This document shows positions 1 to 64,000 of a stretch of 64,000 nt of DNA, piece after piece (position 1 is the first letter of the stretch; each line of letters starts with the position of its first letter). A program made the position numbers and the translations under genes. The stretch is from positions 34,422 to 98,421 of the forward strand of contig JAJFIQ010000021.1 in the NCBI GenBank assembly GCA_021774785.1. Direction: 5' to 3'. The notes beneath the pieces were generated by a model, which searched no databases, was not told the origin of the DNA, and worked only from the letters and a program-made list of their open reading frames with translations. The stretch is from Emcibacter sp. Its GTDB lineage: Bacteria; Pseudomonadota; Alphaproteobacteria; Sphingomonadales; Emcibacteraceae.

Positions 1-558
1 CACCATGGGGCTGTGGCGAAAATAGGCAATGTGGATGTGGGACTTAAAGCGGGTGATACGGTCGATATCGGTACAACAGTTAGCCTTCGGGTAATGGATA
101 CCCCCGGTCATACCATGAGCCATCTGTGCCTGTTATCAAATACGGACCAGCCCGCGCTTTTTTGTGGTGATACACTGTTTAATGCAGGAGCGGGAAATTG
201 CCATAATGGCGGCGATCCAGATATTTTATATGATACTTTTTCAGATCAGCTAGACCAACTTCCTGATCATACACGGATTTTTCCGGGACATGATTATATT
301 GTCAATAATCTGGAATTCACACTGGACCGTGAACCGGGCAATGAACAAGCACTCATCATGCTGGAAAAATTACGGGGGCAGGACCCTCATGATGCTTATA
401 TCACAACCATGGGTGACGAGCGGCGCATCAATAGTTTCTTCAGACTGACTAATACTGACATCATTAATAAGTTGAAAAGCGAGGATTCAAAAATTTCAAC
501 TAATCCTGAACCAAGGGAAATATTCAAAGCATTACGACAACTCAGAAATCACTGGTAG
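1..558 (+). CDS. MBL-fold hydrolase, hydroxyacylglutathione hydrolase-like (5' truncated by window edge)
   Basis: Open from base 1 (HHGAVAKIGNVDVG...); motifs TPGHTMSHLC, FCGDTLF, FPGHDY typical of glyoxalase II-like metallo-beta-lactamases. Confidence 0.85.
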   Translation, partial: HHGAVAKIGNVDVGLKAGDTVDIGTTVSLRVMDTPGHTMSHLCLLSNTDQPALFCGDTLFNAGAGNCHNGGDPDILYDTFSDQLDQLPDHTRIFPGHDYIVNNLEFTLDREPGNEQALIMLEKLRGQDPHDAYITTMGDERRINSFFRLTNTDIINKLKSEDSKISTNPEPREIFKALRQLRNHW

Positions 559-573
559 AAAAAGGAAAAACAA

Positions 574-873
574 ATGAGCCTAGAAGATATTACTACAGAA
601 ATACGGGATAAAGCCGGATCAATGGAAGCCACTGGAAAAACAGTTAAAATTGACCTGCAGGGTGAGGGCACCATTTATATCGATGGTTCAACAACGCCAC
701 CAACCGTCAGCAATGACGATAATGAAGCAGATGTAACATTGATTATCAGTGAGGAAAATTTTGAAGGCCTGATTGATGGGTCCTTAAACCCACAGATGGC
801 CTTTATGATGGGCAAGCTTAAAATTGACGGTGATATGGGGCTTGCCCTGAAGTTGGGCGATCTTTTTAGTTAA
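574..873 (+). CDS. SCP2 sterol-binding domain protein
   Basis: 99 aa; 'GEGTIYIDGS...ADVTLIISEENFEGLIDGSLNPQMAFMMGKLKIDGDMGLALKLGDLF' is typical of SCP2 domains. Confidence 0.85.
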   Translation: MSLEDITTEIRDKAGSMEATGKTVKIDLQGEGTIYIDGSTTPPTVSNDDNEADVTLIISEENFEGLIDGSLNPQMAFMMGKLKIDGDMGLALKLGDLFS

Positions 874-1370
874 GGCGAGATCAACCCATGTGCGCGACAG
901 GCGGCAAGTAAACTGTTCAGGGCGGTGCGTGCTTCGGCATCTATGGTTCCGCCGCCCGCTGCATCGCTGATGGCGGCCTGTTGTGTGCCGATAATTTGCT
1001 GTCCGGAAATCTCGATACTGTTGGCTGTTACGACCCCTTTTTGCCATAGGCCTGATGAGTAGTGTGCCATGACGCCATCATCTTTCAGCCAGACCAGCAT
1101 ACCTTCAAAAGGCAGATAAAATTGCCAGATACCACCGATAAATTGTGCCAGTTCATTGTCATGGCTAGTCCAATCACCAGTGGCTACACTGTCAACCAGC
1201 CACAAATTTCCCTCTGTAGGCGATAGGGGTGGAACTGAAAGAATTGAGCTTTCCACCGATGACTGAACAAGAGCGTCCAGCATGTTTAGCGCCATATTAT
1301 GGGTGACTTCTTTTTGGGACTGGGTGGAAATGATATAGGGCGTGTTAAGCCGAGGAGTTTGAATAGTCAT
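870..1370 (-). CDS. DUF2793 domain-containing GTA/phage protein
   Basis: 'TPRLNTPYIISTQSQKEVTHNMALNMLDALVQ' DUF2793 signature; distal end of the GTA cluster. Confidence 0.8.
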   Translation of the reverse strand: MTIQTPRLNTPYIISTQSQKEVTHNMALNMLDALVQSSVESSILSVPPLSPTEGNLWLVDSVATGDWTSHDNELAQFIGGIWQFYLPFEGMLVWLKDDGVMAHYSSGLWQKGVVTANSIEISGQQIIGTQQAAISDAAGGGTIDAEARTALNSLLAACRAHGLISP

Positions 1371-1382
1371 TTTCGGTTACCT

Positions 1383-3644
1383 TTAAATATTGTTAACTAT
1401 TAAGGGCCAGCCACGGCCCACACTGTCACTGATTTGCATGATACGGATATCAAGATTTGCTTGTGTTGTGCCAAAATCATCAATCTGAAGATTATCAGCA
1501 TAAGATATTTCAGGGACATCAGAAGTTAGTGTTCGGACAACAGTGGTGCCATTTAATATCTCAACATCATATTTCTCGTAAAGCTCGCCCAAGGGAACGT
1601 CGGCATTGTCCATCCAGTCTCCGCCTACGCGACTACGTCTAATCCATTTCAGGGTGAGTGTTCCGTTACTATCCCGCACTCCTAGTGCATGAACCGGGGC
1701 AAAGGGCCTTAGTATTTTCGCCCTGTAAGTATAATTCATGGGTGAGGCATCCTCGACACGCCCCCCGGATGTTACGGCTTTATATTGGTGGGTTTGGCCA
1801 ATATCCGAGAAATTCATTCCCGCCGACCTTATGGTCGTATGACCAAGAAGAACAAAAGCCTCAGAGGTGCCATGACTACTGACATTTCTTTCCGTCCCCC
1901 GTCGACCCCGAAGCAGTCCACTCAAACGAAAACGGCCATCGATCTCGAGAACCGCCTGTTGAAATTGGATAATTTCGCCGCCAACCCAGGCGATATTGGC
2001 GCCATTAAGTACGGCATCCATGGTTTCTCCGGACAGGTTATGGTCTGGATTATCCAGGCGGACCATTAGTTCATTGGCATGATCCCAATAGGCGGTTGGT
2101 CCATCAGGCAAAATATTTTCCACAACCCCACTCACCACATCAACTGCTGAGAAATCAAGTTGGCTGTATGTTTGATCATTGTCTCTGGAAATGAACAGGC
2201 CAGCCCCGTTCCATTTTCCTTTACCCGCCGCCGCCGACCAGAAAAGTATGGGCGATGATACATTATCCCCCGTTATTGTTGGTATATCGAGTAGAAACAA
2301 CTGACTTACGGCCAAGGGTTCTACTTGTTGTATGGGCACAAGACCACTATCGGCCAAACTATTTCGGTCCAGAGAAGATTTGGAGAATTTTACTGCCAGA
2401 CAACTTAATCCTTGCAAACCTGTTTCTGTTTCTTGAAGCAAAAAATCATGGGCTTCATCTCCCACTGTCAGGGTAACAATATCGCCCGGTATCAGGTCGG
2501 CATATTTATGGGGCAGGGCAAAACTTGCCGTTTCCCGACCAAACCAAGCTAAATCAAGCTGTTGTTCTGAAACCGACTTTGCCTGATTTGAGGAAATTAC
2601 CAAGGGGATGGCACTTTGCCGAACGATGTCGCTGGCCACATTTAACCGTTTGGCGCGCTGATGCCCGGTTTGATAATCTCGGTTTGGATCGATGAAAGAC
2701 AGGCCAATTTCTTTTGGCAGTTCCATATCCTGCGCCCGGGTCAGGGTAATTTTGTCAGAAGTCGTTGATTTTCCCGTGGGTAGAGCAAGATCATCGGTGA
2801 CAATCGTAATATCTGAAATCCTGTCCAAAGTGCGAAAGAGCAGGCTGTTTTCCTGTTCAACTACATCGAAATGATAAATCTGTGCCAGCTCCTCGATTGC
2901 GGACCGAGATTTCATGGGACCTGGCGTCATATAGCCACCTACCATCTGAACCAGATCACTGGCATCATAGGCGCTTATCTGGGAGAGGTCACAAATATCC
3001 GATACAATTGAAGACAGCAATATCTCTCCGCCTGCATCCGCGATGACTTCAAAAGTCAAATTGGGAATCCGGTTGGCATATTCGCCAAGTTCCAAATCTT
3101 CAAAAACCACATAGGCCATAGAACGAAATGCGTTGACATTGCTCTGACCTTCAAGGGCTTCAATCATGGGGTCTGCATTTTGAAAATCTGTTCCCTTATA
3201 AATACTTAGACTCCCGCCGACAGCCATTACCCCTGCGCTATTGCGCAATAACTTTCCATCGGCCCAGATACGTCCCACATCTGAAATTTCACGCCCGGAC
3301 AAGGTGACCGCAAAAGACGCTGAATAGCTAAAGGTAACGGTTGTGACTTTTTGTCCGCCGCCCTTGCCGCCGCTGCCCTCAGTTTTTTCTGCCCTTGTTT
3401 CTTTCAGGCCAGAAGACCAGATCACATTGCCGGGCAGGCGCATGGTGCCATAAACGCGGGATATGGGCTCGCCATAAGCGGAAGTTTGAACGGTAAGATC
3501 TTTCAGTCGTGTACCTTCGATGGTTCGGGATGCCGTCCCTCCGAAAATTGCCTGATCAACGCGGCGCCCGACCAAGCCGCCAATCAGCCCCCCTATGGGA
3601 CCACCAATGGCCGTCCCCACTACGGTAAGTACAACACTCGCCAT
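1383..3644 (-). CDS. GTA/phage tail fibre-hub protein, Phage-tail_3 family (RcGTA gp15-like, short form)
   Basis: Glycine-rich N-terminus MASVVLTVVGTAIGGPIGGLIGGLVGRRVDQAIFGG and RVYGTMRLPGNVIW; follows the NlpC/P60 gene as in RcGTA. Start moved to 3644, overlapping the upstream stop. Confidence 0.82.
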   Translation of the reverse strand: MASVVLTVVGTAIGGPIGGLIGGLVGRRVDQAIFGGTASRTIEGTRLKDLTVQTSAYGEPISRVYGTMRLPGNVIWSSGLKETRAEKTEGSGGKGGGQKVTTVTFSYSASFAVTLSGREISDVGRIWADGKLLRNSAGVMAVGGSLSIYKGTDFQNADPMIEALEGQSNVNAFRSMAYVVFEDLELGEYANRIPNLTFEVIADAGGEILLSSIVSDICDLSQISAYDASDLVQMVGGYMTPGPMKSRSAIEELAQIYHFDVVEQENSLLFRTLDRISDITIVTDDLALPTGKSTTSDKITLTRAQDMELPKEIGLSFIDPNRDYQTGHQRAKRLNVASDIVRQSAIPLVISSNQAKSVSEQQLDLAWFGRETASFALPHKYADLIPGDIVTLTVGDEAHDFLLQETETGLQGLSCLAVKFSKSSLDRNSLADSGLVPIQQVEPLAVSQLFLLDIPTITGDNVSSPILFWSAAAGKGKWNGAGLFISRDNDQTYSQLDFSAVDVVSGVVENILPDGPTAYWDHANELMVRLDNPDHNLSGETMDAVLNGANIAWVGGEIIQFQQAVLEIDGRFRLSGLLRGRRGTERNVSSHGTSEAFVLLGHTTIRSAGMNFSDIGQTHQYKAVTSGGRVEDASPMNYTYRAKILRPFAPVHALGVRDSNGTLTLKWIRRSRVGGDWMDNADVPLGELYEKYDVEILNGTTVVRTLTSDVPEISYADNLQIDDFGTTQANLDIRIMQISDSVGRGWPLIVNNI

Positions 3645-4090
3645 TAAATTGTTCCTTGAATATTGATTGAAAAATCTGGAAATGAATGAACGGAAATAAT
3701 TCTGGAAAGCCATTCTGCGTCAAGACCATGTTCAACAACCCTGCCAAATTTTTCACAGGCATGAATGATGCCTCTGTCAGAAAGGATTGCCGCATGTTCA
3801 AGATATTTTCCCATGCGCAAAATAACCACCTCGCCCGGCTTCATTTCAGATATTGATTTTTCGGCAAAACCGGCTTCTCTGGCAATCCGGGAGATAGCTT
3901 TTTGCCGGGGTATTTTTTTATAATCCACCATGTCAAAGTCGCTTAAACCGAGAGATTTTGACACATAAACAATCAAACCGACACAGTCCATTCCATGTTC
4001 AGGACTTCGCCCTTGATGACGAAAGGGGCTGCCGACGCATCTTCTGGCCTGAAAAAAGATTCTTCTATGATGTAGATCACTTGTGGTCAT
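3644..4090 (-). CDS. NlpC/P60 family cell-wall peptidase (RcGTA gp14-like)
   Basis: 'CVGSPFRHQGRSPEHGMDCVGLIVY' catalytic-Cys region, 'GEVVILRMGKYLEHAAIL' His region. Confidence 0.88.
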   Translation of the reverse strand: MTTSDLHHRRIFFQARRCVGSPFRHQGRSPEHGMDCVGLIVYVSKSLGLSDFDMVDYKKIPRQKAISRIAREAGFAEKSISEMKPGEVVILRMGKYLEHAAILSDRGIIHACEKFGRVVEHGLDAEWLSRIISVHSFPDFSINIQGTI

Positions 4091-4131
4091 TTCAAAAAAA
4101 CTTTGCTATCAGTGTTCATCAGAAAAATAAA

Positions 4132-4836
4132 ATGAAGGATTTGTCTGTCATGGACATGAATGTTATTGGGTTACATATTCACGAATTAAGAAACCAGTGC
4201 CGCTTTATTGAAGCCAGCGTGGACATATTAAATCAATCAATGGAAAACCAGGCCCCCATTGGTATTTTCTTTTCCCTGCAAAATATTATGTTGGGTACAA
4301 ACCAAATTGCCCGCACATTGTGGACACCGCGCAAAAAGGGTAAAGACCGGGCAACGGCCTTGCGGCAGGCGCTTGAGTTGCCAGAAAAATACCCACTGAA
4401 TAATGAAGGCATTCTGTCCCTTGTTGACCATGCCGATGAAACCAATGACCAATGGATCAGCCAATCCAAGGATCAATATATTCTTTATGATTTTATTGGT
4501 GATATTGCTTCAAGTACCCATAAGGACGTTGAAACAAAAAATATTTACCGTGCTTTTGACACAAATACCAAAATATATACCTATATTGGTGTCAGCTTTA
4601 ATCTGGAAGCTCTTCTCAAGGCCATTGGTGATGTGAGCAATCGGGTTAACCAGATACATATTCGCCTTTACCCCGATCAATGGAAAGAAGTTGAAGAAGA
4701 AAAAGTGGAACCTGTAGAAGAAAAAAAAGCCGCACCGAAAAAGACAACACCTAAAAAAACAATCCCGAAAAAGACAGCGGCTAAAAAAACGGCTCCCAAA
4801 AAAACGGCTCCCAAAAAGACGGCGACAAAAAAGTAG
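4132..4836 (+). CDS. Hypothetical protein with Lys/Ala/Pro/Thr-rich (PKKT)n histone-H1-like C-terminal tail, opposite strand within GTA cluster
   Basis: Track ORF 3958-4836; likely start at 4132 (MKDLSVMDMNVIGLHIHEL...), clear of the NlpC/P60 gene; tail KKAAPKKTTPKKTIPKKTAAKKTAPKKTAPKKTATKK. Confidence 0.75.
   Translation: MKDLSVMDMNVIGLHIHELRNQCRFIEASVDILNQSMENQAPIGIFFSLQNIMLGTNQIARTLWTPRKKGKDRATALRQALELPEKYPLNNEGILSLVDHADETNDQWISQSKDQYILYDFIGDIASSTHKDVETKNIYRAFDTNTKIYTYIGVSFNLEALLKAIGDVSNRVNQIHIRLYPDQWKEVEEEKVEPVEEKKAAPKKTTPKKTIPKKTAAKKTAPKKTAPKKTATKK
4720..4836 (+). repeat. In-frame ~15-bp repeats encoding (x-P/A-K-K-T) pentapeptides
   Basis: Repeated units such as aaaaaaacggctccc/aaaaagacagcggct read directly from the sequence. 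Confidence 0.85.
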
Positions 4837-4842
4837 CCACTT

Positions 4843-5685
4843 TTATTTCAGGCCGGGATAGTTATACAGGGAATCCGTTCCCGGTATGGCTGTCTCGCCC
4901 CGGAAATTTTCAAAATTCTGAAATTTGTTTTTGCAGGTAGCAGATCGCTTATCACACCCTGCAACCGCTAAATATATATCACCAACCCCAATGGGTTCCG
5001 GCAATATATCATAAAAGATAAACTGTCCCCCGGAATAGAATTTTACCTCTGATTTTTGGCCCATATTAAGCCCGCTCAACCAACGAACCGAGCCATAATC
5101 AAACCACCCTATAGCCTCAGTTTGACCAGTATCTGTAAAACTTTCTTGGCTGATGACGCCTGTCACCATACCCAGTGTGGAGAATACCTCTAGATTAATA
5201 TGACAGTCTTTCGCGCCTAAGTCTGCCCGACATTCGGGCGAGAAAACATCCCCAATAACCTGCTGTAACTTCTGTGTTAACCCCCTTATTTCAACCATGA
5301 AATTTTGATCCTTCAGGGTAAACTCCCCAAGCCAGCCACTGCGAATATAAATTTTGCCCTGTGTTAAATCTTGCCAGTTTACTTGAAAGATTGAAATAGC
5401 CGCATGGTCAAACAGACCGGCTCTTATATCTTTTTCTGTAAGGCCATCCGATGACAGCAATGCCGACACTTCCAGATTATCCACGTTCAGACTGTTTGTA
5501 CTGCTGACAGAGGAGGGCAGAAAGCCATTGACCGGCCTGAATGTAAGATTCTCAAAATTCAGTTCCCGGTCATGAGTGGTGAAAGCCATCCTGACCCCAT
5601 CTTGTCTGGTAAGTACCCAACAGGTCACCATTGTGGTCAGCTCAGATGACATGTGGGTTTTCAGCTCTGAAGAAAGTAATTTCAT
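4843..5685 (-). CDS. DUF2163 / phage BR0599-family protein (RcGTA gp13-like hub)
   Basis: 'CWVLTRQDGVRMAFTTHDRELNFENLTFRPVNGF' and 'SPECRADLGAKDCHINL'. Confidence 0.88.
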   Translation of the reverse strand: MKLLSSELKTHMSSELTTMVTCWVLTRQDGVRMAFTTHDRELNFENLTFRPVNGFLPSSVSSTNSLNVDNLEVSALLSSDGLTEKDIRAGLFDHAAISIFQVNWQDLTQGKIYIRSGWLGEFTLKDQNFMVEIRGLTQKLQQVIGDVFSPECRADLGAKDCHINLEVFSTLGMVTGVISQESFTDTGQTEAIGWFDYGSVRWLSGLNMGQKSEVKFYSGGQFIFYDILPEPIGVGDIYLAVAGCDKRSATCKNKFQNFENFRGETAIPGTDSLYNYPGLK

Positions 5686-8034
5686 TTAAATGCGAACCTC
5701 AATCAGTGAAATAGATGGGATATGTCCCGCCTGAAAACTTTCCAGTGTGATGGACAGAAAATCCTCGGAAAAACGTACCGGTACATCAAATTCAAATCCG
5801 GCCGTGATTATCGCACCTGCAATAGGTGCCACATCAAATGATACAATCCCGCTGGTCATATCCACCTGCCATCCGGAAACTTGCGTCACATTGTCAAGGG
5901 CAATGGTAACCGTTCCCGAAACGGGCTTGGCGATATTTCGCACATGGATTGTCCCACCGCTATCATATGTTTTGATTAGTTGGAAAGACATCGCCATGCC
6001 ATCCCCGATGGCTATTTGCTGATCGGTGGCCGCAGCATTCTGGTCTGGTATGCTACTTTTAAAGTCCATCCAGTCTTTATAACGGAAACCATTGGCGCGT
6101 CCCGCCCGGGCCCGGAAAAAACTGAGCAGTTCGCTCAGATCATTTTCAGAACGCAAACCCATGCCAATATCATAAATATTGCGGGCCTCCGCCCATTCCC
6201 GATTGCGCTGTTCATGACCGGACGCCATCTCAACCACATTTGTCAGAAACTGAGGCCCGCCGCTAGCACCATAGCTAATATCTTGTGCCAAACGCACTTC
6301 GTGAAATCCTGTCATAATATTTTCCAGATATTTAGTATAAATAACCCCGTCCCGAACGATTTGAGGATAAGCCCAGATAAAAATCTGATTGAACCCCCCC
6401 TGAAATCCCAGCCCCGTAGCCTTGATTATATTTTTCCAATTTTCCAATGTAGTTGGCAGAAGATTAAATCCGGCAAAATAGTGGGTCTTCGTACGGGGGT
6501 AAGCTAAATTCAGATCAATATTTGCAATGGCATTTGTTCGTTTGCCCCATTCCCCATTTAAGATAAAGTCATAATCCTCGATTTGAAGAAAATCAAAGGC
6601 TGGGTCCTGCCAATGGCTTGTAGGGAAATTAACATCACCGGCCAATGGGGCGTCATCCAACAACACTTGCGGGCTAAAAAATAACAGGCCGATCTGAGCT
6701 GTCTCATTGGAAACTTTAATCTGATCCCTGAGCCACAAAGTGGATTGCCCCAACTTATCACCCAACCAATTCAGATAATCCTGCTGTTCCGCTGTCGGCG
6801 TCTCTGTGGCAAGGATATGTTTAGCGGGTACAGGTTTGGTCGTTTCCGAGGTGTAAAGTGCTGTCGTGACGTCATCATAAAAATGGGGAACACCGGTGCC
6901 TGACTGATTAATCCACCACCAGGGCTCGCCAATCTGATAAAAGTGACTTGCTCCCACCTGATCTATAATTTGCCCAAAAGACAGATAGACATCCCGCAGG
7001 TAATCCAATGCCGTCTGGTTGGTTGGTGCGACCAGACTTGATGGTGGCACCCAGCCAGTGAGGGCAGGGGAGCCGTCATGAGCCTTTTGCTGCCAGCTAG
7101 CGGGTATATTCTGTGCCAATATTTCATAAGAAAGGGAGAAGATGACTTTAAACCCAAAAAACTGTGCATGTTCTAGAAAATTTATGTGCCAGCTTGCGGC
7201 TGCCTTGTTCAGTTTCGCCTTTGTGGTGTCGATGATATAACGCCCTTCATCCGCATTCCAGCTCAGGCTATAATAATGGCTCATGCCTATATAATGGGTG
7301 ATCCATTCCCCATAACCAAGCCGCAACATGTTCCAAATCACCCGTTCCGGGGCCAGCGTGGTCACATCGTCATAACCATTGGCGATACGCAGATCATGTG
7401 GCTGAACATAACCGTCTCCCACAGTTAGGGTCGATGTGGGGCCAGTGACCTTAATTTCAGAAACGGTAACTTGTGCCTCAACCGCACTGGGTAGGGGGCC
7501 GGTCATTACGCCGTCAAATACCTGCGGTACCATACTAATAAACATGCGGTCAATATCGCCAGGATAAACCGGATCGGCTTCAGACGGATGTAAAAATCCC
7601 CCTGCAAGATTATCAAAATCAAGGGTGATCACAGCATCTTCTGCTGTACCCACCGAATAATTCCATAACCGCACGAACCAAGTGCGGGCGGTTCCATTCT
7701 GATCCCGCCCTTCTATGGTCAATGTTGGACTATTCAGCACATCCAATGTCATGATATTGGTGCTTTGCCAACGGAATCTTAACACCGTATGTGCGTAATC
7801 GCGTCTGGTTTCATAACGGTGAAATGGGTGATCAATTGTATCCTCAGAGTCCCATATCAGTCCGCATAAATCCTCAAAACGATAAAAGACCAGATCAACA
7901 ACAAGACTGTCATAATTGGTTGTAATTGTGGATGCCATCATGGGGCGAGGGAAATTTATCGTCCAGTAGCGGGGGGAAAATCGGCGGATAAAGCTAGTAT
8001 CTGTTTGATCATCCGATGTTGCCAGCCAATACAT
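5686..8034 (-). CDS. Large GTA distal-tail protein: ~570-aa N-terminal region joined to a C-terminal DUF2460 (RcGTA gp12-like) domain
   Basis: C-terminus 'GGPQFLTNVVEMASGHEQRNREWAEARNIYDIGMGLRSENDLSELLSFFRARAGRANGFRYKDWMDFKS' = DUF2460; N-terminus contains long TIM-barrel-like stretches. Confidence 0.82.
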   Translation of the reverse strand: MYWLATSDDQTDTSFIRRFSPRYWTINFPRPMMASTITTNYDSLVVDLVFYRFEDLCGLIWDSEDTIDHPFHRYETRRDYAHTVLRFRWQSTNIMTLDVLNSPTLTIEGRDQNGTARTWFVRLWNYSVGTAEDAVITLDFDNLAGGFLHPSEADPVYPGDIDRMFISMVPQVFDGVMTGPLPSAVEAQVTVSEIKVTGPTSTLTVGDGYVQPHDLRIANGYDDVTTLAPERVIWNMLRLGYGEWITHYIGMSHYYSLSWNADEGRYIIDTTKAKLNKAAASWHINFLEHAQFFGFKVIFSLSYEILAQNIPASWQQKAHDGSPALTGWVPPSSLVAPTNQTALDYLRDVYLSFGQIIDQVGASHFYQIGEPWWWINQSGTGVPHFYDDVTTALYTSETTKPVPAKHILATETPTAEQQDYLNWLGDKLGQSTLWLRDQIKVSNETAQIGLLFFSPQVLLDDAPLAGDVNFPTSHWQDPAFDFLQIEDYDFILNGEWGKRTNAIANIDLNLAYPRTKTHYFAGFNLLPTTLENWKNIIKATGLGFQGGFNQIFIWAYPQIVRDGVIYTKYLENIMTGFHEVRLAQDISYGASGGPQFLTNVVEMASGHEQRNREWAEARNIYDIGMGLRSENDLSELLSFFRARAGRANGFRYKDWMDFKSSIPDQNAAATDQQIAIGDGMAMSFQLIKTYDSGGTIHVRNIAKPVSGTVTIALDNVTQVSGWQVDMTSGIVSFDVAPIAGAIITAGFEFDVPVRFSEDFLSITLESFQAGHIPSISLIEVRI

Positions 8035-8612
8035 TATAGATCCCTTTCGGCACGTTCCATGGCCCGCCGAACAGCCACTGCCACCTGGGCGCCACTACGT
8101 TGTGTCATATCATTTGATCCCCCATGATTGGTAATATTAATGGTGATGTTGGGTGCTGTTCCAGATACTGTGGTTTGGTGGCCTGTTCCTTGTCCCGGAA
8201 TGATGCGGCCCGGACTTTCCGGTACAAACAGCTCCGGTCCCCTCTCACCCACCAGATAGGGTTGGCGAGAACCGACTGTACCACCGCCAGCCCGACCGAA
8301 CAGACCGCTTGTCAAATTACCGATTATGCCCCCAATGCCGCCACTGGACCCGAAAATATTATTCAGTCCAGACTGAATGGCGCTATTTGCGATATCGGCG
8401 AGAACGGTCAGGGCTACCTTCTTGAGGTTTGAGAAGCTAACTTCCCCCGAACGGGCAAAATTATCAAATACACGGGTCATGCCATCTGCTGTTCTGGTGG
8501 CGATACTTTCCAGCCCGCTAAAATCTTTTTCAATAGTCGTTAATTGTCCGCGCAGGTCGGCACTATCAGCCCTGATCTTCACAACCAGGCTGTCAAGTAT
8601 GGTTTCTGTCAT
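8034..8612 (-). CDS. Short phage tail tape-measure protein (RcGTA gp11-like)
   Basis: 192 aa; 'GGIGGIIGNLTSGLFGRAGGGTVGSRQPYLVGERGPELFVPESPGRIIP' is typical of tape-measure C-termini. Confidence 0.87.
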   Translation of the reverse strand: MTETILDSLVVKIRADSADLRGQLTTIEKDFSGLESIATRTADGMTRVFDNFARSGEVSFSNLKKVALTVLADIANSAIQSGLNNIFGSSGGIGGIIGNLTSGLFGRAGGGTVGSRQPYLVGERGPELFVPESPGRIIPGQGTGHQTTVSGTAPNITINITNHGGSNDMTQRSGAQVAVAVRRAMERAERDL

Positions 8613-8624
8613 AATTTTTCCAAT

Positions 8625-8648
8625 AAAAAACCCGCTCTAGGCGGGTTT
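8625..8648 (-). terminator. Rho-independent terminator-like hairpin (minus strand)
   Basis: Minus strand aaacccgc-ctaga-gcgggttt followed by tttattg. Confidence 0.7.
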
Positions 8649-8668
8649 AAGGTGAGAATATTTGGTGC

Positions 8669-8962
8669 TTATCGCATTATATTGCTCATATTCATGAAGG
8701 AGATCGCGGCGCGTCCAATCAGGAACATACCTGAATAGATCATTACATTGACCCAGTTCATGTGACCGTAACCATTGCTAATATACTGAGCCAGTAATAC
8801 CATGAGCATGACTAGGCCAATGCCCTGAAACAGGTTGGCGAATAATCTTACCCCTTTTAATATACGGTCACGCTTGGGGTCGGATTTTTCCTTGATGCCG
8901 GCCTTTCGGTCGGCAACCCGGTCGCGCAGGGATTTTCTGGAGTTTGGTTCTTTTTTTCTCAT
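8669..8962 (-). CDS. Small basic two-TM membrane protein within GTA cluster
   Basis: 97 aa; charged N-terminus MRKKEPNSRKSLRDRVADRK then two hydrophobic segments. Confidence 0.65.
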   Translation of the reverse strand: MRKKEPNSRKSLRDRVADRKAGIKEKSDPKRDRILKGVRLFANLFQGIGLVMLMVLLAQYISNGYGHMNWVNVMIYSGMFLIGRAAISFMNMSNIMR

Positions 8963-8971
8963 GGCAATAGT

Positions 8972-9175
8972 TTACGACTTGAAATGTCCGGATACAAGGT
9001 CATTTAATTCTGAACGGCTCAATGGGTTATCTGTATCACCTCCAGACCGTAGTTTCCGCCACCCCTGATAAGCACACCAGAAATCAGACGGTGTCGCCCG
9101 CCAGAACTGGTCTGGTGACCAGCCAAAATTAACATAAGCAATTTCAGCATATTGTGACCAATTAATCTGTTTCAT
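8972..9175 (-). CDS. Phage tail assembly chaperone (small GTA TAC)
   Basis: 67 aa 'MKQINWSQYAEIAYVNFGWSPDQFWRATPSDFWCAYQGW' typical of GTA/phage TAC proteins. Confidence 0.82.
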   Translation of the reverse strand: MKQINWSQYAEIAYVNFGWSPDQFWRATPSDFWCAYQGWRKLRSGGDTDNPLSRSELNDLVSGHFKS

Positions 9176-9473
9176 TTTTGATAGTATTTAAACCCACAAG
9201 ACAAAGGGTAAGGAGGTCCCTGACTATGGGGCTTGCTTTGGTGATGCCCTCTGACAGGATCAGTTTTCCTACTTGTTCAAAATTAATCCGGTTTTCCATG
9301 GTGGCCCAGATAATCACGGTCATTTCTTTCAGGCCAAATTCACCGTCAGCGGCCTTTACCGCGAGGCCGATGATGCCGCCCAGACGTTCTTCAATGTCCA
9401 TGATTGCTTGAAAGGTTGGTTTAAGGCGATATTCGTTGCCAGCCAGCGTTATAATTATGCTGTTTCTAAACAT
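9162..9473 (-). CDS. GTA family protein, tail assembly chaperone-like (RcGTA gp10-like)
   Basis: 'ITLAGNEYRLKPTFQAIMDIEERLGGIIGLAVKAADGEFGLKEMTVIIWATM'. Confidence 0.85.
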   Translation of the reverse strand: MFRNSIIITLAGNEYRLKPTFQAIMDIEERLGGIIGLAVKAADGEFGLKEMTVIIWATMENRINFEQVGKLILSEGITKASPIVRDLLTLCLVGLNTIKNETD

Positions 9474-9879
9474 TTGTGAAATTCACTATACCAGAGCTTT
9501 CCAGGGCTATGCTATAAGTGCGCTCACCATTATAATCTCCGGCATATTCCAGTGATGTAATCTGAAACGCCCCTGAAAATTTATCACCACTTTCAAAAGT
9601 AATTTCATAATTATCCACGCTGCTGGCCAGTGCTTTTGTCTGTAATATCCCTTCACTTACGCTATCGGTAAAAATTCCGCTTCCACCAAGGGATATATGA
9701 CGAATGCCAGCTCCGGATAATATTTCCCGCCAACCGCCGGATGTCTTGTTTGTTACATCAACCATTTCGTTATTAATTCTTAATGAGGTGGAGCGCATGC
9801 CGCCCACCACGTCAAATACCTCTGGGTTTTCCCCAACACCAATTTTTAATAAAAAGGCCCGTCCTTTTTCTGCAGCCAT
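9466..9879 (-). CDS. Phage major tail protein, TP901-1 family (RcGTA gp9-like)
   Basis: 'MAAEKGRAFLLKIGVGENPEVFDVVGGMRSTSLRINNEMVDVTNKTSGGWREIL'. Confidence 0.9.
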   Translation of the reverse strand: MAAEKGRAFLLKIGVGENPEVFDVVGGMRSTSLRINNEMVDVTNKTSGGWREILSGAGIRHISLGGSGIFTDSVSEGILQTKALASSVDNYEITFESGDKFSGAFQITSLEYAGDYNGERTYSIALESSGIVNFTNV

Positions 9880-9897
9880 ATGTCTGTTCTCCTCTAT

Positions 9898-10305
9898 CTA
9901 TATGTTTTGAATGGTTCGGGCACGAAATCGCAAAATACCGTGTCGCACCTGACCATCACCATCAAAAAAATTTTCAAAAAAAATAAAATTCAACTCAACC
10001 AACTGATGCCCGACCAGAATTACACTTTGCGTTGTCAGCAAGGTTATAACCTGATCTGCAAGGGACCGGACTTGACCGCCACCCCGGTTTCCGGACCAGA
10101 TATGGATATCTATTAGATGTTCTTGGCCGGTGAAGTCCTTAGCTGACCAATCCCGGGCAATACCTTCGCCGATAGTGAGATAGGGCAGTTTTTGTCCTTC
10201 CGGTGCCGGATCAAAGACGCCGGAAATTTCCGCCATCAATTTACTATCGCCGACAAGCCTGTCATGGATCGCCTGCCACAGGCTTTGTGCGCTGAGTATT
10301 GTCAT
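9898..10305 (-). CDS. DUF3168 protein, phage tail completion-like (RcGTA gp8-like)
   Basis: 'LSAQSLWQAIHDRLVGDSKLM...VFDPAPEGQKLPYLTIGEG'. Confidence 0.85.
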   Translation of the reverse strand: MTILSAQSLWQAIHDRLVGDSKLMAEISGVFDPAPEGQKLPYLTIGEGIARDWSAKDFTGQEHLIDIHIWSGNRGGGQVRSLADQVITLLTTQSVILVGHQLVELNFIFFENFFDGDGQVRHGILRFRARTIQNI

Positions 10306-10327
10306 GTCGAATGTCTTTCAGAAAAAT

Positions 10328-10630
10328 CTAATTAAGGCCTGAAAATGTTACTTTTATTTCTTCCGTTGCGGGGGTCAGGAAAGACCTTGCTGGTTGGCGG
10401 ATGGTTCCGAATTCCACATAACGGGCATAGGATTTGTCCGTGAGAACGCGCATGCCACCATCTGTGTCGGCCTCTGCTCGAATTGAATCCGCCAAGGGGC
10501 TACTGCCTTTGGGGTTTTTCAGGTTCCGTAATACACGTGATTTAGCACCAGCAACAATCTGCTCGGCTATTTCTTCTATCATCCGGGCCAGTTTTGTTTC
10601 ATAACCTGTCATTATAGGCGGTATAGTCAT
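10328..10630 (-). CDS. HK97 gp10-family phage protein
   Basis: 'IAEQIVAGAKSRVLRNL...YARYVEFGTIRQPARSFLTPA'. Confidence 0.82.
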   Translation of the reverse strand: MTIPPIMTGYETKLARMIEEIAEQIVAGAKSRVLRNLKNPKGSSPLADSIRAEADTDGGMRVLTDKSYARYVEFGTIRQPARSFLTPATEEIKVTFSGLN

Positions 10631-10947
10631 TACAGATGATCCTCGACCATTTCAAATTCCAGAATACGTTTCCGGTTATCGGGGTTCAGCAACCTTGTCA
10701 CCCGATATGCTTGTTCCTGCCATAAAATATTACGGGTGGGGAGCAAGTTGTCCTGATATCGAACCCGTACCCTATAAGTTGTTATCATATGGTTTTGTCG
10801 TGCAGATAAGGCCATATCTGCGGATTTGGGTATAACTTCTGCCCATACCACAGCTATATCCTGCCAGTTTTCCTGCTGTTCCCCGGCAGAAGTCGGGGCA
10901 AGGGCCTGCGTGCGACATGTGATTTTCTGGTGCATGTTTCTGGTCAT
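10630..10947 (-). CDS. Phage head closure / head-tail adaptor (RcGTA gp7-like)
   Basis: Start adjusted to M at 10947 (overlaps upstream stop); 'AVWAEVIPKSADMALSARQNHMITTYRVRVRY'. Confidence 0.8.
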   Translation of the reverse strand: MTRNMHQKITCRTQALAPTSAGEQQENWQDIAVVWAEVIPKSADMALSARQNHMITTYRVRVRYQDNLLPTRNILWQEQAYRVTRLLNPDNRKRILEFEMVEDHL

Positions 10948-11504
10948 TACAGAGCCACACACCGATAAGGCTGCCAAAGCTTTTCAGCTATAGCCGTAGA
11001 TTGATTTTTGATGTGTTCTCCACCATCATAGACGGCGGCAACCCAGTGCAGCAGACCCTGACGAATATCATGGGGAATATCATTCTGACCTTCACCAAAT
11101 CCGGCACTGACGGTAATCCTGATGCCTGCTATATTTCTTGCAGGATCCGGCCATTGATAATGTAGTTGGGGCAGAATTTTTGCCTGATAAGACGTATCAT
11201 CCAGAAGATAGTTGGTCGCAGTAATTTCCTGAAAAGCACCTGCGTTCCAATATTCGATTTTATCTATGGTTAAAATGGGAGATAACGGAATTTGTATGAC
11301 CCCGTCATTCCAGTCATTAAACGTCAATTGCCATTGCTGTTTTATCAGCTTTCGACCGATGAAGCTTTCACATGCGTCTGTGGCTGCACGGATATAGGAT
11401 GTGATTATGGCATCCTCGTCCTGCTGGGAAATCTTCAGGAAATCCCGGGCCTCGGACAATAAGACCGGAAGCTGTACGGCTATTGAGATAAGCTGTATTT
11501 TCAT
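10947..11504 (-). CDS. Phage head-tail connector (RcGTA gp6-like)
   Basis: 'LLSEARDFLKISQQDEDAIITSYIRAATDACESFIGRKLIKQQWQLTF'. Confidence 0.88.
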   Translation of the reverse strand: MKIQLISIAVQLPVLLSEARDFLKISQQDEDAIITSYIRAATDACESFIGRKLIKQQWQLTFNDWNDGVIQIPLSPILTIDKIEYWNAGAFQEITATNYLLDDTSYQAKILPQLHYQWPDPARNIAGIRITVSAGFGEGQNDIPHDIRQGLLHWVAAVYDGGEHIKNQSTAIAEKLWQPYRCVAL

Positions 11505-11794
11505 TTTTCTTCCACTCTGATTGTTATGGACTTTTCATCGGTCCGGCCTTGATCCGTGGTAATGCGGTTGGTTAGTTGGTATAGTTTTCCAGCAATTCCA
11601 CCGGTTACAAAAACGGTTGTTACGCCGGATATGGGGGGCGGAATTGTATCAACGGCTAAATCATTCGATTGCCCCTGGGGCAGGATAAACCAGCTGCTGG
11701 CTGTAATCTGCTCTGTACTTAAGAGATAACTCACCGACCAGTCAATGACGTAATCAAGGGTCGTATTCGGATCCTTCAGGAATTGTTCGGTCAT
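11501..11794 (-). CDS. Hypothetical phage structural protein
   Basis: 97 aa 'VTTVFVTGGIAGKLYQLTNRITTDQGRTDEKSITIRVEEK' resembles small Ig-like phage proteins. Confidence 0.65.
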   Translation of the reverse strand: MTEQFLKDPNTTLDYVIDWSVSYLLSTEQITASSWFILPQGQSNDLAVDTIPPPISGVTTVFVTGGIAGKLYQLTNRITTDQGRTDEKSITIRVEEK

Positions 11795-12174
11795 AGGCTT
11801 GGGTCCGTAATTTCAACATCCCATGCCCCGAGGGTCAACATACTACCCGACGTTAGGCCCAGTGCGGTGCTGGTCGTGACATAAAGCAGGACACTGTTCA
11901 CCGTATCAAGCAGCGCCACATGATCGGCAGTGCCCGTGTTATCAACCGTTATACCAGACTTGCTTGCGACGGAAACCTTGCGGCCACTTATATCACCGTT
12001 GGAAACGGTGAAGTCAGTTCCAGCCATGGCAACATCAGCCAGAAAATTAGCTCCGCCCACATTTGCGGCCACGAAACTCAATGGCTCGCCTGCGCAGGCC
12101 GTCATTAGGGTACATTTATTTTTAATTTCATTCAGTGCCATATCTAGCACACTGTCGTCGACTTTTTTTCCCAT
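11791..12174 (-). CDS. Hypothetical phage protein (decoration/structural-like)
   Basis: 127 aa 'DFTVSNGDISGRKVSVASKSGITVDNTGTADHVALLDTVNSVLLYVTTS'. Confidence 0.65.
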   Translation of the reverse strand: MGKKVDDSVLDMALNEIKNKCTLMTACAGEPLSFVAANVGGANFLADVAMAGTDFTVSNGDISGRKVSVASKSGITVDNTGTADHVALLDTVNSVLLYVTTSTALGLTSGSMLTLGAWDVEITDPSL

Positions 12175-12176
12175 GA

Positions 12177-13763
12177 TTAAATCCTTAATGTTCGATTGTT
12201 GGTTGGTCGTATTGTTCTGTCGTCTGCTTCTGTCGAAGATGCCTGGTTTGCCCGGGCTACCTTATGAGTTCTGTTGGGGTGTGGTGAGAAGGCCGTAGGG
12301 TCAAATAGTCCTGCTACATCACTGCTTAAGCCATGGGTTGCATTCTGGCTGACTAAAGCCTGAAGCTGCGCAAGGATGACCCCATCACTTTTTATTGCGT
12401 GCCTGTTGCCCCCCATGGTTAAGGTCTGCACTTGAGACAGTATCAAGCTGTCGCCACTTACATTATGCTGACTATTGGAATTGGCGATGGTCTGTATTTG
12501 TGACATTATTAAACTGTTGGCAGCATGTAACTGTAGTCCGTTGGAAACGGTAATATTTTGGACCTGCGACAAGTTAACCATTTGAGAAGATACGGCGTGC
12601 TTCATATATTGAATACTGACCGATACGCCAAGCCCTGAAACTACGTTGCCGCTTGTGAAGTTATGGGTTGTTTTCATGGCGTTCAGGGTATGAATTTGCG
12701 AAGGTATGATATTGTCAGAGATTAATCCGCTAGACGCTCGTTGGATAGTGAGCGCCACGCCAACGACATCTATCGCTTCAGGGATTCCTGCAGTAGCAAA
12801 TGTTGCGGGGCTGTTTTGGTTATTATATTCAGTTAGTAGCCAGCCTGCTGATCGGGGCAAGAGTGTTATTGCCACGAAGAAAATATCGGCTTCTAGGAAT
12901 CTTATGGTCGGAGCAGCAGCATGAGATGCAATAGTAAAATTAACTTTATCTACCAGATTACCTGTTTTCGCCGCAGACGCCACACTAATACCATCAACAA
13001 ACGCCGCAAAGGTGGCGCCATCATATACTGTCGATAACCAATAATCCGTATTTGCAATTAAAGCACCGAAAGATATACCTGTCCAGCTACCTGTCGTCAG
13101 CCATGTTTTCGGGTTATCACCACCGTTGACATTCCAATCAAGACTAGGACTATTACCATTAATTGGCCCGGATCCCGAGTCCGTTGGTAAATTTGGCGCA
13201 CGCATGACGGCACTTAGTGTAAAGTCCTGTGTTATTCCATTCCAGCCCAGATCAGCCCTCTGGCTTGTGCCATTAAATCGCGTCCCCCCGCCCATGACGC
13301 CACTTACTGTGGTTGGGGAGCCAATAAGGACCAGATCACCATTACCCGAAGAATCAACAGCGCTACCCATATGAAAAACACGTTCATAATCCGACCATAC
13401 CGCATTACGTCCGAAGGCTTCGGTTGCAGCAGGTTGAATTTCACCAGATTTTTTATACCAGACCCAAATGTCTTTGGCGGTACCGGTATTTAAAGTGGGA
13501 ATTTTAACCCATAATTCTACATCAGGCGTATTACCTGTGACGAAAGTCACAACCTCTAAATCAAGTCGGGTCGCTCCAGCACTATCTTCAGAGAAACGCA
13601 CATCGCCGCCGCCATAGAGGGCTGCGCTAGATCCTCCGTCCAGCATTTCCGCAGGCAAATTATATTTGGTGATAAGAACAGAGAAATTATTATTATTCCC
13701 TGATATCTGAGCATCAGGGATGGTGATCTTAGTTTTTCGCGCCCATCCGGTAGGAAATGCCAT
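12177..13763 (-). CDS. DUF2341/LamG-like putative adhesin or fibre protein with 22-aa repeats
   Basis: N-term 'GWARKTKITIPDAQISGNNNNFSVLITKYNLP...DVRFSEDSAGATRLDLEVVTF' (DUF2341-like); middle concanavalin/LamG-like; C-term repeats. Confidence 0.75.
   Translation of the reverse strand: MAFPTGWARKTKITIPDAQISGNNNNFSVLITKYNLPAEMLDGGSSAALYGGGDVRFSEDSAGATRLDLEVVTFVTGNTPDVELWVKIPTLNTGTAKDIWVWYKKSGEIQPAATEAFGRNAVWSDYERVFHMGSAVDSSGNGDLVLIGSPTTVSGVMGGGTRFNGTSQRADLGWNGITQDFTLSAVMRAPNLPTDSGSGPINGNSPSLDWNVNGGDNPKTWLTTGSWTGISFGALIANTDYWLSTVYDGATFAAFVDGISVASAAKTGNLVDKVNFTIASHAAAPTIRFLEADIFFVAITLLPRSAGWLLTEYNNQNSPATFATAGIPEAIDVVGVALTIQRASSGLISDNIIPSQIHTLNAMKTTHNFTSGNVVSGLGVSVSIQYMKHAVSSQMVNLSQVQNITVSNGLQLHAANSLIMSQIQTIANSNSQHNVSGDSLILSQVQTLTMGGNRHAIKSDGVILAQLQALVSQNATHGLSSDVAGLFDPTAFSPHPNRTHKVARANQASSTEADDRTIRPTNNRTLRI
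12336..12731 (-). repeat. Six tandem 22-residue protein repeats (aa 345-476)
   Basis: SGLISDNIIPSQIHTLNAMKTT / HNFTSGNVVSGLGVSVSIQYMK / HAVSSQMVNLSQVQNITVSNGL / QLHAANSLIMSQIQTIANSNSQ / HNVSGDSLILSQVQTLTMGGNR / HAIKSDGVILAQLQALVSQNAT. Confidence 0.9.
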
Positions 13764-13786
13764 GGCTTATCCATTTTTATTATGAG

Positions 13787-13816
13787 AAAAAGAGGGCGAC
13801 TAAAACAGCCGCCCTC
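13787..13816 (-). terminator. Rho-independent terminator downstream of the capsid gene (minus strand)
   Basis: Minus strand gagggcg-gctgttttagt-cgccctc followed by tttttc. Confidence 0.8.
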
Positions 13817-13854
13817 CCCAGGGAATACCCCTAAGTTTGCAGGAGGAAATATTT

Positions 13855-15063
13855 CTACAAGGCGAACTGAAGAAGCTTGATGGCCTGATCGTTAGTCACG
13901 GCCCCGCCAACGCGCTTGGTGGTATAAAAATGCACGTAGGGTTTGTTGGAATAGGGGTCACGAAGGATGCGGGTTCCCATACGGTCGGTTACAGTATAGG
14001 CCCGTCTCATATTCGCAAAACATAGCGATAGGGAAGAGGCTGCTTTAACCGGCATATCAGCAACCTCAACCACAGGATACCCCAGAAGCGTCGATGAAGC
14101 ACCATTTTCAAGTCCCGGTCGCCAGAGGTAATTGCCGTCAACATCCTTGAATTTACGGATTTCTGCAAGCAGACTGGTATTCATGTAGAATTTAGCATCA
14201 CCTCGGTAGCCGGACTTCATTGAATGAACCATATCCACTAGAATATCCGAGGGATCAGTTACCGCCCAATCACCGGAGACGCCAGTTTTAAGGCCTTGAA
14301 TTTCACCGAATGTGCGGCTGTCATCTGTGGCCGTACTGACGGTATATTGCAGAAATCCTTTTGGTTTATTGACACCGCTACCATTAACAAAGGCGTCATT
14401 TTCCTGATAGGAGAATTCCTCTGCCAATTCTTCAGACAACCATTTTTCAACGTTAAAATTGGCATCATCCAACATGGTCTGGGTTGCTGCTGGATTAGCG
14501 TAAATCTCTCCTAAAGGTGGAATGACTTCCTGTAGTGTAGGTGTGCTGGTTTCAACTCTTGCGCCGGTTTCCGAAATCCAGCCAGATGTAATTCCACCAA
14601 CGTTGACAAGCTTTTTATAAGTGGACGACCCGATGGCAACCACATTGGCCTCTGCCCGGATAGGCGACAAATCCTGAAGGCGTTTTTCGATAAGATGATC
14701 CAGTTCTTCCGGTACTGCAAAACCACCATCGGTATCCACAGTTGTGCTGAGGGCCTTTTGGTCCAGTTTTATATCGTGGCCCTTGCGAATAAAACCGTCA
14801 AAAAATTGACGCTTTTTTTCAAGTTGAACAGTATCCTGAGAATGTTTTGCGGATAGGTTTGGGCGGTTTGAGGCCGCATGCAGGCCGTTTGCCTTTGCCT
14901 GAAGCTGGTCCAGTTCCTTACCCATTCGGGCAAGTTTTTCTTCCGTCAATATGTCGGCCTTTCCCTTGCTTTCAATTTCCACCAGTCTTTCATCGTTGGT
15001 GGACTTGAACGTTTCAAAAGAACGGGTCAGATTTTCCAACGCTTCTTTAGTTTCCAATGTCAT
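13855..15063 (-). CDS. HK97-family phage/GTA major capsid protein (RcGTA gp5-like)
   Basis: N-terminal coiled-coil scaffold region; 'STTVDTDGGFAVPEELDHLIEKRLQDLSPIRAEANVVAIGSSTYKKLVNVGG'. Confidence 0.95.
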   Translation of the reverse strand: MTLETKEALENLTRSFETFKSTNDERLVEIESKGKADILTEEKLARMGKELDQLQAKANGLHAASNRPNLSAKHSQDTVQLEKKRQFFDGFIRKGHDIKLDQKALSTTVDTDGGFAVPEELDHLIEKRLQDLSPIRAEANVVAIGSSTYKKLVNVGGITSGWISETGARVETSTPTLQEVIPPLGEIYANPAATQTMLDDANFNVEKWLSEELAEEFSYQENDAFVNGSGVNKPKGFLQYTVSTATDDSRTFGEIQGLKTGVSGDWAVTDPSDILVDMVHSMKSGYRGDAKFYMNTSLLAEIRKFKDVDGNYLWRPGLENGASSTLLGYPVVEVADMPVKAASSLSLCFANMRRAYTVTDRMGTRILRDPYSNKPYVHFYTTKRVGGAVTNDQAIKLLQFAL

Positions 15064-15627
15064 TTAGGTTTTCCTTTGTAGATTTTCAGCCGCATCATTA
15101 CGGCAGGATGGCGCCATAAGCGCGGTTAAATGCCGAAGACCGGCTACGATTGCGGTCTCGTCTACCGCAAAATTAGAATCTGGGATTAAATCTGTTTTGA
15201 AGCTTGAAATACGCGCCTGTTCATTCATGGGAAATGTCACCAGCGATATTTCCCACAGGTCCACTTGGTGCAGTATGCGCACGCCATCTGAGCGTTGTTT
15301 TGATTTCAGGGTATGAAAGCCGATGGACAGGCCATCCAAAGCTCCCACTCCTAAAAGCTGATAGGCCTCCCGTGCTCGCTCCACATCCAAAATGAGTCGG
15401 CCCCGGATAAAAAGTCCCTTGGAATCCTCAAAAATCTCATCCAGAATTCCAACTGGTTCTTTCGGGTCATGCTGCCACAGAAATTTAACGCCTCCCGCCC
15501 CCCGGTCGCGCAGTGACCGCTTGAATGCCCCCGGTTCAATCAGGTCATTGCCCCGATCCACCACATTGAATACACTGGCATAGCCCTCGAAATGGCCAAT
15601 TCTGTTTTCTGTTTCATGTAAAATCAT
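15064..15627 (-). CDS. HK97-family prohead protease (RcGTA gp4-like)
   Basis: 'GHFEGYASVFNVVDRGNDLIEPGAFKRSL...FLWQHDPKEPVGILDEIFED...LSIGFHT'. Confidence 0.95.
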   Translation of the reverse strand: MILHETENRIGHFEGYASVFNVVDRGNDLIEPGAFKRSLRDRGAGGVKFLWQHDPKEPVGILDEIFEDSKGLFIRGRLILDVERAREAYQLLGVGALDGLSIGFHTLKSKQRSDGVRILHQVDLWEISLVTFPMNEQARISSFKTDLIPDSNFAVDETAIVAGLRHLTALMAPSCRNDAAENLQRKT

Positions 15628-15630
15628 TCA

Positions 15631-15948
15631 TCATCCAAATATTTGTCCAAGCTGAACCAGCTTGAATTTGATGGCAAGCCCCAGAAGCAAGGCAGAGAAA
15701 AACATGCGCATGATCCAGCGAATCACAGCTTGGCGGGCTGTTTTTTTGGTATCTCGCCAACTGTCGAGAAGGGCGCGAAGCTCGGATATATCCGCACCCG
15801 CATCCTCGTCACTTAAGCCCAATTGCGACAGCGCTCGAACGGCACCTTCTTCTGAGGCCTGCTCGATCAGGAGATATATATTTTCATCAGATAATTTGGC
15901 ATTTTTTGCCTGGCGTACGGCATGAAGCAGGCCGGACCCTATTCTCAT
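15631..15948 (-). CDS. Small GTA-cluster protein (DUF6127-like)
   Basis: 105 aa between portal and protease; family name from memory. Confidence 0.6.
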   Translation of the reverse strand: MRIGSGLLHAVRQAKNAKLSDENIYLLIEQASEEGAVRALSQLGLSDEDAGADISELRALLDSWRDTKKTARQAVIRWIMRMFFSALLLGLAIKFKLVQLGQIFG

Positions 15949-17162
15949 TCGAGGGTGTCACCGCCACTGATCGTCCCAAGGCCAACCGCCGCGCGTTTCT
16001 CATTAAGGGTCAGGAAATTCGCCTGTCCGATCCTCTGCCACAGGGCTTGCCGGTCGTGGCTAAGGGCTGGAATGGCATCAAGGTTATATTCAAGTCGCAG
16101 ATCATCGCCAAAATGGGGAATCAACCAGTAGTTAAGCGAAGATATCATCTTGTCCATCATAGGCAGTAATGTGCTGCGCCATAAAGCTCGGTTGGCTTCC
16201 TTGTAATTGCTATAGGTATTATCACCGGGAATACTCAACACCATGGGTGGCACGCCAAAAGCCAGGGCGATTTCACGGGCCGATACATGCTTGGCATTGA
16301 TAAAATCCATATCCGCAGGTGAGAAAGCCATCTGTTGCCATTTCAAGCCCCCTTCAAGCAGTAAGGGTCTGCGGGCATTGCGGGTGCCTTGAAAATTTTC
16401 TTCCATCTCTTCCTTCAGGCGATCAAATTGTTCACGGCTCAGAACAGAATTGCCATCCTTGGGTTCAAAAACCAGAGCCCCCGAAGGCCGAGCCGAATTA
16501 TCAAGCAGGGCCTTGTTCCAGCTGGACGCTGCATTATGAACATCAATGCTGTAAGCTGCGGCCTCCAATGGGGACAGGCCATAATAATCATCAGTTGGAT
16601 GAAAGGTTTTCAGATGTAATATGGGGCTTGTGCCGCTGATGGGGTCCACGGGAAACGGATGTTCCTGACCCGATACGCCGTAAATGTAAGCCTTTGGCCA
16701 TCCGCTGGCCCCCGGAATGATTTTCATACGGTCCGGACGTAAAGCATAGAGTTCCGCAGGCTGTCCATCACCACCCATGACCAGTTCAAGATAACTGTTA
16801 CCAGCAATATTAAGATGGGCAAAAACCGTCTCAAAGAATTCCGTCCGCCCTTGGGCTGGGTTGGGCCGCCCCAGTAAATCAAGCAGAGGATGAGAGTTAA
16901 GCTTCTGGTCACCCCGGAATAGCTGTAAGGGTATAGATGCAGCGCTTTCTGCCAAAATACGCACCGCCCGATGGGTGATGACATTCTTGGTGTATCCCTC
17001 ATCGGCAAGGCTCTGATAATTCCGGCCTGACCAGCGCGGTTCATTCAGGCCCACCCAAAGTGTTTCCGAACCGCCCAGTAAATGAGCCACGGCACTTTCT
17101 TTTTGCTCTACAGGTGGATTATTTCGAAAAAGTCGACTAAACGGTCCCATATGTCTCTCCAT
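15945..17162 (-). CDS. HK97-family phage/GTA portal protein (RcGTA gp3-like)
   Basis: 'GRPNPAQGRTEFFETVFAHLNIAGNSYLEL', 'YYGLSPLEAAAYSIDVHNAASSWNKALLDN', 'FGVPPMVLSIPGDNTYSNYKEANRALWRSTLLP'. Confidence 0.96.
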   Translation of the reverse strand: MERHMGPFSRLFRNNPPVEQKESAVAHLLGGSETLWVGLNEPRWSGRNYQSLADEGYTKNVITHRAVRILAESAASIPLQLFRGDQKLNSHPLLDLLGRPNPAQGRTEFFETVFAHLNIAGNSYLELVMGGDGQPAELYALRPDRMKIIPGASGWPKAYIYGVSGQEHPFPVDPISGTSPILHLKTFHPTDDYYGLSPLEAAAYSIDVHNAASSWNKALLDNSARPSGALVFEPKDGNSVLSREQFDRLKEEMEENFQGTRNARRPLLLEGGLKWQQMAFSPADMDFINAKHVSAREIALAFGVPPMVLSIPGDNTYSNYKEANRALWRSTLLPMMDKMISSLNYWLIPHFGDDLRLEYNLDAIPALSHDRQALWQRIGQANFLTLNEKRAAVGLGTISGGDTLE

Positions 17163-17299
17163 TTGGAATGTGATAAAGCCGGACGAACGGCAAAGTGAGC
17201 CGTTTGCGCTGCACTCATGCTCAAAAGCTTTTATAAAGTTTGCAGGTGCGGTACCTTGACCGCCGTCCGGTATTTGCCCGACCTCTTGGGAAAGCTAGG
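17163..17299 (-). other. Non-coding gap with nested inverted repeats between terminase and portal genes
   Basis: Outer arms ccggacg (17179-17185)/cgtccgg (17264-17270); inner arms aacggc (17186-17191)/gccgtt (17199-17204). Confidence 0.45.
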
Positions 17300-18634
17300 C
17301 TAAATATTTCTTATTTGTGGTCGAGATTGCGTTTTAAGTAATAACTCCGTTACCGCCCAGACCATGGCATCCACCCGGTCCGGGCTTTTGCCGCCGTCCA
17401 GGCCTTCCCCGGTCAGGCAACACATCTGGTCTTCCAGTTCTGAGAAAAACCCCTTATGCAATACACGACCTTGTTCATAAAGCGCCGCTACGGGTTCCGC
17501 TCGAAGGACTTTGCCCCGGCTCGCCCGTACCGCCCGGTAACTCACATCAGGGTCAATCTGACGCAACAGGCTTTCCACCAGTTCCCCGCCGTTATTCACT
17601 TCGGCCACCAGCCGGTCGGCGTCAAACATGTGATAAGCAGCAAGAGCCGCTTTTGCCCATCCATGGGGGCTTAATCCCTGAACTGAGTTGTCTTCCAGAA
17701 TATAAGCCCGGTTATTACTATCCAACCCGGCAACGATGATGCCGCAGGTATCGGCTTTTTTGCCGCTGGTGACCGGTGGGTCAACGGCAACGACGACGCG
17801 TTCGAAGTCCGGGACCTGCCGTACTCTGATACTCTCCAGCAGGTCCCGGTTCCATAGTGCGCCCGGCACATCGGTCAGAATTTCGCCGTATATTTCCTGT
17901 CGGCCAATTCTGGTCCCTTCATATTGTCCTACCACCTGATTAAAAAAGCTCTGGGGCAGGTTTGATAAATTGTCATAAGTTGAACCCCGTATCACACGGG
18001 TCGACTTATCTTCCACCAATCGCCGAAGAAGCGGGATATTGCGCGGCGTTGTGGTCGCGAGAACCTTTGGTTCCTTACCAAGGCGAAGACCGAGCAGAAG
18101 ATTGGACCAGGTGTCTTCAATATAACGCCATTTGGCCATTTCGTCGGCCCAGGCCACATGATGCTGTGGCCCACGCAATTGATCCGGCGATTCTGCTGAA
18201 TAAAGGAAAGCCTGTATACCGTTTGGCCAGATCAGTTTCTTATTACTGCTGTTAAAGACCGGCATGAAATCCTTATGTGTTGCCGCCAAAAGCCCACTCT
18301 CGCCCTCAATCATGGTTAGTTTGCCATCAAGAAGAGTGTCCGCTACCAGTGCAATACGCTCCGGCGCTCCTTTGGGGGCTTTCAAGGGACTGTCGCCCTC
18401 GACCATATTCCTGATCCACTCAACCGCCGTTCTGGTCTTGCCAAAGCCCCGTCCGGCTAATATTAACCAGCAGAACCATATGCCTTCCGGCGGTAGTTGG
18501 TTTTTTCTGGCCCAAAAACTCCAGTCATAATACAGGGCATCGCATTCTTCTTCTGTAATGCCCTTGAGTAGTTCCTGTCTTCGATTCAGGTCAAGTGCCG
18601 AAATCCATTCGGCAAGCGACCTGTTATCCGTCAC
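17300..18634 (-). CDS. Terminase large subunit / DNA packaging ATPase (RcGTA gp2-like)
   Basis: Walker A-like 'LAGRGFGKTRTAVEWIR', 'DQLRGPQHHVAWADEMAKW', nuclease-region 'VVAVDPPVTSG'. Confidence 0.95.
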   Translation of the reverse strand: MTDNRSLAEWISALDLNRRQELLKGITEEECDALYYDWSFWARKNQLPPEGIWFCWLILAGRGFGKTRTAVEWIRNMVEGDSPLKAPKGAPERIALVADTLLDGKLTMIEGESGLLAATHKDFMPVFNSSNKKLIWPNGIQAFLYSAESPDQLRGPQHHVAWADEMAKWRYIEDTWSNLLLGLRLGKEPKVLATTTPRNIPLLRRLVEDKSTRVIRGSTYDNLSNLPQSFFNQVVGQYEGTRIGRQEIYGEILTDVPGALWNRDLLESIRVRQVPDFERVVVAVDPPVTSGKKADTCGIIVAGLDSNNRAYILEDNSVQGLSPHGWAKAALAAYHMFDADRLVAEVNNGGELVESLLRQIDPDVSYRAVRASRGKVLRAEPVAALYEQGRVLHKGFFSELEDQMCCLTGEGLDGGKSPDRVDAMVWAVTELLLKTQSRPQIRNI

Positions 18635-19046
18635 TGGACTTTTTCGCCATCTGATTTAGCTTTTTAAACAGTCGCGACCGTGGCGATTGACTCTTGGTCT
18701 TTTCACCTAAGTCACGTCGTTTTTTACCGTCACCAAAAATTTCCGGCCGATGGGCCTTCAGTAAGAAAATGGCTATCTTTTCATCTACCACCGGACCATC
18801 CGATATTTCATCCATATCTTTTCCCATTGCTTTATCCCATAAATATGCTTCCAGATAATCCAGGGCCTGATCCATAGCATTTTGCCATTTTTTCCGAAAA
18901 ACAGAATTTGAATTACGTTTTCGATAAACAAGCGAACGGTCCAGACCAGCCTTGGTCGTTGCTTTCGTAACATTTCCTGTCTGTTGTAAGACTTCCAGAA
19001 AGACGACTTCTTTCTCAACAGTCCAATGATTATTTGACTTTGCCAT
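18624..19046 (-). CDS. Putative small terminase subunit
   Basis: 140 aa; HTH-like 'FLEVLQQTGNVTKATTKAGLDRSLVYRKRNSNSVFRKKWQNAMDQAL'; immediately upstream of the large terminase. Confidence 0.75.
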   Translation of the reverse strand: MAKSNNHWTVEKEVVFLEVLQQTGNVTKATTKAGLDRSLVYRKRNSNSVFRKKWQNAMDQALDYLEAYLWDKAMGKDMDEISDGPVVDEKIAIFLLKAHRPEIFGDGKKRRDLGEKTKSQSPRSRLFKKLNQMAKKSSDG

Positions 19047-19064
19047 TCAAACCCTTTCAGACAT

Positions 19065-19092
19065 AAAAAAACCGCGCTTACAGTTGCGCGGT
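19065..19092 (-). terminator. Intrinsic terminator/attenuator-like hairpin in the 5' leader of the GTA operon (minus strand)
   Basis: Minus strand accgcgc-aactgtaa-gcgcggt followed by an uninterrupted T-run, 18 bp upstream of the small-terminase ATG. Confidence 0.75.
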
Positions 19093-19383
19093 ATAGCTTT
19101 AGGGGCAGAACCCTGTTTTGGTATGATGGGTGGTTGGCCTTCCCAAGTGCCAATTTCCGACCATGTAATAAAGACTACAGTATCGCCCCCGATTTGTCAA
19201 GAATTAAATCCTATTTATTCCTATAATTAATTATATATACCGCTTTTATGGGGCGGATGATGGTTTTGATATAATTTTGACAGTGTCTTGAATAGACTAT
19301 AAGATAATGCTTAATTAGTTAAGTTTAGTGCGGTTAGGATTAGAGTCTCCATTTTTTGCAAATTATATAATGGGAGAATAATC

Positions 19384-20970
19384 ATGATATTTGCCAAAAA
19401 ACTAACAGCTGCTTGTTATATCATCATATATGGCTGCTTATTTTCACATACTGGGTTAGCATCTGATGAAAAACCCACTAACTTCCAATTCTCCAATAGC
19501 TGCGCGAGTGGTTTGCAGGAGGAATTCAACAGAGGGGTAAGGTTATTACATTCCTTTGAGTATCCTGAAACAACAAAAATATTTGCAGGCATATTAGAAA
19601 AAGACCCAAATTGTGCAATGGCCTATTGGGGAACCGCCATGAGCATTTGGCATCCGCTTTGGGCGCCCCCCAGTAAAGCAGACTTGCAAGCGGGGGCAAA
19701 GGTTTTGGAAAAGGCGAAAGAGCTTAAAGCGACCCAAAGGGAACGTGACTATCTTGATGCCTTATCAGTTTTCTTTTCCAGCACGGATATTAACACTAAT
19801 GATTCTCGTGCTAGGGAACATTCGAAAAAGATGAAGGCCATTCATGAAAAATATGGAAGTGAGGATGTGGATGCGAGCGTATTTTATGCCCTGTCTTTGC
19901 TAGGCTCCGCTGATCCAAGGGATAAAACTTATAAAAATCAATTTTATTCAGGGAAAATACTAAAAAAAATTCAGATATCTAATCCAACCCATCCGGGTGT
20001 ACTGCATTATACTATTCATTCTTTTGATTTTCCGGGACTGGCTCACTATGCTCTGGCTCATGCAAAGAAATATGCAAGTGTCGCGAAGGATTCTGCCCAT
20101 GCTCAACATATGCCAGCCCATATATTCACTCGTCTTGGACTATGGGAAATGTCTCTGGCTTCAAACCATGATGCCATAAAGTCAGCAGCTGACTATACCA
20201 GAAGTGCACATTTAAAAACGCATTATGATGAAGGTCTGCATAGTATGGATTATTTGATGTATGCCATGCTACAGACCGGCCGCGACAAGGAGGCACGGGA
20301 CCTGTTGGAAAAGCTTACGTCGATCAATGGAATTAAAAATTTTAAAGTGGCCTTTGCCTATGCTTGTTCGTATGCGCGATACACATTAGAACGCAGAGCT
20401 TGGAGAGAAGCCAGCCAGATAAGGCTTGTGGTTCAAGATTTTCCGTGGGAAAAATTTCCCTGGGCTGAATCTATTCATTATTTTGCCCGTGGCATAGGGG
20501 CCGCCCGAAGCGGACAAATTGAACAGGCAAAAGCAGAATTAGCTGTCATTAAAAGGCTTCAAAAAGCTTTGACGGGTACCGAGTATTTATATTGGCATGT
20601 AGAGGCGCAGGTACAGGCTAATGTGGTTACATCGTGGATTATGTTGAAGGAAGGCAAGACAGAAGAAGCCCTTGAATTAGCCAATGATGCCGCCGATCGC
20701 GAAGACGCGGTAGACAAGGCCCCCTTAACGCCGGGGGAAGTCATACCCGCCAGAGAACTTTATGGGGATATGCTTTTCGAAGTGGGAAAATATGAGGAAG
20801 CATTGCAGCAATACCAGATTGTTTTGGAAGGCTCTCCTAATCGACTTAATGCGCTTCGCGGGGTTGCCTTGTCAGCAAAAGCGGCAGGAAAATCCGGTAT
20901 CGCCCGTGATTATACTGGGATAATACGGAACCAAACTAAATTTGGCGACAGAAAAATTTCAGGACTTTAG
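19384..20970 (+). CDS. Exported TPR-repeat protein
   Basis: 528 aa, N-terminal signal-like segment; TPR-like motifs, e.g. 'ARELYGDMLFEVGKYEEALQQYQIVLEGSPNRLNALRGVALSAKAAGK'. Confidence 0.8.
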   Translation: MIFAKKLTAACYIIIYGCLFSHTGLASDEKPTNFQFSNSCASGLQEEFNRGVRLLHSFEYPETTKIFAGILEKDPNCAMAYWGTAMSIWHPLWAPPSKADLQAGAKVLEKAKELKATQRERDYLDALSVFFSSTDINTNDSRAREHSKKMKAIHEKYGSEDVDASVFYALSLLGSADPRDKTYKNQFYSGKILKKIQISNPTHPGVLHYTIHSFDFPGLAHYALAHAKKYASVAKDSAHAQHMPAHIFTRLGLWEMSLASNHDAIKSAADYTRSAHLKTHYDEGLHSMDYLMYAMLQTGRDKEARDLLEKLTSINGIKNFKVAFAYACSYARYTLERRAWREASQIRLVVQDFPWEKFPWAESIHYFARGIGAARSGQIEQAKAELAVIKRLQKALTGTEYLYWHVEAQVQANVVTSWIMLKEGKTEEALELANDAADREDAVDKAPLTPGEVIPARELYGDMLFEVGKYEEALQQYQIVLEGSPNRLNALRGVALSAKAAGKSGIARDYTGIIRNQTKFGDRKISGL

Positions 20971-21743
20971 TCTGATTTTTTCAGGATTTTCTTTGCCACA
21001 TTGACCACATCGCCGGTGAAGTTGAGCATTTTCTGACCGCCATCCACTGGTATGGTGGTACCGTTGATTGATAGTGTGGTGATCAGAAGATGGGCAGTCT
21101 GTGCAATATCATCTACTTTGAGCGGTTCGCCCACAAAATTCAGATGGCTGGCCAGCTCGAAATTATCTGCGCTCTGGGTGCTGCTGATCAGGGTCAGGCC
21201 CGGTGCGATACCATTGACCCGTACTTTTGGGCTTAAGGCCTGAGCCATGGTTTCTGTTGCACCCAAAAGGGCATATTTGCTTAACGTATAGGAATGAAAA
21301 TCAGGATTCAGGGCAAAAACCTTGCTGTCGATAATATTGATAACACTCCCTTTTTCACCGACTGGGATCAGATTATACAGGGCGCGGGCCAGTTGCATGG
21401 GGGCGCGCAGGTTAACATTCTGATGCGAGGCAAAGCTCGTTTCTGTGAAATCAAGAATGCTGTCATCCATAAATTGCGATGCGTTATTGATCACATGGCG
21501 CAGGGGATGATCAGGATGGCTGCAGTCGGATAATAGCGTTTCGACTTTTTCATATTGATCAAGATCACATTGAACTATTTCGCCGTTGCCGCCATTTGTC
21601 TGAATGTCTTTTAGGGTCGCTATCGCATCAGCTTTGTCCGTATGATAATGTAGATAGATATAATATCCTTTGTGGGCCAACAGTTCGGCTAGGCATTTTC
21701 CTATGCGTTTGCAGGCGGCTGTTATAAGGATAGCTTCTGCCAT
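20967..21743 (-). CDS. SDR-family oxidoreductase, pteridine/dihydromonapterin reductase-like
   Basis: 'ILITAACKRIGKCLAELLAHKGY', 'VINNASQFMDDS', 'HSYTLSKYALLGATETMAQAL', 'VNGIAPGLTL'. Confidence 0.8.
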   Translation of the reverse strand: MAEAILITAACKRIGKCLAELLAHKGYYIYLHYHTDKADAIATLKDIQTNGGNGEIVQCDLDQYEKVETLLSDCSHPDHPLRHVINNASQFMDDSILDFTETSFASHQNVNLRAPMQLARALYNLIPVGEKGSVINIIDSKVFALNPDFHSYTLSKYALLGATETMAQALSPKVRVNGIAPGLTLISSTQSADNFELASHLNFVGEPLKVDDIAQTAHLLITTLSINGTTIPVDGGQKMLNFTGDVVNVAKKILKKSD

Positions 21744-22285
21744 TAAAGATCCAGATCATTGATGGACATGTCAGGCCGTTGCCACCATGGGGGTTCCGTT
21801 CCGTCATAATGATCGGTACAGATGACTTGGCTCGGATCACCGCTAAAGGAGACGGTGTTGGTAGGTGTTTCAACAATTTCAACCTTGCTGCAACGTACGG
21901 TAAGGCCCTGATTCAGCATAAGCACATTGATTTTCGACATGAAACAGGCGGCGAGTATTTCCGTAGTCGGATCACCCGGTGTTATCATGATGTGCTTTAG
22001 ATTTTCAGGCTCACTTTCTTTGAAATAATCCAGCATCTGATCCTGACTTGAAAGTTGCAGGCTGTGATCCACATGATTGTCGATCCATTCGTGCCAGACC
22101 TTCTTAAGCACCGCAAAAGGGGCCATCATATTCACCGCTCCATCCAAGGTGTCATTACCCGTGGAGACCAGAGTGACTTTCACATATTCATTATGGCCAT
22201 GGGGTACGAAACACCGGCTGTTCTTGATATTGAACAGACGATGGCTCATGCAGTATCGGCGGGTAAAACAAATTTCAAAGCTCAT
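21743..22285 (-). CDS. 6-pyruvoyl/6-carboxytetrahydropterin synthase family (QueD/PTPS)
   Basis: 'YCMSHRLFNIKNSRCFVPHGHNEYVKVTLV' zinc/Cys-His motif. Confidence 0.82.
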   Translation of the reverse strand: MSFEICFTRRYCMSHRLFNIKNSRCFVPHGHNEYVKVTLVSTGNDTLDGAVNMMAPFAVLKKVWHEWIDNHVDHSLQLSSQDQMLDYFKESEPENLKHIMITPGDPTTEILAACFMSKINVLMLNQGLTVRCSKVEIVETPTNTVSFSGDPSQVICTDHYDGTEPPWWQRPDMSINDLDL

Positions 22286-22325
22286 ATTGGGCTTGATAAC
22301 TCAGTCACATCGATGAGTCCAGAAT

Positions 22326-23015
22326 TTAATGACCCAAACGGTAACCACCGGCTTCGGTAATCAGAATGGTAGCAGATGCGGGATTAGGCTCAATTTTCTG
22401 GCGCAGTCGATAGATATGGGTTTCCAGCGTATGGGTGGTCACCCCGGCATTATAACCCCATACCTCATCCAGTAAAACATCGCGGCTGATGGGGTTGCCG
22501 TCGGAACGTTTCAGATATTTCAGGATCGCGGTCTCTTTTTCCGTAAGCCGTATCAGATCCTGTGTATCGCGATTGGTAAGTGTTTTGTTTCCCGGTTTGA
22601 AATAATAAGGGCCAATGATAAAAGACGCATCTTCGCTGATGGCATGTTGCCGTAGTTGTGCGCGGACGCGGGCCAAAAGAATGCCGAATTTGAAGGGTTT
22701 CGTCACATAGTCATTGGCACCAGCATCCAGCCCAAGAATCGTATCACTGTCACTGTCATTGGCAGTCAGCATGATAATAGGGATCTTGATGCTGGATTTG
22801 CGCATCATGCGACAGACTTCCCGCCCGTCAAGATCAGGCAAACCCACATCAAGTATAATAAGATCAAACTTACCCTCTTTGGCCACGTTGAGGCCATCCA
22901 TGCCCGTTCCAGCCTCAGTCGTGGAAAATTCTTCGTGGAAGGCAAGCTGTTCGGCTAACGTACCGCGAAGTTCTTCGTCATCATCCACCAGTAAAATATT
23001 ATAACTCTGATCCAT
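22326..23015 (-). CDS. OmpR-family response regulator
   Basis: REC 'ILLVDDDEELR...LIILDVGLPDLDG...MLTANDSD...VTKPFKF' plus winged-helix 'LTEKETAILKYLKR...THTLETHIYRLRQKIE'. Confidence 0.95.
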   Translation of the reverse strand: MDQSYNILLVDDDEELRGTLAEQLAFHEEFSTTEAGTGMDGLNVAKEGKFDLIILDVGLPDLDGREVCRMMRKSSIKIPIIMLTANDSDSDTILGLDAGANDYVTKPFKFGILLARVRAQLRQHAISEDASFIIGPYYFKPGNKTLTNRDTQDLIRLTEKETAILKYLKRSDGNPISRDVLLDEVWGYNAGVTTHTLETHIYRLRQKIEPNPASATILITEAGGYRLGH

Positions 23016-23098
23016 GACTTAATCCTGTTATTTTTTGCAGTGTCACATTATACATGCCAATATAACATATATTTAATGATGACCTAATGGAATAGAAT

Positions 23099-24247
23099 AT
23101 GGCGATTATGCCGCCCACTACAAGTGACAAGGACGTTAAAAGCCTGATTGATCACAATATTGTGACAGTTGAGCGCGCCGCATCCGACCTCAGGCGTGGC
23201 CTTGCGGTGGTGATCAGTGATGGTAAATCTGTCATTCTTGTGCAGTCGGCAGAATTGCTGGCTGATTTGTGGATTGAAAGATTTCGCAGTCTATCGGGAA
23301 CTGAGCCTTTGGTAGGGCTGACAAAAACGCGTGCCAATGTTCTTCATATTTCACCCCGTAGTGGCGATGTCGCACTGGTAAAAATGTCCAAGCATATGGA
23401 TTGTGCTGTCATTCAGTCTATGGCTGACCCGGCGGATGATCTTAGGCGGCCGATGCTTGGCCCTTATCACGTGGCGCAACAGGGGGCAGAAGCCATCCAT
23501 GAAGCAGGGTTGAAATTATGCAAGATTGCCAAGCTACTCCCGGCTGCTTTATTCTCCATATTTTTGCCAACAGAAGATGGTCGCCTGTGGGCCAATGATA
23601 AAGGTCTGTTGCATGTCACCGCGAAAGATGTTCTGCGTTTTGATCATAATGATGCTGAGGGCTTGCGTAAGGTTACCGCCGCTAAAGTTCCACTTAACGG
23701 AGCAGAAAAAACCACCATGGTAGCGTTTCGCCCCGACGATGGCGGGACGGAGCATTTTGCTTTGATTATTGGTGACCCCAATCGTCATGACCCTGTACTT
23801 ACCCGCATTCATTCGGAATGTTTTACCGGCGATTTGCTGGGCTCGTTGAAATGCGATTGTGGTGAACAATTGAATGGTGCTGTCAAGCATATGCAAGAAG
23901 CTGGTGGTGGCCTGTTGCTGTATCTGGCACAGGAAGGGCGGGGTATCGGCCTGATCAATAAGCTGCGCGCCTATCAGTTACAGGATCAGGGATTTGATAC
24001 GGTGGATGCTAACGAGCGGTTAGGGTTCCATTCGGATGAACGCATTTTCGCGCCAGCGGCTCAGATGTTGAAAATACTGGGATTTTCCAAAGTGCGTTTA
24101 TTGACCAATAACCCTCTAAAGGTTCAGGGGTTGGAGGCACATGACGTAACGGTGACGGAACGGGTCAAGCATGCCTTTCCTTCTAATGCCCATAATGATC
24201 ATTACTTAAAGACAAAAAAGAAACGCTCAGGGCATCTATTGTCCTGA
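23099..24247 (+). CDS. ribA: GTP cyclohydrolase II with N-terminal extension
   Basis: 'HSECFTGDLLGSLKCDCGEQLNGAV...LYLAQEGRGIGLINKLRAYQLQDQGFDTVDANERLGF'. Confidence 0.92.
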   Translation: MAIMPPTTSDKDVKSLIDHNIVTVERAASDLRRGLAVVISDGKSVILVQSAELLADLWIERFRSLSGTEPLVGLTKTRANVLHISPRSGDVALVKMSKHMDCAVIQSMADPADDLRRPMLGPYHVAQQGAEAIHEAGLKLCKIAKLLPAALFSIFLPTEDGRLWANDKGLLHVTAKDVLRFDHNDAEGLRKVTAAKVPLNGAEKTTMVAFRPDDGGTEHFALIIGDPNRHDPVLTRIHSECFTGDLLGSLKCDCGEQLNGAVKHMQEAGGGLLLYLAQEGRGIGLINKLRAYQLQDQGFDTVDANERLGFHSDERIFAPAAQMLKILGFSKVRLLTNNPLKVQGLEAHDVTVTERVKHAFPSNAHNDHYLKTKKKRSGHLLS

Positions 24248-24263
24248 TGAATGAGTATTCTAT

Positions 24264-25448
24264 TTGATGAGACCTGATTTTTCCCCAAGAATCATGGCGA
24301 TACTGCTGGCGGCGCTTGTAGCGTTGACACCGTTTTCCATTGATACCTATCTACCCGCCATGCCGGCGATGGCCAGCTATTTTGGCACCACTATTGGTAT
24401 GGTGGAAATGACGGTGGGGGCCTTTTTCATGGGTTATGCCATGGGGCAGCTTGTGGGTGGGCCATTATCCGATCATTATGGCCGCAGACGGGTAGGTGGG
24501 CCGGGTGTGGTAATCTTCTTTCTGGCCACGGTTGGGATTATATTTGCGCCCAATATTGAAAGTGCTATTTTGGGACGCTTTATCCAAGCCTTTGGCGGCG
24601 GCTTTGTCACCGTGATAGCACCATCGGTGGTCCGTGACCGCTTTACGGGCAAAGATGCGGCCAGGATGTTTGCCCTGATCGGGGTTGTAATGATGCTGGC
24701 ACCACTGGTAGCCCCGGCAGTGGGGGCAGTTTTGCTAAAATTCTCCAATTGGCAGATGATCTTTGTTTTCCTCGGCTGTTATGCCTTGATTTCCTTATGT
24801 ATTATATTCCTGTGTTTGCCGGAACGGAAAAAGGCACTGACTGAAAAACTAAATATGGCAAAAGTCTGGGACGGCTACCGTCGGGTGCTGAACAACCGCA
24901 AGGCCGTAGGTTATATGATTACGCAGACCTTTAGTTCCGGTGTGATGTTTATATTTCTCACCGGGGCGGCGTTCGCCTATATCACTTATCTTGGTGTATC
25001 AACGGATTTGTTCCCGTTTGTGTTCGGGGCCAATATTGTAACCATGATGATGTTCAACCGCCTCAATCCAATTTTACTCAATATCTTCAGTCCCCATCAG
25101 TTGATCGGAGCGGGGGTTACCATACAACTAATGGCCAGCGCTGTATTGTGGGCCGGACAATTCATTGATCCGCACAATATATATATGGTGGTGCCGATGG
25201 TTATGGTGGCAGTCGGCGTATCAGGAATTACCATGCCTAATAGCTTTGCGTGTTTTCTGGAGGATTTCGAAGATAACAGCGGTTCTGCAACGGCTATTCT
25301 GGGGACAAGTCAATTTGTCGTGGGGGCAATATTAGGGGTTGTTCTTGGGCTATTGCACAGTGAAAATATTCTTCCTATGACCACATTGATGTTGCTGTCG
25401 AGCATTGTTGCTGTTCTCAGTTACCGCTTGCTTGCTAACCGGAAATAA
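24264..25448 (+). CDS. MFS multidrug transporter, Bcr/CflA-type
   Basis: 'ALTPFSIDTYLPAMPAMASYFG...GQLVGGPLSDHYGRRRV'. Confidence 0.92.
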   Translation: MMRPDFSPRIMAILLAALVALTPFSIDTYLPAMPAMASYFGTTIGMVEMTVGAFFMGYAMGQLVGGPLSDHYGRRRVGGPGVVIFFLATVGIIFAPNIESAILGRFIQAFGGGFVTVIAPSVVRDRFTGKDAARMFALIGVVMMLAPLVAPAVGAVLLKFSNWQMIFVFLGCYALISLCIIFLCLPERKKALTEKLNMAKVWDGYRRVLNNRKAVGYMITQTFSSGVMFIFLTGAAFAYITYLGVSTDLFPFVFGANIVTMMMFNRLNPILLNIFSPHQLIGAGVTIQLMASAVLWAGQFIDPHNIYMVVPMVMVAVGVSGITMPNSFACFLEDFEDNSGSATAILGTSQFVVGAILGVVLGLLHSENILPMTTLMLLSSIVAVLSYRLLANRK

Positions 25449-25450
25449 TA

Positions 25451-26473
25451 TCATAGCATATTATGCTTTTTTAGTTGATGGCGGAGCTGATGATAGGTAA
25501 GGCTCAAGAATTTAGCCGTATCGCGCTGGTTATATTTACTGCTTTCCAGGGCATCTTCTAAGATAGTACGTTCAAAGGTGGCTGTCGCCTGACCGTAATC
25601 AACGGGCGTGCCGTCTAGGAGTGGCGTTTGTACCCGTGATACTTCAGACTTTCCATTTTTTTCTTTTCGTATTATTGACTGTGGACGGAAGGGGGATTGG
25701 AACGGGTCTATCTCGATGGTATCCACCGGTGCATATTCGTCTTCGGAATGATAAACGGCACGCTCAATAACATTTTTCAATTCGCGAATATTGCCGGGCC
25801 AGTTATGTTGCATCAGGGCATCAACCATATCATCGGAGAAGCCGGGGAAACTCATCCATTCCCTTTCCTGTGCCACCCTTTGGCCAAATTGAAAAGCCAG
25901 CAGTAGAATATCATCTCGCCGATGGCGCAAGGGTGGCAGGGTTATGACATCAAGTGCCAACCGGTCGAGCAGGTCATGGCGAAAGTCACCCCGATCTGCG
26001 GCGGTGGGCAGATCAATATTGGTGGCACCGATAATCCTGACATCTGTCTGTTGGGTCTTGTTGCTGCCAATGCGTTGAAAAGTACCATATTCTGTTACCC
26101 GTAGTAATTTTTCCTGTGCCGATAGTGATGTGGTGGCAATCTCGTCGAGAAATAATGTGCCGTTGTGGGCCTCTTCAAAACGGCCAATACGCCGGACGTT
26201 AGCACCGGTAAAAGACCCGGCCTCGTGACCAAATAATTCTGATTCCAACAGATTTTCCGGCAAGGCCGCGCAATTGACCTGAATGAAGTTTCTTTCCCAG
26301 CGGGGTGACAAAAAATGCAGACGGGCGGCGATTAATTCCTTACCCGTTCCCCGTTCCCCAATAACCAGAACGGGTCGATCATGTTTAGCCGCCCGGCTGC
26401 ATTGGTCGATAATTTCCAAAAAGGCAGGGCTTTCGCCGATAATAGTTTGGTCCTGTGGTGCTTTTAAGCGCAT
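25451..26473 (-). CDS. pspF: Phage-shock operon activator PspF (sigma-54 enhancer-binding protein)
   Basis: 'VLVIGERGTGKELIAARLHFLSPRW', 'ELFGHEAGSFTGA' (GAFTGA-like), C-terminal Fis-type HTH; divergent from pspA. Confidence 0.93.
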   Translation of the reverse strand: MRLKAPQDQTIIGESPAFLEIIDQCSRAAKHDRPVLVIGERGTGKELIAARLHFLSPRWERNFIQVNCAALPENLLESELFGHEAGSFTGANVRRIGRFEEAHNGTLFLDEIATTSLSAQEKLLRVTEYGTFQRIGSNKTQQTDVRIIGATNIDLPTAADRGDFRHDLLDRLALDVITLPPLRHRRDDILLLAFQFGQRVAQEREWMSFPGFSDDMVDALMQHNWPGNIRELKNVIERAVYHSEDEYAPVDTIEIDPFQSPFRPQSIIRKEKNGKSEVSRVQTPLLDGTPVDYGQATATFERTILEDALESSKYNQRDTAKFLSLTYHQLRHQLKKHNML

Positions 26474-26490
26474 ATTGCCAATTTTTAATA

Positions 26491-26530
26491 ATTTTCACTA
26501 ATTTATAGTGTATTTCACTAATTTAGTTTA
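26491..26530. promoter_or_regulatory. Candidate PspF upstream activating sequences
   Basis: Direct repeat tttcactaattta at 26493 and 26513; overlapping CACTA-N5-TAGTG-N5-CACTA symmetry. Confidence 0.7.
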
Positions 26531-26598
26531 AGCAAGAAAAATACTTACTATTGGGAATTTTTCATATAAAACAATAAGTTATAATTTTTAAAATAAAT

Positions 26599-26614
26599 TG
26601 GCACGGTCCCTGCA
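26599..26614 (+). promoter_or_regulatory. Sigma-54 (-24/-12) promoter of the psp operon
   Basis: TGGCACGGTCCCTGCA: GG and GC elements at canonical spacing. Confidence 0.9.
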
Positions 26615-26667
26615 ATGTAATGGATGAGTACCACGAGAGGGGTGCAATTTTATTATGGAGAAAGAAC

Positions 26668-27348
26668 ATGGGCATTTTTACACGCCTCACCGACATCGTA
26701 AATTCAAATATCAATCATATTTTGGATAAGGCAGAAGACCCTGCTAAAATGATCCGCATGATGGTTCAGGAAATGGAAGACACTCTGGTGGAAGTTCGTT
26801 CCTCCGCTGCGCGTGTTATTGCCGACCGTAAGGAACTTGACCGTAATATGGTGCGTCTCAGTGATGCACAGGTACAATGGTATGAAAAAGCAGAATTGGC
26901 CCTGAGTAAGGATCGTGAAGACCTTGCCAATGCTGCATTGGTTGAGCGGGCAAAACTTGCTGAAATGAGTGCAAGTCTGGAAGAAGACCGGGAACCATTG
27001 GATGAAGCCCTGAAAAAATACGAAGGTGATATCATCAGTCTGGAAGCCAAAATTAAGGAAGCCAAACAAAAGCAACGTTCGCTTGTTGAGCGGCAGGAGA
27101 GTGCTACTAGTCAGTTAAAAGTTCGTCAAAAACTTTATGATGACCGGATTGGGGACGTTATGGTCCGCTTTACACAGATGGAAAAACGTGTTGATGATAC
27201 GGAAAGCCGTGTTGAAGCCGCTGACCTTGGACGGGAAAAGACTTTGGATCAGGAATTTTCAAATCTTGAATCCCAGGAGAATGTAGCGGAGGATCTGGCA
27301 GAGCTGAAAGCAAAAATGGCTAAAAGCAAAACGTCTGATAAGAAATAG
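26668..27348 (+). CDS. pspA: Phage shock protein A
   Basis: MGIFTRLTDIVNSNINHILDKAEDPAKMIRMMVQEMEDTLVEVRSSAARVIADRK. Confidence 0.97.
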   Translation: MGIFTRLTDIVNSNINHILDKAEDPAKMIRMMVQEMEDTLVEVRSSAARVIADRKELDRNMVRLSDAQVQWYEKAELALSKDREDLANAALVERAKLAEMSASLEEDREPLDEALKKYEGDIISLEAKIKEAKQKQRSLVERQESATSQLKVRQKLYDDRIGDVMVRFTQMEKRVDDTESRVEAADLGREKTLDQEFSNLESQENVAEDLAELKAKMAKSKTSDKK

Positions 27349-27392
27349 TTATATTCCCTGATGGGGATTTAGAAGCAAGAAAGGTTCAAGTT

Positions 27393-27605
27393 ATGGAAAC
27401 TCTCGGTGTCCTATTTATGGTAGTAGTCGCGCCCTTGATGATTATTTTCCACTATACGACAAAATGGAAACAGTCCAAGACTCTGACTTCAGAAGATGAA
27501 AAGATTCTGACCGAATTGTGGGACAGTGCGGAAAGAATAGAGGATCGCATACGGAATATCGAACGTATTTTGGATGCTGAATCACCTGATTGGAGGGCAA
27601 AATAA
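27393..27605 (+). CDS. pspB: Phage shock protein B
   Basis: 70 aa, one TM, 'IIFHYTTKWKQSKTLTSEDEKILTELWDSAERIEDRIRNIERILDAESPDWR'. Confidence 0.93.
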   Translation: METLGVLFMVVVAPLMIIFHYTTKWKQSKTLTSEDEKILTELWDSAERIEDRIRNIERILDAESPDWRAK

Positions 27606-28012
27606 TGGCAGAACATCATTATAATGGACCACCACGATACAATAAACTCTATCTGGATAAGAAGAACGGAAAAGTATGCGGGGTTTGTGCTGGAATTGCT
27701 GATTATAGCGGCATTGACAGAACTGTCGTCAGGATAGTTGCGATCCTTGGCCTTATTTCTCCCGCTAGTGGTGTTGTTATCATAGCTTACTGCCTGATGT
27801 GCTGGCTACTGGATCCAAAACCATCAGATATGTTTGAAAGCAAAGAAGAAGACGAATTCTGGAAAGGTGTTCGCACACAACCAAAAAATACAATCCGCGA
27901 CGTGCGTCATAAATTCCGGGAAATTGAGCGCCGTCTTAGGGCAACGGAAGCCCATGTGACCTCACGGGAATATAATCTTCATAAAGAATTTGAAGACCTG
28001 AAGAAAAAATAA
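27605..28012 (+). CDS. pspC: Phage shock protein C (PspC domain plus coiled coil)
   Basis: 'KLYLDKKNGKVCGVCAGIADYSGIDRTVVRIVAILGLI'. Confidence 0.93.
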   Translation: MAEHHYNGPPRYNKLYLDKKNGKVCGVCAGIADYSGIDRTVVRIVAILGLISPASGVVIIAYCLMCWLLDPKPSDMFESKEEDEFWKGVRTQPKNTIRDVRHKFREIERRLRATEAHVTSREYNLHKEFEDLKKK

Positions 28013-28043
28013 CATCAGGTTGCTTTAAAAAAGGAGCAGAAAA

Positions 28044-28265
28044 ATGAGTAAATTTGAAAATATCAATACCAAAAAACTCTATAAAAATAGCAGGCAGGGT
28101 AAAATATGTGGAATATTCTCTGGGCTTGGGGATTACTTGGGCATTAACCCTTTGATCCTACGTATATTGGGCATCATTGCAGTGATTGTCACAGGCCCAA
28201 TTGTTATCCTAGGATATTTATTGATCAGCGTTTTGCTGGACGATAGCCCCTATACAATAAGATAA
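28044..28265 (+). CDS. Second, short PspC-domain protein
   Basis: 'KLYKNSRQGKICGIFSGLGDYLGINPLILRILGIIAVIVTGPIVILGYLLISVLLDD'. Confidence 0.88.
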   Translation: MSKFENINTKKLYKNSRQGKICGIFSGLGDYLGINPLILRILGIIAVIVTGPIVILGYLLISVLLDDSPYTIR

Positions 28266-28277
28266 GAGGATAGACAT

Positions 28278-28829
28278 ATGGATCATCTGGCAAGCGACAT
28301 TATTGTTACCCCGGCAAATGATAACCCGGCATTGGGGGCGCTTACTATTGGCGACAAAATATTCCCCTGTGCCTTGGGCAAGCAAGGAATTGCACCATCA
28401 AAAACCGAAGGGGACATGAAAACGCCAAAAGGTGATTTTCCGCTTAGAACCGTTTATTACCGCTATGACAAATTGTCTAAACCAATCTATAGCCAAGTAC
28501 CAATGATGGCACTTCTGGAAGAAGATGGCTGGTGCGATGATCCTGAAGATCAGTCCTATAATAAATCGGTTATGTTACCCTATCATGCCAGTGCTGAACG
28601 TCTGTGGCGGGATGATGATCTCTATGATGTAATTGTTATTCTGGGCCATAATGATGACCCGGTTGAGAAATCCAGAGGTAGTGCCATATTCCTTCATGTG
28701 GCTGCCGAGAGTGGTAGCGATACTATCTTTGAAGGTACAGAAGGATGTATTGCCCTGAGGAAACAGGATCTACTGGAAATTCTGCCCATATTATCGCCTG
28801 AGACAACTTTAAAAGTTATGGCGCACTAA
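28278..28829 (+). CDS. L,D-transpeptidase (YkuD)-like protein without obvious signal peptide
   Basis: 'SKTEGDMKTPKGDFPLRTVYYR...SAIFLHVA...TEGCIALRKQDLLEIL'. Confidence 0.82.
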   Translation: MDHLASDIIVTPANDNPALGALTIGDKIFPCALGKQGIAPSKTEGDMKTPKGDFPLRTVYYRYDKLSKPIYSQVPMMALLEEDGWCDDPEDQSYNKSVMLPYHASAERLWRDDDLYDVIVILGHNDDPVEKSRGSAIFLHVAAESGSDTIFEGTEGCIALRKQDLLEILPILSPETTLKVMAH

Positions 28830-28888
28830 CTATTCCACTGAATCATTCATTTTGATGGATTGTCAAACTGTCTGATATCTTCCAACTT

Positions 28889-28921
28889 CCGGTGTTCCTT
28901 AGATAGGGGCACCGGTTTTTT
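28889..28921 (+). terminator. Rho-independent terminator of psp operon
   Basis: ccggtg-ttccttagatagggg-caccgg-tttttta. Confidence 0.8.
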
Positions 28922-28922
28922 A

Positions 28923-29585
28923 TTATGGATAAGACCGAGCTCCAAATATAGCGGTCCCGACCCGGACGGAAGTCGCCCCACTTTGAATAGCATCCTCATA
29001 ATCACTGCTCATGCCCATTGATAATTTCTCTAGCCCATTACGATCTGCAATTTCTTTAAGAATTGAGAAATATGGTTTTGGTTCCTGTCCTACGGGTGGG
29101 ATACACATCAGGCCCAATATGGATAATTCTAACTCATCCCGGCACAGGCTGATGAAACTGTCGGCTTCGTGGGGGTCAATGCCTGCTTTTTGTTCTTCCT
29201 GCCCCACATTAATTTGGATATAGCATTGGCAGGATATCTTTTCTTCCTGACTAATGCGAGCGATGGCGCGGGCGAGTTTGGGCCGGTCGATTGTTTCAAT
29301 AACATCAAAAGTCTGGATTGCCTGCCGTACCTTGTTGCTTTGTAGGGGACCGATTAAATGCAGTTCCACGTCATGATAATGCGTGCGAAGCTCGGGCCAT
29401 TTCATGCTCGCTTCCTGGACTTTGTTTTCCCCAAATATCCGATGACCTTGATCCAGTATTGGTATTATTTCTTCTTCTGGTTTGGTTTTGGAAACGGCGA
29501 CCAATGTGATGTCCTGTTTCTTGCGGCCAGAGTTTTCAGCGGCAGCTTGGATATTACTTTTTACGGTTTCAAGTTTGCTGGTCAA
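28923..29585 (-). CDS. YggS-family pyridoxal phosphate homeostasis protein
   Basis: 'LVAVSKTKPEEEIIPILDQGHRIFGENKVQEA...LIGPLQSNK...LSMGMSSDYEDAIQSGATSVRVGTAIFG'. Confidence 0.95.
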   Translation of the reverse strand: MTSKLETVKSNIQAAAENSGRKKQDITLVAVSKTKPEEEIIPILDQGHRIFGENKVQEASMKWPELRTHYHDVELHLIGPLQSNKVRQAIQTFDVIETIDRPKLARAIARISQEEKISCQCYIQINVGQEEQKAGIDPHEADSFISLCRDELELSILGLMCIPPVGQEPKPYFSILKEIADRNGLEKLSMGMSSDYEDAIQSGATSVRVGTAIFGARSYP

Positions 29586-29602
29586 GGTTAGTTTCCTGTA
29601 TT

Positions 29603-30232
29603 ATGGTGTGGTTTATGACATTAACAGACATAGCAAAACGGCTCAATAAAGATCATGGACATTTGCCGCCGGTATTTTTCATTACCGATCAGCAGGCTGT
29701 TCCCGCACCTGAAAAGGTAATTTCGGGGCTTCCTTATGGGTCTGCCGTGATTTTGCGTGACTATGACCACCCGGAGCGGGAAAACCTTGGGGCCTCATTA
29801 GGGATAATTTGCCGGGAAAGAGGCATTAAATTTCTTGTGGCACGGGATACCGATCTGGCGGCAAGTTTGGTGGTGGATGGTATGCATTTGCCAGAAGGAT
29901 GCATGGATCAAGCGGTGGAAATTCGCGCATCTCATCCCCATTGGATGATAACGGTGTCTTGTCATGATTTGGCATCTGTTACACGGGCGGTTAATTTGCC
30001 CGTTGACGCGGGCTTGATTGCACCCGTGTTTCCAACCCACAGTCATCCAGAAACTTTTTCAGGACAGAAAGCTACGCTCGGTCTGTCTGCGGTGCGTGAT
30101 ATGACGACGGCGACGGCTTTGCCGCTTTATGCTCTTGGTGGGGTGACGGCGGAAAATGCTAAACAACTGATAGATTCAGGCGTGGTGGGTATAGCAGCTA
30201 TTCGGGGATTTAATGATGGAAGGCCCGATTAA
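29603..30232 (+). CDS. Thiamine phosphate synthase family protein
   Basis: TIM-barrel 'FFITDQ...VDGMHLPEG...VSCHDLASVTRAVNLPVDAGLIAPVFPTHSHP...LYALGGVTAENAKQLIDSGVVGIAAIRGF'. Confidence 0.85.
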   Translation: MVWFMTLTDIAKRLNKDHGHLPPVFFITDQQAVPAPEKVISGLPYGSAVILRDYDHPERENLGASLGIICRERGIKFLVARDTDLAASLVVDGMHLPEGCMDQAVEIRASHPHWMITVSCHDLASVTRAVNLPVDAGLIAPVFPTHSHPETFSGQKATLGLSAVRDMTTATALPLYALGGVTAENAKQLIDSGVVGIAAIRGFNDGRPD

Positions 30233-31140
30233 AAATTCACATTGGTGCCTAAGAAAAAGACCTGACTGCTTCTGAGTTTGTCCAGTTCACTTTCCTGACC
30301 ATAGGAATAATAGGTAAAGCGCCCGGTAAACCGGATGTTGGAATATAGCTGATAAGCAGCCCCAATCTCTAGGGCGGAGACGGTATTATAAAATTCTTCT
30401 GTGGTGGCGAAAAGACGGTCACGTTCGCGCTTATATGCACCAAACTTGACATCGGCACCCCATTTGCGACCGGTATAGCCCAGCCCAACGTCATAACCTT
30501 TTAGTCCGGCATCATATAATTTCTTTTCCTGGCTGAAAGACGCCCCGAACTTAAAGCCGGCATATCCCATATCAACGGAAAGATTATAGACTTGACGGTT
30601 ATTGATTTTTTCAAATTCTGATCCGTCATAAAGGGGTGACATAACTGAGGAGGGTTCTATCAGAAACTGCGAACCAAAGGAAATCCCCAAAACATTAGGG
30701 TCATACATTTGACCTTCGGCACCGTAAGAAAAAGTAACGCGATTTCCGGTAGTGACAGCACCTAACCCAGAAAATCCAGATGGGGTGGCTGAAGAAGAAC
30801 CGGCGTTACCCATATTAAAAATAAGAGACGGCTTAACGGCGAAGGATTGCTTGACAGACACTTTCTTGCTAGCCTGTTCCAGGCTCATATTCGTGGTTGG
30901 TTCAGATAACGTAATATACTGGTCGGCATTTTCCTTTGTTGGCTCACCTAAGAGAACCACTTCAGGAACCACTTCCTTTTTTTTGTCAGTTTTGCCGAAA
31001 AAGGAAAATATGGAAGATGTCAGGCTATTATCTTTTTGAACAGTATCTTGCGGAGAATCAGGTTCCGCATAGGCAACAGCTCCCATGGTATAAATACCAA
31101 TGGTGCATATTAGTGCTATGCTGCCTTTCAGGCTTTTCAC
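30229..31140 (-). CDS. Porin-like outer-membrane beta-barrel protein
   Basis: Signal peptide; beta-rich alternating pattern; C-terminal 'SSQVFFLGTNVNF' ending in Phe. Confidence 0.75.
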   Translation of the reverse strand: MKSLKGSIALICTIGIYTMGAVAYAEPDSPQDTVQKDNSLTSSIFSFFGKTDKKKEVVPEVVLLGEPTKENADQYITLSEPTTNMSLEQASKKVSVKQSFAVKPSLIFNMGNAGSSSATPSGFSGLGAVTTGNRVTFSYGAEGQMYDPNVLGISFGSQFLIEPSSVMSPLYDGSEFEKINNRQVYNLSVDMGYAGFKFGASFSQEKKLYDAGLKGYDVGLGYTGRKWGADVKFGAYKRERDRLFATTEEFYNTVSALEIGAAYQLYSNIRFTGRFTYYSYGQESELDKLRSSQVFFLGTNVNF

Positions 31141-31313
31141 TATGATTCCTCACTGTGTTTTTCTATGGGCAAGCGCTAATTTCATAATATTGCAGAAAAC
31201 AGCCTCGCACCTTATTTATCCTGCGATTAAAAAAGAATCGCGCAGATACAGCGAAGTATATAATATTAAACAATAAAGATCAATTGGGATTCACAATTTT
31301 TACACGGCGAGAG

Positions 31314-32300
31314 CTATAAATTAGTTGCCAGATATTGTTTTAAATCCACATCTGGCCTCGCGCCCATATGGGTGATGACCTCACTCGCGGCAAGATTACC
31401 TATCCTGCCACAGGTTCTAAGGTCCAGACTTTGACTATATCCATGGAGAAACCCTGCAGCAAAAAGATCACCGGCACCCGTGGTATCCACCAGATTACTG
31501 ATGTGATAACCGTTAATGTCTATAATCTCATCAGCGCTGACAATAGTGCAGCCTTTGGCGCCGCGCGTAATGGCGGCGACTTCGCAATGTTGCTGTACGG
31601 CTTTCACGGCTTCCGTAATATCGCGGGTGTCATAGAGCATTAGCAATTCTTCTTCATTGGCGAACAGAATATCAATTTCATGTTCGGCCAGATGAAGGAA
31701 TTCCTTTTTGTAACGACCGACACAGAAAGAATCAGACAGGCTGAGCGATGTCTTGCGTCCGGCATTATGGGCGAGCGTCATGGCCTTTCGAAAGGCGGCT
31801 TTGGCATGTTCTGGATCCCACAGGTAACCTTCCATATAGGTGATAGCCGCACTTGCAACAACTTCCGGATCAATATCTTTTTCCATAAGATTCACGCAGG
31901 CACCGAGATAGGTACACATTGTACGTTCCGCATCGGGGCTGACCATGACCAGACAGCGGGCAGTGGGGACTCCGCTCATATCCTTTTCGGTATTGAACGA
32001 AATGCCCAATGAATTGATGTCATGATCAAAGACGCGCCCCATCTGGTCATCCTTGATCTTTCCGATATAGGCAACGTTACTGCCTAGAGAGGCCAGCCCA
32101 GCGATTGTATTGGCAGCCGACCCGCCGGAACATTCAATAGCTGCCCCTAGTTTGCTGTAGAGCATGCTCGAGGTTTCATCATCAACGAGTTGCATACTTC
32201 CCCGTGGAATTTCATGATCGCTAAGGAAATCATCCTCAACATTGATCAGAATATCAACAATGGCATTGCCAATACCCAGAACATCAAACTTATTTGTCAT
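31314..32300 (-). CDS. Adenosine kinase, PfkB family
   Basis: Start adjusted to 32300 (MTNKFDVLGIGNAIVDILINVEDDFL); 'GSAANTIAGLASLG', 'VDTTGAGDLFAAGFLHGY'. Confidence 0.93.
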   Translation of the reverse strand: MTNKFDVLGIGNAIVDILINVEDDFLSDHEIPRGSMQLVDDETSSMLYSKLGAAIECSGGSAANTIAGLASLGSNVAYIGKIKDDQMGRVFDHDINSLGISFNTEKDMSGVPTARCLVMVSPDAERTMCTYLGACVNLMEKDIDPEVVASAAITYMEGYLWDPEHAKAAFRKAMTLAHNAGRKTSLSLSDSFCVGRYKKEFLHLAEHEIDILFANEEELLMLYDTRDITEAVKAVQQHCEVAAITRGAKGCTIVSADEIIDINGYHISNLVDTTGAGDLFAAGFLHGYSQSLDLRTCGRIGNLAASEVITHMGARPDVDLKQYLATNL

Positions 32301-32448
32301 ATTTTCACCTATTTTTTGGCGAGTATAGATAGGGAAGTGTGTCTTGCAAGGGATAAAGCCATAAAACTGAAAAGTTTTCTTGCCTTTTCCCCTAAGAAGT
32401 CCATATTTCATATAAGGGTAGTTTAAGGGGTCAGTAAGGATAAAAGAC

Positions 32449-33168
32449 GTGGAAAATATCATGCGCGCCATCGAGCGGACATTGTCCCAGATTTTTGAGC
32501 CTGCCTTCCTTAAAGTTTTTATACTTGGAATCCTGACCACTGTTGTTGCTATCGTCGCGACCTGGTTTTTAGCGAATTATCTGAAAAGTCAAATTATTCT
32601 TACCCAGTTCGACTGGCAATGGGTGAATGAATTTTTCCAGTGGTTGCTGGATGTGGAATGGATTTTTAATATTATTTTTTTCTTCCTGATGGGAATTTTC
32701 TTTCCGCCAATTGCGACTGTATTCATGTCCTTATATCTGGATGATATTGTTGATGCGGTTGAGGATAAATATTATCCGGGCACAAAAGCGGGAAAAAGAT
32801 TAGGCGTGGGACATCTGGCCTATCTAGCCGTGAGACTGGCTTTTATGATTGTGTTGCTGAATATAATCGTCATACCGCTTTATCTGTTTTTCTTCTGGCT
32901 ACCATTTGTGCCACTGATCATATTCTATACCCTGAATTCTTATCTTTTGGGATGGGGTTATTACGAGATGGTCGCTGTGCGTCACTTGGGGATCAGGGAA
33001 GCAGGGCATCACAGACGATCTATTCGGGGACAGGTGCTTGGCGGCGGCTTTGTCATCACCTTGCTTTATTCATTTCCGGTCATAAATCTGACCGCCCCCA
33101 TATTAGGGGCAGCTATTCTGGCTCATTTGTTTCATCTATCCTTTGCATCCCGTGATCAGGAATCCTGA
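32449..33168 (+). CDS. EI24-domain (CysZ-like) membrane protein
   Basis: Multiple TM, 'YYEMVAVRHLGIREAGHHRRSIRGQVLGGGFVITLLYSFPVINLTAPILGAAILAHLFH'. Confidence 0.85.
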   Translation: MENIMRAIERTLSQIFEPAFLKVFILGILTTVVAIVATWFLANYLKSQIILTQFDWQWVNEFFQWLLDVEWIFNIIFFFLMGIFFPPIATVFMSLYLDDIVDAVEDKYYPGTKAGKRLGVGHLAYLAVRLAFMIVLLNIIVIPLYLFFFWLPFVPLIIFYTLNSYLLGWGYYEMVAVRHLGIREAGHHRRSIRGQVLGGGFVITLLYSFPVINLTAPILGAAILAHLFHLSFASRDQES

Positions 33169-33638
33169 TGCGGAAAGCTTATTTATTGCTGGTGTTATTG
33201 CTCGGGGGTTGTCAGGGCGAAAATACCCCTGTTGAAGTGGCCCCGCCCCCCCCTGTCATAGAAGAAGTTGAAGTCATTGAGGAACCCGTTATTCCGGAAC
33301 CGCCAAAACCGCGTTTTGTCATCGAGAATATTATGAATTTAGCGCCGGATACCCTACAGAATATTCTGGGTGAGCCATCCTTGAAGCGGCAAGAGCGGGA
33401 AGCAAGAGTATGGCTGTATCAAAATGCGGAATGTATATTGCATCTATATTTTTATTCTAATGAAAACGGAGATTTTCGGTTGGATTATGTGGATACAGAG
33501 GCTGTGAATCTGCATGCGAATAACCCGACCGTTTCCCCCAATGCCTGCCTTGACAGCCATGTGATACCGGAAGAAATTATAGAGGATCCACAACCGTCTT
33601 ATCCCGGAACGGACAGAGATATTCAACCGGGCAAGTAG
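33168..33638 (+). CDS. Putative lipoprotein
   Basis: 'LLLVLLLGGCQGE' lipobox; Pro/Glu-rich linker. Confidence 0.75.
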   Translation: MRKAYLLLVLLLGGCQGENTPVEVAPPPPVIEEVEVIEEPVIPEPPKPRFVIENIMNLAPDTLQNILGEPSLKRQEREARVWLYQNAECILHLYFYSNENGDFRLDYVDTEAVNLHANNPTVSPNACLDSHVIPEEIIEDPQPSYPGTDRDIQPGK

Positions 33639-34221
33639 GGCAACTAGGGCGTCTGGCCTTGCAGATGTAGCGCCCATGCAGGATCAGCCAGTGATGGGCA
33701 TGACGGGCAAATTCAGCAGGAATGGCTTTTTCTAGTTTTTTTTCGACTTCAAGTGGTGTTTTCCCAACAGCCATTTTTGTCCTGTTGCCGACCCGGAACA
33801 GATGAGTATCAACGGCAATTGTCGAATGACCAAAGGCGATATTCAGCACCACATTGGCGGTTTTCCGACCTACACCAGCTAACTTTTCCAGATCTTCGCG
33901 ATTTTCGGGCACTATGCCGTTAAAATCATCCACCAGCATCCGGGCTGCCTTGATGACATTTTTTGCCTTGGTATTATATAGCCCGATAGTCTTGATATAT
34001 TCCTTCAAGCGAACTTCGCCAAGGGTAAGCATTTCTTGTGGCGTGGCGATAACCTTAAATAGGGCTTTGGTGGCTTTGTTAACGCCGACGTCCGTTGCTT
34101 GTGCCGATAGTGCTACAGCAACCAGTAGGGTATAGGCGTTGGTGTAATCCAGTTCCCCTTTTGGTTCTGGATCACGTTCCTGAAGACGCTTAAAAAACTC
34201 TACAACATCTTTTTTTTTCAT
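33577..34221 (-). CDS. nth: Endonuclease III
   Basis: 'LEKLAGVGRKTANVVLNIAFGHSTIAVDTHLFRVGNRTKM' HhH-GPD; Fe-S Cys 'CKARRPSCPTCPVEYLC'. Confidence 0.97.
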   Translation of the reverse strand: MKKKDVVEFFKRLQERDPEPKGELDYTNAYTLLVAVALSAQATDVGVNKATKALFKVIATPQEMLTLGEVRLKEYIKTIGLYNTKAKNVIKAARMLVDDFNGIVPENREDLEKLAGVGRKTANVVLNIAFGHSTIAVDTHLFRVGNRTKMAVGKTPLEVEKKLEKAIPAEFARHAHHWLILHGRYICKARRPSCPTCPVEYLCPFRDKTVVDPL

Positions 34222-35033
34222 TCTTTGGGAAGACCCAAGACATCACTCATATCATAAAGCCCAGCATCCTGTTTCATTGCCCATACCGCAGCCTTTACAG
34301 CTCCACGGGCATATATGGCCCTGTCACTGGATTTGTGGCTTAACTCAATACGTTCATCATTAGCATTGAAACTTACGCTATGCTCTCCGGTCACATTGCC
34401 ACCGCGTAATACCGCAAAACCGATATCGCCCCGATTACGTTCGCCTGTTATGCCGTCTCGTCCCCTGTCGGCAACCATTTCAAGGGTGACGCCGCGACCT
34501 TTAGCAGCTTGTTGACCAAGACTGAGTGCCGTGCCGGAAGGCGCATCTACTTTATGACGGTGATGCATTTCGAGGATTTCAATATCAAAGTCTTCATCGA
34601 GCATGCTGGCGGCTTTCTGGGTCAGATAAAATAACAGGTTCACGCCCAATGAGAAATTGGAGGCATAAACCACGGGCACGGTCTTGGCAGCGACATGCAG
34701 GGCTTTTTCATCACTATTTTTCATTCCTGTTGTTCCCGCAATATGAACGGCGGCATGTTTTGCAGCATAACTTGCGTGCAATACTGTTGCCGTTGGGCAA
34801 GTGAAATCAATGACCACATCGGATACTTCAAATAACGTTTCCGCATTTTCTGTCACCACAAGCTGTGTATCAATACCGGTTATGGGATGGCGGATTGCCT
34901 GTCCGATATGGGGGCTGTCATGACGTTCAGTACCACCGGAAAGTGCGGTTTTTTCCTGATCGAGAATAGCCCCGATCAAGGTCTGCCCCATGCGCCCACC
35001 ACAGCCAACAACACCTATTTTAATTTGCGTCAT
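34218..35033 (-). CDS. dapB: 4-hydroxy-tetrahydrodipicolinate reductase
   Basis: Start adjusted to MTQIKIGVVGCGGRMGQTLIGAI; 'EILEMHHRHKVDAPSGTALSLGQ'. Confidence 0.97.
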   Translation of the reverse strand: MTQIKIGVVGCGGRMGQTLIGAILDQEKTALSGGTERHDSPHIGQAIRHPITGIDTQLVVTENAETLFEVSDVVIDFTCPTATVLHASYAAKHAAVHIAGTTGMKNSDEKALHVAAKTVPVVYASNFSLGVNLLFYLTQKAASMLDEDFDIEILEMHHRHKVDAPSGTALSLGQQAAKGRGVTLEMVADRGRDGITGERNRGDIGFAVLRGGNVTGEHSVSFNANDERIELSHKSSDRAIYARGAVKAAVWAMKQDAGLYDMSDVLGLPKE

Positions 35034-35108
35034 GATTTTCTCCATAATAATCTTGTTCTTTCTAAACAATTTGAAGCAGAATGGGAAGGGTATAATAAGG
35101 AGAAATCA

Positions 35109-35609
35109 ATGACTAAGAGACCGGAAAATTTTATACATCAGGATGAGGTGCCGTGGCGGGAGATGAGCTTTGGCGATAAATATGAATTTAAGGGAAAATC
35201 ATTCACAGCCCCAAGCGGTGCATCCGAACTGGGGTGTGGTTTATTTGTACAGAAACCGGGGAAAAAAGCCTTCCCTCAACATTATCATCTGGCTAATGAA
35301 GAGGCGATATATATCCTGAAAGGGCAGGGTGTTGTTATCTATGCCGATAGGGAGGTCACCATTCGTGCCGGAGACTATGTTTCTTTCCCCAAGGGCGAAG
35401 ATCATGCCCATCAAATCTGGAATAATAGCCGGGAAGATCTGGAATATTTATGTCTGTCAACCATGAAGGAGCCGGATATTGCCGTCTATCCGCAAACGGG
35501 TAAAGTGGGAATTTTTGCCGGTGTTGCGCCCGGAGCTGATCCCAAAGGCAGAACTTATTTCAAATTCTTTTATCCTGAAGAATGCGATTATTGGGACGGG
35601 GAGGAATAG
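35109..35609 (+). CDS. Cupin-domain protein
   Basis: Start adjusted to MTKRPENFIHQDEVPW; 'FPQHYHLANEEAIYILKGQGVVIYADREVTIRAGDYVSFPKGEDHAHQIWN'. Confidence 0.9.
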   Translation: MTKRPENFIHQDEVPWREMSFGDKYEFKGKSFTAPSGASELGCGLFVQKPGKKAFPQHYHLANEEAIYILKGQGVVIYADREVTIRAGDYVSFPKGEDHAHQIWNNSREDLEYLCLSTMKEPDIAVYPQTGKVGIFAGVAPGADPKGRTYFKFFYPEECDYWDGEE

Positions 35610-35704
35610 AATGAAATCAGTTGCAGTAATACTTGCTAAAAATTAAGCTACGACAAATATTAAAAATATATCATGAGAAATTCATATAATAGGGATCGTA
35701 AAGA

Positions 35705-44859: not shown

Positions 44860-45984
44860 TTATGAAAACAAGGCATCAATATCTGATTGTGTTGTATTTT
44901 CAGATACCTTTGGGTCAAGTCCGGCTTTTGCATCCTGCTCATATTCCACTGGTTTTGGTGGTTTGGCCTTGGCTTTTTTTTCGGCTTGTGCTTGAGCTTT
45001 TCTCTGCTTTGCCTGTTCTATCAAATTTGGTTCAGGCTCAGGCTCAGGTTCCTGTACAGGCTCTGCTTCTGCTTCCTCCGGCTCAGGTGCTGCTTCAACT
45101 TTCTCTTCAAAGGCAGCTTCTATGACTTCAGGCGTCTCACCCTCTATCTCTTTTTGTGCGACATCATTCTTTTCTTCAGGCGTATCAGAACTACCGGCAA
45201 ACATAAAATCAATGTCAGCTTCGTTTGCTTCTTCAGAAATTTCTTCAGCCGGCTCAGGTTCAGCGGCTACTTCTTCTTCGATAGCGACGGCTTCGGATTC
45301 TATACTCTCTTCGTCATCAATTTCCAATGCTTCGTTCTCGACGGCTTTACCATTGAGCAGATCATCAATTTCTGACTGGTCGATACCTTCACCTTCTAAA
45401 GCTGGTCCATTTAATAGAGCTTTATCTTCATCGACCTCTTCATTGACATTATCCGCTTTTTTATTGCCGTCCATTACACCAAGAATATTGACCAGTTTGG
45501 ATACGCGGTCCTCTACATGCTCTAGTGTGCTGACAACTTTGCTTATTCTCTGCCCGGTAATATCCTGGAAGGAACAGGCTTCAAAAATCTTCATTACGGC
45601 TTCATCAACGGTGGCGGCATAGGCCTCCGAATCGCTGGAATCAGCTTCCATAATCTGTTCAGCAGACTCCATAATGGTGTTGGTTGCACTTTCTGTCTGT
45701 TGGACAATAGCTTCCAGTTCCAGACCAGCCCTGGGAATTCCAACCGCGTCGCTATGGTCTGGCGAAAGGGATGATATTTCCTGCCGTGCATCATCAATAT
45801 AATCAGCCAATGACTGACATTCTGCATATATGGTCAGATCAATGGATTTGAAATAGCTTTCAAGTGACCGCATCAATACTTCTGTAAGTGCTGCAACATC
45901 AGGCAGGGATACAGCCTGATGGTCACCTGCACGCAGCCTGTCCACCAAAGGGCCGATATGTTCGGGCAAGAGACCTCCAGCCAT
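44860..45984 (-). CDS. cheZ: CheZ-family protein phosphatase with long acidic C-terminal linker
   Basis: 'MKIFEACSFQDITGQRISKVVSTLEHVEDRV' CheZ signature; Glu/Ala/Pro-rich tail ending TQSDIDALFS. Confidence 0.88.
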   Translation of the reverse strand: MAGGLLPEHIGPLVDRLRAGDHQAVSLPDVAALTEVLMRSLESYFKSIDLTIYAECQSLADYIDDARQEISSLSPDHSDAVGIPRAGLELEAIVQQTESATNTIMESAEQIMEADSSDSEAYAATVDEAVMKIFEACSFQDITGQRISKVVSTLEHVEDRVSKLVNILGVMDGNKKADNVNEEVDEDKALLNGPALEGEGIDQSEIDDLLNGKAVENEALEIDDEESIESEAVAIEEEVAAEPEPAEEISEEANEADIDFMFAGSSDTPEEKNDVAQKEIEGETPEVIEAAFEEKVEAAPEPEEAEAEPVQEPEPEPEPNLIEQAKQRKAQAQAEKKAKAKPPKPVEYEQDAKAGLDPKVSENTTQSDIDALFS

Positions 45985-46370
45985 TAAAATTCTCCAAGTA
46001 CACTAGATAACTTTTGTTTAAGTGTTGCCGCGTTAAAAGGTTTGACAATATAGTTATTCACACCTGCCTTTTTAGCCGCGATCACATTATCTGTCTTGGA
46101 TTCTGCGGTAACCATAATGAAGGGTGTTTTTTTGAGGATATCATCGGAACGAACCTCTTTTAGTAATTCGTAACCCGTCATAGGTTCCATGTTCCAGTCG
46201 GAGATGATCAAGTCGTAACTTTTGGAGCGTAGCTTGTTCAGAGCTTCCGCACCATCACTGGCTTCATCAACATTGTTGAAACCCAATTGTTTTAAAAGAT
46301 TACGAATAATCCGCAACATTGTTTTATAATCATCCACAATAAGTATGGACATTGCTTTATCTACAGCCAT
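45984..46370 (-). CDS. CheY-like single-domain response regulator
   Basis: 'ILIVDDYKTMLRIIRNLLKQLGFNNVDEASDGAEALNKLRSKSYDLIISDWNMEPMTGYELL...MVTAESKTDNVIAAKKAGVNNYIVKPFNAATLKQKL'. Confidence 0.94.
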   Translation of the reverse strand: MAVDKAMSILIVDDYKTMLRIIRNLLKQLGFNNVDEASDGAEALNKLRSKSYDLIISDWNMEPMTGYELLKEVRSDDILKKTPFIMVTAESKTDNVIAAKKAGVNNYIVKPFNAATLKQKLSSVLGEF

Positions 46371-46561
46371 AATTTTCCTGCTTACTTAAATTAATATCAT
46401 TAGTCTGTGCAAAGTGGGTTTAACCACTTATTGCATGTAATAAATCTAAACTAACCCAATCTTTTAAAAAAAGGGTTAATGGGCTGGTAACTATATAATT
46501 TTTTTATTTGCTTTATTGATTCAAGCGTATTAGGCACAGAATAAGAGGTAAAAAATAAAAG

Positions 46562-47002
46562 ATGAAGGCTAGAAATATGTCAGAGATGAAAGAAGCTCGT
46601 CTACAGGACTTGGAGGTAGGCCAATCCTTTACCACGATCAATGTGGTGAAGGATGCGGATATTGTGAAATTCGCTGAAGTGTCAGGGGATGTGAATCCGA
46701 TACATCTGGATGAGGAATATGCAAAAAAGTCTATTTTTGGCGAGCGTATCGCTCATGGAATGATCTCGGCAAGCTATGTTTCTGCAATTTTCGGCACTAA
46801 ATTTCCTGGTCCCGGCAGTATTTATTTGTCGCAGAGCTTGAAATTTAAAGCACCGGTAAAGATTGAGGATACCGTTGAAACTACGGTGACTATTATAGAG
46901 CTGAATGAAAAAAGAAAGCGTGTTACACTCAATTGTGAGTGCAGGGTTGGTGATACAGTGGTTCTGACTGGGGAAGCGCAACTGATGGTACCTAACGGTT
47001 AA
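46562..47002 (+). CDS. MaoC-family (R)-enoyl-CoA hydratase, PhaJ-like
   Basis: 'FAEVSGDVNPIHLDEEYAKKSIFGERIAHGMISASYVSAIFGTKFPGPGSIYLSQSLKF'. Confidence 0.93.
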   Translation: MKARNMSEMKEARLQDLEVGQSFTTINVVKDADIVKFAEVSGDVNPIHLDEEYAKKSIFGERIAHGMISASYVSAIFGTKFPGPGSIYLSQSLKFKAPVKIEDTVETTVTIIELNEKRKRVTLNCECRVGDTVVLTGEAQLMVPNG

Positions 47003-47005
47003 ATA

Positions 47006-48007
47006 GTGAAAAAAGACACGATGAAAATTTTCAGGCATTATGAAAATCTCCCCGATGAGGTAAAGGGGAGTATCATTGTACTTGGTAATTTTGATGGTTT
47101 TCACAAAGGACATCAGACCGTGGTGGGCAGGGCTGGAAAAATGGCCCGGGAAATGAATGCCAGCCTTTCTGTTCTGGTGCTTGAGCCACATCCGAGAAGT
47201 TATTTTAATCCGGGACAGGACGATTTCCGACTGACCTCTTTCCGGACTAAGACACATTTGTTGGAGAATTTTGGGGTGGATACGCTGTTTGTCCTGCCCT
47301 TTGACAAAAAACTTTCTCATAGAACGGCACAAGAATTTGTCACGGAAATTTTGCTGGACGGCCTTGAGGTTTTACATGTTTTTGTCGGCTATGATTACCG
47401 ATTTGGCGCGGGACGCGGCGGCAGTGCCAGCCTGTTGCAGCAAATGGGTTGCATGGAACAATTCGGTGTTAGCGTTGTAGAAAAAATTATGGAAGGTGAT
47501 CATATCTATTCCTCTACCAATATTAGGGATTCGCTACGGGCCGGGGACGTTCGACGCAGTGCCGACCGGCTTGGTCACTGGTGGCATGTGGAAGGCCACG
47601 TACTGCGTGGAGATCAGAGGGGCCGGACCATAAATTTTCCGACTGCTAATCTGTCCATGGAAGGTTACATTAAACCAAGGCTCGGGGTTTATGCGGTGCG
47701 GGTGATGATTGATTCCGGGCCTGCTATGGGAACATGGAACGGGGTGGCCAACGTGGGGAAGAGGCCGACCTTTAACAAAGATGACCTTGTTTTGGAGGCT
47801 CATATTTTTGATTTTGATTACGATATCTATGAAGTGCAGGTCAGGGTGGAATTCGTTGATTTTATCCGCGAAGAACGGAAGTTTGAGGGATTGGATGCCT
47901 TAAAGGTTCAGATCGAAAAAGACAGTATAATCGCACAAGAAATTCTGTCTAACTCAAATAATCAACAGGTCTCTATTCCTATCCCCCGCCTGGAAGACCA
48001 TCTTTAG
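47006..48007 (+). CDS. ribF: Bifunctional riboflavin kinase/FAD synthetase
   Basis: 'VLGNFDGFHKGHQTVV', 'GYDYRFGAGRGG', 'GRTINFPTANLS...GVYAVRV...VANVGKRPTF'. Confidence 0.96.
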   Translation: MKKDTMKIFRHYENLPDEVKGSIIVLGNFDGFHKGHQTVVGRAGKMAREMNASLSVLVLEPHPRSYFNPGQDDFRLTSFRTKTHLLENFGVDTLFVLPFDKKLSHRTAQEFVTEILLDGLEVLHVFVGYDYRFGAGRGGSASLLQQMGCMEQFGVSVVEKIMEGDHIYSSTNIRDSLRAGDVRRSADRLGHWWHVEGHVLRGDQRGRTINFPTANLSMEGYIKPRLGVYAVRVMIDSGPAMGTWNGVANVGKRPTFNKDDLVLEAHIFDFDYDIYEVQVRVEFVDFIREERKFEGLDALKVQIEKDSIIAQEILSNSNNQQVSIPIPRLEDHL

Positions 48008-48081
48008 ACACAAAACACTCGCAATGCTGGCGCGATATTGCTACAAAGTGTAAATTTTTGTAGCCAAGAAGCCAAATTATA

Positions 48082-50895
48082 ATGACCAAAGATTATCGAT
48101 CGACAATATTTCTGCCCAAGACGGATTTTCCTATGAAAGGCAGCCTGCCTAAGCGGGAGCCGGAATGGCTCGCAAAATGGGAAGAAATGGATATTTACGG
48201 GATGCTCCGTGAAAAAGGCCGCGATAACAGGCAGAAATTTATCCTGCATGATGGTCCGCCCTATGCCAATGGTAATATTCATATTGGTCATGCCATGAAT
48301 AAAACCCTGAAAGATATTATCGTTCGCTCACAACAGATGTCCGGCAAAGATGCACCATATGTTCCCGGCTGGGATTGTCATGGATTGCCTATTGAATGGA
48401 TGATTGAAAAACAGTATCAAAAGAAAAAGATCAAAAAAGACGATGTGAACCCCATAGAGTTTCGGACAGAATGTCGCAATTTTGCCGCCAAATGGGTTGA
48501 TGTTCAAAAAGAAGAATTCAAACAGCTTGGCATCTTTGGTGATTGGGGCAAGCCGTATCTGACCATGAATTTTGACAGCGAGGCCAGCATCGTTAGGGAA
48601 TTGCAGAAATTCCTCATGAATGGCAGCCTGTACCGGGGTTCAAAACCCATCATGTGGTCGGTTATTGAGAAAACCGCCCTAGCCGAAGCTGAGATCGAAT
48701 ACCAGGACCATACCTCTCACATGATTGATGTGGGCTTCACGGTTGTATCGTCAGGTCAAGAGGCACTGGTTGGCGCGAAGATCGTTATATGGACTACGAC
48801 GCCCTGGACCATACCGGGCAACAGGGGAATCGCTTTCGGCAAAGATATTGATTATCTGTTGTTTGAAGTGAGTGAGGTCACAGAAGACAGTCGTGTGCCA
48901 ATTGGCGCCAGGATTTCCACCTGTGACGTACTGAAGTCAGCCTTTCTGGAACGGGCGGGCATAACAGAAATTAAAGAAATTAGCCGCTTCAAGGGTAGCG
49001 ACCTGGTAGGGACAATATGTCATCACCCGTGGCATGATACCGGTTATGATTTTGATATTCCGGTTATCGAAGGTTTCCATGTCACCACCGAGGCCGGTAC
49101 GGGTTATGTCCATATTGCCCCAAGTCATGGTCAGGAGGACTTTGAAGTGGGCAAGGCTGTTGGGTTGCATGTACCTTTTACCGTTGACGACGGTGGGCTT
49201 TATTATGACAGTGTGCCCATGTTTGCGGGCGAGCATGTCTATAAGGTTCATGATCATGTTTGTGAGGAATTGGAAAATGTTGGAGCGTTATTCGCCCGTG
49301 ATACCATTCTCCATAGCTATCCCCATAGCTGGCGTTCAAAAGCACCATTGATTTTCCGCAATACGCCTCAGTGGTTCATCTCTATGGAAGAGACGGGCCT
49401 TAGGGATAAAGCAGTAGCCGAGATTGATTCGGTGCGTTGGGTTCCGGAAAATGCCAAAAACCGGATGATGGCCATGGTAGCCGATCGCCCGGATTGGCTG
49501 CTGTCCCGTCAGCGGGCGTGGGGCGTTCCGATTACGGTGTTTGTCCATAAGGAAACCGGCGAGCTGCTTAAAGATCATGCCGTGAATGAGCGGATAGCAA
49601 AAGCAGTTGAAGCTGATGGCGCGGATGCCTGGTATGGTAATGATGCGGCGAAATTCTTAGGAGATGATTATCAGGCCGATGACTATGAAAAGGTCGGTGA
49701 TATTCTGGACGTGTGGTTTGATAGCGGGTCAACCCATGCTTTTGTTCTGGAATCACGCGAAGAACTCCACTCACCTGCCGATATCTATGTTGAGGGCACA
49801 GACCAGCATCGGGGATGGTTCCAGTCATCCTTGCTGGAATCATGTGGCACCCGTGGTCATGCACCATACAAGAATGTGCTGACTCATGGGTTCACCTTGG
49901 ATGACAAGGGCAAGAAAATGTCCAAGTCATTAGGAAACACCATTGCGCCCCAGAAAATTGTTAACCAGTTTGGGGCAGATATTTTGCGCCTGTGGGTGAC
50001 ATCAACAGATTATATGAATGATCACCGGATCGGTAATAACATCATACAGGGGCAGGTGGAGGCCTACCGGAAAATACGCAATACTATGCGCTTCCTTCTG
50101 GGTAACCTGAATGATTTTAGTGAGAAAGAGAAACTGCCTTTATCTGATATGCCGGAACTGGATCGTTTGATTCTCCATCGGTTAAGTGAACTGGATGAGG
50201 TCAACCGGCAAGGCATTGCCGACTTTAGCTTCAACCGGATTTATACGGCACTTTATAATTTTGTAACCGTGGATTTGAGCGCATTCTATTTCGATATTCG
50301 TAAAGACTGTCTCTATTGTGATGGCGCATCCAGCATTCGTCGGCGGGCAACGCGTACGGTTCTGGATCATTTATTCTTTGTTCTGACAAAGATGATGGCA
50401 CCCATATTGGTATTTACTACTGAGGAAATCTGGCAATCCCGTTTCCCCGATGAGAAAGACAGTATCCATTTGCAGACTTTCCATGATATTCCGTCCGAAT
50501 GGCGGGATGATGCGCTGGCGGACAAATGGGAAAAAGTCAGAAGCCTGCGTAAGGTGGTCACCGGCGCTTTGGAAGTGGAGCGGCAGGAAAAACGTATCGG
50601 ATCATCATTGCAGGGACAGGTAAAAGTCTATGTGGATGACAGCTCATATGTTGATACACTGGAAAATATTAATCTGGCAGAATTGTCTATTACATCAGCA
50701 GCGGAGCTCGTGGTGGGGCAGGCACCTGAAGGCGCCTTCCGGCATGAAGATGTGGAGGGAATAGAGGTTGTCAGCACGTTGGCTGGTGGTGCGAAATGTG
50801 AGCGGTGTTGGCAGATATTAGATACCGTGGGCAGTGTCACTGATCATGAGGATATATGCCCGCGCTGTGCGGGTGCGGTTCAGGAAGCAGGCTAA
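48082..50895 (+). CDS. ileS: Isoleucine--tRNA ligase
   Basis: 'DGPPYANGNIHIGHAMNKTLKDII', 'PGWDCHGLPIE', 'GKKMSKSLGN', C-terminal zinc-binding Cys. Confidence 0.98.
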   Translation: MTKDYRSTIFLPKTDFPMKGSLPKREPEWLAKWEEMDIYGMLREKGRDNRQKFILHDGPPYANGNIHIGHAMNKTLKDIIVRSQQMSGKDAPYVPGWDCHGLPIEWMIEKQYQKKKIKKDDVNPIEFRTECRNFAAKWVDVQKEEFKQLGIFGDWGKPYLTMNFDSEASIVRELQKFLMNGSLYRGSKPIMWSVIEKTALAEAEIEYQDHTSHMIDVGFTVVSSGQEALVGAKIVIWTTTPWTIPGNRGIAFGKDIDYLLFEVSEVTEDSRVPIGARISTCDVLKSAFLERAGITEIKEISRFKGSDLVGTICHHPWHDTGYDFDIPVIEGFHVTTEAGTGYVHIAPSHGQEDFEVGKAVGLHVPFTVDDGGLYYDSVPMFAGEHVYKVHDHVCEELENVGALFARDTILHSYPHSWRSKAPLIFRNTPQWFISMEETGLRDKAVAEIDSVRWVPENAKNRMMAMVADRPDWLLSRQRAWGVPITVFVHKETGELLKDHAVNERIAKAVEADGADAWYGNDAAKFLGDDYQADDYEKVGDILDVWFDSGSTHAFVLESREELHSPADIYVEGTDQHRGWFQSSLLESCGTRGHAPYKNVLTHGFTLDDKGKKMSKSLGNTIAPQKIVNQFGADILRLWVTSTDYMNDHRIGNNIIQGQVEAYRKIRNTMRFLLGNLNDFSEKEKLPLSDMPELDRLILHRLSELDEVNRQGIADFSFNRIYTALYNFVTVDLSAFYFDIRKDCLYCDGASSIRRRATRTVLDHLFFVLTKMMAPILVFTTEEIWQSRFPDEKDSIHLQTFHDIPSEWRDDALADKWEKVRSLRKVVTGALEVERQEKRIGSSLQGQVKVYVDDSSYVDTLENINLAELSITSAAELVVGQAPEGAFRHEDVEGIEVVSTLAGGAKCERCWQILDTVGSVTDHEDICPRCAGAVQEAG

Positions 50896-51395
50896 TGGTA
50901 CGCCGACCATTCCATATGGGTCTCATCATTGCCTTATGCGTTTTGGTATTTGACCGGATCAGCAAATGGTGGATCATGGACGTCCTTGATCTGCCTAACA
51001 TACAGATGGTCCAAATTCTGCCCATATTTAACTTACAATGGGTGGAAAATAGAGGGGTCAGCTTTGGTATGTTAAGTGCTGATGGTGATTTAGGCAGGTG
51101 GCTTCTGGTGACCCTTACCAGCCTGATCGCAATTGGTCTTGGTGTTTGGCTTAAATCTGTGCAGACTAAGGTCTTGGCCATTGCCATTGGTTTGGTGATT
51201 GGCGGGGCATTAGGGAATATTTATGATCGGATTGTTTTCGGTTATGTGGCTGACTTCCTTCAATTTTTTGTTGGAGACTGGTCATTTGCCGTATTTAATG
51301 TAGCAGACAGTTGCATTACGGTCGGTGCCGCATTATTAATATGGGACAGTTTCTTTGGGCCAAAACCTGAAGAAGGATCACAAGACCAAAAATAA
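50895..51395 (+). CDS. lspA: Lipoprotein signal peptidase (signal peptidase II)
   Basis: Start adjusted to 50895 (MVRRPFHMG...), overlapping the ileS stop; 'NRGVSFGML', 'GGALGNIYDRIVFGYVADFLQF', 'FNVADSCITVGAALLIWDSFFG'. Confidence 0.95.
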   Translation: MVRRPFHMGLIIALCVLVFDRISKWWIMDVLDLPNIQMVQILPIFNLQWVENRGVSFGMLSADGDLGRWLLVTLTSLIAIGLGVWLKSVQTKVLAIAIGLVIGGALGNIYDRIVFGYVADFLQFFVGDWSFAVFNVADSCITVGAALLIWDSFFGPKPEEGSQDQK

Positions 51396-51426
51396 TTCTG
51401 GTTGGATGTAGATAAAGGAAAAATGA

Positions 51427-51654
51427 GTGCAGAATAAATTGATATCAATGGGCGTGGTTCTGGCTATTGTCGGTATGCTTCCGGCATGTTCCAAATTAGG
51501 TGGCCCCGATGAATTTAGCGTTTTGAAAAATCCCCCCCTTGTTGTGCCGCCTGATTACCATTTGCGTCCGCCAGGGGAAGACAGTGAATTGAAAGGCGCT
51601 TTCACGCCACAGGAAATTGCCAGAAGAGCCCTGTTCGGCGAAGGCAGAAGCTAA
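51427..51654 (+). CDS. DUF3035-type small lipoprotein (GTG start)
   Basis: 'LPACSKLGGPDEFSVLKNPPLVVPPDYHLRPPG'. Confidence 0.83.
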   Translation: MQNKLISMGVVLAIVGMLPACSKLGGPDEFSVLKNPPLVVPPDYHLRPPGEDSELKGAFTPQEIARRALFGEGRS

Positions 51655-51716
51655 GCAATAGTGATATTATGGCTGAAAGCAGGCCCGGTATAGAATTCGG
51701 GTCGCTTCAGCAAATA

Positions 51717-51830
51717 TCAATATAGTACCAAGAATATAACAGCGGCGTCATATTCACTTGCTAAGCCAAGCATTCCGGTGGTGATCAATCCAATTCCGGC
51801 ACCAAAGATAAGCCCATTTAAAAGTTTCAT
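51717..51830 (-). CDS. 37-aa small hydrophobic protein
   Basis: Own six-frame reading: MKLLNGLIFGAGIGLITTGMLGLASEYDAAVIFLVLY*; purine-rich aggaagagataaaggga upstream. Confidence 0.45.
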   Translation of the reverse strand: MKLLNGLIFGAGIGLITTGMLGLASEYDAAVIFLVLY

Positions 51831-51951
51831 TCCCTTTATCTCTTCCTTTGTTATTTATCAATTTCCATGACATTATTAGACGGGAATTTGTTCACTATGT
51901 GGAAGAAATAAGGTATTCTTGTGATACTGTAATGTTAATTGGGAGCTGGCC

Positions 51952-53763
51952 TTGAATATCAGAATCCTTTCGGAAAATACCATCAATCAAATTGCGGCGG
52001 GCGAGGTTATCGAGCGCCCGGCTAGTGCGGTTAAGGAACTGGTCGAAAACGCCATTGATGCCGGAGCCCATATGATACAAGTTGTCATGATTGCTGGGGG
52101 TCGGGAATTAATCTCGGTTAGCGATGATGGGCGCGGGATGAGCGGACCTGAACTTGAGCTTGCCGTGGAGCGCCACGCCACCTCCAAATTGCGCGAAGAC
52201 GACCTGACAGACATTAATACCATGGGTTTTCGTGGTGAGGCGCTGCCTTCTATCGCCTCGGTCAGCCGCTTTTCAATGACCAGCCGAGCCAATAATTCAG
52301 ATGAGGCCTGGAAGATTGAGATTGAGGGTGGACAAAAACAAGATCTCATGCCCGCAGCTTGGGGTCAGGGCACCAAGGTAGAAGTGGGGGATTTATTCTA
52401 TGCTACACCAGCCCGTCTGAAATTTCTGAAAGCGGAACGTACGGAATTTAACTATGCTCTGGATGTAATGAAGCGGCTTGCCATGGGCTATCCCGACATT
52501 GGGTTTTCTCTGATGGATGGTGAGCGGCGCGCTTTCCGGGTTTCCGCAGTGCAGGGCGAATTACTGGACGGGCGGTTGCGACGATTAACGGCCATATTGG
52601 GCAGTGACTTTGGTGATAATTCGCTGGCTATTGATGAAAGTCGGGAGAATATAAAACTCACCGGATATGCGGGCCTGCCAACCTTTAACAGGGGAAATGC
52701 CCAGCATCAGTATTTGTTTGTTAATGGCCGCCCTGTTAAGGACAAGCTTCTTAATGGTGCTGTACGTGGGGCTTATATGGATTTTCTGGCCCGCAACAGG
52801 CATCCGGTGCTCGCCCTTTTCCTTGAGGTTCCCACGCATATGGTGGACGTAAACGTGCATCCGGCCAAGGCGGAGGTGCGTTTCCAGAACAGCGGTCATG
52901 TGCGGGGCCTTATTGTTGGTTCCCTGAAACGTGCTCTGGCAGAGGCCGGACATCGCGCCGCAACCACAGTGGCCGGGTCGGCGCTAGAGTCGTTTCAATC
53001 GGGTAATGAAGTTCCTTCAATGCCACAATATACTGGAAAAACCACTTTTCCAACGCCCCCGACAAATTATGGTGTCGGGATGGGTGACAGGACTTTTGAT
53101 TTTCAAAGGCCGTTGGCTGAGGGCTTTGCACCGCCTGTGGGACGGGTTGAAGGCGGAAACCCACCTTCCGATGACACGAAAGAATATCCGCTGGGTGCAG
53201 CACGGGGTCAACTCCATGAAACCTATATTATATCACAAACAAAAGATGGTATTATTATTGTGGACCAGCATGCAGCCCATGAGCGTCTGGTTTATGAGCG
53301 TATGAAGGGCCAATTAATTGATAATGATGTTTCCCGGCAGGGGCTGTTGATCCCAGAGGTAGTAGAATTGGAGCAAGATGCGGTTGATCGCCTTTTGATA
53401 AGGGCTGAAGAGCTTGGCCATATGGGGCTGTGTCTGGAGGGTTTTGGCGAAGGGGCGGTTGTTGTGCGCGAGGTACCAACTCTGCTTGGAGATGCGGATA
53501 TTAAAGGGCTTATACGTGATTTGGCCGATGAATTGATGGAATTGGATCAGGCCCTTTCCTTAAAAGAACGGCTTGAGGATGTCTGTTCGACAATGGCGTG
53601 CCATGGCAGTGTTCGCGCTGGCAGACGGCTTAATGTCACGGAGATGAATGCCTTGCTGCGGAAAATGGAACAAACGCCTCATTCGGGTCAGTGTAACCAC
53701 GGTCGTCCCACTTATGTGGAACTTAAGTTATCTGATATAGAAAAATTATTTGGCCGGCGCTGA
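51952..53763 (+). CDS. mutL: DNA mismatch repair protein MutL (TTG start)
   Basis: '[29 protein letters not shown]', 'DDGRGM', 'ATSKL', '[14 protein letters not shown]', C-terminal 'HGRPTYVEL'. Confidence 0.97.
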
Positions 53764-53772
53764 TAGAAAAAA

Positions 53773-53961
53773 TTAAGCCAATGATGTTTGATGTTCTTTC
53801 AACTCATCAATGGCAATATTTAGATGCAGTGCGACATATTCAAGCGTTGCCGCATCGGCTTCCTTGCAAAGATAGTTTAGCGTGTTGATCATACCAGCAT
53901 ATTCATATTCCATCGCAGAAACATACTGTTCGGTTGTTAAGACGTCTTTTTTAAAATTCAT
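53773..53961 (-). CDS. Hypothetical 62-aa protein
   Basis: 'MNFKKDVLTTEQYVSAMEYEYAGMINTLNYLCKEADAATLEYVALHLNIAIDELKEHQTSLA'. Confidence 0.6.
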   Translation of the reverse strand: MNFKKDVLTTEQYVSAMEYEYAGMINTLNYLCKEADAATLEYVALHLNIAIDELKEHQTSLA

Positions 53962-54124
53962 GCTTTACATCTCTATTTAGAAACTACTTAAAATTGCATA
54001 AGATTAATATATTAATTAATAACATATTTGCAAAGAAAAAGAAGTATTAATAATTTTATACTCGTTAAAGTTGTTCAATAAGAAAACTATAATAAAAAAT
54101 TATCGTATAAATTTTTAATTATTT

Positions 54125-54190
54125 TATAAATCAATAACTTGAAGTATTTAAAAAATTAAACTTTAAAGCACTTCAAGTTATTGATTTATA
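54125..54190. repeat. 21-bp perfect inverted repeat, 24-nt spacer
   Basis: tataaatcaataacttgaagt (54125-54145) vs acttcaagttattgatttata (54170-54190). Confidence 0.95.
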
Positions 54191-54313
54191 TTAACTAGCG
54201 TATATGTAGTATAATGAAGCTTAAGAAATATAACTTTATAGTTTTAATAATATATTTGTATATTCTTATATAAGCTAATTAAAAAGCTGTTAAAGCTTAC
54301 ATTTCTTTTGTTT

Positions 54314-54862
54314 TCAGGAAAGTTTTTTCAGGAAAGAAAACCGGGCATCGCCGTATGTTTTTTCTTTTATGACATCAAAATAATCCGGAAATACAAAATC
54401 GGTGTCAGGGGAATATTCGGCGATCACCATGGCGTTATCAGCGAAGTAGTTATTCTTGCTCAGGGCAGAAAGTGTATCACTTATAATATCAAGGTTATAG
54501 GGCGGGTCTAGAAAGATAAAATCAAAAGTTTTTTGTGCGGGGGGAAATATGGGGGCTGTCACATATTTAATAGTGGATTTATCAAGAGCGTCCAACAGGT
54601 CAATATTCTTTTTCACAAGCTGAAGCGCGGACCGGTCCTTATCAAAAAAGGTGGCATGGGCTGCCCCACGGGACAGTGCCTCTAGTCCCATGGCACCACT
54701 TCCGGCAAAGACATCCAGTATGTTAGCCCCTTCAAATTCACCTGAAGAATGGCTGAGGATATTGAAAATCGTTTCCCGCATACGGTCGGTGGTGGGCCGG
54801 ATGTTTTTACCTTTGGGAGCAATTATTCTCCGCCCGCCATATTCGCCACCAATAATTCTCAT
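54314..54862 (-). CDS. rsmD: 16S rRNA (guanine(966)-N(2))-methyltransferase
   Basis: 'MRIIGGEYGGRRIIAPKG...IRPTTDRMRETIFNIL', 'DVFAGSGAMGLEALSRGA', 'FIFLDPPY'. Confidence 0.95.
   Translation of the reverse strand: MRIIGGEYGGRRIIAPKGKNIRPTTDRMRETIFNILSHSSGEFEGANILDVFAGSGAMGLEALSRGAAHATFFDKDRSALQLVKKNIDLLDALDKSTIKYVTAPIFPPAQKTFDFIFLDPPYNLDIISDTLSALSKNNYFADNAMVIAEYSPDTDFVFPDYFDVIKEKTYGDARFSFLKKLS

Positions 54863-64000: not shown

Follow-up and report, generated by a model that had tools for sequence, protein, structure and literature searches.

A probable host gene, retained where the gene transfer agent has been lost, in the tail module of an RcGTA-type cluster of Emcibacter

We analysed a stretch of 64,000 nucleotides from Emcibacter sp. 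(hereafter, the window), in which a plus-strand gene, here called gene X, lies within the tail module of an RcGTA-type gene transfer agent (GTA) cluster. X was found to be vertically inherited, under strong purifying selection, and retained in relatives without the GTA; its domain is homologous to a scattered family whose R[ND]xxxH motif has lost the Arg in most X orthologues. These results indicate that X is very probably a host gene with a role independent of the GTA. The complete explanation, in which a host gene lodged in the ancestral tail module was domesticated and binds nucleic acid without cleaving it, is considered rather probable, and binding of nucleic acid (or another polyanion) as the activity itself is given an even chance. 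The features used in the analysis are as follows.

574-873, plus strand: SCP2 gene (PF02036), which by synteny adjoins X on the chromosome of relatives without the GTA
1383-3713, minus strand: C-terminal part of the GTA megatron (Rcc01698_C; Pfam/NCBIfam)
3644-4090, minus strand: GTA NlpC/P60 peptidase gene (PF00877, TIGR02219), diverging from X
4135-4139, plus strand: Shine-Dalgarno sequence AAGGA, 10 nt 5' of the ATG at 4150, largely conserved in congeners
4150-4836, plus strand: gene X, 228 aa, a conserved reading frame with a conserved MD start and Shine-Dalgarno sequence
4150-4698, plus strand: globular domain of X, about 183 aa, rich in helices and including a beta-hairpin region, in no curated family
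4723-4833, plus strand: Lys-rich pentapeptide array (PKKT type) of histone-H1-like composition, optional in the family
4843-5685, minus strand: GTA baseplate hub gene (DUF2163/TIGR02218; Phage_phiJL001_Gp84_N), TIGR02218 E 1.4e-68, convergent with X
5686-8034, minus strand: DUF2460 fusion protein, 782 aa (Pfam/NCBIfam)
8669-8962, minus strand: small predicted membrane protein encoded in the tail module; it, too, remains next to X in relatives that have lost the GTA

Position and start of gene X

The original prediction described a gene of about 234 aa at 4132-4836 on the plus strand, opposite to the flanking DUF2163 and NlpC/P60 genes. These coordinates were confirmed: the stop of the frame is 6 bp from that of the convergent hub gene (4843), and 41 bp separate the start at 4132 from that of the NlpC gene (4090). 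Pfam and NCBIfam also confirmed both minus-strand neighbours. The reading frame was real, but its length and start had to be corrected. The true start is most likely the ATG at 4150 (MDMN...), giving 228 aa rather than 234, because the AAGGA sequence is largely kept in congeners, several congeners have no ATG at the position equivalent to 4132, and the orthologous proteins begin with a conserved MD, or rarely ME. From this start, X and the NlpC gene diverge with 59 bp between them. X is not a chance reading frame, since an orthologue is present in 52 of 61 relatives and dN/dS is approximately 0.065.

Beyond the DUF2460 gene, the cluster continues with genes for the tape measure, tail tube, capsid, portal, TerL, and TerS. 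Of the GTA megatron model, the protein encoded at 1383-3713 matched the C-terminal half and nothing else. The distal tail protein (DUF2460) is a fusion that also contains a TIM barrel and a non-contractile tail sheath N-terminal domain. For the 528-aa product of the gene adjoining the capsid gene (12177-13763, minus strand), the matches were limited to weak ones of the concanavalin-like and DUF2341 types. Between the tape-measure and tail genes lies the gene for the small membrane protein of 8669-8962, which has 97 aa and a basic N-terminus.

Distribution, inheritance, and selection

Sixty-one genomes of relatives were classified by the hub family TIGR02218, TerL, and gene-order maps. In the following, f1 to f8 are family labels of the genomes searched, and f5 is called Kordiimonas-like since its gene order fits that of named Kordiimonas records. 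In the 52 relatives that carry it (Emcibacter-, Kordiimonas-, and Eilatimonas-like bacteria), X was a single-copy gene. It was adjacent to the hub gene on the opposite strand in 29 genomes and present without a TIGR02218 hub in 22, whereas four genomes (f3 and f6) had the hub without X and five had neither, two of these being less than 65% complete. In the remaining genome, G019, X was present and hub matches were located only elsewhere in the chromosome, where two 557-codon frames contained two partial hub matches each; TerL was absent. In wider sampling, 80 of 251 genomes of the order matched X, including two (f6) as distant relatives only, and the sole match among 289 genomes of the class was the window's own genome. 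Named carriers include Emcibacter, Emcibacteraceae MAGs, Kordiimonas, and Eilatimonas. No X orthologue was found in the f6 genomes, many of which are complete; the distant relative carried by two of them lies elsewhere, and of the GTA and neighbour genes searched for, none was present in its 16-kb surroundings.

By the original prediction's own account, homologues located mainly outside GTA loci would speak against it. Among the 52 X-bearing relatives, 22 had no hub, and X was located outside GTA loci in f5 and f1/g5. In f1/g5, the gene order was gloB-SCP2-X, followed by the homologue of the 8669-8962 gene; the surrounding GTA genes were gone, and TerL was also missing from all genomes except G021, which retains the GTA. 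In f5, the order was SCP2-M-X-acyl-CoA dehydrogenase, and a TerS-TerL-portal-protease cluster lay far from X. Likewise, in L077, L078, and L079 (Kordiimonas-like), a TerS-TerL-portal-protease(-capsid) cluster was located away from X, and no RcGTA-type hub was found genome-wide. In f2, GTA genes are still present around X: the head genes remain nearby, but a hub and tail of the RcGTA type are missing. The f2 locus L026 (10337-14862, minus strand) keeps GTA-like head genes together with a different tail protein (Phage-tail_3 and Peptidase_S74), which suggests that its tail module was swapped.

The reverse situation was observed in the GTA-bearing f3 and f6, where 27-60 bp separate the hub match from the NlpC match, and nothing lies in between. 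Because X is kept without the hub, and because the f3 and f6 GTAs have the hub and NlpC genes side by side without it, X is considered a host gene rather than a GTA component. These results, together with the vertical inheritance described below, bear out the third reading of the original prediction, a host gene captured by insertion. It should be noted that wherever the hub adjoins X (29 of 29 genomes), X has the same position in the GTA, and a GTA-linked role would likewise account for this constancy.

Selection and inheritance were compared among the neighbouring genes. In the GTA-bearing genus, the median dN/dS of the X domain (0.065) was lower than that of the hub (0.11) and NlpC (0.17) genes, and the value for X in f5 was 0.095; because they were estimated by a simple pairwise method and synonymous divergence is high, these values are to be read as a ranking. 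In f1/g5, where synonymous sites are saturated, pN/pS of X was 0.22, close to that of SCP2 (0.24). X is under strong purifying selection. Furthermore, pairwise identities of X correlated with those of the hub (Spearman 0.91, with 0 of 999 permutations as high) and of SCP2 (0.73), as expected for vertical descent.

The simplest history would be one insertion of X followed by at least two losses of the tail module that spared it. A member of the scattered family described below may have inserted between the hub and NlpC genes of the ancestral tail module, in an Emcibacter/Kordiimonas-like ancestor after the split from the GTA-bearing f3 and f6; both the single insertion and its timing are read from the distribution pattern rather than from a rooted species tree. 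X would then have been domesticated and passed on vertically, surviving where the surrounding tail module was deleted. Lineage-specific host genes can thus reside in an RcGTA-type cluster and persist after the GTA is lost, and location in such a cluster is not to be taken as proof that a gene belongs to the GTA. In the literature searched, which was mostly outside subscription journals, we found no report that connects Kordiimonas with a GTA, and none of a HEPN-type gene within a GTA cluster, although such an absence is unproven.

The globular domain and its distant relatives

The structure of X predicted by AF2 from 25 aligned sequences had a pLDDT of 93.6 and a pTM of 0.87. The original prediction had stated that the N-terminal domain matches no recognised family. 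This was correct for Pfam, NCBIfam, PHROGs, and PADLOC, in which neither X nor its orthologues had a meaningful match, but distant unannotated relatives do exist. Sequence searches of the PDB with X gave nothing, the Rab11 matches at E 0.1-1 being noise, and Foldseek found no PDB match to its fold at E<=0.001. When the fold was compared with a viral library, one significant match was obtained, gp37 of Gordonia phage Madeline (E 3e-4, TM 0.65). A tblastn search with X found no phage sequence; Rubrobacter and Thiodictyon plasmid proteins were matched, and the Thiodictyon protein in turn matched Madeline gp37 (E 2e-3) as well as Alteromonas, Tritonibacter, and Enterobacter plasmid proteins. Indeed, a profile of the distant relatives built without X matched X at E 5.6e-17; among 299 genomes, just one other was matched. 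The X domain is homologous, by family profile and predicted fold, to a rare, scattered, and unannotated family on plasmids and phages. Members of this family are sporadic and have no Lys-rich tail, whereas X is passed on vertically and is close to fixation in its lineages.

The two groups also differ at a conserved motif. R[ND]xxxH followed by D-E was intact in all nine aligned distant relatives. At the aligned positions, the Arg was kept in 4 and the His in 25 of 55 X orthologues, and the D-E was retained; the X of the window has Leu and His. A different Arg, six residues N-terminal to the His, is present in some orthologues but not in the X of the window. A conserved HE-x-RNQ near the N-terminus is specific to X. 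The X domain defines an unannotated family of phages and plasmids, characterized by R[ND]xxxH, that appears to have been domesticated in one bacterial lineage with loss of this signature.

HEPN RNases have an Rx4-6H motif, the second residue of which is mostly N, D, or H (PMC3710099), and the motif of the distant relatives as well as the helix-rich domain are reminiscent of this superfamily. The HEPN fold has four helices in an up-down arrangement; when the fold of a distant relative was compared with the PDB, HEPN chains recurred among the weak matches (7 of 45, E 5-9). In contrast to HEPN proteins, X has a beta-strand region between its helices, gave no significant fold match, and showed no MNT partner; the Arg of the Rx4-6H motif that marks the superfamily is gone from all but the four X orthologues mentioned above, and about half have lost the His. 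Hence, membership of X in the HEPN superfamily is unproven and is offered as a lead, not as a classification. HEPN versions without the conserved catalytic or polar residues have been proposed to be nucleic-acid-binding (PMC3710099). On these sequence features, X is most likely a domesticated, non-catalytic nucleic-acid-binding protein whose domain would bind nucleic acid without cleaving it. Its biochemical role is unproven, and a role related to nucleic acid is probable.

The lysine-rich tail and alternative roles

The C-terminal end of X is VEEKKAAPKKTTPKKTIPKKTAAKKTAPKKTAPKKTATKK. The Lys-rich (PKKT)n array of the original prediction was evident both in this sequence and in DNA tandem repeats with periods of 15, 30, and 45 bp spanning 4723-4833. 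The Lys/Ala/Pro-rich repetitive composition is of the HC2 or AlgP/PhaF type. Two database matches were attributable to this low-complexity tail only and were rejected, namely HC2 (PF07382; 15.8 bits against a cut-off of 40) and a valine-tRNA ligase in NCBIfam. A strongly basic, KK-rich tail was found in 35 of 55 distinct orthologues; in the other 20, it was missing, short, or not strongly basic. Since these 20 do without it, DNA binding through the tail cannot be the core function. Nor does the tail follow the GTA: it is absent in the GTA-bearing f4 (and also in L017, L023, L039, and L042) and lost in part of f7, and it is present and long in many f5 genomes whose X does not lie in a GTA.

AlgP and PhaF of Pseudomonas, whose H1-like tails have been reported to bind DNA and affect granule positioning (PMC9239181), share with X the architecture of a globular helical N-terminal domain and a K/A/P-rich repetitive tail. 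By analogy, X could be a granule- or nucleoid-tethering protein, the domain binding a cargo and the tail binding the chromosome or polyphosphate, and the lipid-related neighbours in GTA-less loci, SCP2 and acyl-CoA dehydrogenase, would fit such a role. We regard this as unlikely, since there is no Pfam phasin match, no sign of a related N-terminal domain, and no conservation of the tail in the X family. In the preferred explanation, a domesticated nucleic-acid-binding host protein, the optional tail may add electrostatic affinity for DNA, RNA, or polyphosphate, much as the AlgP/PhaF tails do when attached to unrelated N-terminal domains.

Regulation of the GTA by X, through the protein or through antisense coupling of late transcription to X, with a second role keeping X after GTA loss, is distinctly unlikely. 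Its basis is the gene layout, that is, divergence from NlpC over 59 bp and convergence with the hub over 6 bp. In GTA-bearing loci, the 3' end of X runs into the hub gene with no obvious dedicated terminator, whereas a strong hairpin with a T-run follows X at several f1/g5 loci that have no GTA. In the window, promoter and terminator scans around X were at chance level. As X in GTA-bearing lineages is antisense within the late operon, with no obvious terminator between it and the hub gene, GTA read-through would give RNA antisense to it; this is a consequence of the layout and does not indicate a function. Such a layout is moreover the automatic outcome of an old insertion, and the GTA-bearing sister families manage without X. 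The regulator put forward by the original prediction is further disfavoured by the 22 hub-less X-bearers, by the additional loss of TerL in f1/g5, and by the GTA-bearing lineages without the tail.

The same three observations count against the packaged DNA-condensing protein of the original prediction, which is unlikely. In its wider form, X would be an accessory component of the GTA, either such a condenser or a part of the tail tip, left as a relic in some lineages after GTA loss. The constant tail-module slot in 29 relatives of several families and the Lys-rich tail within a DNA-transfer cluster speak for this possibility. It is nonetheless very improbable, because X is on the strand opposite to the GTA genes, is kept under selection in hub-less lineages including Kordiimonas-like genomes, and is absent both from the GTA-bearing f3 and f6 and from the other alphaproteobacterial genomes sampled (the one match among 289 being the window's own), and because the tail itself was lost in f4 and part of f7.

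Only a slight chance is given to a further scenario, in which X and the 8669-8962 membrane protein are host genes parked in the GTA late operon, GTA activation silences X by antisense read-through in the producing subpopulation and so couples a host nucleic-acid-binding protein to the on/off decision of the GTA, and both genes are kept on GTA loss, X gaining its own terminator. The homologue of the 8669-8962 gene does stay beside X in GTA-lost f1/g5 genomes and at one f2 locus, and it is possibly a second non-GTA passenger of the cluster. X and this small neighbour mark the former site of the tail module and provide a simple marker for reconstructing GTA loss.
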